The notes: generated by a model not told the origin, from the sequence alone. Counted from the first letter of the stretch, positions 1 through 53,297 are shown. The stretch: DNA of 53,297 nucleotides from Candidatus Thalassarchaeaceae archaeon (GCA_030751995.1 JASMFB010000003.1:1-53297), one strand, 5' to 3'. Made by a program: numbers and translations.

Positions 1-1989
1 GAAGTATGTGTGCTGTCGACGAGGCATGCCTTGAATCCCCAATCTGTGCATCGGCCAGAAGACCAAGTTGTAAGAGATGAAGCCAGTCATGAAATGTAGA
101 ATTCCTAGTTTTTCATTCATCATTCGACCGGTCGCCTTGGGGAACCAATAGTAGATTCCAGAGTAAAGCCCGAAGACGATTCCACCTACGAACACATAGT
201 GGAAGTGAGCGACGACGAAATAAGTCTCATGTAAGTGTAAATCCATCGCTACAGCGGGGAAGTACATTCCTGAGATTCCACCTAATGTGAATGTTGCAAG
301 GAAGCCTAGTGCCCATAGTGTGTGGGTTCGGTAGACAAGACTTCCACCGTGCATAGTCTGCAGCCAATTGAAAATCTTAATTCCAGTTGGAACGGCCACA
401 AGCATCGTCGTCAGCATCGTGACGAATCGCAGAACTGGGCTCATTCCTGAAGTGAACATATGGTGCCCGTAGACAATGAACCCAACAATGCCAATGCCCG
501 CGAGCGCGAAGACCATTGACTTGTAGCCGAAGATTGTTCGTCGCGCACTTGTTGATAGCACCTCAGAAATTACACCAAAGGCTGGCAGCACAACCACGTA
601 CACCTCGGGATGGCCGAAATACCAGAACAGGTGACTCCAGAGAAGCGGATCGCCTCCTGCTGCCGCTTCGTAAAACACAGTCCCTATCGTCCGGTCTAGT
701 AAGACTTGAATCAATCCAATTCCAAAGGCGGGAATTGAGATGAAAAGCATCAGTGTGGCAATCAGCATTGACCACGAGAATAGTGGCATATTCATCCAAC
801 CCATGCCGGGCGCACGCATCGTGCAGAACGTGGTCATGAAGTTGATTCCAGAAATGGTGGATGAGGCGACAAAGAGAATCTGTCCAGCCACCCATAACGT
901 GACTCCGGAATGAGCTGCATGTGAGACAATGTAAGGCGCGTACCCGGTCCACCCCGTATCTGCCCCCTGTCCACTGAAAATTCCAGTGAAGATGAGAATC
1001 GCCCCGGCAGGGTTGAGCCAGAACGCCAGTGCGTTCAAACGTGGTAGGGCTAAATCAGGCGCTCCAATTTGCAATGGAACAATCCAGTTTGCAAATCCAG
1101 CAATCATTGGCATGGCTGCGAGGAAAATCATCGTCGTACCGTGCATGGTGAAGAACTGATTGTATTCATCCTGAGTCAGGAAATCGTTTCCTGGTGATGC
1201 AAGTTGAACCCGGAAAATTAGGGCGAACATACCCCCTACTCCGAGGAAGAACAGACCGTTGGCCATGTACAACGAACCGACATTTTTGTGGTCCGTACTG
1301 GTGATAAAATCACTGAACCATGGCCAGAAGTTCTCCCAAGCAAACGCGTCTGGACTCTGTCTGTAGAATACCCAAATCACACATCCGAGGGTTATCATCA
1401 CCATCAGGAGAATTGCTGTAGCAAGAACAGTCAATCCACTTGCTTGTTCCGATGGTTGTGGACCAACATCTAGGGTTAGACGACCATACATGTCGCCTCC
1501 ACTGGTTCCATCGCCGTTGACTGAATTTGTGTGAAGAACGAATTTAGCCCCCCCTTCTGATGGGGCGGTCCATTCGACTTGCCACTGGGTTTGATCATTG
1601 CCTTGCCCAGTGTCATCAGCATCGATACCGTTGTGCGTGACACTGCCGTCAGGATTTTCCTTCACCGAGTCATCGACAGCTGCAAGAGAACCTGCACTAG
1701 CCCAGAGATGGAACCCCCCGAGTGCTGTTGCTCCAGGATCCGTGCCCGACGGGCCACCAGTGAATGTAATGTTGAGCGTGTAGGTTGCTCCACCTTCCAA
1801 CTCCGCAGGGAGCCCTTCGAGACTGGGCACAACCTCTTCGCTTGGACTCTGACCGTGACAGGCACACCCATCATTCTGGACGCCAGATACACCAAACGGA
1901 TACGATTGGGCACTAGGTGCAAGTGCCACCGCAATCAAGAGAATGGCAAGGATGGCTATGGCACGAGGATTCCTAAACGCTTTCAACAT
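1..1989 (-). CDS. coxA: Cytochrome c oxidase subunit I (3' end outside window) with an N-terminal signal peptide and a ~170-aa extracellular GCACHG domain
   Basis: Manual translation from ATG at 1989: MLKAFRNPRAIAILAILLIAVALAPSAQSYPFGVSGVQNDGCACHGQ... then a TM helix and classic COX1 (STDHKNVGSLYMANG, FGHPEVYVVVLPAFG, AVPTGIKIFNW, HLHETYFVVAHFHYV). No stop codon seen across the junction. The ORF is absent from the supplied track because it runs off the window edge. Confidence 0.93.
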   Translation of the reverse strand, partial: MLKAFRNPRAIAILAILLIAVALAPSAQSYPFGVSGVQNDGCACHGQSPSEEVVPSLEGLPAELEGGATYTLNITFTGGPSGTDPGATALGGFHLWASAGSLAAVDDSVKENPDGSVTHNGIDADDTGQGNDQTQWQVEWTAPSEGGAKFVLHTNSVNGDGTSGGDMYGRLTLDVGPQPSEQASGLTVLATAILLMVMITLGCVIWVFYRQSPDAFAWENFWPWFSDFITSTDHKNVGSLYMANGLFFLGVGGMFALIFRVQLASPGNDFLTQDEYNQFFTMHGTTMIFLAAMPMIAGFANWIVPLQIGAPDLALPRLNALAFWLNPAGAILIFTGIFSGQGADTGWTGYAPYIVSHAAHSGVTLWVAGQILFVASSTISGINFMTTFCTMRAPGMGWMNMPLFSWSMLIATLMLFISIPAFGIGLIQVLLDRTIGTVFYEAAAGGDPLLWSHLFWYFGHPEVYVVVLPAFGVISEVLSTSARRTIFGYKSMVFALAGIGIVGFIVYGHHMFTSGMSPVLRFVTMLTTMLVAVPTGIKIFNWLQTMHGGSLVYRTHTLWALGFLATFTLGGISGMYFPAVAMDLHLHETYFVVAHFHYVFVGGIVFGLYSGIYYWFPKATGRMMNEKLGILHFMTGFISYNLVFWPMHRLGIQGMPRRQHTYF

Positions 1990-1998
1990 AATATCACC

Positions 1999-2634
1999 TC
2001 AGGCGTGTACCTCGACAACAGCCGTCATGTAGCCGTGATCCTTGCCACAGTACTCAGTACACATGAGAAGAGAAGATCCAATCTCGTCAGTACTAGGAGT
2101 ATGATAGAGTCGAGTGTACATCCCGGGTTGGGTATCTTCCTTAAGGCCCCAATCAAGGAAGAATGGCGCATGTGTAACATCCGTTGAAGTCATGTTGAAC
2201 ATGTAAGATTCCCCGGCCTTCAATCGAAGCAGAGGTCTAGTCTGACCCTCAACATCAATATTTGATACTTCACAGATATCCGCATCCAAATCACCGCAGT
2301 CGAAAGCCCAACTCCACTGGCTTGAATTTACTTTCACTTCGTGAGCGTCAGGATCTGCAGTCCACATCTGATCTATGGGGCCCCAAGCGATGAATGTCAG
2401 ATAGACGATGAGGATGAACGGCACTATCGTCCAAGTCAATTCCATCTTGAGATTATCGTTTTCTGCGGGAAATACGCCGGGAGTAAAGTTGTCGATATTG
2501 TTGTCACTACCATCTTTGGAACGGAAGACGAGGGAATTGTAGAGTAACCAAACTACGACGATAATGAGGACGATGAGTGCCCAGAAATTGAACACATCAA
2601 ATAGTTCCCAGAACACCTCGCCGCCTGCCTCCAT
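1999..2634 (-). CDS. coxB: Cytochrome c oxidase subunit II
   Basis: CuA motif LLMCTEYCGKDHGYM, N-terminal TM helices, adjacent to cox1. Confidence 0.93.
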   Translation of the reverse strand: MEAGGEVFWELFDVFNFWALIVLIIVVVWLLYNSLVFRSKDGSDNNIDNFTPGVFPAENDNLKMELTWTIVPFILIVYLTFIAWGPIDQMWTADPDAHEVKVNSSQWSWAFDCGDLDADICEVSNIDVEGQTRPLLRLKAGESYMFNMTSTDVTHAPFFLDWGLKEDTQPGMYTRLYHTPSTDEIGSSLLMCTEYCGKDHGYMTAVVEVHA

Positions 2635-2713
2635 TGTCTATCCTCAGCCGGCCCGGAGAGAGGACGCTATATGAGCGTTGTCTGGCCCCCCGTAGGGGGG
2701 TCAGCAAAATGAA

Positions 2714-3091
2714 TTGAAACTCAATATCCAGCCGATTAAATCAAGAATCAACCATGTCCATTGTCTCATGATGGGAGATTGGCCCGACGGACTTCTACGT
2801 GAGGACGAGGATGGTGTGATTTTGGCCGTCGCCGTTCAGCCCGCCGCTAAACACGTAGGAATCGCTGGAATCGATAATTGGCGAGGCCGTTTGCAGGTCG
2901 CCGTCAGGACCCAACCACAGAAAGGAGCTGCCAACGAAGCCGTCCGTGAGTTGCTCTCAGAAGCGTTCGACACACCACTTGCATTCGTCAATATCGTTGC
3001 TGGCCACCGCTCACGCCAGAAGTCGATTCTCTTCAGTGAAACCCCACTCTCAAAGATTGAATCATACTTGGGGGCTTACCTTGCCGAATGA
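2714..3091 (+). CDS. DUF167/UPF0235 (YggU-like) protein
   Basis: Typical 'VAVQPAAKHVGIAGI...LQVAVRTQPQKGAANEAVRELLSEAF' signature. Confidence 0.8.
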   Translation: MKLNIQPIKSRINHVHCLMMGDWPDGLLREDEDGVILAVAVQPAAKHVGIAGIDNWRGRLQVAVRTQPQKGAANEAVRELLSEAFDTPLAFVNIVAGHRSRQKSILFSETPLSKIESYLGAYLAE

Positions 3092-3557
3092 CCGAGACGC
3101 GCGTTACACTACAGCGGGACAAGCATTGGGCCAAGCCCGTTTTCGAAATCGACCACCATCATCTGGAGGCTGCGGGTGCCCCATTTTGGTTGAAGGAAAA
3201 AAGGATGTGTTCGCACTCAAAACCATGGGATTCACAGGGCCCATTGAACAAGTGAATAGGGGTTGGGATCAATCCCGATTGGTCACCTATATTTTCGAGA
3301 CTTATGGAATTCTCAACAAGGTGGACCAAGGTGCCTCAGTAATTTTGCTCATGGATTGGGATAGAACCGGCGGTCGCTTGCAACGAAAAATCGGTGAGCG
3401 ATTGCAAGCCTTTGGAATGCGCATTGACAATGAGACGAGAATGGAACTGGTTCGTGCCATGAAACCTGAAGGTCGTACTGTAGAGGGATTGAAGGCCCAC
3501 GCTGAAAAATTACGTCCATACATCAATCAATCAGACCCGGGAACAGAAGAAGAGTAA
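3088..3557 (+). CDS. Small Toprim-domain protein (UPF0292-like), apparent frameshift near 3179-3187
   Basis: PILVEGKKDVFAL...VILLMDWDRTGG = Toprim EGxxD and DxD motifs. The ATGA-overlapping start at 3088 lies in a different frame from the Toprim core. Confidence 0.75.
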
Positions 3558-6437
3558 TTACTCGATTTGGATGGCTATTCGAAGATCCAAGCGCCCTTCT
3601 AATCCATCCCTAATCTGATCCAATTCAGCAAGTCTTCTGGCCAATTCATCCTGTAACTTGGTGATGAGGCTATTCTTCATCCGAACCCAACGGGGATCCG
3701 GCATCCTACCTTCTGAGCGAGCGGTCCAATCCGCATCTGCTAGTTGGGCCATTTCACGCATAATCCTTCGATGCCATGCATGTTCTGCATTGTCACGCAA
3801 CTCACCGATTAGCGGCAACAGACGAAGCCGTTCGCTCTCCAATAATGCTCCTTCAATCGGGTCCAACAATGCTTGTAGGTCACTCTCTCGAACTACTTCG
3901 CCCCCGCGTAAGAGTTGCAGTGGTTCGGCTCCATCATCTAGTACAGGTACACCCCCAGCATCGAGATAAAGCCAGCGTCTGACTGTGGTTCTTGTTAGAC
4001 TGTCAACAGTCCAATCTATACATACACACCATGCAGCTTCTTCTGGTGTAGAATCGTCACGTTCAACTCGTAGAAACAGCGGCGAACTATCTTCAATTTC
4101 TGTGAGTAATCGAATGAGTGGGTGATGAGGTGTGATGAAGATGTGCTGGGGATTTAGTCTAGCCAAGTCTCGCTCAAAGATGACATGGAACCAATGAGGT
4201 CCTGAACTATCTGCAGACGTGGTGATGGTTTCCATCCAACCCACAGTATCCCGATCAATTCGTTGATTGTCCATGGCCCGTTGGGCCAATTCATGAACCA
4301 AATCTGCCTCCAGTCCGAGCATCCAAATTCCCGGCTCGCGAGTGGGGTGCAATTGGGCATGTTCTCCAAGTTGGTACATCATCCAATCTTGCAATTGTTG
4401 GGCGCCGACACCTAGGTGATGACGATGAACCGAATTTCGAAGCGCGGAAATTCCCGGGTCGGGCCCGACCCATTCACGTTCTTCATTTGCGCGTTCTTCA
4501 AGCCACAACTCTCGCCTGTCGAGTAGTGTCATAACACCATCTACATCTTCATTCGAAGCATCCGCAGCAGAAACCATTCGCAATCCAATTGGACGATCCA
4601 GTTCAGTTCTAGCCACCATTCGCATGGCCTGACCAAGCATCGGATCAAGCATACCGAGTGCATCTTCAAAGAGTCGAATTCGGTGATACAGACGATGCAG
4701 GATTGCTGCATCAATCGTTCCTTCGACAGCAAGATTGAGAATCTGAATTTCCTCTGCCGTTTGACCGAATCGATCTAACCTACCGATTCGTTGTTCAATC
4801 CGCATGGGATTCCATGGCAGATCGTAATTGACCAATCTGTGGCAGTGTTGTTGGTCCAAACCTTCACTGCCCACTTCGCTTGATAACAACACATCGAATT
4901 CACCATTTCTAAATCGTTCTCGAATAACATCTCTGTCTTGCATCCGCGTTCGACCTGTGATGACCTCGCAACTGATTCCATCAGCAGTCAGACGTCGTTG
5001 CAGGTGCTGGAGAGTTGCATGGAAATGGCTGAACAGCAGAATTCCACCAGTTTGGTCATCGTTAAGACTTTGTTCAATCCATGAGATGAATGCATCATAT
5101 TTTGAATCAGTTTCACCCAGCGCTTCGGCAGCATCAATGAGTTCGTTCAAGTTCCCAAGCCGACGAAGCATTCGAATTTCGACTTCTTCCAAATCGATGT
5201 CATCTTCTGCTTCATCCATATCGTCCAGAACTTCACGTGCCTGAGAGTGCAATTGGCGCACAACGTGTCCTGCAAAGGCAGGCAAGCAAGAAGAAGCCAT
5301 CCGTTCAGGCACAATCAATGCCCAATCGAAGACCTCCCCCTCAGGATGCCTCATTTGTATGAGAGTCCTTGCCCATGCTCGTGCAGCTTCGTAAAGTCGC
5401 CACTCCTCGGGTGTGAGCGTGATGTCGAGAGTGATTGCACACCGACGGGCCATGTGCCAGTCCAAATCCCGACGTCTGGTTCGTACCAGAAGATCGTTCA
5501 AGGGTCTTAAGCGTCGAATCAAATTCGCCAATCGTCGCCTTGAATTCTCTATTCTCTGTTCATTCCAAGCATCTTCGTCCTGAATCAAATTGATTGCCTC
5601 GACAAGTCGGGGGTCACCTGCAAAACCAATCGTATGCTGAAGCGATTGGAAGTGATCAATCGCTCTGGGTAGATTTGGCACCGGTCGTGAAATACCATCC
5701 AACACATCGTTGAGCATTCGTGTTGGCCTCATTGTGCGGAAGAATTGTTCGATTGTCGGCCATCGGTCTGGTGCCAATAAACTGAGTTGCACCCACAATT
5801 CCTCTTCTCGTAAATTGACAGGGGTTGCAGTCATCAGTACACTTTGACGTGAGCGCATGGTCAGTAATTGCGCGGCATCGTGCAACCGACTGCGCGGGTT
5901 TCGACAATGGTGTGCTTCATCGATGATAGTCAACATCACCTCGGGCAACGTATCCATCAATTGCTCTAGAGTCGCCGACCTTCGCAGAATTCCATGACTA
6001 ACGATGACAATTCTTGGCTCCCCCTCCGACAATCTCTCGACGATTCTCAATAGACGACGACCACTGTCAGCCACCTCGGCCACAAGGTCTCCTCTGTGGT
6101 GTAATTCTTGCTTCCATTTTGAACGTAGGGAGCCAGGGCAGGCAATGATGATGGCACCGGTTTCACCGGTTGCGTGGAGTCTACGAATGATTCTAATTGC
6201 AGAGATTGTTTTTCCAAGTCCAACCTCGTCAGCAATCAGGATTCCTTGCCAAGGAGAGCTTGCCAAACGAGCCGCAGGTAGATGCTGGTGTGGTTGGTCC
6301 TCCCATCGACCAAAGGCGTGCATGGGTGCTGCATCACTGGCCGGATGCTTCAGAAGAAGATCGGTCCATCGGAGGTCCGATGGTAGATTATCGGCCGCTG
6401 CCGAGTCTACATCATCTCTTGTCCCGGAGACGGCCAT
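3558..6437 (-). CDS. SNF2-family DEAD/DEAH helicase (RapA-like)
   Basis: Walker A DEVGLGKTISAIRII, DEAHHCRN box, motif VI QRIGRLDRFGQ. Confidence 0.88.
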   Translation of the reverse strand: MAVSGTRDDVDSAAADNLPSDLRWTDLLLKHPASDAAPMHAFGRWEDQPHQHLPAARLASSPWQGILIADEVGLGKTISAIRIIRRLHATGETGAIIIACPGSLRSKWKQELHHRGDLVAEVADSGRRLLRIVERLSEGEPRIVIVSHGILRRSATLEQLMDTLPEVMLTIIDEAHHCRNPRSRLHDAAQLLTMRSRQSVLMTATPVNLREEELWVQLSLLAPDRWPTIEQFFRTMRPTRMLNDVLDGISRPVPNLPRAIDHFQSLQHTIGFAGDPRLVEAINLIQDEDAWNEQRIENSRRRLANLIRRLRPLNDLLVRTRRRDLDWHMARRCAITLDITLTPEEWRLYEAARAWARTLIQMRHPEGEVFDWALIVPERMASSCLPAFAGHVVRQLHSQAREVLDDMDEAEDDIDLEEVEIRMLRRLGNLNELIDAAEALGETDSKYDAFISWIEQSLNDDQTGGILLFSHFHATLQHLQRRLTADGISCEVITGRTRMQDRDVIRERFRNGEFDVLLSSEVGSEGLDQQHCHRLVNYDLPWNPMRIEQRIGRLDRFGQTAEEIQILNLAVEGTIDAAILHRLYHRIRLFEDALGMLDPMLGQAMRMVARTELDRPIGLRMVSAADASNEDVDGVMTLLDRRELWLEERANEEREWVGPDPGISALRNSVHRHHLGVGAQQLQDWMMYQLGEHAQLHPTREPGIWMLGLEADLVHELAQRAMDNQRIDRDTVGWMETITTSADSSGPHWFHVIFERDLARLNPQHIFITPHHPLIRLLTEIEDSSPLFLRVERDDSTPEEAAWCVCIDWTVDSLTRTTVRRWLYLDAGGVPVLDDGAEPLQLLRGGEVVRESDLQALLDPIEGALLESERLRLLPLIGELRDNAEHAWHRRIMREMAQLADADWTARSEGRMPDPRWVRMKNSLITKLQDELARRLAELDQIRDGLEGRLDLRIAIQIE

Positions 6438-6490
6438 AGGCCAAACGGTCGAGCGGGCGTTCTTGAACCCTCGGACGGGGATTCCCTTTG

Positions 6491-6934
6491 TTAGGGAAGT
6501 TGAACGCCATTTTGTTTGACTGTATTCAACACAACGTGCGTCACAGTTCGGATAATTCCTTCACTGGATAACACGGTCTTTGATAGATCATCCAAGTGCG
6601 CACGGTCGCGCACGCGGGCGAGAACCATTGAGTCAAATTCCCCCGTGACATCGTAGATTCCAAAGACACGAGAATCCTTGGCGATTCTTCGTTGAACCTC
6701 CATCAGTTGACCTTTCTCTATGCGAAGGCCACAGAGTACCGTCATGGTCCACCCCACCTTTTCAGCATCGATGTGAACACCATATCCATGTATGACTCCC
6801 ATTTCCTCCATCCGTTTGACACGATTTGACACAGTGCCGAGCGCCACACCAACCTCCTCTGCAATCGAGCGCATCGAAGTTCGCGCATCGGCCAGCAGAA
6901 CGGCAAGGATCCGCCGGTCGACGTCGTCAATCAT
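6491..6934 (-). CDS. Lrp/AsnC-family transcriptional regulator
   Basis: MIDDVDRRILAVLLADARTSMRSIAEEVGVALGTVSNRVKRMEEMGVIHGY wHTH plus RAM-like C-terminal domain. Confidence 0.88.
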   Translation of the reverse strand: MIDDVDRRILAVLLADARTSMRSIAEEVGVALGTVSNRVKRMEEMGVIHGYGVHIDAEKVGWTMTVLCGLRIEKGQLMEVQRRIAKDSRVFGIYDVTGEFDSMVLARVRDRAHLDDLSKTVLSSEGIIRTVTHVVLNTVKQNGVQLP

Positions 6935-6964
6935 AATTCGCGGTATTCACGACAGACCTTGAAT

Positions 6965-8074
6965 CTATGTTGGAGGCTCTTTGTAGAGTGTGAGGTCGAG
7001 AACCCAACCACCCATTTCGTCGACTTCAATGCTCCATTCAGTTTCAATTGTGGCAATGTTCACTTCGTTCAATCCTCGCTCTGGTTTGACGCGAACGACA
7101 ATCGTTCTTTCAGTTCCAGCCGGCAAATCAATCTCCCGAATTTCCTTCGCCAATCTCCACGGGGGTAACACGCGAACCTCTCGTAGATGCAAATCTCGCA
7201 GACCCGCTTTCAAGTAGGCAATGGGTCGTCCCTCTGTATCCCGACTACCCCGTAATCGCGGTAGCATAACCTCGCGTTTCCATTCGGATCTAACGATAAC
7301 TGTCAGGCCAAATATGATGAATCCCAAGGCGAGAAGACTGGACGCTCGGTGCCCAGAATCCTTCGGTCCATTGTCGGAGAGCGGGACATTCATTGCGAGC
7401 AAGGCATGATTCTCTTCGGTCATCATATCTGAGAGGAGAATTACAAATCGAAGACGTTCAGAATCATCACTGGTCAATCCGTTTCCAGGGACGAGTTCAC
7501 GCTGAATCGTTCCATTCTCATTGGTAATGGGCGTTGGGTCGTACAGTCGAACAACAGCATGTTGCGAAGGTGTCCGTCCAAACATCTCAACCCCATCTTC
7601 AATTAATATCAATCGTAAAATCCCATTTTCAATTTCAGATAGAATCTGGATATCGACAGTCACATTGAGCGTTTGTTCATCAGACCATCGAACCATTGCA
7701 TGCAGTTCTGCATTGGCTGGTGTTGATGCGTGATCGACTACTTGTAATTCTCCAAGTTCGAGATAACGGTCGTTGGTCTTCAGCGTTCCCAACCCACTGT
7801 CTTCGGGGTGCCACGAAATTCGCAGCACCTCATCGAGTGGAACCTCATCATTTACATCTGTGGGAAAGTGTTCGATAAATCGAGGAATGTCACCTTCCGA
7901 ACTACCCTCTAATTCCTCTACGTTCTCCGGGATTGTCCACAATCCCCACCCCACCATAGCGAGTAGAACGAATGCAACGCAGATGGGTGCCCAAGACCCC
8001 ACCTTGTCCGCGTCCATGCACAATGCGAGTGGTCGATGGCGCATGAATGTCGCCACTACAGCCCCAGTTTCCAT
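6965..8074 (-). CDS. Hypothetical membrane protein with two predicted TM segments
   Basis: Long ORF; hydrophobic stretches WAPICVAFVLLAMVGWGLW and SSLLALGFIIFGLTVIVR. Confidence 0.6.
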   Translation of the reverse strand: METGAVVATFMRHRPLALCMDADKVGSWAPICVAFVLLAMVGWGLWTIPENVEELEGSSEGDIPRFIEHFPTDVNDEVPLDEVLRISWHPEDSGLGTLKTNDRYLELGELQVVDHASTPANAELHAMVRWSDEQTLNVTVDIQILSEIENGILRLILIEDGVEMFGRTPSQHAVVRLYDPTPITNENGTIQRELVPGNGLTSDDSERLRFVILLSDMMTEENHALLAMNVPLSDNGPKDSGHRASSLLALGFIIFGLTVIVRSEWKREVMLPRLRGSRDTEGRPIAYLKAGLRDLHLREVRVLPPWRLAKEIREIDLPAGTERTIVVRVKPERGLNEVNIATIETEWSIEVDEMGGWVLDLTLYKEPPT

Positions 8075-9672
8075 TTGAGGATGAATTGCTCTGACTCAGA
8101 CATCATGAGACTGAGCTTTCCAGCCAACCAAGCGGGAATATTTTCACCGGCATAGTTCAGCAATATTCCACCATCGCGTTCATTCTGAAAGACATCACCC
8201 AACGTCGAGCGTCCTGGTTCTTCCCCATCCAGCAGCCGTTTGAGTAACGTTTTGTCTATTTCGAATCGATGATGCTGTACGCGATTCGCTAGAACGTGGA
8301 GCCCAGTTGAGACCAATCGATTGTGCCCACCCCTCAACTTCCAGACCGGTTGACCTGCTTGCAAAACTCGCATCGGTTGCCAATGGCCACCGGGATAGAG
8401 GCGATTCTTAGCAGTCAACCGAGGTGCGGCCCACATCCAATCTCGAATTCCTTCCGTACTGATGTGTGCAAAGTGCCCTCTCCTCCACATTGCCAGTCCT
8501 TGTGATTCGATGCCCCATTCATCAAACAGCACCATATCTTCTTGCTCTGCAATTCGTAGGTCTTTCTGCCCGGGGGGTTTTGGTTCAATTGGTTTTGGTT
8601 CTCTTCCTTCATCTCGCGGGTGTGCGCGCGTGGCGCGAGCCGAATCATGTTCGATTTCTGTTTGAGTGAAGATAGCTATGAAGAAACCAGAACCGTCATT
8701 TTCATCATTCCATACCCGAATACACGATTTTGTCAATTCGGTCATTCCAGAACGCGTTTTGAGTCCCGGAAACATTTCCTCACGATTAACTTCAGATAGG
8801 GACAACCAAGGAAAGCGTTCGAGAACCATCTCGACGACTTGCTCATTTTCCTGGGGGTCGATGGAACAGGTCGAGTATACCATTCTCCCCCCGGGTCGAA
8901 GAAGAAGAGCACCTCTAGAGAGAATGCCCGCTTGAAGTCGCGACATTTGCATCCCATGCAGAGGTTTCCACTTCCTCCAGACATCGGTATTCTTCCGAGT
9001 CGTCCCACTTCCCGTGCAAGGTACATCAACCAATATCCGATCAAAGCCCGGCTCAGCTACACGTGGAAAGTGACGGCCATCTTCACGAACGACAACCATG
9101 TTCAGATGCCCTGAACGCTGAGTGTTCGAGACTAGATGATTGGCTCGTCCCGGATTGGGTTCATTTGCCACAACCAACCCTTGCCCGCAGAGCGATTCTG
9201 CGATTTGAGTGGCTTTTGATCCGGGGGCTGCACACAGGTCGAGAACCCGATGATTTGGTTGTACATCTAGAGCCTGAACAGGCATCATCGATGCCGCTTC
9301 TTGTTGGGTAATTCGTCCGGTTGCGTGTAGAGCTTGAATCTTTGAACGCAGTCCGGCATCTGGACACTTTGCCTTCTCCCAAGGAAGGGTGTATGCACCA
9401 CCCATTCCTGTGAACCATTCAATTGGCATTGCTCCCATCTGTAGCAATTCTGCACGTGTCCATTCCAAATCTGAACGACAGGGGTTCATTCGAACGGTTT
9501 CAGGAAGCCTCGGCGTTGCTGAATCAAGCCAAATGTCGAGTTCACCGGGTCGGAGTTGTTCCACCAGTTTGGCCAACTCACTAGCCGCAGCATGGGCGCG
9601 CCAATCCGAAACCATCTCGCCCATATCCATATGCGAAGTGATGCCAAACTTCAGCGCATCGGCCACGCCCAA
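8056..9672 (-). CDS. NSUN/RsmB-like RNA (cytosine-5) methyltransferase with C-terminal accessory domain
   Basis: VLDLCAAPGSKATQIAESL, DVPCTGSGTTRKN, MVYSTCSIDPQENEQVV (two catalytic Cys motifs). Confidence 0.9.
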   Translation of the reverse strand: MGVADALKFGITSHMDMGEMVSDWRAHAAASELAKLVEQLRPGELDIWLDSATPRLPETVRMNPCRSDLEWTRAELLQMGAMPIEWFTGMGGAYTLPWEKAKCPDAGLRSKIQALHATGRITQQEAASMMPVQALDVQPNHRVLDLCAAPGSKATQIAESLCGQGLVVANEPNPGRANHLVSNTQRSGHLNMVVVREDGRHFPRVAEPGFDRILVDVPCTGSGTTRKNTDVWRKWKPLHGMQMSRLQAGILSRGALLLRPGGRMVYSTCSIDPQENEQVVEMVLERFPWLSLSEVNREEMFPGLKTRSGMTELTKSCIRVWNDENDGSGFFIAIFTQTEIEHDSARATRAHPRDEGREPKPIEPKPPGQKDLRIAEQEDMVLFDEWGIESQGLAMWRRGHFAHISTEGIRDWMWAAPRLTAKNRLYPGGHWQPMRVLQAGQPVWKLRGGHNRLVSTGLHVLANRVQHHRFEIDKTLLKRLLDGEEPGRSTLGDVFQNERDGGILLNYAGENIPAWLAGKLSLMMSESEQFILKWKLGL

Positions 9673-9703
9673 CCTTCAACGGCCGTGAATGAAAGGACAC
9701 ACC

Positions 9704-10852
9704 ATGGCGAGTGCCACAACCCTGGTCCTGACGGTGGCCCTACTCCTCGTCCCAATCCTACTCCTAGTTAGAGATTGGATGCCGGCATGGTCACACAAGA
9801 TCCCCTTTGCAATCATATCATTGGCAATTCTATTGCGAATTCACGCATTCTGGACCATCAATCTGACCGATGCACAGGTGGTTGGGTATCTTCCGGAAGA
9901 TGTATCTGGATTGGCAACAATCTTGCATATCTTCGATGGTCCATCTGGCCTCATGCTCGGGTTGCTTCTCGGATTTTCCGCAGGTATCGCTTTGGCTGTA
10001 CCGAACCCGATTGAGCATCGTTGGGCGACCCTTTGTTGGATCTTGCTATTAGGGTGGGGCATGGATTCAGATGCATTTGCTACCATTGCTTCAACACCCC
10101 TGACCAATCATCCTTCGACATTGAATTGGTATAGTGCCATCTATCCGTTCCTAGGATTGGGATTATCTCTCCTTGTTATTCCCACTCTGGTTAACATAGA
10201 CACCGCTTCCACTCCGCGACTTGTCGCTGCAATTAGCATATGCATCATCTTCCTGGATATTTCATCCAGTCCCGTCGCATGGATGTTAATGGGCCTAATG
10301 GCACATCGACAGTCTTCTTTGAGAATACACACCAGTCGTGGCGCTGCATCACATCGTCGTTGGCTGGGTCTCATGACGACATTTTTCCTTTCGGCAGTGT
10401 TGCTCATCATCGGTTTGTCGTGGTCTTCGATATTCGATGGAATCTGGATTTCAATTTGGCCTTCACGTTGGGCCATCGGTTGGATACTATTGTGTGGGAT
10501 TGGTGGTGCCATGACGCCGACCATGGGTTTTGATGCAAACCCCCGTCCAGAGGCTTGGGGGTTCCATACGGGAATCATACTAGCACCGGCACTCATGCCT
10601 GGAATCGCATTGATTCAACATGCACAACTGCCAATTTTCGTCATCGCAATCGTGATGCCCATTATCGCAACACTTCCCGAATACAGACCTTCAATCGATT
10701 GGAAGCGACGTGGTTTGGAAGCCATTCTTCTCATCTCAATTCTACCATTCGCACTCTTCCTAACGGACACCGTTCCTGTTTCATTGGTCGTTGTAATCGC
10801 ACTTCTTCCTCTGCTCATTAAATTCAAGCATTCGGTGGGTGAAGAGGAGTGA
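9704..10852 (+). CDS. Hypothetical polytopic membrane protein
   Basis: Roughly ten hydrophobic segments; start chosen at MASATTLVL. Confidence 0.6.
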   Translation: MASATTLVLTVALLLVPILLLVRDWMPAWSHKIPFAIISLAILLRIHAFWTINLTDAQVVGYLPEDVSGLATILHIFDGPSGLMLGLLLGFSAGIALAVPNPIEHRWATLCWILLLGWGMDSDAFATIASTPLTNHPSTLNWYSAIYPFLGLGLSLLVIPTLVNIDTASTPRLVAAISICIIFLDISSSPVAWMLMGLMAHRQSSLRIHTSRGAASHRRWLGLMTTFFLSAVLLIIGLSWSSIFDGIWISIWPSRWAIGWILLCGIGGAMTPTMGFDANPRPEAWGFHTGIILAPALMPGIALIQHAQLPIFVIAIVMPIIATLPEYRPSIDWKRRGLEAILLISILPFALFLTDTVPVSLVVVIALLPLLIKFKHSVGEEE

Positions 10853-10950
10853 AGAAACATACATTTCACACATTGGTTCATCCCGAACGGTTATACCTGT
10901 ATCGTCTCCGATGATGGCTCTGTAACCATAGGTTGCAGGATGGGATCCAA

Positions 10951-11313
10951 ATGACAACACAGCGAAAGCCGGCTCGCAGGTATGCATCTGAGAGCGAGGT
11001 AAAGAGAACGAACGCAGTAGAGACTGCAGTGAAACTGACACAATTGACCGACCGTGCTCGTCGTACAGGTGCTGCACAAGGACCACTGGTCCCAGTAGAA
11101 GCTCTCATGACCATTGAGTCCGATGCTTGGGTTTGGCAGACTGTGGATCGCAAAGTCCTCGAAAAACTCAGCCACCGTCTGGTGCTACAGACCGAGGATG
11201 GACGCCGTCGCGAACTCTTCATGACCAACGGAATTGATTCAGCAATGGATGCCGCAAGTCGGATTGTTGAATTCAATAATGGCGTGGTCCTAATCGAGAC
11301 TCTCGACCCCTGA
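10951..11313 (+). CDS. Hypothetical small protein
   Basis: ORF with start MTTQRKPARR and archaeal-like composition. A terminator-like hairpin overlaps its stop. Confidence 0.55.
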   Translation: MTTQRKPARRYASESEVKRTNAVETAVKLTQLTDRARRTGAAQGPLVPVEALMTIESDAWVWQTVDRKVLEKLSHRLVLQTEDGRRRELFMTNGIDSAMDAASRIVEFNNGVVLIETLDP

Positions 11314-11321
11314 AAGGGGTC
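11305..11321 (+). terminator. Putative terminator hairpin GACCCC-TGAAA-GGGGTC
   Basis: Perfect 6-bp stem with the TGA stop codon in the loop. Confidence 0.4.
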
Positions 11322-11348
11322 ATTTCCCAATATTATTGGATTCGGCGT

Positions 11349-11374
11349 CTTGAAATACGAAAGGTGGGTCGGCG
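11349..11374 (+). promoter_or_regulatory. Putative promoter element CTTGAAATA-N8-GGGTCGGCG upstream of Sec61-beta
   Basis: Same 9-mer with the same 17-nt offset is found upstream of tuf and rps8e. Confidence 0.5.
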
Positions 11375-11380
11375 AACCGC

Positions 11381-11587
11381 ATGGCTGTAAAGAAGTCGAA
11401 GAAGAAGGGCGGCCCCAACATCCAGCAGGCCGCTGGTCTCATTCGCTATTTCGATGAAGAGAGCGAAGATGCTATTCAGATTTCCAAGGGCGCACTCTAT
11501 TTCGCTTGTATCTCGGTGAGTATCGTCATCTACCTGCTCAACCATGGTGTCCTACAGTGGGCATGGACACAATTGACTGGATTTTGA
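11381..11587 (+). CDS. secG: Preprotein translocase subunit Sec61-beta / archaeal SecG
   Basis: 68 aa; QQAAGLIRYFDEESEDAIQISKG followed by one TM helix, typical of archaeal Sec61-beta. Confidence 0.8.
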   Translation: MAVKKSKKKGGPNIQQAAGLIRYFDEESEDAIQISKGALYFACISVSIVIYLLNHGVLQWAWTQLTGF

Positions 11588-12562
11588 TTACTCCTCTTCG
11601 GAGAGATCGACAAACGGAATCTCATCCATTTCGATTGCCCCATGGGTTCGTACAGATTCATCGGGCAACTCTTCTAGTTCCAGTACGGTATCTGAAAGGT
11701 CGATATCGTCGGCTTCGATTGCAGCCATCTCCTCTAATACATCCCCTCCCTCGTGTTGAGCAGAAACTTCGGTTCTCGGATCTGCTTCGATGATGTGCGC
11801 TTCTGCACGTGATAATGCACGTTCAACTCCAGTTGCAGAACGATCATGCAGAGCATCGCTCGCGATATCACACTCCGCAAAGGCAGCGATGATTTCTTCG
11901 CCAGCAAGATCACCACTCCAACCATCTGGAGCCTCTTCGGCAAGCGTTGGCATTTCTTTCTCAAGTGTTTGAGCCTTTGAGCGGATTGCATCGATTGAAT
12001 CAACCAAATCTGAATGTCCTCGTTCGATGAGTGCATCCCATGCATTTTTTTCATCACTGGCTGAGACGCCTGTCGCTTTGGCAAATCGACCCATCCACTT
12101 TGCCTCCCATGGATTACGCCCAACTGCCGCGCACAAATCGAAAGCAAGTCTTGCGCGACGATTGAGTGGACCCGTCATATGAATCGAATTCAGAAAACAA
12201 GAGGAGAAGAGCCCAAATCCCCAATAAGAACGACTCTCAATGGTCACGCTCATCTCAAAATCAGAGACGACGATTTTCCATCGTTGTTGATCAAATCCAG
12301 GTATTTCGATGACCCGCGGAGGTTCGTGGGCTCCAAAACAGCGAAGCAGAGAATCCCCGACATCACCCAGAAACAGACTTCCTTCGGCCCCCGGATAATT
12401 TGCGTGACGAAGTCGACCTTCATCATCGATTTTCATCTCAGGGTCACCGGAACGAACCTGTGCAAACAGTTGACTCTCTAGAGTATCAAGTTCGACTTCG
12501 CTGATGATATCCTCTCCTCTATTGGCCCACTCTTGACCTTGCGAGAAGAAGAACAACTTCAA
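11588..12562 (-). CDS. Hypothetical protein with acidic C-terminal half
   Basis: 324-aa ORF, no family recognised by eye. Confidence 0.55.
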   Translation of the reverse strand: MKLFFFSQGQEWANRGEDIISEVELDTLESQLFAQVRSGDPEMKIDDEGRLRHANYPGAEGSLFLGDVGDSLLRCFGAHEPPRVIEIPGFDQQRWKIVVSDFEMSVTIESRSYWGFGLFSSCFLNSIHMTGPLNRRARLAFDLCAAVGRNPWEAKWMGRFAKATGVSASDEKNAWDALIERGHSDLVDSIDAIRSKAQTLEKEMPTLAEEAPDGWSGDLAGEEIIAAFAECDIASDALHDRSATGVERALSRAEAHIIEADPRTEVSAQHEGGDVLEEMAAIEADDIDLSDTVLELEELPDESVRTHGAIEMDEIPFVDLSEEE

Positions 12563-12598
12563 TACGTCCCACTGTTTGTACGGTTCGGAGCGGGAATC

Positions 12599-13072
12599 AT
12601 GGCGAAGAAGAAGTCCTCGGGCGATGAGAAAGCAATAGAGAATCTACAAGCGGTACCAGGTGTCGGAAAATCAACAGCACAGAAGTTGGTCAATTCGGGC
12701 ATCCGAACGTCCAATCAATTGGCCAAAGCGAGCATGAAGAAACTTCTTGCTGCAGGTCTCTCATCTGGAATGGCTACGAAATTAGCCGCCGCTGCAGTCA
12801 AAAGTGCGGGCAAAAAAGCGGTCTCGAAAGCGAAGGCGGCTCCGAAGAAGGCCGCAACCAAAGCGAAGACGATTGCCATGTCTGCCAAGACTGCTGCTGC
12901 CAAGGGTAAGGCCAAAGCAAAGAAGGCCCTTCCTGCCAAGAAGAAGGCCCCAGCCAAGAAAAAGGCAGCCGTCAAAAAGAAGGATGCCAAGACAGTGGAA
13001 GTTCGAAGCAAGACCATCCCAACTCCGGATTGGAGAGCCCTAACAAAAAAGTGGAAGAAGAGCGATAATTAA
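12599..13072 (+). CDS. Helix-hairpin-helix protein with Lys/Ala-rich histone-H1-like tail
   Basis: MAKKKSSGDEKAIENLQAVPGVGKSTAQKLVNSGI (HhH) then ~90 aa of KAKAKKA/PAKKKAPAKKKAA repeats. Confidence 0.75.
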   Translation: MAKKKSSGDEKAIENLQAVPGVGKSTAQKLVNSGIRTSNQLAKASMKKLLAAGLSSGMATKLAAAAVKSAGKKAVSKAKAAPKKAATKAKTIAMSAKTAAAKGKAKAKKALPAKKKAPAKKKAAVKKKDAKTVEVRSKTIPTPDWRALTKKWKKSDN

Positions 13073-14157
13073 TCTTCAGATTCTTCGTCATTATCTTGAG
13101 CTCGACTTGCTGCTTGTGCACGATGGTAAATCTCTCGTAGGCTCTGGTCACTGATTTCAAGATAGACTCGAGTTGTTGAGATATTGGCGTGTCCGAGAAG
13201 CCGCTGAATACTGACAAGATCCATTCCTCGTTCTAGGAGTCCCGTAGCGAAATTGTGTCGCAGTGTATGGGGGCTCAATTTGGAACGTGGAATATCGGCC
13301 GCATCGGCCAATGAATCCATCAACTTCTGTACAGCCCGTGGAGTTAATCGTCTACCTCGTCGGTTCAGAATGAGTGCATCCCGATGTTCGTCTGAAGGCA
13401 CATGTCGGGAGACAATAATCTCTCGAATTTGCCCATAGGCTTCAATCGCAGCCACTGTTGCCTCAGTGAACAACACCAAACGATCCTTGTTTCCTTTGCC
13501 TTCACGTACCGTTGCAGAAAGATCTTCAAAATCCATTGAAGAACGATTGAGTGCACAAAGTTCGGAAACGCGAATTCCGGTATCAAGGAAGAGAGTGATG
13601 ACCACATTGGCAAATGGATTCTCGCTCGTAGCCGCTGCTTCCTTCAACCGTTCAATCTCTCGATGTGTCAGAGTTTTGGGCAAACTTCGCCCCTTTTGTG
13701 GACGGGTAACCCATTCAGGAATTCTATGTCCTACCCAATTCAACAGATGACTAACCGAAGCCAGTCTTGCATTGATTGTTGATGCCGCCAAATGAGAGAT
13801 CGATTGAACCCAAATGTCGAGGCGCCCATTGTTTGGGTCTACCCAACGTGCGAGTTCTTTGATTGGAATTCCCTGCAAAGCATCCCATGAAGGGGGCAAT
13901 TCACCAGGCAACACCGTCAACAGGAATTGTTTGGTTGCTGTTCGATAGGAACGAAGAGTGTGTGGACTTTTCTTTTCACTAATCATTTGCATTTCATAAC
14001 AGCCGTGCCAAGGCATTTCAGCCAACCTTACGAGTCTACTTGGGAGACTATAGGGCACGCCTAACGCTTCTTCTGAAAAAGGAGTCGCGAATTGACCATT
14101 TCTTGCTGGATCTGACCAGCCATTTTCTGTTGTTTCTCGTTGATTTTCATCCTGCAT
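13069..14157 (-). CDS. Tyrosine recombinase, XerC/XerD-like (XerA)
   Basis: LFLDTGIRVSELCALNRSSMD, SPHTLRHNFATGLLERGMDLVSIQRLLGHANISTTRVYLEI (R..HxxR..H..Y). Confidence 0.9.
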   Translation of the reverse strand: MQDENQRETTENGWSDPARNGQFATPFSEEALGVPYSLPSRLVRLAEMPWHGCYEMQMISEKKSPHTLRSYRTATKQFLLTVLPGELPPSWDALQGIPIKELARWVDPNNGRLDIWVQSISHLAASTINARLASVSHLLNWVGHRIPEWVTRPQKGRSLPKTLTHREIERLKEAAATSENPFANVVITLFLDTGIRVSELCALNRSSMDFEDLSATVREGKGNKDRLVLFTEATVAAIEAYGQIREIIVSRHVPSDEHRDALILNRRGRRLTPRAVQKLMDSLADAADIPRSKLSPHTLRHNFATGLLERGMDLVSIQRLLGHANISTTRVYLEISDQSLREIYHRAQAASRAQDNDEESED

Positions 14158-14172
14158 GCTTCTACCGTCCTA

Positions 14173-14210
14173 GGGCCGAACGGCCCCTGCAATCCCATCC
14201 CCGAAGGGAT
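14173..14210 (-). terminator. Two consecutive stem-loops downstream of the rimK-like gene, one with a UUCG tetraloop
   Basis: Minus strand: ATCCC-TTCG-GGGAT and GGGCC-GTTC-GGCCC. Confidence 0.45.
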
Positions 14211-14300
14211 TCGGCAGTCAGGGGGTGAGGGTATCAATGCTACGCAGACCCATTCGGATTATCCGCCCTTATGGCGCGTGATTCAATCTTGCCGAGCACT

Positions 14301-15575
14301 TCAGCGGCGTCGATATCGCCAATGGAATTCCGGTGTCTGGGCTGCCCAAGCAGCTTCATTCTCAGCGAAATCTTCGATTTCCCATGGCTGTTGTTTCTCG
14401 GGTGCAGTGAATCGAGCGTCAATCGTTTGCTGAATCAGTGGACGAATTCGCTGGTACAAGGTTTCAATCTCTCCGTAGAAAATGAGTTCATCCGCTTCAC
14501 GTAGTACAAGATCTTCAGAAGGATTCCAGATGTGGGCTCCAGCTCTTCCAATCGCAGCTATGGTCCCATCATCATCAAATGTCATCAAATCACCTAATCG
14601 ACGTCCCACAAGTTCAGGATAGCGTCTAACTTTCAGCGATAGTGTACCATGCCCCTCTTTGTTTGAAAGCAATTGGTTCAGATCGACGGGCGTAAAGGCG
14701 TGTGCTTCGGCTACGTGAGCCATAATGTGGCCTGCGACATTTATGCCACTCGCTTTCTCGATTCCCTCCAAACCCGGGCTTGAGTTCACTTCGAGAAGCA
14801 ATGGCCCCCGGGCGGATTCCAGCAGATCTACACCGGCGATATCCAATCCGAGAAGACGGGCTGCCTTGCATGCGATACGTGCGTAATCATCGGGCAAGTC
14901 AATACTCTCAACACTGCCACCTAGGTGGAAATTAGAACGGAATTCACGACCATGTGCACGCCGACGCATGGCCGCAACGACCTTTCCGCCGACCACTAGA
15001 ACTCTAACGTCACGACCATGGCTTTCTCGAATGTATTCCTGCACCAGAACACCTTCTGGGTTATCTGCCAATACTTTCCAAGCGATTTCACTTGCTTCAC
15101 GCTCTGTGTGGGCCAGGTATACACCACCGCCTTGCGTACCCTCAAGTTGTTTGATGATACAGGGAACCCCTCCAACTTGACGAATAGCTCGATCTACATC
15201 CCGCCAGTCACGAACGAGTACTGCAGTTGGAACTGGAATGTGATTTGAGGAGAGAATTTGGGCAGCGTGCAACTTATCACGACTGTTCTTAATTCCATCA
15301 CTGGTGTTCGCGACATATGTTCCCATGAGTTCAAATTGGCGAACAATCGCTACACCGTGATCGGTAATTGAATATCCGATTCTTGGAATGACTGCATCTA
15401 CTTCGACATTCCAACCCTCATGCAGAATGCGTCGCCCGTCATTTCCAACAGAGACAGATAACTTGGTTGGGTCCAATACATCGACAGAGCAGCCGAGGGC
15501 ATTTGCTTCCTCTACAAGACGTCGTGTAGAGTACAGCCGGGGGCCGCGAGACAGGATGGCAACGCGCAGTGTCAT
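14301..15575 (-). CDS. RimK-like ATP-grasp ligase with C-terminal TrkA_C/RCK_C-like domain
   Basis: ATP-grasp: CIIKQLEGTQGGGVYLA, LVQEYIRESHGRDVRVLVVGGKVVAAMRR, LLEVNSSPGLEGIE. C-terminus: VGRRLGDLMTFDDDGTIAAIGRAGAHIWNPSEDLVLREADELIFYGEIETL. Confidence 0.85.
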   Translation of the reverse strand: MTLRVAILSRGPRLYSTRRLVEEANALGCSVDVLDPTKLSVSVGNDGRRILHEGWNVEVDAVIPRIGYSITDHGVAIVRQFELMGTYVANTSDGIKNSRDKLHAAQILSSNHIPVPTAVLVRDWRDVDRAIRQVGGVPCIIKQLEGTQGGGVYLAHTEREASEIAWKVLADNPEGVLVQEYIRESHGRDVRVLVVGGKVVAAMRRRAHGREFRSNFHLGGSVESIDLPDDYARIACKAARLLGLDIAGVDLLESARGPLLLEVNSSPGLEGIEKASGINVAGHIMAHVAEAHAFTPVDLNQLLSNKEGHGTLSLKVRRYPELVGRRLGDLMTFDDDGTIAAIGRAGAHIWNPSEDLVLREADELIFYGEIETLYQRIRPLIQQTIDARFTAPEKQQPWEIEDFAENEAAWAAQTPEFHWRYRRR

Positions 15576-15683
15576 CGGACCCCGGCGGAACGGCTTCCGT
15601 TTTGAGTCCTACGTAAGAAAACCGCGTGACCGCGCGCCCGCTCGCATGCCCGCTCGCGCGCGTGTGAGAAGCGAGGCTTTGAA

Positions 15684-16910
15684 ATGGCGTCAGGTAGTCG
15701 ACGATTCATGCAGCCGGTCGCCGGACCCTCTGGTTCACCCGTCTCCGGACCCTCTGGGGCCCCTAGAGTAGCGGGGCCAAGCGGAGCTCCAGCGGGGCCA
15801 AGCGGTCCTCCAAAAGACGTCAATCCAGCACAATTTGACCCTCTTGCAGAGATTGAAGACGCCCGTGCTCGAAGACAAGATCGTGAAGAGCGCCTTGAGA
15901 CACTGGAGAAAAAGCGTAACAGTGCTCGTACCAACGTCTACCTCTTCCTAGCTATCACCGTTATTTTAGGAATATTCTCATTCTTCCCCGGGCCGATCCA
16001 TGGCGATGTCTCAGACAATCCACAGGCCCAAATGAGCCCGAACGAAGCCGAGGCTTGGGTTCGTGACGGTGGAGATAATGAATACCGTGACAAAATTTGG
16101 GATGGCTCAACCAATGCTAGTTCGGCACACATGAACATCTACATCCCTCCTCCGTTGCCTGATATGGGTTCAACCACTGCCGTCCGTGTCGATGTCACTT
16201 TCTTTTCATATCGCAATTCGGGCTCAACAGACTTCAAGGCCGGAATGTTCGATGGAGAATGTGGCGTTCTCCCAGCACACGAGTCTTTGCATGCGGATTC
16301 TTGGCACCTCAGTGAGGAAGACCTCGGTCCGGGTGAGAGCGTGGAATTCACTTTGTATACACAGCCAGGGAAGAAATGTATCCTAGTTGAATGGGTCGAG
16401 CCCGTAGCGAACCCTGGAACTCTCGCCACGATGGATGTGGAGGTTGCAATATATTGGCCGCGCATGTTCACGGTTCCAGTGGGCCTCATCACCTTCGTAA
16501 TGGCTGGTTTTGCCTTCATCGGAGCACAGAAAACGGGCAAGGTGTACAAGGGACTCAAGTACCCCGAAGGTCGCCCTGAAAAGAAAGTAGAAGAAGAGGT
16601 TCTAGAAGCCGCTGAAGCAGAACAGCGTGGAGATCAATTGGGCGTCCCTGAGGTTGAGACACCCGAAGATGCTGATGCTGTTGTTGTTGAGGGCCCATCC
16701 CTGGCTGAGGCTGCGGCAAGCCCTGAACAGGATGATTCAGCCCCTGTTTCTGAAGAACCGACGACAGAAGATTCGCCATTAGAAGCGGAACCATCGGCCG
16801 CAGAAGAAGAACCAGAAAAGGCCGAAAATACCGCGGCAGCATGGACCGATGAACAGTTGCTTGGTGCTGGGTGGTCGCAAGAACAGATTGATGCCATGCG
16901 AAATGGCTGA
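15684..16910 (+). CDS. Membrane protein with GPSG-repeat N-terminus, acidic C-terminal linker and C-terminal 'WTDEQLLGAGWSQEQIDAM' motif
   Basis: TM helices VYLFLAITVILGIFSFF and FTVPVGLITFVMAGFAFIG; repeat VAGPSGSPVSGPSGAPRVAGPSGAPAGPSGPP. Confidence 0.65.
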   Translation: MASGSRRFMQPVAGPSGSPVSGPSGAPRVAGPSGAPAGPSGPPKDVNPAQFDPLAEIEDARARRQDREERLETLEKKRNSARTNVYLFLAITVILGIFSFFPGPIHGDVSDNPQAQMSPNEAEAWVRDGGDNEYRDKIWDGSTNASSAHMNIYIPPPLPDMGSTTAVRVDVTFFSYRNSGSTDFKAGMFDGECGVLPAHESLHADSWHLSEEDLGPGESVEFTLYTQPGKKCILVEWVEPVANPGTLATMDVEVAIYWPRMFTVPVGLITFVMAGFAFIGAQKTGKVYKGLKYPEGRPEKKVEEEVLEAAEAEQRGDQLGVPEVETPEDADAVVVEGPSLAEAAASPEQDDSAPVSEEPTTEDSPLEAEPSAAEEEPEKAENTAAAWTDEQLLGAGWSQEQIDAMRNG

Positions 16911-16973
16911 AACCTTCTCAGAACGCAGTATTGGTTCACACGTTGAGCGAAGAGGTTGAAAGCGGCAGGCATC

Positions 16974-16994
16974 GCCATCCTCTCTGAGGATGGC
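16974..16994 (+). promoter_or_regulatory. Hairpin 2 nt upstream of a start codon: GCCATCCT-CTCTG-AGGATGGC
   Basis: Perfect 8-bp inverted repeat, ATG at 16997. Confidence 0.5.
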
Positions 16995-16996
16995 CT

Positions 16997-19051
16997 ATGG
17001 ACGAAGACGAACTCTCCGCCATGACCGTTGTCAAACTGAAGGAACGACTCAAAGAACTGGGATTGCCAACCAGTGGGAAAAAGGCAAACCTCATTGCTCG
17101 ACTATTGGAATCAGATGCAGAAGAAGAAGCCGTCCTCATCCTAGATGATGATGAAGACGATTTCACACACACCTCAAAATTTGACTCTGACGAAATTATA
17201 GAAGCGGAAGTTTTTGAGGCTGAAATCCTCGAAGAGGAGGATGAATGGGATGCTGTGGAAACTCTTCCAAGTTCAATCAAAATGAGTCCTGCTCCATTGG
17301 CATCTCGTCCAGTATGGTACAAGGATGGAACGACAATAGCTACTCTTCTCGTAATCCTATTGCTGGCTGGAGCCGGGGGTTGGTGGTACTTCAATGAAGA
17401 TGCAGTCGCTTTCCAAACCGCCCAATCTCGCTATGGTGATAATCTTCAATTCACAGTTACCAATGGCTTGCTCTTGGCAGAAGGCGAAGACATGGTTGGA
17501 TACATTAGAGATGCTGCAGGAGGTGGCTTGGATCAAGTCTGTGGAAAACTTCAAATCGATTTTAGTGGAACTGGATCAGCCTCAATCACTGATGGTTCAC
17601 TAACCGATCTCAAAGATCCAGGTGACACATATCTAGAGGGTGCAGTCATGACCAATGGTGCCTATGGGCGAACATGGAATGCTGTCGAGTCGAATTTGGT
17701 CTATGACCTCAACGCCGATCTGGAGGGATACACATGGTCTGCTATCAATCAGGATTCTTGTAGCACAAATACGGTTTGGACAAAGAGAAACAATCAGTTA
17801 GACATCGAGATGACTCAATGGAATGAAATTACAGAACGAAAATTACTCCGTTCCGACACCACAGTTGGATTCGTCGATTCAGATGGCCAACTATCTAGTG
17901 CCACCACCACTACCTTTGGTGGCATTGTCGGTTCCGACACCGTTTCCAATTTGATTGAGGATGCTCTGTTGCCACTACATCCAGTAAATCTGTACGATAT
18001 CTTCCAATTGACAATCCTCACTGAAGGCCTCACAGGCGAATATGGGGATTGGGCATGGGAAGTTGGTTCCACTAGTACAATTGGCGGCCAGGATGCAATT
18101 CAAATTTTCATGCACCACATCGATATCGGTAAATGTCTCGGTCGAGCCGAGATGGCCTTGTGGGCAATTCCAGGGCAACCCTTGCCTGCTAGACAGGTCG
18201 TTGAGATGTCCATCGACAAATCGGGGACACACCCCGCCTGTTCTTTCGCAATGTCTGAGGCAATCGAACTTGCCTTTCCAGAGGGGACCTTCACAGCTCG
18301 ATACACGATTGAGCAAACCTCATTCAAGCAAGGAAGCGAGGATGTGAGATGGCAGCAAGGCTACGCAACCCGTCCACTTGCTGGTCAAGACGTTCCCTCG
18401 GATTGTCGGCAGAGCATACCCCACGATGATTGTGTGCCATGGGCCACCCATATGTGGGACAATTCCTCAACGCGACCATTCACTCTAGAGCAAGCGGTGA
18501 CTTGTGTGGCCACCGATAGTGATGCCTTTGGAGCAGCCCACACCGCCCTCAATAGCGATGGGTACGTCTTTTCTGCGTTGGACGATCGTACAGGAAATTC
18601 TCCGGTGTGGAATCTTTCATGGGTCAGTTCCGTTGAAGCCGGTTGGGTCCGAGTAACATGGCCAGGTGGCGAGAATTGCTTGAATTCAGGGGATGGCCCA
18701 ATCAGTGGCGATGACAAACCCGAACATGCACGAGATCGAATTCCAACCACTCATAGAATCGCCGCACTAGAGAGCCGCATGATTTCATCCACATTGTATC
18801 CTGATCTGTATCCTCAAGTTACGACATCCGGGGTTCTTCGCGATGATGTACAGATTGGATACGCATTGGTTGTTCCAGAGGATAACGCTGTTTCAGAATG
18901 GTTGGATGAAATCGACTTCTTCGAGGGCCAAGTCACAGTTTATCTTGAACGCACTTGGACCTCAGGAGATACAGATCATAGCCTTCGAGTTGGAATGGAT
19001 GGAAAGACTGGGCGTATGGTGGGGTGGGCTCAAACTTCGACACCGTCCTAA
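16997..19051 (+). CDS. SAP-domain protein with one TM helix and large extracytoplasmic domain
   Basis: N-term ELSAMTVVKLKERLKELGLPTSGKKANLIARLLE (SAP), acidic linker, TM GTTIATLLVILLLAGAGGWWYF, then ~550-aa ectodomain. Confidence 0.75.
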   Translation: MDEDELSAMTVVKLKERLKELGLPTSGKKANLIARLLESDAEEEAVLILDDDEDDFTHTSKFDSDEIIEAEVFEAEILEEEDEWDAVETLPSSIKMSPAPLASRPVWYKDGTTIATLLVILLLAGAGGWWYFNEDAVAFQTAQSRYGDNLQFTVTNGLLLAEGEDMVGYIRDAAGGGLDQVCGKLQIDFSGTGSASITDGSLTDLKDPGDTYLEGAVMTNGAYGRTWNAVESNLVYDLNADLEGYTWSAINQDSCSTNTVWTKRNNQLDIEMTQWNEITERKLLRSDTTVGFVDSDGQLSSATTTTFGGIVGSDTVSNLIEDALLPLHPVNLYDIFQLTILTEGLTGEYGDWAWEVGSTSTIGGQDAIQIFMHHIDIGKCLGRAEMALWAIPGQPLPARQVVEMSIDKSGTHPACSFAMSEAIELAFPEGTFTARYTIEQTSFKQGSEDVRWQQGYATRPLAGQDVPSDCRQSIPHDDCVPWATHMWDNSSTRPFTLEQAVTCVATDSDAFGAAHTALNSDGYVFSALDDRTGNSPVWNLSWVSSVEAGWVRVTWPGGENCLNSGDGPISGDDKPEHARDRIPTTHRIAALESRMISSTLYPDLYPQVTTSGVLRDDVQIGYALVVPEDNAVSEWLDEIDFFEGQVTVYLERTWTSGDTDHSLRVGMDGKTGRMVGWAQTSTPS

Positions 19052-19122
19052 TGTTTGAAAAAACCCCATTTCAGGCTTAATTTGTCCCGTCACCCTCAAG
19101 AGCGCAGCAAGAGCGGAAGCAA

Positions 19123-20064
19123 TTGGGATGCATCATGGATGAGGAAGATGTGCTGCCCGAGGCGGTAGCCGCGCCCTTGGTGGTCGAATTCACTGAGGAG
19201 GAAATAGAAGGTCCCGTATCTGACCCATTGAGTTCTGCCGAACCCCGTCCTGAAATTGAACTCCCAAGAGGGAGACCGACTCCTGCGAATCGCGGGCGTG
19301 TCGTCACTGTCATGAATCAGAAAGGTGGTGTCGGAAAGACGACCACAGTCATCAATGTCGCAACACATCTCGCTATGCATGGCGTCCGAGTCCTTGTGGT
19401 CGATTGCGACCAACAAGGAAATTGTGCTACGGGCCTTGGAATCGACAAGAGTCGTGTCAAGCATACGACTCGTACTCTATTCACTGACCCAGAACAGGCT
19501 CCTGCCTGTCGACATGCTACCGCAGTCCCCGGCCTTCACCTAATCGTGGGCGAGCGCTCATTGGTTGGACTTGAGCAAGAACTCTCCACCCGACTCGGTC
19601 GTGAGCGTTGTCTATCTGAAGGTCTTGAGTCACTGTTGCCACACTACGATCTCATCCTACTCGACACCGCGCCCAGTCTGGGATTGGTAACCATCAACGC
19701 CCTAGTTGCCAGTGATGGCGTATTAGTCCCTGTACAAACTGAATTCTTCGCATTGGAAGGCGTTGCCATGTTATCTTCGACCATTCGAGAGGTCCGCCGT
19801 CGCCTCAATCCGGAACTTGGTTTTGATGGTGTCATGATGACAATGCATGCTCCAACCTTGTTGAATGGTCAGGTGCAGGGACAGTTGAAGGAAACATTCA
19901 ACGATTTGATTGTTGAACCACCGATTCGTCGTAATATCAAACTCGCTGAAGCTCCAAGTGAAGGCATTCCTATACATATCCACGCACCGGAATCAAAAGG
20001 TGGGAAGGATTATCGCGAACTTGCGGTTAATCTTGCTCAGCGGTGGAATCTCACCTTGGAGTGA
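19123..20064 (+). CDS. parA: ParA/Soj-family ATPase with acidic N-terminal extension (start may be 19135)
   Basis: VVTVMNQKGGVGKTTTVINVATHLA, VLVVDCDQQGN, LILLDTAPSLGLVTINAL. Confidence 0.92.
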   Translation: MGCIMDEEDVLPEAVAAPLVVEFTEEEIEGPVSDPLSSAEPRPEIELPRGRPTPANRGRVVTVMNQKGGVGKTTTVINVATHLAMHGVRVLVVDCDQQGNCATGLGIDKSRVKHTTRTLFTDPEQAPACRHATAVPGLHLIVGERSLVGLEQELSTRLGRERCLSEGLESLLPHYDLILLDTAPSLGLVTINALVASDGVLVPVQTEFFALEGVAMLSSTIREVRRRLNPELGFDGVMMTMHAPTLLNGQVQGQLKETFNDLIVEPPIRRNIKLAEAPSEGIPIHIHAPESKGGKDYRELAVNLAQRWNLTLE

Positions 20065-20069
20065 ATCTA

Positions 20070-20483
20070 ATGACCAAAAAGCGCGTTTTGGGCCGGGGCC
20101 TCGATGATTTGCTGGCCCAACACGATCAGGATTTACCATTCCTAGATGCCTACGGTCCCTCGATTGGCGATTCCGAAGGTTTACCGACAGGTACCGGGGC
20201 GGACCCTGTTGAACAGTTGATGGAAGCCATCACGCGCCTCTTGCAGGCCGAAGGCCACCAAAATTCCGAATTGATTACACGTGAAGCGAAGGAAAATGGC
20301 GTTCAAATTATTGTACAGAGTGGCGGGGAGAAATTACCACTTGTCCCCTCCGATTTGGGTGCACCTGGATTTGAAGAAGGGATTTTGGCCACAGATAGAA
20401 GCGAAGCCTCTGTCACCATTGTCCAGTGGGGTATCCCAGCTCGTCGCCTACTCGAACGTCTTTGTGAACATTGGTCTGGGTGA
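20070..20483 (+). CDS. ParB-like mini-protein: N-terminal ParA-interaction box only
   Basis: MTKKRVLGRGLDDLLAQ resembles the ParB N-terminus (K..LGRGLxALL). 5 bp downstream of parA. No GxRR, ENxxR or HTH motif seen. Confidence 0.6.
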   Translation: MTKKRVLGRGLDDLLAQHDQDLPFLDAYGPSIGDSEGLPTGTGADPVEQLMEAITRLLQAEGHQNSELITREAKENGVQIIVQSGGEKLPLVPSDLGAPGFEEGILATDRSEASVTIVQWGIPARRLLERLCEHWSG

Positions 20484-20487
20484 TTAT

Positions 20488-21387
20488 TTGAGCATCCGTA
20501 GTGCGCTGGTGTCTACCTTCGTTCTTCGACCGAACAAGACCATCTACCGGTTGTTACGTCCATCTCCACTCTTGGCTCGTTTTTTTGTTCATCCACAAAC
20601 ATGGTTTGCGGGGAAGTTGTTCAGTCCGTTCGGAGTCCGCACAGAGAATACTCATTTTGGAGATGTACCGAGTGTTACCTTCACTCCGAAGAAGAACGTA
20701 CGATCAAACACCATCTTCGTGTTTCTACATGGTGGAGGCTACTGCATTGGTTCATCACGCACAACACATCGAATTGGGTTGGCAAATCTAGCCAAGACGA
20801 CCTCCTGTGTCTGTCATTCCATCGACTATCGCTTGGCCCCCGCGGACCCATATCCTGCTGCCTTGGAGGATGCAGCGAAAGCGTGGCAGGAAATCGTTGC
20901 TGAAAATCCAGATTCACAAATAATCCTCAGTGGAGATTCCGCAGGTGGTGGCCTCAGTCTTGCGTTAATGATGCATCTACGCGATGAAGGGTCACGGCTA
21001 CCTGATGCAGCCGTTTTATTCTCACCTTGGACTGACCTAACATGTAGTTCACCGACATACAAGACGTTGGCAAAAGCGGATCCAATGCTGGCTCGTGTCA
21101 TTCCCGATGATTGTGCTGGCCATTACGTCCCTGAATCTGTTAATCGTAAAGACCCATACATCTCTCCAATGTTTGGTGATTTCACCGGCCTGCCAAGAAC
21201 GCTCATTCTCGTCGGCGACCGAGAAGTCCTTCTGGATGATAGCCGAAAGGTTGGAGAGAAAGCCAAGAACGCTGGTGTAGACATAGAAGTCGACATCTGG
21301 CCGGGGATGTTTCACGATTGGTGGTTGTTCGGCCAATCCGTCCCTGAATCCAAGCAATGCCTTCGTAAGGTTGCTGAGTGGATTTAG
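20488..21387 (+). CDS. Alpha/beta-hydrolase, HSL-type esterase (probable TTG start)
   Basis: FVFLHGGGYCIGSS oxyanion motif, LSGDSAGGGLSLAL nucleophile elbow, GMFHDWW catalytic His. Confidence 0.85.
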   Translation: MSIRSALVSTFVLRPNKTIYRLLRPSPLLARFFVHPQTWFAGKLFSPFGVRTENTHFGDVPSVTFTPKKNVRSNTIFVFLHGGGYCIGSSRTTHRIGLANLAKTTSCVCHSIDYRLAPADPYPAALEDAAKAWQEIVAENPDSQIILSGDSAGGGLSLALMMHLRDEGSRLPDAAVLFSPWTDLTCSSPTYKTLAKADPMLARVIPDDCAGHYVPESVNRKDPYISPMFGDFTGLPRTLILVGDREVLLDDSRKVGEKAKNAGVDIEVDIWPGMFHDWWLFGQSVPESKQCLRKVAEWI

Positions 21388-22715
21388 TTTCTAGCAAGTG
21401 AACCCATTGGGTCCCATGGCGACAGAACATGAGGCTCCTTCGATAACGCTGCACGCATCTCATCGGTGAGATACGAAGATGGCGCTGCAATCTCGAACAT
21501 GTACTCATCAAACCAACTATCGTTCATGGTGTAGAAGCCCTTGATACCACTCTTCTTGTCCCCCCAGGAATTCTCAACACGCCATCGACGAGCATCACCA
21601 TCGACAACATCCACACCTGTGAACAGCATTGCATGAGTCATCATGGTCTGATGATATCGTAAGCGATCTGCCTTCTCTAGACCAAATTCCATCCCATACA
21701 TTTCCTTGAATGAGAACAATTCTGCATCCCATAACCCTCTTTGTCGATGCATCTGTTTGCCGACATCACAACCCATCCATACAGGCAATCCATCTTCCAA
21801 CAGTCGCTTAGTGATGTCTTTCATGTCATCCATGCCAATATTGAGGTAGACGACGGGCGGCCCTCCTGCGACATTCTGTAGGAAATCTACGGTGTAGGTT
21901 TCCAATGTCTGATTCCGTGGATCATGAACGAGACAAACATAGTCCTCATAATCAATGGTGACGAATTTCTGAGCAAATTCCTGAGGCGTCATTTCTCCTT
22001 CTCGATGGAACTTGTCATTCTTGTCCCTCCATTGCCAATCAAAGGTCTCAGGTGGAGTCCCAAGGTGGATGCAGAGTACCCGCCAGACATCTGCCAACCG
22101 ACCATCCTTATGACTATCAATTTCTGCATTGGAGGCTCCACTGTCAGTCATATTGCGCAGTTCCATGGCCGATGTTCGAAGCATATGGTTGAGGGCGGCA
22201 TTCATACGACGTGTTGCCGAGGAGGAGTACGATTCAGGGTAGGCCGCCTTGGGGACAAGTCCATGCTTTCGGACGAGATTGACCGCCATGTTCCACTGCC
22301 CCCCATCATCCAATGGGTGGTCGAGAAGGAAGGCGACCGTTCGATCATCTAGCGGCCGGTCTGCGGTTTGCACAATGGCATGCAGAAAGTGGTTCGCCCG
22401 TTCGAATTTGTCCCAAAAATGGATGTGGGCCTGACTGAATTCGAATTCTTTCAACCCCATTTCCTTCATTGCGCCGACCCGGAAAAGATTGAGCATGGCG
22501 AATAGCCAACATCGTCCACTGCTCTTTTGATTTGTCACTTTCCAGTCATCGAGTTTGATTGAGAATGTAAAATCGGTATTGGCGACAATCTCTCGATTCA
22601 ATGCAATGTCCAATACATCACTGGCCGTTACTGCGTTCTGTACGACTTTCGCATTGGGGTCCGCATCAAATGCAGCTCGAAACCGGGCAATCTGTTCTGG
22701 TGTGACGACGGACAT
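21384..22715 (-). CDS. pepC: Peptidase C1B, bleomycin hydrolase / aminopeptidase C
   Basis: VTNQKSSGRCWLFAMLNLFR active site; MMTHAMLFTGVDV; WRVENSWGDKKSGIKGFYTM. Confidence 0.92.
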   Translation of the reverse strand: MSVVTPEQIARFRAAFDADPNAKVVQNAVTASDVLDIALNREIVANTDFTFSIKLDDWKVTNQKSSGRCWLFAMLNLFRVGAMKEMGLKEFEFSQAHIHFWDKFERANHFLHAIVQTADRPLDDRTVAFLLDHPLDDGGQWNMAVNLVRKHGLVPKAAYPESYSSSATRRMNAALNHMLRTSAMELRNMTDSGASNAEIDSHKDGRLADVWRVLCIHLGTPPETFDWQWRDKNDKFHREGEMTPQEFAQKFVTIDYEDYVCLVHDPRNQTLETYTVDFLQNVAGGPPVVYLNIGMDDMKDITKRLLEDGLPVWMGCDVGKQMHRQRGLWDAELFSFKEMYGMEFGLEKADRLRYHQTMMTHAMLFTGVDVVDGDARRWRVENSWGDKKSGIKGFYTMNDSWFDEYMFEIAAPSSYLTDEMRAALSKEPHVLSPWDPMGSLARN

Positions 22716-22755
22716 TGGCTCACCTATGGTGAGCCGTCCCCTTCACCGGCGACGC

Positions 22756-23322
22756 TTAGTCATCACGCTTGGCCAACAGGGCAGCGGATAGCCCCACTAC
22801 TATGGTGGCAATTAACGCGGGTGCAGGCAATGGTTCATACCCACTATCCATAATTACTGGACAATTGTTTCCACCACTGTCCTCTCCAGATACCCAACAA
22901 TCGGACCAAATTTTGCCACCCTCGGCAAATCCGCCTTCAGGGAATTTCTCATCTTCGCCGTCAGAATAAGTCAGAACGATGTCATAATTGATGTAAGAAT
23001 GCGTTTCAACGGGCGTGATGGTACTCGTCCAATCCGCACCAGATCCATTCATGGCAATTTTCTCTGGTGGATTACAGACACCGCTGTTGATGCATTGCTG
23101 CACAGTCCACTCTACAGTGGTTCCATTTTCAGCAGCCTGACTAGAGAGAACTAGATTGATGGTGAATTCAACCCCGTCAGTAGATACCTCTGGCACTACA
23201 ATAGAATCGATGGGCGTTCCCGCGACGTCAATCGTGCGATTGATTCCCGAATCTCCCCCCGCCATAGCGTAGGGCAGACAGAGGGAAAGTGCCAGAGCCA
23301 GAACGAACAGCCGGCGCATCAT
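22756..23322 (-). CDS. Secreted hypothetical protein with signal peptide and C-terminal TM anchor
   Basis: MMRRLFVLALALSLCLPYAMA ... PAPALIATIVVGLSAALLAKRDD. Start moved inward from the track ORF. Confidence 0.6.
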   Translation of the reverse strand: MMRRLFVLALALSLCLPYAMAGGDSGINRTIDVAGTPIDSIVVPEVSTDGVEFTINLVLSSQAAENGTTVEWTVQQCINSGVCNPPEKIAMNGSGADWTSTITPVETHSYINYDIVLTYSDGEDEKFPEGGFAEGGKIWSDCWVSGEDSGGNNCPVIMDSGYEPLPAPALIATIVVGLSAALLAKRDD

Positions 23323-23474
23323 GCGATGCCGTTGACGCCATTCATTGAATAATGCTGTTGTGCCACGATTCATTCTGCACCTGTCGTGGCACATAGTTAC
23401 CTCCACAATTATGGGCATTTTCGGAAATCAGTTAGGGTACTCCCTCAATTAGTATGAGCGTGCGCGCGGGTAAC

Positions 23475-23666
23475 ATGGCACAAGGTACTGTCAAGTGGTT
23501 CAATCAGTCGAAAGGCTTCGGGTTCATCGAACGCGAAGGTGAAGGAGACCTGTTTGTCCACATCACGAATGTAGAAGGAAGAATAGAAGACGGAGACTCC
23601 GTAGAATTTGAGGTAGGCGAAGGTCCAAAGGGACCCAATGCCATTAATGTACGCAAGGTCGAGTGA
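23475..23666 (+). CDS. Cold-shock domain protein
   Basis: [35 protein letters not shown]. Confidence 0.95.
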
Positions 23667-24179
23667 TTATAATTCGAGCTCCCAGAGCTCGTCACCGATG
23701 TGGTGCAACATCTTCACCGCTTTGCCCTTGGTCGCTTCGACCATATCTTCTGAGTCCATCATAGCCCAGCCTATGGCCAGCGGTTTGCCGTGAGTTTGAT
23801 CACGAATCCAGATGAGGTCGCCTGTTTGAATGCAGCCACAAGCGCTGTGAATCCCAGCAGCCATGCAATCGGCCCCATTCATCAAGAAAGGAATCGCTCC
23901 GTGATCGACCTCACACCATTTCAATGTGGGATTCCAGGCAAGAATACCTCGCAGCGTTGGAAAAGCGATGGTTTCGCCTCCCTCGTCCCCAACCTCCATC
24001 CCCAGGGGTGATTTGTTGACGATTAACAAATTCCAAGGACCAAATGTCGCGGTTTCCAGAAAGGCCGAGGAAAGGTCGGTTTCGATGCCAAGTGGTTCCG
24101 TGAGTCGCTGGATGAGCCCCTTGATCTTCTTGTGACGCACCGGCTTGCGGGCCTTGAGTTTCCAATCTTTCTTGGCCAC
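23667..24179 (-). CDS. PUA-domain protein (Tma20/MCT-1-like)
   Basis: GAIPFLMNGADCMAAGIHSACGCIQTGDLIWIRDQTHGKPLAIGWAMMDSEDM; GTG start. Confidence 0.75.
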   Translation of the reverse strand: MAKKDWKLKARKPVRHKKIKGLIQRLTEPLGIETDLSSAFLETATFGPWNLLIVNKSPLGMEVGDEGGETIAFPTLRGILAWNPTLKWCEVDHGAIPFLMNGADCMAAGIHSACGCIQTGDLIWIRDQTHGKPLAIGWAMMDSEDMVEATKGKAVKMLHHIGDELWELEL

Positions 24180-24265
24180 GATTCAAACGGGTGATGGGCG
24201 CTCCTTGAATCCTCGCTTTCATGCAATATGGAGGGTTCATAAGGGACGAGAACATATCTTGGTCC

Positions 24266-24976
24266 ATGTGTGATTTATTCGCAATGAGCTGCAACGACGA
24301 AGACCGAGCAACACAAAGCCTTCCACGCTTTGCTCGATATGCAACGAGAAACCCACACGGTTGGGGTCTAGGTTGGTATGAAAACGGACAAGCCCGAATT
24401 GAGCGTGAGCCCTGTCGAGCCGATTTTTCTGATAGATTCTACGATTCAATCGAAGAAGCACGCTCTACAAACATGATCGCGCATGTCCGCTATGCTACAC
24501 ACGGAGAGCATACGACTTGCAATTGCCATCCTTTCACGCGCCATTACCGTGGACGAGATTGGATTTTTGCCCATAATGGATGGGTGGACGGGGTCCCTGA
24601 CCACCCACTTTCAGAAGGAGACACAGATTCTGAGCAAATTTTCAATCATATCATGGATGAGATTGAACGTTATCAGAGTAGAGGGGAAATTCGAGGCACA
24701 TATCCTGCCCTAAAGCATGCAATCGGAACCGTGTTTGAACGCTATGGCGATGACATCAATCTGAATTTGCTTATCACAGATGGCAACATGCTCTATGTCT
24801 ATCACCACTATCCGGGTAAGCCGATTTATCTGGTGCGCCGTTCAAAGGAATACGGCGATGCTGCACTAGTGTCTACCAGAGAGTTGTCAGGAGAGAATTG
24901 GATTGAACTCGAACCTGATCGTTTATTGGTCTTAGATCGGGGCGAAGTATTCGTGTATTCGACCCCGCTCATTTGA
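24266..24976 (+). CDS. Class II glutamine amidotransferase (YafJ-like)
   Basis: MCDLFAMSCNDEDRA...NPHGWGLGWYENGQA...AHVRYATHGEHTTCNCHPFTRHYRGRDWIFAHNGWV. Confidence 0.88.
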   Translation: MCDLFAMSCNDEDRATQSLPRFARYATRNPHGWGLGWYENGQARIEREPCRADFSDRFYDSIEEARSTNMIAHVRYATHGEHTTCNCHPFTRHYRGRDWIFAHNGWVDGVPDHPLSEGDTDSEQIFNHIMDEIERYQSRGEIRGTYPALKHAIGTVFERYGDDINLNLLITDGNMLYVYHHYPGKPIYLVRRSKEYGDAALVSTRELSGENWIELEPDRLLVLDRGEVFVYSTPLI

Positions 24977-25001
24977 TGCTTGGACCTCACCTCGGCTTGC
25001 C

Positions 25002-25601
25002 ATGCCGAGCATCTGGTGCGCGCTTCGAACCTTCGCTGCACATGCCATAGAAATGGGCGGTGAACCCCTCACCAACCCTCGCTTCTTCCTCAAGCCGTGG
25101 GCTGCGCTCGCACAACCCCCGATGGGTTGTGAAATGGAGTTACCTATCCATCTGAATGAGGTCCATCACGAAGTTGAACTGGTTCTCAAATTGGGCGAGG
25201 ATGCGACACTTACTGAAATTGCAGTGGGCCTTGATTTGACAGATCGTTTCACGCAGGACGAGGCCAAGGATGCGGGGATGCCCTGGACGCAATCGAAAGG
25301 ATTTGCGAACAGCGCCATCGTGGGAAATTTCGTCGAACCACCCGTTGGCCTCGACCATCTTCGATTGGAACTCGCGATTAATGGTGAACCACGCCAAGAA
25401 GCATCGATTGGCGAGATGTCGTTCACTCCACTCAATCTTCTAGCCAATCTTTCCCAATGGGCCCCGCTTGAAGAAGGAGATTTGCTGTTCTGTGGCACTC
25501 CATCTGGAATAGGCCCGGTGGCCAGAGGTGACCACGTTCAAGCACGGATGCTACGTGAAGATGGTACCGTACTTTCAGAACTGGACCTAATGTTGGTCTG
25601 A
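25002..25601 (+). CDS. Fumarylacetoacetate hydrolase family protein
   Basis: LNEVHHEVELVLKLG, GLDLTDR, PLEEGDLLFCGTPSGIGPVARGD. Confidence 0.87.
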   Translation: MPSIWCALRTFAAHAIEMGGEPLTNPRFFLKPWAALAQPPMGCEMELPIHLNEVHHEVELVLKLGEDATLTEIAVGLDLTDRFTQDEAKDAGMPWTQSKGFANSAIVGNFVEPPVGLDHLRLELAINGEPRQEASIGEMSFTPLNLLANLSQWAPLEEGDLLFCGTPSGIGPVARGDHVQARMLREDGTVLSELDLMLV

Positions 25602-25602
25602 T

Positions 25603-26010
25603 TCAAGGTGGCACGGATTCGTGCATGTTTAGTACAGCACGAGCCTTGTCAATATCATCCACTGAGAAAGCGAGTTCAGTCGCTCCTTGGATTCTTGACA
25701 ATACGTAAATCGAAGTGATACTAACTCCGGCTTCAGCCAATCGTTCTGAGAATTCAGCCAAAGCACCGGGTTTGTCAGGCATTGATTGAGACAATAGTGC
25801 GGTTGTTGTGTATTGAATGCCCAATGAATTCAATGCCATACGTGCCTCTACGACTTGGTCGGTGACAATTACAACGTTTGTATCAATGGCACACATTGTT
25901 TCAATATTGATGTCGTGATTCGAAAATTCACGGCTCACTCTGGCCAGTTGTCCTGCTTCATCAGGCAATTCTATTTTGAATTCCAGACGTCCTTCACTCA
26001 TGGTCATCAC
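25603..26010 (-). CDS. Tandem ACT-domain protein
   Basis: LPDEAGQLARVSREFSNHDINIETM and MPDKPGALAEFSERLAEAGVSITSIYVLS. Confidence 0.8.
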   Translation of the reverse strand: MMTMSEGRLEFKIELPDEAGQLARVSREFSNHDINIETMCAIDTNVVIVTDQVVEARMALNSLGIQYTTTALLSQSMPDKPGALAEFSERLAEAGVSITSIYVLSRIQGATELAFSVDDIDKARAVLNMHESVPP

Positions 26011-26074
26011 CAGTTTGGCGGGGTCATGTTTTGGCTATTTACCCACCGGATAACAAAAAATCGCCAATCGCGCT

Positions 26075-26100
26075 CTTGAAATAAGGGAAGCAGGTCGCCC
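26075..26100 (+). promoter_or_regulatory. Putative promoter element CTTGAAATA-N8-AGGTCGCCC upstream of rps8e
   Basis: Shared 9-mer and spacing with the secG and tuf upstream regions. Confidence 0.5.
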
Positions 26101-26120
26101 GCTTCCCAGAGGGAAGCAGT

Positions 26121-26510
26121 ATGGCACAATGGCACGGTATCTCACGACGCAAGCCATCCGGTGGTCGTCTCAAGCGACCGAGCAGTTATCGCGGAAAGCG
26201 TCGCACTGAAATTTCATCTGAGAAGCAGTACACCAGAATTGGTGATACTAGTCGCAAGGTGTACCGAAAGCGCTCCGGTTCACAGAGCGTCCGTGTTCTA
26301 TTCGACACCGTCATCAATGTCGCTGACAAGAAGACCGGCAAGGTCATCCAAGCGATTCTTCAATCCGTCTCAGAGAATGCAGCGGATCACAACTTCGTTC
26401 GCCAAAACATCATGACCAAGGGCGCCGTAGTTGAGACCGACAAAGGCCCAGTAAGAATCACCAGTCGACCTGGCAGTCACGGCGTCATCAATGGCGTTCT
26501 GCTAAAGTGA
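26121..26510 (+). CDS. rps8e: Ribosomal protein S8e
   Basis: MAQWHGISRRKPSGGRLKRPSSYRGKRRTEI...VETDKGPVRITSRPGSHGVINGVLL. Confidence 0.95.
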   Translation: MAQWHGISRRKPSGGRLKRPSSYRGKRRTEISSEKQYTRIGDTSRKVYRKRSGSQSVRVLFDTVINVADKKTGKVIQAILQSVSENAADHNFVRQNIMTKGAVVETDKGPVRITSRPGSHGVINGVLLK

Positions 26511-27001
26511 AGGTTCACAACAGAGGACATGTTCCCAGTCTCGGAGGACCCGGGATGGCCAACAATCCAGAACGCATCGTCGTTTGGCCTGGTTACTTCG
26601 ATTCAAAGACCAGCCGTCGCGCAGGTCGTCGTGTCTCTAAGGGCCGTGCAGTAACCAATCCTACTCTCGATGGCTTGGCTTATGCAGCGCGCAGTGCGGG
26701 CATTCGCAAGATGAAGAAAGAAGAGAACACCAGCCACCCCTCTCGTCCGAATGAACAGGAGGGCCGCCTATGGATCTCGATTGCAGATGCGCTCTCTGCC
26801 ACCGGAGCAAATTCCAAAGAAGGCGTTCTTCAAGCAATTGGCACAGCATGGAATAGTCAACAATCCGAGATTAAGGCCTCAGAGAAGGCGGCCAAGGTCA
26901 GTGGGCCCAAGACGGGAGACAAGCGCGGACGTAGCCAACGAAAGTCGTTCAAGGGCTCAAAAGGAACCAAACCGAGCGAACGTCGCAAGCGGCGAAAATG
27001 A
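26507..27001 (+). CDS. Signal recognition particle 19 kDa protein (start GTG 26507 or ATG 26555)
   Basis: RIVVWPGYFDSKTSRRAGRRVSKGRAVTNPTLDGLAYAARSAG; Lys/Arg-rich C-terminus. Confidence 0.85.
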   Translation: MKVHNRGHVPSLGGPGMANNPERIVVWPGYFDSKTSRRAGRRVSKGRAVTNPTLDGLAYAARSAGIRKMKKEENTSHPSRPNEQEGRLWISIADALSATGANSKEGVLQAIGTAWNSQQSEIKASEKAAKVSGPKTGDKRGRSQRKSFKGSKGTKPSERRKRRK

Positions 27002-27013
27002 GAGTGGGATTGA

Positions 27014-27373
27014 ATGACGAAAATCAATCTCAAAGAGAAACTCTCTCTGTTTTCAGACCACTGGTCTCCCAAGGTCATCGCTGAGATGAATGACTATCAG
27101 TTCAAATTGGTCAAAATCCAAGGCGATTTTGTCTGGCATCATCACGACGACACCGATGAAGTGTTCATTGTGATTGAAGGCACTATGAAGATAGAGTTTG
27201 AAAACGAGACTGTTGAACTGAATGAAGGCGACATGTATGTTGTTCCCAAGGGTGTTGAGCACAAACCCTACGCTGAAGAGGAATGCATGGTCATGCTTGT
27301 CGAACCTCGTGGTGTTGTGAATACAGGCAACACAGAAGGCGACCTCACGGCCTACAATGACGTCTGGATCTAG
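27014..27373 (+). CDS. Cupin-domain protein
   Basis: GDFVWHHHDDTDEVFIVIEGTMKIEFE...LNEGDMYVVPKGVEHKPYAEEE. Confidence 0.92.
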   Translation: MTKINLKEKLSLFSDHWSPKVIAEMNDYQFKLVKIQGDFVWHHHDDTDEVFIVIEGTMKIEFENETVELNEGDMYVVPKGVEHKPYAEEECMVMLVEPRGVVNTGNTEGDLTAYNDVWI

Positions 27374-27378
27374 ATGGA

Positions 27379-28458
27379 TTATTCGACTTCAATCTCTGGC
27401 ATGGGAACCGCCCTAATCCAACCGAAGACATCTGCTTCAACCTGTGTCTGAATCCCAGTCAAGGCGTCGTACAACTCACCTGTTACCGGCCCAACCTCGT
27501 TGTTGTGGTACATAGTGCAGATATCTCCCTGACAAATGGATCCAATCGGGCTAATCACCGCAGCAGTACCTGCGCAGAAGCACTCATCCGCCTGTAGGAC
27601 GAATTCGATTTCGACCTTCTCTTCACGGACTTCGTAACCCTTGTGTCTAGCCAATTCAATGATCGATGCCCGAGTGATTCCGGGCAAGATAGTACCTGTC
27701 AATTCGGGCGTGTATACGATTCCATCCTTGACACAGAAGAAATTGGCCGCCCCCACTTCCTCGATGTAGCGATGCTCAACCGCATCCAGATAGATGATTT
27801 CAGCAAAACCCTCCTTCTTGGCACCCTTTGAAGGCATCATTCCGGGGGCGTAATTTCCAATCGCCTTGACTCCACCTGAGCCACCTGGGCAAGCGCGATG
27901 ATACTCATCGCTCACCTTCAGAGAAATTGGATGCATTCCTCCCTTGAAGTAAGGACCCACCGGGCAGACGTAGACCATGAAAGTGTACTCGGGCGCAGGA
28001 GAAACACCGAGAATCGCCCCAGTTCCCCACAGGACTGGTCGTACGTAGAGAGCGCCCTTGCCTGTCGGGGGTACCCAGCGCGCATTTGCTGCCACGACTT
28101 TCTCAACCGCATCCAAGAACATCTCTTCAGGAATTGGTGGCATACCCAGACGCTTTGCCCCGGTGATGAGGCGAGCAGCGTTTCGCTCGGGCCTGAATAG
28201 AACAATTCCACCATTTACACTTCGTTGCGCTTTCATGCCCTCGAACAGGCCTTGACCGTAGTTCAGCACGCCAGCTGCCGGTGAGATCGTGATATCGCCA
28301 TAAGGCATCATATCACCTATTTCCCATTCCTCTCCAAGTTTGCACTTAGCCACATACATGGTATCGGTGGGCGTGAAGGAGAACGTCAGTGCATCCCAAT
28401 CAATCTGCTCCTCCATCGAAATTTCCTCCTGCTTCCCCGTATCTGGTTGAACCCTCAA
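27379..28458 (-). CDS. ilvE: Branched-chain amino acid aminotransferase (start possibly 28416)
   Basis: ISPAAGVLNYGQGLFEGMKAQR, GAILGVSPAPEYTFMVYVCPVG, VKAIGNYAPGMMPSKGAKKEGFAEIIYLDAVEHRYIEEVGAANFF. Confidence 0.93.
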   Translation of the reverse strand: MRVQPDTGKQEEISMEEQIDWDALTFSFTPTDTMYVAKCKLGEEWEIGDMMPYGDITISPAAGVLNYGQGLFEGMKAQRSVNGGIVLFRPERNAARLITGAKRLGMPPIPEEMFLDAVEKVVAANARWVPPTGKGALYVRPVLWGTGAILGVSPAPEYTFMVYVCPVGPYFKGGMHPISLKVSDEYHRACPGGSGGVKAIGNYAPGMMPSKGAKKEGFAEIIYLDAVEHRYIEEVGAANFFCVKDGIVYTPELTGTILPGITRASIIELARHKGYEVREEKVEIEFVLQADECFCAGTAAVISPIGSICQGDICTMYHNNEVGPVTGELYDALTGIQTQVEADVFGWIRAVPMPEIEVE

Positions 28459-28558
28459 CGCAAGGGGTGGTTCTCAACCATTCCGCCTGCAATTTCTCTG
28501 ACAAAAATGCGCGGGCTACACCCATAGAATTCAAAGACACCCACTGCAAACACGGTTC

Positions 28559-31066
28559 ATGTCCGCCGAAGAGGAGGCCTGCATCGTCGCGGCTTCCTAC
28601 CAGAGTTTCGGATCGAAGACCGTGGTCGAACTCTGGCTACGCGCACGCGAGGGACACTCTACCCTGCTGTTGGTTCATGGATTGCGACCATTTCTCGAGA
28701 TTGCCGTACGTGGGAGTTCAACCGATTTGCCCGATGATATCGATGAGCGGTTGGAGAAGGTTCGCAACGTGAAGGATGTAACTTTGATTCATGACCCTGT
28801 TGACAAATGGACCGACAAAGGGACCAAGCCGCATTGGAAGGTTGAGGTACGCCAGCCCTACAACGTCCCCAAAATTCGTGAGACATTGAGGGGTTATGAT
28901 TGGAAAGTTTCCAGTGCAGACATCATCTTCCCCCAGCGCTTGTTGTTGGAACTCGATTTGGGCCCCCACATAGCATGGAAAGGTGAATTGCTTCCTAGCG
29001 ACGGTGATGCGATTCAGGACGCGGGTGGCCGCGGTCTGTATCCTACCAATCGGGTGGCACGCTGTAATATCGAGGATCTACGTTCCATCGACGCATTCGC
29101 GGCCCCACTCATCACATTCTCATTCGACCTAGAGACTAGCATCGAATCGGGGCACATACTGTGTGCAGCTGCGGTAATTCAACAGAATGGAAAGAGTGAG
29201 ACACACACCTTCAGGGGTGATGAGCGAAAGATGTTGGAGGACCTAACCCGTCTGGTTCGGGACAGTGACCCAGATATCATTACGGGATACAACATCGACA
29301 ATTTCGATTTACCCAAAATCAAGGAACGAATGGAAGAACTTGAGGATGGCAACGACAAGTTGTCCCGCGCAATCCTTGCAGGATGGGGACGTGTTCCAGT
29401 CACAGAAGAGGCCTGCAAGGGCGGTAGGCGCGGAGCCCCAATCATACCAAATCGTCAACAGAATCGAAAATGGACTCTGACCGGTCGTTGTGTGATGGAT
29501 GCTTGGTGGGAGGCGCGCATGACGTTGCGCCCCAAACGTGAGACCCTCAAGTTCGTCTCGGAACTGTTGTTCCCTGACCGTGAGGAATTGCGCAAGATGG
29601 ATGTCGACTCTAGCCGCATGGATGAGGAATGGGCTGCTCGCCCAGATGTCGTTCTCGAGTACTGTGCACAGGACGCTCTGTTGCCCATTGAGATTCTTGA
29701 TGCCATTTCTGCGACCGCACGCAAGGAGGCACTGGCCGCAGTCGGCAAGGTGCCGTTAGAGACTGCAATCATAGGTACCACAAGTCAGTGGGTGGACAGT
29801 TTGGTCATACGCTTAGCCGATCGGGAAAATATCGCCGTGCCGATGACACGTCGTGGTGGCAAGTCCGATGCCATCACCGGAGGTTACGTGCATGAAGTCA
29901 AAGGTGGCCGTGAAGAATGGATTGCCATTCTCGATTTCAAATCGATGTACCCCTCAATAATGATCTCAAACAACATCTGCTATACTACCCGCGTTGACAA
30001 TGACTACACATCTACCGAAGTACACCAATCTCCAAGTGGAACGAAATTCCTGAAAAAAGAGATTCGCGAAGGACTTGTACCCCGATTGCTTGAGGATTTG
30101 ATGGGACAACGCGACCATCACAAGGCGATGATGAAGGGTGCGACTGATGATTCCAAACGTCTATTCCACGATCAGATGCAATTTGCCGTGAAGATTCTGA
30201 TGAACACCTTCTACGGTGTATTCGCCTCTGCATTCTACAGATTCACACACCAAGATATTGGTTCAGCCATCACGGCATGGGCACGTTCCAATATCAAGAA
30301 AATCATCAGCGATTTAGAAGAAGAAGGCCACCCAGTGGTCTATTCAGATACAGATTCTATATTCGTATCGTCACCAGAAGAAGGGAAGGAGGCGCTGGTT
30401 AATTTCGGTCATGAACTGGCTAACCGATTCACCAAGGAGGGCGCTGAACTAGAATTTGAGAAAGGCCTCTCTGTATTCTTCAGTCACGGTGCAAAGAAGC
30501 GCTATGTCGGTCGTGTAGTCTGGCCAGAGGAAGATCTACTCATTCGTGGATACGAAGTCAGACGGACCGACTCCTTTGATTTGCTGAACAAGACGATGAT
30601 GGGTACCTTTGAGCGAATTCTAGACGGCGATGAAGAAGGAGCCTACCAGCATGTCATCAGTCTGATTCGTTCAGTGAAGGCCGGCGAGGCCGATGTGGCC
30701 GATCTCATTCTCAGCCGTTCCTGCAAGGGCAAAGTCCTCAAGGATGGTACTGTTGATTTCTCTGTGTATTCCAATCCCGATGGATTACCTTACGTTCAGG
30801 CCGCAAAGAAACGAATCGCCCGTGGATTGCCCTTTACACCTGGAATGAAGGTCAGTTACATTGTCACGGCTGCAAAGGGTGTTGATGGCCGTCAAACAGT
30901 CGAACCATGGTTGGTCGCAGAGACTGGCGATGCTCCACCTGTTCCTGATTGGTCATTCTACGCTGAACGACTTGCTCGAGCCATGGGTCGCATCACAGAA
31001 GTGTACGGTTGGAGTAAGAAGGATTTACTCCTCGGAAGTCGCCAACAGACCTTCGATTTCTTCTGA
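28559..31066 (+). CDS. polB: Family B DNA polymerase
   Basis: Exo FSFDLETS and DIITGYNIDNFDLP; Pol motifs DFKSMYPSIM, KILMNTFYGVFAS, YSDTDSIFV. Confidence 0.95.
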   Translation: MSAEEEACIVAASYQSFGSKTVVELWLRAREGHSTLLLVHGLRPFLEIAVRGSSTDLPDDIDERLEKVRNVKDVTLIHDPVDKWTDKGTKPHWKVEVRQPYNVPKIRETLRGYDWKVSSADIIFPQRLLLELDLGPHIAWKGELLPSDGDAIQDAGGRGLYPTNRVARCNIEDLRSIDAFAAPLITFSFDLETSIESGHILCAAAVIQQNGKSETHTFRGDERKMLEDLTRLVRDSDPDIITGYNIDNFDLPKIKERMEELEDGNDKLSRAILAGWGRVPVTEEACKGGRRGAPIIPNRQQNRKWTLTGRCVMDAWWEARMTLRPKRETLKFVSELLFPDREELRKMDVDSSRMDEEWAARPDVVLEYCAQDALLPIEILDAISATARKEALAAVGKVPLETAIIGTTSQWVDSLVIRLADRENIAVPMTRRGGKSDAITGGYVHEVKGGREEWIAILDFKSMYPSIMISNNICYTTRVDNDYTSTEVHQSPSGTKFLKKEIREGLVPRLLEDLMGQRDHHKAMMKGATDDSKRLFHDQMQFAVKILMNTFYGVFASAFYRFTHQDIGSAITAWARSNIKKIISDLEEEGHPVVYSDTDSIFVSSPEEGKEALVNFGHELANRFTKEGAELEFEKGLSVFFSHGAKKRYVGRVVWPEEDLLIRGYEVRRTDSFDLLNKTMMGTFERILDGDEEGAYQHVISLIRSVKAGEADVADLILSRSCKGKVLKDGTVDFSVYSNPDGLPYVQAAKKRIARGLPFTPGMKVSYIVTAAKGVDGRQTVEPWLVAETGDAPPVPDWSFYAERLARAMGRITEVYGWSKKDLLLGSRQQTFDFF

Positions 31067-31079
31067 CGCCGTAGGCGTC
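31065..31079 (+). terminator. Hairpin GACGCC-GTA-GGCGTC overlapping the polB stop
   Basis: Perfect 6-bp stem around GTA. Confidence 0.4.
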
Positions 31080-31100
31080 CATCTTAGCGAATGGTTGATG

Positions 31101-32306
31101 ATGGACGAACGCCCCCTTCCATCCATGCGACGCGCCACCGTGCTGCTGGTCACGACTCTTTTCATGGCCACTGCGCTGGCAGGATGTCTTGAAACATTCT
31201 CAAGTGATGCGCCTCCCACGGTTTCGATGTCAGTTTCACCTTCGGGCACTGTCAAAGTAGGTGACAACGTCAATTTCGATGCGACGGGCTCTTCTGACCC
31301 AGATGGCGACCCACTTTCCTTCAATTGGCAATTCGGCGATGGTGATACAGCCAGTGGCATGAGCGCCAACCACGTCTACACATCTCAGGGCACGTTCAAG
31401 GCTAAACTCTGTGTCAGTTCGACGGACTTCGAGATTTGCGAAGAGAAAAACGTTGTTGTCGCTCCAGCCGATGCAGCACTCCCTACAGCATCGATTGACC
31501 ATTACAAAGACGATGACTGCACTGGAGAAGACCCACCTGCTGGTACTCTGATTCTTGCTTGGATTTGTGAAGAGGAGATGGATACCAGCGATGATGTGGT
31601 CGACACGACCACCACCATTCAGTTGGATGGCTCAGAATCCTCAGCCGGTGATTCCAGTTCATATCTCACTGATTACGAATGGGATCTCGACATCAATGAC
31701 GACAGTGATGGCGATGGAGACATGGCCAACGACGTCGATAAGACCGGTGAGAATGCAGAGTGGACCAACGTCTGGCCAGGCGAATACGAGATTCGGTTGA
31801 CTGTCACAGACAACCAAGGATTCACTGACACCATGGATATGGATGTCTTCGTCAATTATCGTGGCGCTTGGGCAGAATTCACTATTGATTCAAATGGCTC
31901 ATCTGGTTCAGGAATAGCCTCTTTCGAATATCCAGTGACCTACAATCAGGATACAGGTAATACAATCCGCTATGTCAAGATTCAATTCACCTATCCAAAA
32001 TTAGACGATGATTGGCCTGCAGGAACATGTTCGGAACAAACAGGCTGTTCCAACAAACTCGATGCCTACGTGTACAACGGTTCCGATTCAGATTCAGATA
32101 CCGAAGAAGTCGCGAATACGACCTACCTTGATGATGAACAGAGAACTGCAGGCAATTGCGATGATGAGGATCGCTGTGTAGAACTTCGATTGAGTACTCA
32201 GCACTTCCGCAATTACCTCGATGGCAGTTGGCGAGTCGATTTGACCAATGAGAAGGCGCATGATACGACGGTCAAGTCGTTCGTCATCAGTTTAGAGTAC
32301 AAATAA
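31101..32306 (+). CDS. PKD-domain lipoprotein
   Basis: Lipobox-like LFMATALAGCLE; PKD signature VNFDATGSSDPDGDPLSFNWQFGDGDTASG...HVYTSQGTF. Confidence 0.8.
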   Translation: MDERPLPSMRRATVLLVTTLFMATALAGCLETFSSDAPPTVSMSVSPSGTVKVGDNVNFDATGSSDPDGDPLSFNWQFGDGDTASGMSANHVYTSQGTFKAKLCVSSTDFEICEEKNVVVAPADAALPTASIDHYKDDDCTGEDPPAGTLILAWICEEEMDTSDDVVDTTTTIQLDGSESSAGDSSSYLTDYEWDLDINDDSDGDGDMANDVDKTGENAEWTNVWPGEYEIRLTVTDNQGFTDTMDMDVFVNYRGAWAEFTIDSNGSSGSGIASFEYPVTYNQDTGNTIRYVKIQFTYPKLDDDWPAGTCSEQTGCSNKLDAYVYNGSDSDSDTEEVANTTYLDDEQRTAGNCDDEDRCVELRLSTQHFRNYLDGSWRVDLTNEKAHDTTVKSFVISLEYK

Positions 32307-32381
32307 TGCCAATTCAACATTCATTTTGCTACTCAGTGCAACATTTGATGGCCTCTTTGAGAATCTCTCAGCCTACCCTAC

Positions 32382-32407
32382 CTTGAAATAGGGGAGTTGG
32401 GTCGGCG
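32382..32407 (+). promoter_or_regulatory. Putative promoter element CTTGAAATA-N8-GGGTCGGCG upstream of tuf
   Basis: Both blocks identical to the secG upstream element at the same spacing. Confidence 0.5.
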
Positions 32408-32430
32408 GGCCTGCACATTGAGGTGATATT

Positions 32431-33720
32431 ATGAGTTCACAATGGGAAGATAAGAAGAAGCCGCACTTGAACATCGTTTTCGTAGGGCACGTTGACCACG
32501 GAAAGTCGACCACTGTTGGTCGCCTTCTTTTGGACACAGGCCACATCGAAGAACACGTGATCGAGAAGAACGAGAAGCTAGCAGCAGAGATGGGTAAGGC
32601 CGGATTCGGTCTCGCTTACGTCATGGACGGTCTGAAGGAGGAGCGCGAGCGTGGAATCACAATCGACGTTGCTCACAAGGAATTGTTCACGCCAAACTAC
32701 TACTTCACAATCATCGACGCACCTGGTCACCGTGACTTCGTGAAGAATATGATTACCGGAACCAGTCAAGCTGACGCCGCAGTTCTCTGCGTAGCAGCAA
32801 ACGACGGTGTTAGCGCACAAACCAAGGAACACGCGTTCCTTGCTAAGGTGCTCGGTGTGAAAGAACTGATTGTCAACATCAACAAGATGGATATCTCTGG
32901 TGTCGATTATTCTGAATCACGATACAATGAAGTCGTTGAAGAAATCACAGGGCTACTCAAGATGTCTGGCTTCAACCCAGCTGACGTACCGATGGTTCCT
33001 TGTTCGTCTTTCAACGGTGAAAACCTGTACAACAAGAGCGACAACATGGGCTGGTACAAAGGTCCAACGCTTTTCGAGTGCATTGACGGTATTCAGATGC
33101 CACCCAAGCCCACCGACCGCCCTCTACGACTTCCAATTCAGGATGTCTACAAGATTAGCGGAATTGGTACAGTGCCAGTTGGCAAGATCGAAACCGGTAT
33201 TCTCAACGCTGGCAAGACAGTTATCTTCAACCCCAGCCAACAATCGGCTGAGGTAAAGAGCATCGAGATGCACCACACGATGGTCGACAAGGCAGAGCCT
33301 GGCGACAACGTTGGATTCAACGTCCGCGGTCTATCCGCACAGGACATCCGCCGTGGTGACATTGCAGGATACTCAAACAACGAGCCAATGTTCGTTCGAC
33401 ACGACGAGACCTTCGTGGGTCAAATCCAGTTGATGGACATCCCCAAGGCTGTTGCAGCGGGTTACACTCCTGTATTCCACGCGCACACGGCTCAGGTTGC
33501 AGTTCGCTTCGTCGAACTCTTGGAGAAGACCTCCAAGGGTCAGAAGGAAGCCAACCCGGCATTCCTTGTGACTGGCGACGCTTGCCTGATTCGGTTCCAG
33601 CCAACCAAGCCGATGGCAATCGAGCAGATGGACGCTTTCCCCGAACTTTGCCGCTTCGCAATCCGCGATATGGGCAAGACGGTTGCAGCAGGCGTTTGCA
33701 TGAAGATTGAGAAGAAGTGA
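32431..33720 (+). CDS. tuf: Translation elongation factor 1-alpha
   Basis: [55 protein letters not shown]. Confidence 0.97.
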
Positions 33721-33759
33721 GAAACCCACTGATTCAAACCATCGGACAAGGGATGTATC

Positions 33760-34089
33760 ATGCCAACGGTTACCACTATCAAATTGACTGGTGAGAACCA
33801 CGTGGACATAGACGAAGTCTGTACACACATTCGCAGCATTAGCGAACAGACCGGTGTGAAACTTCGAGGACCTATCCCGCTACCGACTCGACGCTTGATC
33901 GTCCCATGCCGCAAGGCACCCGACGGCGAAGGCAGCGAAACTTGGGATCATTGGGAGATGCGAATACACAAGCGACTCTTGGAATTGGTCATTGGAAAGA
34001 CCACAGATGAGAGTGCACTTCGACAAGTGATGCGTATTCCTATTCCGGACACAGTGACCATCGAACTCAGTCTACGTACCGTCGCTTGA
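33760..34089 (+). CDS. rps10: Ribosomal protein S10
   Basis: IRSISEQTGVKLRGPIPLPTRRLIVPCRKAPDGEGSETWDHWEMRIHKRLLEL. Confidence 0.92.
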   Translation: MPTVTTIKLTGENHVDIDEVCTHIRSISEQTGVKLRGPIPLPTRRLIVPCRKAPDGEGSETWDHWEMRIHKRLLELVIGKTTDESALRQVMRIPIPDTVTIELSLRTVA

Positions 34090-34095
34090 AACCCT

Positions 34096-35022
34096 TCATT
34101 CTAGGGTCACAGCTTCTGCCCAACCAGCTGCGATGAGAGTCTCAGCCATCAGTGTGACACAGTTGAATGAATCTCCTTCAAGAAGCTCGATTTCTTCTCC
34201 TGATTCATCGAGAATTGGTTCAGGCATATCTTTGAGAATTCGGAGTCGCATCATCGTACCCACTGCGGTTGAATCACCTGATTCATTTTCGTCGGAGGAT
34301 TCATCGCCCCCACCCGTTTCTGAAATCTCTGGATATTCTTCCATCATTGAGATTCTATCCTCTTCGTCAACATCAGGATCCTCCCACTCTTCTTCGGGAT
34401 TCGAAACTTCGATTGGAGGTGGTGGTTGTTCGGTCAATCCTCCTTCGACGAATTCATCCAGTTGTGCATTCCCTGATGGAGTGGTGGGAGTTGGTGTAAT
34501 CGTTGTTTCAAGTACCCCTTCTTGCAATCCTCTCCATGAAACATTTCGTTTGTATTGTTCAATGAGTTCAGATACACCTGAATGGAAGGCACGTTCCGCA
34601 CCATCTTGCCGTTGCCAATCAACTGGCACCATATTCTGACTCGATTCTGCAGCTGCATCTCCGAAGGGTGTACTGGCTAGATTTGCTAGTGCAGCATGAT
34701 TGACAAATGCGGTCAATCGATGCCTGGTTAAATCGGCAACCGCTCTTCGCAGATTTGCTTGACGACGTGACAATGTTTGAGCTCGGGCAGAAAACCCTTC
34801 CAATCGATTGGTTTCAGCCAATTCCATTTCGATTGATTGAAGCAATTGCGAACAGATATTCCAGAAATCGGGCCGAGGCAAATCTACAGGTAGGGCGTGT
34901 TTTGCTTGTTTTCTCAGCAGTGCATGAAGTTGAGCTTCAACAGCTGCAAGTTGAGGTCCCTGTAGTGCTTCTTGCTCAACCATATCCCCACCGCGAACTG
35001 CATCTCCTCCGTGCCGGTACAT
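34096..35022 (-). CDS. Probable GINS complex subunit (Gins51/Gins15-like)
   Basis: N-terminal helical LPRPDFWNICSQLLQSIEMEL...RRQANLRRAVADLTRHRLTAFVNHA; C-terminal MMRLRILKDMPEPILDESGEEIELLEGDSFNCVTLMAETLIAAGWAEAV resembles the GINS B-domain; acidic linker between. Confidence 0.6.
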   Translation of the reverse strand: MYRHGGDAVRGGDMVEQEALQGPQLAAVEAQLHALLRKQAKHALPVDLPRPDFWNICSQLLQSIEMELAETNRLEGFSARAQTLSRRQANLRRAVADLTRHRLTAFVNHAALANLASTPFGDAAAESSQNMVPVDWQRQDGAERAFHSGVSELIEQYKRNVSWRGLQEGVLETTITPTPTTPSGNAQLDEFVEGGLTEQPPPPIEVSNPEEEWEDPDVDEEDRISMMEEYPEISETGGGDESSDENESGDSTAVGTMMRLRILKDMPEPILDESGEEIELLEGDSFNCVTLMAETLIAAGWAEAVTLE

Positions 35023-35117
35023 GAACCATTCACTTCATCAGCGCCCGTAGGGCGCTCTACTCAGTCATCCGTCGTGTTCAAACCCACAGCCGAGGGTGGA
35101 CACCCTGAGGTGAGACC

Positions 35118-38100
35118 ATGCGTGCAGCCCTTCTACTGGTCCTGCTCATGCTCGTGGCTCCCTTTGCTCAAGCCATGGAAAGCCCATATATTGGAGATTC
35201 AGAGATTATTCTCCAATCAAATGGAGACGGCACACTCTCCAATTTATCCGAAAATTCATTCGAGGTTCCAGTCAATTCGACCATTCTCGATGGATGGGTC
35301 AATGTGTCAACTGGCGCCAATGGAAACGGCGGGACAGGTCAACATTGGATGTCTGACGATCCCACACTCAATTTCAGTCACGGTACTTTTGATGACACGT
35401 CGGTTGCTGTTTTTGATCATGAGTTGACTTTGGGCGTCAATCATACGGTTGGTCGACTCGATGATTTGGAATCCCTTTCACTCCAATTCCAACAATACAC
35501 CGTCGGTGGTTCTGCTGACATTTGGAGAATGGCCGAGCCCGGACAATTCAACGGCGCATTTGCAATGAATTACAGCGCCAGACAGGCCGCAGGTGGACTC
35601 ATCCCCTCTCTTCCCACGGATGGTTCATTGATTGCAGCGACTTTGCCCGAGGATTCATTGCCGGCAGGGACCCATGCTTGGCTCACATCACCCCCCAGTT
35701 CCGTGCCCAGTATTGCCAATAACTGGGAATTATCATTCAATCACTGGTATCACTTGCACCACTCAAATTCCAGCACCGGTTCATCAGGTGCTTGGGTTGA
35801 AGTCAGTTTGAATGGGGGGTTGACTTGGACGTATGTCGAACCTGTTGGGGGATACAACTGGAACATCTCCATTTCAGCCCCTGTCCCAACTGGCGCATCT
35901 GGGACTGGATTCGGTGTTTTCGGGGGTCCTAACGCCAGCGGTTGGGTGAATTCAACCTTCGATATTTCACATCTTCACAATTCAAATTCAACAGGTATGC
36001 AACACCGGTTTGTCATTTGGACAGATCCCCTTGGTACTGTTGATCGCCCCGGTTGGTACGTCGACGAGATTACAATTTCTAATGATGGCGAAACTCCGGG
36101 CTCATGGTTCCATGGTTCACTCTTTGGGGAGTATGCAGCTGACGCTTACGCACACCTGACCTTGCCTGTTCAAATCAACACAAGTGGTGGTACTTCGGGT
36201 GCATGGATGGTTCGCTATTGGACTGATTTTGATCTTGAAGGTGGAACTTGGGACAAATTCGAAATTCGAGTCTCCAGCGATAACCTCTCGTGGCATCGAA
36301 TGTCACCAGTCGGCGGTATTCCAGGACCGAATGGCCTCACAGTCTCCGGGAGAACAATCATGGAAGATTCAGGTGGCTGGGTCGAAGTTGCACATCCATT
36401 TCCTTCGGCCTTCACTATTCCTTCCAATGGTAGTTTCATGCTGCGTGTAATTGTTGAGACCGATCAGATGCCATCTTCTGGATACGGCGGAATCATCGAT
36501 CCTCCAGAGGGAGTATTCATCGATGACATCAGCATTACTCGTACGCAAGTAGGGACGACCGACATTCTGTGGTCGGAGAATTTCACAACAAATGCGGGAG
36601 CCTGGCACGACAGGTTACCCGGTGGTTCCTATGATCAATGGCAATATCTGAATAATTGGGGCAACAATGGACCTTCGGAATCGACCTGGTCGTTTGAAGA
36701 CGCACCTTCGATTGCAGATGGTTGGTATGTTCACACTCCGCACGGACAGGCGTGGGAATTTGGCGCCGTGTCCAATGTCAGTGGATGGGGTCCATCTTCA
36801 TGGCCTAGTGGACAAACCGGGGTAGCTATGGGTCTCACGACTCTGCACGCGGCGAATTCATGGTCTCACCTCATCAGCCCCTCCTATCACATTCCACAGG
36901 GTGCTAGTGCACGGGTTGCTTTCGATCATTTCATCTGCGCTGAACCGGGATGGGATGGTGGTGCATTGTACACAAGTGTTGACAACGGCACGACATGGCA
37001 AATATACGGCCAGGACATCCCTCTATTCTACGACGTTCAACATTGGAACAATGCGCAATCGCCATTATATCAGCAATGGGTATGGGATGGATCTAATCAG
37101 AAAGGCGGGAGTTGCACCACCAACAAGTCATTCACGCACGTCGAGGGAGACCTCTCAGGTTTCGGCGGCCAAGATGTCATGTTACGTTTCTCATTCTTCT
37201 CTGACACCTTCATCGAGATGGATGGTTGGTATATCGACGATGTCGGTGTGATTGTTGATTGGTTCGAATCCAATGGATCGTGGACCAGCGACCTCATCTC
37301 CGAAAACTCCCGGGGGTTTGCTCCGACAATAGACATCGATGCCAGCGTCCCGGATGGATCGTGGGTGAAGGCATCATTGGTCGATGCAAATGGTGCGCCA
37401 TTGACGGGTGCGTTTGAGTTTGAGAACCTCACATTTCCAATTCTTCCTTGGGGGGATTCATATCGAATTCGAGTAGAATTCGGCACCAATAATAATCAAC
37501 TCACGCCACGAATTGTTGGATTGCATTCAGGTGCGGTTCGAATTCTGAATACCGCCGATGGAACGAATGGATGGGACATTTCTTCTTCATTGCAACATGA
37601 CAACGTCGTGGGCAACATATCGAACCCGACACTCAATACTGTTCGAATCTCGGGATCCTCCGTCTATGGAGATGCTCCAATTGAAGGGGTGTCGATTATC
37701 GCTGAATCTGCAGGTGCGTTGTATCAACTGTGGGATGGACAAGGTGTTCTCATTGCCAGTGGCATGTTGAACAATCAGAGTGTCGTATTCCCTCATGCCG
37801 CCGTCAACCTTCGACCCACAATCGATCTTCAACCAGGTGGCTGGGTTCGCTATGCCTCGTTCACTGGGCATTTGGGGGCTCCGATGAACAACGGTTCTCT
37901 TGATGTAGGCGGCGATGGAATCATCGATTGGACTTGGGAATATGAGTCTGATGGCTCCTTTGGGTGGTACGATGGAACCCAGCAACAGACATTTCCATGG
38001 ACTTCGAGGTCGATACTCGACCAAGGTATGGCTCTCTACGCAGATGATGACATCACATGGACTTGGGCCAATGGCATTCATGATTCGATGGTAGCTGGAG

Positions 38101-41100
38101 AACTTCGGATTCTAGAATATCCTTGGACAACAATTCAAAATCAATCTGAACCATCGGATTTCTCATTCAGCGACATCGCAATTTCATGGGAATCTACTAC
38201 AACAATCACGGGTTTAGGTCCAGAACTCAGGGATATTCAATCCGATGCCGTCAATGGGACCGGGCCTGCAACTATCTTTTCGGGAGATTTACAGATTCCG
38301 ATTGTCCTTGAAGCGGACCAGGGAGGCGTGGCTCTTGAGGGATCAATCACTCATGCACAACGCATTGTCAATGAGGTGACTTCCGTCCCTCTTGGAACCA
38401 TGGTTCCCGATCAAAATGTAACCATCATATCGCTGCACTCCCATCTCTTTGATCGAGGTTTATTGGATGCAGCCATATTGCGGCTGCATACCAGCAATGG
38501 CCTCGATATAGAAGCGCATATAGACGATTTATCTGGACAACCCATTGCCACGCAGGTGTTCGGTTCTGATGAGATATCACTTGAATCCACCACCGTTTTG
38601 CCCGTGGGTCCCGATGCTTACCAAATTGAATGGAATTTCCATACGGAATGGGCCTTTGATGATCAGGATTGGATCCGCGTTCTTATTGAAGCAATCGAAT
38701 CTAACGGATTCACTCTCGGGCCCGCACACGCGATGATTGGGGGTTCAAATCATCAAGCGATGGAGAACGACCTCGAAGTAATCTCTTGGGAAGTTCGCGA
38801 TGAACAATCCCGCCTCCTTTCCAATACATGGGATGCGAGATATCCACTACACGCAATCGCAGGCTCGACAATTGATGTATCGGGTACTCTACGATTTGAA
38901 GGCCAGGCAAATCAACACCCCGCCATCGACGCTTATCGAGTGGCTTTGGAATTAACCAGTGTCAACGGAACAACTCAATCTATGGGAACAAGTGGTTCAG
39001 AGGGTAGTTTTTCTGCTAGCATTGTACTACCCGACGAACCCGGCAACGTCACTATTTCACCGTGGATTCTGCAAATAGGCCCCCCCGGTGTCTCCACTCT
39101 AGGTGCCGAAGACGCATCTGGTGGCTTGTTATCCATTGAGGTGCAAATCGATTCAGAGGCACCCACACTCGGTCCATTGATGATTTACACCTCGGAAGGA
39201 GGCCAGTTAGCTGATGAAAATATTCTATCTCCCGACAGAATCATCCCATTTTGGATTGACGTTCACGATGCTGAACTGCTAGAACCCTTCGTCAATCTAC
39301 GATGTTGGTTTGAGACCTACGATGATATCGACCATGATGGGATTCCTGACGAGAGTGAATATGGGGATTCATCACAATTCCTCGGAGGTGCTCCCCGGGG
39401 CACCATACACGTCGATTTCCCTGCTGTTAGTATAGCTGGCATGGAAGACGACGATCGAATCTCATGTTTCATCGAAGGTGGTGATTTCGCTGGATACGAT
39501 TTCGTTGGTTCAGGCAGCCCAGGATTTGATACGGATTTGGCAACAATGACCATCCAAACGCAAGACCCAACACAAGTTTCCTTGCCTTCAATCTCCTTGG
39601 ATCGTCACGAAGAGATGTCCTTGTTGCAGGGCATTCAGCACACCTTTTCCTTCACCTTCCAAGATGGAAATGGACTCAATTCCATTGACCTCATAGAATT
39701 CGATATTGCTGGAGATGGACGCGGCATCATCCAATACTACCCTCTGCAGAATTTGCTGACAACTACTGTTGACAGCCCAGTGGTTCCATTGGGTATTATG
39801 ACCGAGTCCATTGGTGACGATGCATACCTGGTCGAACTGTCCTTTGCAATCAATTTGTTCGCCCCCGAAGATTGGCAGGAGGGTGCGTGGGTTCCCTCAC
39901 TCAGGATGATTGAGGAAGGCGAATTGGTTTCAAGCGGCGCGACAAACCTCGAACACCTTGCTTGGGCACTAGATCATCGATTGATGTGGCGTATCGAAGA
40001 GATTCTTGATTTGACCGCTCCATCAATGTCCGCATTTGAGAACCGACTCAATTTACAACCGGGCGATTCGATGTTACTTCGGGCTACTATCGTCCATCGT
40101 GAAGTGAACGAACCTCTGGCGATTGAGATACCTTCATCATCCGAAATCGAAATCTCAATCGAAGGTGGCGTAGTCCCCTATTCTTCTTCTCATAACTCCA
40201 ATGGTCATGGCTTCAATGCAACGATTGAATTTGAATTAGGGAACTGGCATGGCCCGATTCATATGGTACAATTCGGATTGATAAACAAGAGTTTTCTGAA
40301 TTCTAGTTTACCGGATTTGGCCTTTGAAGTTGCAATCGATGATGTAGCCCCTATAATCGAGTTCCATACGACCAGTCTCATCCAACTCCGTTCAGATTCC
40401 CTGAATAATCAGTTGGTGGCATTCTCGATTGAAGACGAAGGCGGAATGGGTGACCAACCCATAGAATTGCATTGGGTTTATCGCCGTGATAGTGTCGATA
40501 TTGCGGGAACCGAGGGGCAGGAATATCTTGGTCTTGGTGTTTATTCAGATGATTCATGGGTCTATTCAAAATATGTTGATTTCAGACCTAATACAGAACT
40601 TGAACTAGGGGACATACTTCTGGTCTGGGTAGAAGGTCAAGACCTAGCAGGAAATGCGCTAGATGGGCCTGGGACACACGATACACCCAGAGTCCCCGCC
40701 TTGGAAATCATGCATTTTACTCCTGAACTTGTTTCAATTTGGATTAATCCGCCTGTGCCAGAAGTAGGTCAACATGTTCGAGTTGATATCCGAGTCAGCA
40801 ATATTGGTAATTTAGGAGGCAGTCTCAACGTTGGCCTTTGGGCTTGGGAGCCACAACCCAATTCTGAATCTCAAATCATACGGCTCAGTAGCCAGAATAT
40901 CTCTCTCGATTCACGCGAATCAATACTGTTGAGTTTTGAATTTGAGACTTGGAGAGAAGGCGATCTTCAAGTGTACATTGTTGTAAATGAGGATGAGGAT
41001 TCTCGATTACCAATAGATATCCCCCCCATTCGCGAAGAAGGTGCTAGCCTCTCGTGGTTTGAGCGCGTATTCGGCGATGGCCCCCTTGTTGTGAGCTTGC

Positions 41101-41291
41101 TCATTCTTGCATGTACTGGACTTGGATTTGGAATGGCCATGCTTTGGTTACGTGATGAGGATAATGAATCAGATGAAGAATGGGAAGACGATGATGAGGA
41201 CGATTGGCCCGAACCCCCTGATGAGTTCCCTGATGAAATTCCACCCCCTTTACCACCCGGCATAGGGGATGTCGATGAAGAGGAAGAATGA
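35118..41291 (+). CDS. Giant (2057 aa) surface protein: signal peptide, repeated jelly-roll/MAM-like modules, C-terminal TM and acidic/proline cytoplasmic tail
   Basis: MRAALLLVLLMLVAPFAQAME; repeated W/YxxDE/DI motifs GWYVDEITI, GVFIDDISI, GWYIDDVGV; TM VVSLLILACTGLGFGMAMLWL; tail DDEDDWPEPPDEFPDEIPPPLPPG. Confidence 0.8.
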   Translation: MRAALLLVLLMLVAPFAQAMESPYIGDSEIILQSNGDGTLSNLSENSFEVPVNSTILDGWVNVSTGANGNGGTGQHWMSDDPTLNFSHGTFDDTSVAVFDHELTLGVNHTVGRLDDLESLSLQFQQYTVGGSADIWRMAEPGQFNGAFAMNYSARQAAGGLIPSLPTDGSLIAATLPEDSLPAGTHAWLTSPPSSVPSIANNWELSFNHWYHLHHSNSSTGSSGAWVEVSLNGGLTWTYVEPVGGYNWNISISAPVPTGASGTGFGVFGGPNASGWVNSTFDISHLHNSNSTGMQHRFVIWTDPLGTVDRPGWYVDEITISNDGETPGSWFHGSLFGEYAADAYAHLTLPVQINTSGGTSGAWMVRYWTDFDLEGGTWDKFEIRVSSDNLSWHRMSPVGGIPGPNGLTVSGRTIMEDSGGWVEVAHPFPSAFTIPSNGSFMLRVIVETDQMPSSGYGGIIDPPEGVFIDDISITRTQVGTTDILWSENFTTNAGAWHDRLPGGSYDQWQYLNNWGNNGPSESTWSFEDAPSIADGWYVHTPHGQAWEFGAVSNVSGWGPSSWPSGQTGVAMGLTTLHAANSWSHLISPSYHIPQGASARVAFDHFICAEPGWDGGALYTSVDNGTTWQIYGQDIPLFYDVQHWNNAQSPLYQQWVWDGSNQKGGSCTTNKSFTHVEGDLSGFGGQDVMLRFSFFSDTFIEMDGWYIDDVGVIVDWFESNGSWTSDLISENSRGFAPTIDIDASVPDGSWVKASLVDANGAPLTGAFEFENLTFPILPWGDSYRIRVEFGTNNNQLTPRIVGLHSGAVRILNTADGTNGWDISSSLQHDNVVGNISNPTLNTVRISGSSVYGDAPIEGVSIIAESAGALYQLWDGQGVLIASGMLNNQSVVFPHAAVNLRPTIDLQPGGWVRYASFTGHLGAPMNNGSLDVGGDGIIDWTWEYESDGSFGWYDGTQQQTFPWTSRSILDQGMALYADDDITWTWANGIHDSMVAGELRILEYPWTTIQNQSEPSDFSFSDIAISWESTTTITGLGPELRDIQSDAVNGTGPATIFSGDLQIPIVLEADQGGVALEGSITHAQRIVNEVTSVPLGTMVPDQNVTIISLHSHLFDRGLLDAAILRLHTSNGLDIEAHIDDLSGQPIATQVFGSDEISLESTTVLPVGPDAYQIEWNFHTEWAFDDQDWIRVLIEAIESNGFTLGPAHAMIGGSNHQAMENDLEVISWEVRDEQSRLLSNTWDARYPLHAIAGSTIDVSGTLRFEGQANQHPAIDAYRVALELTSVNGTTQSMGTSGSEGSFSASIVLPDEPGNVTISPWILQIGPPGVSTLGAEDASGGLLSIEVQIDSEAPTLGPLMIYTSEGGQLADENILSPDRIIPFWIDVHDAELLEPFVNLRCWFETYDDIDHDGIPDESEYGDSSQFLGGAPRGTIHVDFPAVSIAGMEDDDRISCFIEGGDFAGYDFVGSGSPGFDTDLATMTIQTQDPTQVSLPSISLDRHEEMSLLQGIQHTFSFTFQDGNGLNSIDLIEFDIAGDGRGIIQYYPLQNLLTTTVDSPVVPLGIMTESIGDDAYLVELSFAINLFAPEDWQEGAWVPSLRMIEEGELVSSGATNLEHLAWALDHRLMWRIEEILDLTAPSMSAFENRLNLQPGDSMLLRATIVHREVNEPLAIEIPSSSEIEISIEGGVVPYSSSHNSNGHGFNATIEFELGNWHGPIHMVQFGLINKSFLNSSLPDLAFEVAIDDVAPIIEFHTTSLIQLRSDSLNNQLVAFSIEDEGGMGDQPIELHWVYRRDSVDIAGTEGQEYLGLGVYSDDSWVYSKYVDFRPNTELELGDILLVWVEGQDLAGNALDGPGTHDTPRVPALEIMHFTPELVSIWINPPVPEVGQHVRVDIRVSNIGNLGGSLNVGLWAWEPQPNSESQIIRLSSQNISLDSRESILLSFEFETWREGDLQVYIVVNEDEDSRLPIDIPPIREEGASLSWFERVFGDGPLVVSLLILACTGLGFGMAMLWLRDEDNESDEEWEDDDEDDWPEPPDEFPDEIPPPLPPGIGDVDEEEE

Positions 41292-41319
41292 ACATCAGGA
41301 ATTTTGTCGCCGACTTATC

Positions 41320-41401
41320 GCAGGGGTTCCCGAGTGGTCAAAGGGGGCGGACTCAAGATCCGCTGTCAAGCGCTTCGCAGGTTCGAATCCTGCCCCCTGC
41401 A
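41320..41401 (+). tRNA. tRNA-Leu (anticodon CAA)
   Basis: Acceptor GCAGGGG/CCCCTGC; anticodon arm GCGGA-CTCAAGA-TCCGC; long variable arm; T-arm GCAGG-TTCGAAT-CCTGC; discriminator A. Confidence 0.9.
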
Positions 41402-41435
41402 TCAATTGAAAAATTGATTTTCCAATTGAAAAATT
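41401..41435 (+). repeat. AT-rich hairpin and 13-bp direct repeat immediately 3' of tRNA-Leu
   Basis: ATCAATT-GAAA-AATTGAT stem-loop; CAATTGAAAAATT at 41403-41415 and 41423-41435. Confidence 0.7.
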
Positions 41436-41501
41436 CAATAATTGCAATTACCAAACCATCACGATAGCGAGGTTCAAACCCCCCGCACCTTTCGCAGAGT
41501 C

Positions 41502-44195
41502 ATGGACGGACCCGACGATTTCATCCTCGTAGAGGATGATGAAGAGATTTCCCCTCCAGTTGAACCACTTCCAGAATCCACACCGAAGTTGGAGAAAGTC
41601 GCTCTAAGTGAACGCCTTTCTCGTCTTTCCAAGGGCCTTTCAAGCCAGGTTGAGGCAGTCAAGGATCGACTCAAGCCGAGAATGGTAGATGTCGAGGCTG
41701 TGGCCACTTTGGAAGCCGAGGACCTCTCTCTAGAAATCGATGGTGTTTACACCTTTGAATGGCCGTTGAAAGGTATGGATTGTCCCGATTGTGCTGCAAA
41801 GGCGAAGAGGGCGACTCAAAGATTGCCAGGCGTCAATAAAGTCATCATTTCTGCAACTATGGGAACTGCCTCAATTTCCATTGATTTAGGGGTCGGCCAT
41901 ACGTCCAAAGCCTCCTCACTTCTGAGCAGCCTTGGACATGAACCTGACCTACCGTGGCAACGAATTCAAGGTGTGACAGCCACGGGCCTATCTGAGAAGA
42001 ATGGTGTAAGTCGAACTGAACTCAGACAATTGCTGATGCAAGTCCCTGCAATCTTGGATGTACGATTTGAGGATGCCAGCGTAGAATTACAAATTGTACC
42101 CAATCTTGAACAGAAACTCACGGTTGAATTGGAGAATGGATTGGAGCGAATCGTAGGTTCATCTGTAATTCTGAAAGAGGTTCAAAATCAACGATTGGAT
42201 TCAGGTCAATGGCGCCTTGTATCGACCATTCCTGCTATAGTCATTCTAGGCATCATAATTGGAGCGAAAAGCCTCAATGAGAATGTGTTGATGTCTCTTA
42301 CGTTGCTCGGTGTTGCACTGTCCGGTTGGCGAATGTTCTTTGACGCATGGGGTGGCTTAAAGAACAAAGAATTGGGATTTCAATTGTTGACATCTCTTGC
42401 AGTTCTTGGCGCCCTATTCGGTCAACATTGGTCTGAAGCGTTGATGGTTTCCATCCTCGTTGCAATTTCATCTCATATGGAGGAATCAGCACTGAAAAAG
42501 GCTAGAGAAGCGATGCAGGGCGGCCTCGATCGATTACCACGTCGCGCGCGAAGAGCCACTGAACCAAAGAAGATTACCGGCATTTCCATTGCCACCATCA
42601 CCACCAGTATCCGTCAAGCAGCCTGTTCACAAGATGATACGGTTGAAGATGACAACATGGTTCCCATAGAACTGCTTGAAGTTGGCGACAGAGTGGAGAT
42701 TCGTAGTGGCGAAATCGTTCCTGTTGATGGGATTGTCAAGGAAGGCATTGGTTCGCTGAATCGCGCTCCATTGACGGGCGAAAGTATCCCTATACGCGTT
42801 GCAAAGGGAGATGATGTGCATGCAGGTCTCGTACTTGATCGGGGCCCGATTGTGGTCGAAGCGACTGCCATCGGAGCAACTACTCGCCTCTCAGGCTTGA
42901 TTGACGAAGTTCGAACATTCAGGGACCGCCCCCCTCGCGTACAAGCAACGGTTGAATCATTCTCACAATGGTGGGTCCCTATCGTCTTGATTGGCGCTCC
43001 ACTCATTGGATTGATAACTGGAGATGTCCGAACGACGCTCCTCTTGTGGGTCGTCGCTTGTCCTTGCGCTCTGTTGCTTGCCGCCCCTGTTCCTCATGCA
43101 GCAGCTCTCTCAACCGCTTCATTATCTGGAGTTGTTGCTCGTGGGGGCGATGCGTTAGAGGCCGCTGCTAGAATCGATCTAGCGTTGTTGGATAAAACTG
43201 GGACACTGACTAGTGGCCACCCCCGTCTCGATGAGATCCGCATCCTCAAAGGACAGAAACGCGATTCCATCTTGCGATTAGCTGCCGGACTAGAGCAACG
43301 CTCTAATCACCCATACGCTGCTGTCATATTGCGTGAGGCTGAATCTGTTGGCACTGAGAGTGTGAAATCCCTCAAGGATGGGGATGCTGGTGTCGAGGGA
43401 ACACACAAGGGCAAGAAGGTCTTGTTTGGTCGAAAGGATTGGTTGATTCGTGAAGGCGTTGAGATTGCTGATGATTTACTTGCAGACCTTCAGGCTGAGC
43501 ATGGCCTCTCATTGCTGGCCAAAGATGGCAAAGCCATTGCCGCATTCACATTCATTCACGACGATTTGCGACCGGGAGCGGCGGAAATGATTCATGATCT
43601 ACAATCGATGGGTGTAGCGGTCGAACTTCTATCTGGTGATGCTCAAGCCGCTGTAGAGCACCTCGGGAAACAGGTGGGCATTCCTCCAATGCATTGCCGA
43701 GGAGAAATTGATCCAGAGGGCAAGGCGATGTGGGTTGAACGACGAAGCCAAGGACGCCGTACCTTGATGGCCGGGGACGGTTTCAATGATGCAGCGGCAT
43801 TGGCGGTTGCCGACCTCGGTATTGCTGTTGGAAGTGGAGAACAGGTCAATTTAGATGCTGCCGACGTTCTAGTGCCTGGCGAAGATCCGCGCGCAATAAC
43901 CACGTTGATTCGCATCGCCAAGCGAACTCGAGCAATCGTCCAATTCAACATAGCGATTTCAGTTCTGGTAACGACCTTACTGGTCATTGCCGTTATCATG
44001 GGAATTACAGACAACCTCGCCGTCGGAGTGGCGATTCACGAAATGAGTGCCTTCATCGTAATTCTAAACGGCGCGTTTGTAGCCATTTCTGGGAATCGAT
44101 TTTCACTTGTTTGGTCGGTGTTCCAATCCCTTTTCAATGACTACGTTGAGGCTTTGAAGTTGTTAACATCCAAACCAATCCCAACGGAAGCCTGA
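41502..44195 (+). CDS. Heavy-metal translocating P1B-type ATPase with N-terminal HMA domain
   Basis: HMA GMDCPDCAAKAKRATQRLPGVNKV; VACPCALLLAAPVPHAAALS (CPC); LLDKTGTLTSGHP; MAGDGFNDAAALAVADLGIAVG. Confidence 0.93.
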   Translation: MDGPDDFILVEDDEEISPPVEPLPESTPKLEKVALSERLSRLSKGLSSQVEAVKDRLKPRMVDVEAVATLEAEDLSLEIDGVYTFEWPLKGMDCPDCAAKAKRATQRLPGVNKVIISATMGTASISIDLGVGHTSKASSLLSSLGHEPDLPWQRIQGVTATGLSEKNGVSRTELRQLLMQVPAILDVRFEDASVELQIVPNLEQKLTVELENGLERIVGSSVILKEVQNQRLDSGQWRLVSTIPAIVILGIIIGAKSLNENVLMSLTLLGVALSGWRMFFDAWGGLKNKELGFQLLTSLAVLGALFGQHWSEALMVSILVAISSHMEESALKKAREAMQGGLDRLPRRARRATEPKKITGISIATITTSIRQAACSQDDTVEDDNMVPIELLEVGDRVEIRSGEIVPVDGIVKEGIGSLNRAPLTGESIPIRVAKGDDVHAGLVLDRGPIVVEATAIGATTRLSGLIDEVRTFRDRPPRVQATVESFSQWWVPIVLIGAPLIGLITGDVRTTLLLWVVACPCALLLAAPVPHAAALSTASLSGVVARGGDALEAAARIDLALLDKTGTLTSGHPRLDEIRILKGQKRDSILRLAAGLEQRSNHPYAAVILREAESVGTESVKSLKDGDAGVEGTHKGKKVLFGRKDWLIREGVEIADDLLADLQAEHGLSLLAKDGKAIAAFTFIHDDLRPGAAEMIHDLQSMGVAVELLSGDAQAAVEHLGKQVGIPPMHCRGEIDPEGKAMWVERRSQGRRTLMAGDGFNDAAALAVADLGIAVGSGEQVNLDAADVLVPGEDPRAITTLIRIAKRTRAIVQFNIAISVLVTTLLVIAVIMGITDNLAVGVAIHEMSAFIVILNGAFVAISGNRFSLVWSVFQSLFNDYVEALKLLTSKPIPTEA

Positions 44196-44255
44196 CCCTG
44201 TCCTGTCGCCGCCTTGATATACGCGATAGGCCAAGCGGTTTTGAGGGGGGGTACG

Positions 44256-44720
44256 ATGGGCAAGATTCGTGTCGATGGCCGCACCATGTCGCTATCACAC
44301 CCAACCCGTCTTGCAATGTATGAAGAACTCCTAAATGCCGAAGAAATGTCTACCGTGATGCTCCAAAAGAGTACAGGGGTGACTCGCTACCATCTTTACC
44401 ATCATTTGCAATCTCTCGAGAAGAATGGATTGGTTGAGAACCATCGTAACGAAGGTCGTGCGCGATGGTGGAGGGTCACAGAAAGAGTGACCCTCACACC
44501 TGCCGCAGGCAACGATTGGTTGGACAATATACCAGCAGAAGTTCAATCACTACTCCAATCTGGCGCTAGAATGCATTACATCGCAATACCTTCTGGTCGT
44601 GATGTTACCACTGCGAAAAAAGCATTGGACACAATCGCGGAGATGTATGGTGCGGAAAAGACAGGTGTTACACTAATGCCAAATGGCATTCTTGTTCTAG
44701 GTCCACCGAAACGCTCCTGA
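44256..44720 (+). CDS. Winged-helix (ArsR-like) regulator
   Basis: MSLSHPTRLAMYEELLNAEEMSTVMLQKSTGVTRYHLYHHLQSLEKNGLVEN. Confidence 0.75.
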   Translation: MGKIRVDGRTMSLSHPTRLAMYEELLNAEEMSTVMLQKSTGVTRYHLYHHLQSLEKNGLVENHRNEGRARWWRVTERVTLTPAAGNDWLDNIPAEVQSLLQSGARMHYIAIPSGRDVTTAKKALDTIAEMYGAEKTGVTLMPNGILVLGPPKRS

Positions 44721-44732
44721 GTAGGCGATACC

Positions 44733-45128
44733 ATGAGTGATGAAATCCGAGAAATTGAATCGAAGGTTGCACCACCTACGATTAATTGCCCTAACTGCGA
44801 AAGCATGCTTCCTCACGAACTTGGCGAAATTACATGCGTCGTATGTTCAGCGATTTCACGCATTGATCACAAACCAACTCGCGATAATTGGATAGACGAG
44901 AAAGTCAGTTGCCCAAATTGTCCGAAAATTCTCCGTGTCGGTGTTGATGAGAGACCCTGTGCCCTACGTTGTTCGGGCTGTGAGACCGTATTCAAGATTA
45001 CACCGAGCATTGTCAAAGTGGAAGTCTCTTGCCCGTCATGTGAGCGCCAACTTCGTATTCGTCCGCGTCCAGGGCGCCGTCGATTAGATTGCCCAGCATG
45101 TTCGGAATCATTCCATGTCACTTTCTGA
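44733..45128 (+). CDS. Protein with three zinc-ribbon-like CxxC pairs
   Basis: CPNC/CVVC, CPNC/CSGC, CPSC/CPAC. Confidence 0.75.
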   Translation: MSDEIREIESKVAPPTINCPNCESMLPHELGEITCVVCSAISRIDHKPTRDNWIDEKVSCPNCPKILRVGVDERPCALRCSGCETVFKITPSIVKVEVSCPSCERQLRIRPRPGRRRLDCPACSESFHVTF

Positions 45129-45249
45129 GTAGATATTGGTTCATATCGCAGCATCCCAGAGGGTCTGATAATCCACCTGCGAAGATTGTTCAAACCTGTG
45201 GCGGTTAAGTATCAGAAGAATTCGAATGCGAACTGGGGATGGGACCCTA

Positions 45250-47775
45250 ATGAGTGTCAGCAGGGATAACTTAGCGGAACTAAGAGCACGGCATACTGCC
45301 GGGAAATCTGGTTCATCTGAAATACGCACACCTTCGCTTGACGACGTCCAGTCTCTCGATAATCGACTCAATGAAGAGCGAAGGATGCGGACTTCGCTAA
45401 AGAGAGAACGTCGACTTCGATTACAAGAACAGGCTGAGCGCCTTTCTGGAATGAAGAGTGCTCTTGCAAAAACAGCTGGAATGCAAACAGAAGGCGCACT
45501 TGCTGAGATAGAAGCCGAACTTCGTTCAGACATGGAAAACGAACTTGAGCGTCTTGAAAGAGACGTACTAGAGCGCGAAGAAGCCGCACTTCGTGAAGAA
45601 ATGAAACTACGACTAACCCGAGAAGAAGAATCCATACAATCTCGTCTTGAACTGGAATCCACTCGCCGCTTAGAAGCGCGTCGTGATCAACTCCGAACTC
45701 AATTGAAAGATGAAATGGATACTGAATTTGAGCGTCGTCGAGCATTCCTTGAGGAACGCCTTGAAATTGAAGCAGGCCAAGAAATGCAGCGACAGATTAG
45801 CGACATCGAGGATCAACTCAAAGGTGAAATGGCTAATCGTCTCGATGAAGAAGAAAGTTCCCAGGCCCGCAGAATTGAAGATGCGCAGCAGGCCCGATTA
45901 GCAGAGCGCGAAATCCAACTTCGAGACGGGATTCGCCGTCGCCTAGAACAGCAACTCCGCCAACGTCTTCGCGAGCGCGAAGCGCGCTTGCGTGCGGAAT
46001 ACGAACGACGCGCACATCGACTAGAAGAGCAAATTGCACAGGAACTTGCAACAGAACTTGAAACACGCCTCACACAAGAGACCGAACGCCTCGAGGGTCG
46101 AATGCAAGAAGATCTTGAACTTGCAGTTGCACGAAGACGTGAGGAACTTCAGGCATCGATTCTCAAGAGTCTTGATTCCGAATATGGCGAACGCCTAGCC
46201 CTACGCAAGCAGAGACTTAAGGAGCGATTCGACGTATCCTTTTCCCATGCAATCGATGAGATTGATCGTGCTTTGCACCTCGAACTTGAAGATACAGTTA
46301 GTGAAAGAATAGATTCAGAATTTGATCAGTACCAGACTGACCGTGACGCCGAAATCACTCAACACTTGAGCCAATTCAGACACGATCGCGAACTTGACCT
46401 TCGCGAACAGTTGGATACTCAATACGATGAAAAGAAGACTGAATGGATTTCACAGATTGAGTCTGAGTACACTGCTCGCCAGCAGGCATCCGAGCGTCAG
46501 ATTATGGCGGAAATCGATTCAAGAATTCGAAATGAGCGAATCGCCCAGGAAACAAATCTCGATCTCATCAAACAAGAGACCAGTCTTGACCTTGAAGTGG
46601 AAATGGAGGCCGAGTTGGCTTCCTTCCGCGCTCAAAAGGAACAGGAAGTTGCAGAACAACTTGAACGCCAAGTTGCCAAGCGTGAAGAAATCATGCGCAA
46701 CAAAGCTCTCATCGAAGTCAGGAGAAAGGAGAGCGAGATTCGTGCAGAAATTGAAGCACAACTCGCCATCAAGCGTGCAGAAATTCGTGATCGCTTGAAC
46801 CAACTCGAATCACGTGCCGAGGAATTCCGTACAGCAGCCGAAGAGAAACTCCGTGTTGAACTTGAAAAGGGCCTCATCACTGAAGAGGATTTAGAGGCCG
46901 AGGCCGAACTCAAGCATGCTGAAGAAGAAGCTGAACTTGAAGGACAGGATGGTCGATTGGACCGCCGGCAGGCTTGGATGGATGCTCTAGCAGGTGCCAA
47001 AGGACAGATGCCGGGTACAGCTGCAGGCGCCGCACCCGCATTAGGTCAAGCCCGAGGTGGTTTGGGTAGTCTTGCACGCCCAGGTGGTCTAGGATCTGCA
47101 CCGAAACCAACTGGTGACGACTCACCGAAAACCCTCGCCGCTCCAGTACGAGCTCCAGTTCAACGAACAGGCGGTCTTGGCTCAGCACCCTCTGCTGCAG
47201 GCGCAGTTACAACCGGAGGGCTAGCTTCTCTGAAGCCCGTCCGCCAGCCGATTCAATCACCAATTCCTGAAGTGGAACCTCCATCCGAATCCGAACCTAT
47301 GTCGGAAGAAGAATTCGATACAGAGCCTGAACCAATTGTTGAAGAGAAACCCTCTCTAACTCAGACAATTCTCGATGCGATTTCAGAAGATGATTCGACA
47401 CCTGTGGTAACAACCCCCTCCTCTGAATCCGAAACACCAGATTTTGCTGATATCACACCCTCATCTCGAGGGCCACCCGGCGGAGGTCGCCTTGTTCGTG
47501 AAGGCGCCCCAGATAAACCCGCCAAAGGCCCACCAACCCGCGGACCTCCAGAATTGGATAGTGAGACACCATCAGAGGAAGAGGACGAGGACGAGGCTCT
47601 CCCAACCCTTACGCCAGTGCTTCGCCCGGTTCTACAACCAACGCCCCGAAAGATACTCACTCCAGCGGATACTGATCAATCTGAAGAACCCGAAGAGAAT
47701 GAAGTCACAATCCTGAAACCGGTTACCCGTGCTGTATTGAAGCCGGTCTCATCCGACGCTTCGGAAGAAGAGTGA
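45250..47775 (+). CDS. Long coiled-coil protein with Gly/Pro-rich C-terminal region
   Basis: ~500 aa of Glu/Arg/Leu heptad-like sequence, then repeats GLGSLARPGGLGSAPKP / RTGGLGSAPSA and LKPVTRAVLKPV. Confidence 0.75.
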   Translation: MSVSRDNLAELRARHTAGKSGSSEIRTPSLDDVQSLDNRLNEERRMRTSLKRERRLRLQEQAERLSGMKSALAKTAGMQTEGALAEIEAELRSDMENELERLERDVLEREEAALREEMKLRLTREEESIQSRLELESTRRLEARRDQLRTQLKDEMDTEFERRRAFLEERLEIEAGQEMQRQISDIEDQLKGEMANRLDEEESSQARRIEDAQQARLAEREIQLRDGIRRRLEQQLRQRLREREARLRAEYERRAHRLEEQIAQELATELETRLTQETERLEGRMQEDLELAVARRREELQASILKSLDSEYGERLALRKQRLKERFDVSFSHAIDEIDRALHLELEDTVSERIDSEFDQYQTDRDAEITQHLSQFRHDRELDLREQLDTQYDEKKTEWISQIESEYTARQQASERQIMAEIDSRIRNERIAQETNLDLIKQETSLDLEVEMEAELASFRAQKEQEVAEQLERQVAKREEIMRNKALIEVRRKESEIRAEIEAQLAIKRAEIRDRLNQLESRAEEFRTAAEEKLRVELEKGLITEEDLEAEAELKHAEEEAELEGQDGRLDRRQAWMDALAGAKGQMPGTAAGAAPALGQARGGLGSLARPGGLGSAPKPTGDDSPKTLAAPVRAPVQRTGGLGSAPSAAGAVTTGGLASLKPVRQPIQSPIPEVEPPSESEPMSEEEFDTEPEPIVEEKPSLTQTILDAISEDDSTPVVTTPSSESETPDFADITPSSRGPPGGGRLVREGAPDKPAKGPPTRGPPELDSETPSEEEDEDEALPTLTPVLRPVLQPTPRKILTPADTDQSEEPEENEVTILKPVTRAVLKPVSSDASEEE

Positions 47776-47781
47776 TGCAAA

Positions 47782-47804
47782 CGCACCCCCCCCATAGGGG
47801 TGCG
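47782..47804 (+). terminator. Putative terminator hairpin CGCACCCC-(N7)-GGGGTGCG
   Basis: 8-bp inverted repeat just after the coiled-coil gene stop. Confidence 0.45.
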
Positions 47805-47862
47805 ATTCATCGTCTGAACCAACGATGCGTTCTTTCAAAGGGGGACGTGTATTCGTCCATCC

Positions 47863-50262
47863 ATGCGCGCGCGGGCAATAGCGTTATTCTTCGTGCTTCT
47901 CAGCTCACTGGTAATGCCATTATTACCAACGTCCTCTGCCTCAATTGAGGATCTTGGAACTGCCGGAAAAGTAGCGGAATTAGATGCACCATCCATCGGT
48001 TGGTGGACTCTTGACAATGGAAACATCCTAGTTGCAACATCCAATGGTTTGGTAACAGCCTATTCAGTTCAGACGAATGGAAGTTATGCCGAAGTTTGGA
48101 CTGTAGACGCAAACACGACACTGTATGGTGGTGCATACAATTCAGTGGACAAATTGTTGGCCGTCGGCACCTCATCGGGAGCCGTCGTCGTATCGATAGA
48201 ATATATGGATGAAATCTATCGATTTAGTGTAGGACAACCTGTAGATGCTTTGGCTTGGGACCGCGACGGTGATCTTTGGGTTACCATGCGAACATCAAAA
48301 CAAGCGATAGAGTGGGATGGTGAATTCAATACCCCCTCGGGAATTTCAACAAGCACCCACACCAACGGTATTACTGATGTGATTACCCTTTCAGATGGGA
48401 AGATTCTCACATCTGGTCGTGATAAGCAGATTCGAATTCACGATGAAAATGGCACATTCATCCAAGTACTGGCGAATTCAACTGCGCCACTACTGAAAAT
48501 CATCGCCAGTGCAGATGAGTCGCTATTGTTCAGTTTGACCGACACCTGCAAAATGGACATTAACAACACCTCAAGTTGGGCTCGAGAACATTCCTTGAAT
48601 CTATGTTCAAACGGTCAAGGGCGCTCAATGCACGAATTGGGTGAACGCTTCATGGTCGGTATGTCAAATGGCAAAACATTCTCTGTGGATCTTACCACCT
48701 TTTCAAAACAACAGGAATTCACTATTCAGGGAGAAGTGGTAGGTTTCCGTGCAGCGACAGGTGAAGGGGTGTATGTCCTAACATCGTTCAGTAGCACTTC
48801 TGAGATACATCTCCTCGATACAGACCGTGACGATGATGGCGTTGTCGATGGAGTAGATGTGTTCCCTGATGACCCAACTGAGTCGGCCGATTCAGATTCA
48901 GATGGTGTTGGAGATAATGCAGATGAATTCCCTCTCGATGGAACTGAGTCCGCTGATTCCGATGGAGACAATGTTGGAGACAATGCAGATGTGTTCCCGA
49001 ATAACTCGGCGCAGCAAACCGATTCAGATGGTGATGGGTATGGTGACTATGAATACGGCCAAGATGGAGATAAATTTCCTAATGATTCCACTCAGTGGAA
49101 CGACACAGATGGCGATGGTTATGGGGATAGCCAAGAAGCAGGAGCCACAGAACCAGATGCTTGCGTCAATCAATCAGGCAGTTCGACAATGGATCGCCTA
49201 GGCTGTCAAGACACGGATGGGGACGGTTGGTCGGACCCAGGCAATGGTGATGAAGCACACCCCTCTGGAAATGCTGACGCATTCTTCATGGAAGGCAATC
49301 AATGGCGTGATTCGGATGGAGACGGCTATGGCGACAATCTGACCGGATTCCGAGGTGACGCATGTCCGACACTTGCAGGAACGAGTACTCGTGCAATATT
49401 GTATGACCCAGGCATCAATAGTTACACTTCAATCAATCGTTATGGTTGTGTTGACGATGATAATGATGGTTACGATGACAATACCGAGTCGGCGTTTGGT
49501 GAATGTACGATGGTCGGTAATCGCACCGAATGGCTTGATCATGACCGAGATTGTGCTGGAAGCAACAGCGATTACAACGACACAGATCCTGAAATTCAAA
49601 CTCTAGCGGATCATTGTGCAAAACATGTGAATGATACAGAATCGTGTACTGAACTAAGTGACACTTCCGATTTAGATAATCTCACGTACTTGGAAGAAGA
49701 AGAAGGTGTTGATATGATGGAATCTGTCAAGGAATTCGCTGTGATAGCGGCATATCTTGTCGGCGCTATGGCAGTTGCCATGGTAGCAATCGTTGGTTCC
49801 ATGAGGATGATTGGTCGTGCTCGAGACAAGCGCAAACCCGATGCCCAATACACACACCAAGATGCGACCAAAGAATTGGATGCATGGGAAAGTGGAGACG
49901 ATTTTGAAACTCGGGGCGGCATCGATGAGCAGAAAGGATGGGGCGACGAGCCTATTGGTGATGGAGAAGAAGAATCCTCAACAGATGATGATTTGGAGAC
50001 TGACGAAGAATCCGAATCAGAATCCGAATCGGAGTATGTCGCAGAAGAGATGGCTGTTCCCGACTCATCAACAGACGATATTGCTGAAGTTGAAGAGGAC
50101 GAATCAGCATCGGGTGATACTCCCGAATCCAGCCCTGAGCCCACGACTCAACAACCACCAGACGAAACTCCCCCATTGCCTTCAGGTGGTCTTCCTGAGG
50201 GTTGGACTATGGAACAGTGGCGATGGTATGGGCATCAATGGCTTGAACAGAACAAAGACTGA
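47863..50262 (+). CDS. Surface protein: beta-propeller-like N-terminus, thrombospondin-type-3/Ca-binding repeats, TM, acidic tail, C-terminal 'PEGWTMEQWRWYGHQWL' motif
   Basis: Signal peptide MRARAIALFFVLLSSLVMPLLPTSSA; DSDSDGVGDNADEFPLDGTES repeats; TM FAVIAAYLVGAMAVAMVAIVGSM. Confidence 0.8.
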   Translation: MRARAIALFFVLLSSLVMPLLPTSSASIEDLGTAGKVAELDAPSIGWWTLDNGNILVATSNGLVTAYSVQTNGSYAEVWTVDANTTLYGGAYNSVDKLLAVGTSSGAVVVSIEYMDEIYRFSVGQPVDALAWDRDGDLWVTMRTSKQAIEWDGEFNTPSGISTSTHTNGITDVITLSDGKILTSGRDKQIRIHDENGTFIQVLANSTAPLLKIIASADESLLFSLTDTCKMDINNTSSWAREHSLNLCSNGQGRSMHELGERFMVGMSNGKTFSVDLTTFSKQQEFTIQGEVVGFRAATGEGVYVLTSFSSTSEIHLLDTDRDDDGVVDGVDVFPDDPTESADSDSDGVGDNADEFPLDGTESADSDGDNVGDNADVFPNNSAQQTDSDGDGYGDYEYGQDGDKFPNDSTQWNDTDGDGYGDSQEAGATEPDACVNQSGSSTMDRLGCQDTDGDGWSDPGNGDEAHPSGNADAFFMEGNQWRDSDGDGYGDNLTGFRGDACPTLAGTSTRAILYDPGINSYTSINRYGCVDDDNDGYDDNTESAFGECTMVGNRTEWLDHDRDCAGSNSDYNDTDPEIQTLADHCAKHVNDTESCTELSDTSDLDNLTYLEEEEGVDMMESVKEFAVIAAYLVGAMAVAMVAIVGSMRMIGRARDKRKPDAQYTHQDATKELDAWESGDDFETRGGIDEQKGWGDEPIGDGEEESSTDDDLETDEESESESESEYVAEEMAVPDSSTDDIAEVEEDESASGDTPESSPEPTTQQPPDETPPLPSGGLPEGWTMEQWRWYGHQWLEQNKD

Positions 50263-50574
50263 TCAGTGGAATACCACTGGTAGATTGTTCCGTAGTGAAG
50301 CATAATCTCCACCAGAGTACGCCCCACCAGTTTCTTTCAATGCAGTGGAAATGAGCCACAAAAGATCGTTCCAGTCCCCTGCTTCAGCGTGCAACTCAAT
50401 TTCATTTGCCGCAGCTAAGTCAAGAAGAATTCTAGCATTGCTTCCTCCATCCATCAGCCCACGGAAAAGCGTGGGTGCATCGACAGAATAAGCAGGAGGT
50501 TGACCCTTCAATTCAACCACCGTAAGGAGAATGTCCCAATCTTTCAACAAGCGCTTCGACATCTGTTTGACCAA
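50263..50574 (-). CDS. Hypothetical small protein downstream of RHH-like gene (start uncertain; a GTG near 50522 would remove most of the overlap)
   Basis: ORF in the same transcriptional orientation as the RHH-like gene and parA2. Confidence 0.45.
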   Translation of the reverse strand: MVKQMSKRLLKDWDILLTVVELKGQPPAYSVDAPTLFRGLMDGGSNARILLDLAAANEIELHAEAGDWNDLLWLISTALKETGGAYSGGDYASLRNNLPVVFH

Positions 50575-50740
50575 TATCTCGTAGTCGACTTCGTAGTTTA
50601 TCTGCCTCAGCCCGAAGCTGTGCCATTCGATATTCCTGTAGCACTTGCGCTAGGAGTTCATCTACACTGTTGTGGTTGCCCATTGCTCGCATTGAATTCA
50701 GTTGTCGCCTTACATCAAAGGAGACACTTACAGAGGTCAT
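50513..50740 (-). CDS. Ribbon-helix-helix-like DNA-binding protein with C-terminal helix (start 50740 or 50788)
   Basis: MTSVSVSFDVRRQLNSMRAMGNHNSVDELLAQVLQEYRMAQLRAEADKLRSRL: short strand then helix-turn-helix pattern typical of CopG/ParG-like RHH. Confidence 0.5.
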   Translation of the reverse strand: MTSVSVSFDVRRQLNSMRAMGNHNSVDELLAQVLQEYRMAQLRAEADKLRSRLRDIGQTDVEALVERLGHSPYGG

Positions 50741-50814
50741 GTTCGGAGAACCCATGTTGTCACCGATGCGAAGCCCTGCCCGAAGCAACTTGAGCGTGTC
50801 GGTCTTTTGTGAGG

Positions 50815-51771
50815 CTAATCACTGGTTCGGAGTTGATGTTGTCGAAGGCGACTCGGTTCGTTGATACCGTATTTTTGCCGAATCTTCAGCACGCGCCGAT
50901 GCGCTTCCTTTGCAAGTGCCCAGTATTGCTGACTACCTTTGTTCGAGCGAGTAGGCCTCTTCAATACAGTAATTGGCGCTCCTTCTGAAGGAGCTGCAGC
51001 AATATCGATATTTCTTGGAATGACCGTATTGAAAACTTGTGTAGTGAAATGTTTCCTAACTTCATCAACAACTGTATTACACAACGTGGACTTTTGATAC
51101 ATCGTCAATGCAATTCCGAATAATTTTAGATTGGGATTAATTCTTTTTTGAACCATTTTGATTGAATTCATCAATTGACTCATACCCTCCAGTGCGTAGT
51201 ATTCGGTTTGAACAGGAATCAACACCCAATTCGCTGCAGCCAATGCGTTGATTGTGAGTAGGCCAAGGCTGGGGGGTGTATCGATGATAATGTAGTCGAA
51301 TTCATCGTAGGCTGGACCCAATCCTTCTTTCAGGCGCGTTTCCCTACCAATCCTTGTCGCCAACTCTATCTCCGCACCTGATAACTGAATATTGCTTGGA
51401 AGAATCCACAGATTCCTCACACCCATCGTTTTCGGCGGATTCTTGTCGGGATTGGATTGCCTCCACGCATCATGCATGGAATCTGTAATCATTTCCGGTG
51501 CGATGAGATAATCCTCTAAGATTGGCAATTCTTCGCCAAGGTCATTCATGAGGAGATTATACACGGTCCGATCCAACTTGCTCTTGTCAATTCCAAAAGA
51601 TGTTGATGTGTTTCCCTGAGGGTCGAGATCTACGAGTAAGACCTTTGCAGGAGGGAAACCATTGCCCTTGTCTCCTTTTGCCAAGGCTGTTGCGATATTG
51701 ACAGCGGTGGTAGTCTTCGCACATCCACCTTTCTGATTGGTGACTGCGATGACCATCTTGTAAGGATTCAT
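50815..51771 (-). CDS. Second ParA/Soj-family ATPase
   Basis: MVIAVTNQKGGCAKTTTAVNIATALA, VLLVDLDPQGNTSTSFGID, YIIIDTPPSLGLLTINALAAANWVLIPVQTEYYALEG. Confidence 0.92.
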   Translation of the reverse strand: MNPYKMVIAVTNQKGGCAKTTTAVNIATALAKGDKGNGFPPAKVLLVDLDPQGNTSTSFGIDKSKLDRTVYNLLMNDLGEELPILEDYLIAPEMITDSMHDAWRQSNPDKNPPKTMGVRNLWILPSNIQLSGAEIELATRIGRETRLKEGLGPAYDEFDYIIIDTPPSLGLLTINALAAANWVLIPVQTEYYALEGMSQLMNSIKMVQKRINPNLKLFGIALTMYQKSTLCNTVVDEVRKHFTTQVFNTVIPRNIDIAAAPSEGAPITVLKRPTRSNKGSQQYWALAKEAHRRVLKIRQKYGINEPSRLRQHQLRTSD

Positions 51772-51863
51772 ATCAACAACCTCCTGTAGAACACAACGTC
51801 CTCAGACAAGCCCCTCTTTCAAACACTCGCATAATCGAGTGGCCGCCAATCGTTTGCTGAAGA

Positions 51864-52859
51864 TTACTGAATGACCGGAACAGGTACTTCAGAGAGAATC
51901 TTGCGCATGATGTGCATGCCTGTAATCCCTCGAATCTTTGCTTCAGGTTTGAGCAATACACGGTGACTGCAAACTTGGAGAGCAACGCGCTTGATATCAT
52001 CGGGAATCACATAGTCTCGACCATCAATGGCGGCGGATGCGCGGCCGGTCTTGAAGAGTGACTGACTGGCTCGAGGCGATGCGCCCGTAATCACTCGGTG
52101 GTCCTCGCGAGATCGCTGAACAACTTCAACGATGTAAGATAGGATTGCAGGGTCCACGTGCACGGTTTCCAGCGCCTTTTGCATGGCAACGACCTTCTTC
52201 GGCGACGTAATCTGTTCGACATCGTGACCATCCTTCCCTCTCAACTTACGTCGAGCAAGAATGGCCTTCTCTTCAGCACGATCTGGATAACCCATTGACA
52301 TCTTCATCAGGAATCGGTCCATCTGTGCTTCTGGCAACGGATAGGTCCCTTCTTGTTCGATTGGGTTCTGGGTTGCCATTGTAACGAAAGGAGCAGGCAA
52401 TTTGTGGGTAATACCCTCAATGGTCACCTGTTTCTCTTCCATTGCTTCCAGAAGTGCGGCCTGAGTCTTGGGTGGTGCACGGTTGATTTCATCACCGAGC
52501 AGTAGGTTTGTGAACAGAGGACCAGGTCGGAGTTTGAACTCACTTGCTTGTTGGTCATACATGTAAGTCCCCATAATATCAGATGGTAGTAAATCAGGCG
52601 TGAATTGCACACGCTTGAATTTGCAGCCAAGTGACTTGGCGAATGTATTAGCAAGCAAGGTCTTTGCCAGACCTGGGAAGTCTTCCAAGAGCATATTTCC
52701 ATTGGACAAAATACCTACTGTTACACGCAGCAAGTTTTCCTCCTTGCCGATAATGACTTTCGCAACCTCGCCCATCAGTGTGTGAGAAATTTGACTGACA
52801 GTTGAGATTAGGTCCTTCGTACGGCCAGTGCCTGCTGCTTGTGCCATCCCTGCTGACAT
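51864..52859 (-). CDS. MoxR-family AAA+ ATPase
   Basis: LLEDFPGLAKTLLANTFAKSL, GPLFTNLLLGDEINRAPPKTQAALLEAMEE, ATQNPIEQEGTYPLPEAQMDRFLMK. Confidence 0.93.
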   Translation of the reverse strand: MSAGMAQAAGTGRTKDLISTVSQISHTLMGEVAKVIIGKEENLLRVTVGILSNGNMLLEDFPGLAKTLLANTFAKSLGCKFKRVQFTPDLLPSDIMGTYMYDQQASEFKLRPGPLFTNLLLGDEINRAPPKTQAALLEAMEEKQVTIEGITHKLPAPFVTMATQNPIEQEGTYPLPEAQMDRFLMKMSMGYPDRAEEKAILARRKLRGKDGHDVEQITSPKKVVAMQKALETVHVDPAILSYIVEVVQRSREDHRVITGASPRASQSLFKTGRASAAIDGRDYVIPDDIKRVALQVCSHRVLLKPEAKIRGITGMHIMRKILSEVPVPVIQ

Positions 52860-52991
52860 GGTACCATCTCGGGTGTTAACCCACTACAGGACCATTCCAA
52901 TTCGTACTTCAACGTTACCGCTCTGGGGGTCACTGTATCATCGAACAAATCAACGGTACATTCCAACGGTGGAATGCTATACTGCGCCCCA

Positions 52992-53297
52992 TCAACGGCC
53001 CCAAAAATGGTCCTCTGCTCTATGCAGTGTCGTGAGTTCGTCGAGAATCTCTTGTTCGGAAGAAGTGAGCTCAAGTTTCCTCAGTCTCCGGGCATGGCTT
53101 GCGGGTACATCTACTAGAAGAATATCCTCTTCGTCAATACCACGTCCAACAGTTGCCCCTTCGATTGCAACCGCAACTTCGTCTCCTTCCTTTGCTTCCT
53201 TATGAGAAGAATCTCCAGTTCGAATGGATTTGATTTGACCTATACGCGTTCCGTCAATTGTCAGGAGTCGTTGCCCGACATGAAGACGCCCACCTAG
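52992..53297 (-). CDS. Translation initiation factor aIF5B (IF-2-like), C-terminal end only
   Basis: Manual translation of 101 codons plus TGA: ...GQIKSIRTGDSSHKEAKEGDEVAVAIEGATVGRGIDEEDILLVDVPASHARRLRKLELTSSEQEILDELTTLHRAEDHFWGR*, typical of archaeal aIF5B C-terminus. Confidence 0.82.
   Translation of the reverse strand, partial: LGGRLHVGQRLLTIDGTRIGQIKSIRTGDSSHKEAKEGDEVAVAIEGATVGRGIDEEDILLVDVPASHARRLRKLELTSSEQEILDELTTLHRAEDHFWGR

Follow-up and report, generated by a model that had tools for sequence, protein, structure and literature searches.

A candidate ParA-activating peptide apart from ParB at a conserved locus of Poseidoniales archaea

Organisation of the locus

The window, meaning the whole 53,297-nucleotide stretch of DNA analysed here, comes from a 71%-complete MAG of the Thalassarchaeaceae (Marine Group IIb). 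Three genes follow one another on its plus strand. The first (16997..19051) encodes a 684-aa protein with a SAP domain and a transmembrane helix, hereafter SAP-TM, which was recognised by Pfam (SAP, PF02037, E 2e-12) and an AF2 model and has orthologs throughout the order. The second (19135..20064) encodes a 309-aa ParA/Soj-type Walker ATPase (AAA_31, 8e-52), and the third (20070..20483) a small protein of 137 aa, not the 138 aa first reported. The co-directional arrangement described in the initial annotation was borne out and is conserved in relatives. Its 5-bp gap between the second and third genes also stands; the 71-bp gap ahead of ParA is obtained only from an alternative TTG at 19123, and measures 83 bp from the ATG at 19135 that is conserved in orthologs. 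Relatives are referred to below by family (f1, the family of the window; f2, its sister family) and by number for the anonymous genera (g) of the order Poseidoniales.

SAP-TM consists of a SAP domain (residues 1-41), a disordered acidic linker (43-111), one transmembrane helix (111-133) and a beta-rich C-terminal domain of ~550 aa, as delimited by Pfam and the AF2 model. From its family, the SAP domain is presumed to be cytosolic and DNA-binding. The linker (window 17000-17330) contains a repeated acidic motif, EAEVFEAEIL, which is conserved in most orthologs and is possibly a docking site. A LolA/ApoB/DUF1849-like half-barrel was considered for SAP-TM, and was set aside as its Foldseek matches were weak and untrusted. 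SAP-TM has counterparts in 292 of 293 Poseidoniales genomes; SAP-TM is therefore not dedicated to ParA.

Most of the order shares a block comprising a Xer-type recombinase, a RimK-like ATP-grasp protein, in some cases a membrane protein, SAP-TM, ParA and its partner. The membrane protein upstream of SAP-TM (15684..16910, plus strand; cluster c11), identified by synteny, belongs to the conserved block in several of the genera that encode the free small protein behind ParA and in ParA-less f2 genera. The Xer-type tyrosine recombinase (13069..14157, minus strand; PF00589, 3e-38) is likewise syntenic, lying ~5 kb upstream of the ParA locus in most loci and genera, and it may resolve chromosome dimers in these archaea. 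Proximity of the locus to a replication origin was considered and rejected: in the single-contig genome G148, which has two Orc1/Cdc6 genes, the nearer is 186 kb away.

A ParB-type motif at the N-terminus of the small protein

The small protein, encoded directly behind ParA in the window, begins MTKKRVLGRGLDDLLAQ. Its N-terminus, MTKKRVLGRGL, is a short, positively charged, disordered extension, and residues 7-15, LGRGLDDLL, fit the published ParA-binding motif of ParB, (L/F/I)G(K/R)G(L/F/I) (PMC12704722), together with the hydrophobic residues that follow it. In Myxococcus ParB, where L11, R13, L15, L18 and I19 have been tested experimentally, the hydrophobic residues are required for ParA binding and R13 for ATPase stimulation (PMC12462528). 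The counterparts of these five in the small protein are L7, R9, L11, L14 and L15. The match to the ParB N-terminal motif proposed in the initial annotation thus holds residue for residue across the ParA-binding-type box (residues 6-15, V-LGRGLDDLL, 20085..20114, plus strand), including the four hydrophobic positions and the arginine. A second motif of the disordered N-terminus, DLPFLDAYG (20130..20156, plus strand), consists of invariant alignment columns and is retained also in lineages without ParA.

Among the 246 window ORFs of at least 60 aa, the small protein has the sole N-terminal (L/F/I)G(K/R)G(L/F/I). In 1.15 Mb of related loci, four of 115 such N-termini fell outside the box family, and two of these four were a single true bacterial ParB present in two overlapping loci. 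By these counts the box is above chance expectation. A profile of the box gave 85 matches at E<1e-3 in 148 f1 genomes, the box being present in 84 of them (E 4e-15 in the window's own genome), and every match that could be compared with ParA coordinates adjoined ParA on its downstream side. The profile detected no second copy elsewhere in the 148 genomes, including those that have lost the box. Searches of plasmids and the PDB with residues 1-25 returned no matches, the peptide being too short for these to be informative.

The small protein lacks a ParB fold

Beyond the box, the small protein did not behave as the ParB reduced to its N-terminus that had been suggested, although the absence of ParB motifs after the box was confirmed. 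Residues 1-44 are disordered and residues 45-137 form an ordered alpha/beta domain; the AlphaFold2 model of 20070-20483 assigned this domain high confidence, with the order alpha-beta-beta-alpha-beta-beta-alpha and no HTH, and gave low pLDDT for most of residues 1-40. An alignment of 26 orthologs showed a conserved body, LPLVPSDL..PG...G.L..DR..A.V...W....RR...R..EH. This ~90-residue domain is unlike ParB, and the protein is common without ParA, behind SAP-TM. Pfam and NCBIfam gave zero matches to the small protein even at E<=10, ParB_N/Srx included, Foldseek found nothing among PDB folds at E<0.06, and a profile sequence search of the PDB gave chance-level matches only. The top Foldseek matches, the C-terminal domain of T4 MotA and SycT-type chaperones, were not significant and were rejected. 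Because it has its own ordered domain and lies behind SAP-TM where ParA is missing, the small protein looks like a SAP-TM partner carrying the box, not an eroded ParB.

The expectation that the genome would lack a canonical ParB with parS sites was also upheld. A search of 293 genomes of the order with ParB_N (PF02195) yielded one strong match, on contig G135:C42 (locus L157); the remaining matches were short and near threshold. Gene names on this contig were read from translations, and its trmE-, gidA-, parA- and bactofilin-like neighbours mark it as bacterial contamination, so its ParB was not accepted as archaeal. Such a contig inside an archaeal MAG would yield a false archaeal ParAB. The parS sequence TGTTTCACGTGAAACA had 0 sites at <=2 mismatches in the window's own genome, and scattered single sites elsewhere were not in excess.

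ParA and its putative peptide pocket

The ATPase is of plain Soj type. Its closest solved structures are Thermus Soj (1wcv, E 7e-52) and ParA (8ray, E 3e-49), and it carries a deviant Walker A, KGGVGKTT, a Walker B and the chromosomal-type segment RNIKLAEAPS. An apparent recoding of one TGA in the ParA of g5 and g11 proved to be merely the natural stop, 1-2 residues before the aligned end.

Residues of the dimer-interface peptide pocket of Myxococcus ParA were transferred to the window ParA through the 8ray alignment. L150, G151, L152, L192 and E117 (Myxococcus numbering) are kept and L155 is isoleucine, the counterparts in window numbering being L182-G183-L184..I187, L224 and E149. V116 is replaced by Q, L187 by E and the invariant Y81 by R; E at the L187 position also occurs in Thermus Soj. 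Because the pocket is thus partly kept and partly replaced, docking of the box there is plausible but not certain. With regard to nonspecific DNA binding, K or R stands at the position corresponding to R238. Window residue L184 was leucine in 30 of 30 fusion loci that keep the box (see below) and isoleucine in 18 of 25 box-less ones; since isoleucine also occurs with intact boxes, co-variation of the pocket with box loss was not adopted and this pattern is suggestive only.

Transfer of the box to an EamA transporter

To compare relatives, the ORF directly behind ParA was read in 98 loci, which fell into three states. In state A (43 loci; g1, g2, g4 and g9 of f1, and g16, g17, g19 and g21 of f2) ParA is followed by the free small protein. 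In state B (30 loci; g6, g7, g11, part of g5 and one g10) the sequence GLGRGL...PDLSSF is fused in-frame to an EamA transporter, and in state C (25 loci; g3, g8, part of g5 and part of g10) the same transporter lacks the box. Genome G022, labelled g4, carries the locus in two versions on contigs C9 and C41, and because one of them is nearly identical to the g1 locus, this genome is likely a mixed bin. ParA lies between SAP-TM and the small protein in 4 of 11 f1 genera and 4 of 11 f2 genera, and the small protein is missing from the seven-genus f1 clade of states B and C. The proposed co-occurrence of the three genes therefore applies in part: SAP-TM, ParA and the box are found together in all state A genera, and many other genera are without ParA or without the small protein.

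The fusions, found in 30 genomes of 5 genera (loci L081, L082, L086, L088, L089 and 25 others), start a few bases from the ParA stop and carry a tag of ~25-27 N-terminal residues that includes the box; the EamA domain of the L081 protein matched PF00892 at E 9e-20. In a ParA tree, every state B and C row fell in a single clade (SH-aLRT 96) nested among state A, and 4 changes in total account for the three states. Since states B and C form one nested clade and so few changes are needed, the simplest history is that the peptide passed to the transporter once and was lost several times afterwards.

The box in lineages without ParA

The small protein is spread across the order Poseidoniales and is present throughout the f2 genera. 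Its gene directly follows that of SAP-TM in g13, g14, g15 and g20, as it does in the g12 and g22 loci with a SAP-TM match on the stretch. No ParA was found in 29 stretches from these ParA-less genera (g12-g15, g20, g22). Where ParA is missing, most boxes have decayed at their first residues (DERGLDHLM, IPRGLDHLM, SNRDLDHLI, KLSKGFEDLF), and RGLDxL and DLxFLxxYG are mostly retained. The strict motif occurred in 35 of 43 small proteins beside ParA versus 8 of 29 without, as raw counts uncorrected for kinship; conservation of the box among orthologs, which the initial annotation had anticipated, thus extends to most sequences beside ParA, the other 8 of the 43 departing from the strict form. An intact KLGRGLD(D/E)LL persists in all five g22 genomes, and LGRGL or IGRGL in three of the eight g12 genomes sampled, without a ParA ortholog there. 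The box is therefore not strictly tied to the adjacent ParA, and a reading of strict co-evolution of the two was abandoned in view of g22. In g22 and g12 it may be kept either for another partner, for example the second ParA paralog described below, or for an additional role.

A reading that would accommodate these lineages sees in the N-terminus an ancestral motif, RGLDxL(M/I/L)xQNxxxLxFLxxYG, that belongs to the SAP-TM partner and has a different role such as SAP-TM binding; its likeness to ParB would then be coincidental, and ParA would merely share the operon. The RGLDHLMEQN..ELxFL of ParA-less lineages, the LGRGL that g22 retains even without ParA and the partial conservation of the ParA pocket are all consistent with it. 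We nevertheless regard it as somewhat unlikely, given the difference in strict-motif counts with and without ParA, the fact that what moved to a transporter directly behind ParA was no more than the N-terminal ~27 residues with the box, and the lack of any further box-like N-terminus in f1.

In 27 of 30 fusions the tag keeps LGRGL unchanged at the amino-acid level despite the use of up to 6 synonymous codons (pN/pS 0.08-0.29), and PDLSSF is likewise retained. Fixed residues amid synonymous variation indicate that the tag is under protein-level selection. The last hydrophobic position of the box is mostly A, Y, S or T in the fusions, and the box has been lost in 25 of 55 transporter-clade genomes that retain ParA, so it is dispensable in this clade. 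The repeated loss (g3, g8, part of g5 and part of g10), with transporter and ParA staying in place, is what would be expected if the tag were a functionless leftover of the gene fusion that is now disappearing; the retention of both the box and PDLSSF at such high synonymous divergence makes this improbable.

The second ParA paralog

Both families also encode a ParA paralog with the Walker A sequence KGGCAKTT (L156, 4694-5650, and L186-L195). It sits in an NDK-IF2-MoxR cluster, 18-35 kb from the locus of the adjacent ParA, and no box protein was found beside it. In the 12 paralogs whose pocket was read, L150, G151 and L152 are kept, V116 and L155 are isoleucine in 12 of 12 and L192 is I or V; L187 is L or M in 10 of 12, E117 is E in 11 of 12 and Y81 is Y in 7 of 12. 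Judged by these residues, the paralog's pocket is nearer to the bacterial type than that of the adjacent ParA.

It is conceivable that the box acts on this paralog instead of, or besides, the adjacent ParA. The bacterial-type pocket is compatible with this, the paralog is present also where the adjacent ParA is missing, and such an interaction could account for the intact box of g22. The paralog is, however, distant from the small protein, the box follows the adjacent ParA in f1, and the box is eroded in most lineages that have the paralog only, all of which render this very unlikely as the explanation. Least probable of all is a true ParB from which the CTPase, HTH and dimerisation domains have been stripped, SAP-TM serving as the DNA anchor: a ParB-like N-terminus does adjoin a Soj-type ParA, but the conserved ordered domain of the small protein matches neither ParB/Srx nor an HTH, and the family of this protein occurs without ParA across f2.

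A model for ParA activation without ParB

Taken together, the motif, the pocket and the synteny point to a ParB-independent ParA module, which we consider the probable explanation: its partner would be a small archaeal protein and not a parS clamp, and the box would activate ParA. As in its family, ParA (19135-20064) would bind the nucleoid as an ATP dimer. Its partner would be the small protein, whose gene accompanies that of the membrane-anchored SAP-domain protein. From the motif and the pocket, the LGRGLDDLL N-terminus of the small protein is predicted to dock where ParB peptides bind ParA and to stimulate ATP hydrolysis. Widespread adjacency suggests that the small protein binds SAP-TM; if it does, a tether between nucleoid and membrane would be linked to the cycling of ParA, and this coupling might serve chromosome segregation or nucleoid positioning, or might position a membrane complex. 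In the seven sister genera, the peptide was transferred once to the EamA transporter, which would put the activator on a membrane protein itself, and was later lost several times. We suggest more tentatively that this may be an archaeal chromosomal ParA system without ParB or parS, in which a 25-residue activating peptide of ParB type is a free module, carried by the SAP-TM partner in some genera and by the multi-pass EamA transporter in others, and serves nucleoid-membrane positioning, not a centromere.

Relation to known systems

The locus resembles bacterial ParABS (Soj/Spo0J) in its Soj-type ParA and in the LGRGLxxLL N-terminal box on the product of the next gene. It differs in having no ParB-CTPase fold, HTH, dimerisation domain or parS, and in that the box is carried by an unrelated small protein or a transporter. 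In archaeal SegAB(C) and in AspA-ParB-ParA of plasmid pNOB8, the partners of ParA are sequence-specific DNA-binding proteins. The present locus shares with them an archaeal ParA-type ATPase and a partner in one operon, whereas here SAP-TM is accompanied by a box protein without a recognised DNA-binding domain.

In PomX, a short basic N-terminal peptide on an unrelated carrier activates a ParA/MinD ATPase, and the same has been suggested for TlpT and McdB (PMC7993993). PomX/PomZ and the proposed TlpT/PpfA and McdB/McdA pairs share with our system a short basic disordered N-terminal peptide, an unrelated carrier and a ParA-type ATPase, and such non-ParB activators would be its nearest functional analogues. 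The present case is set apart by a peptide of precisely the ParB LGRGL type, by an archaeal host and by the presence of this one peptide on two unrelated carriers in sister genera. PadC of Myxococcus is ParB-like and brings ParA to bactofilin (PMC12704722). It is similar in that a ParA-binding motif directs ParA to a scaffold and not to parS, an activity predicted here from the motif; PadC retains the ParB-CTPase fold, whereas the small protein is without it.

Archaea are generally thought to be without chromosomal ParABS (PMC12704722). A search of the open-access literature, with subscription papers and preprints outside its scope, returned nothing on ParA or ParB of Poseidoniales or Marine Group II, or on an archaeal SAP domain together with ParA. 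The novel point would be not a shrunken ParB but a ParB-type activating peptide shared by two unrelated carriers, each encoded behind the same archaeal ParA, and the sequences suggest that this peptide is a module moved between unrelated carriers. If the box works as proposed, abundant ocean archaea have a ParA activator peptide that is uncoupled from ParB and parS and movable between proteins, and they would serve as a natural experiment on which portion of ParB is required while offering a first mechanistic lead on a nucleoid-membrane tie in Poseidoniales. Surveys for the ParB-CTPase fold alone would then overlook such systems.

A further ORF lies behind the box protein in genus g1 only. The longest-start rule places it at 20281-21387, in overlap with the small protein. 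The part that matches the hormone-sensitive-lipase type sets in only around residue 118, and hence the true start probably lies behind 20483.
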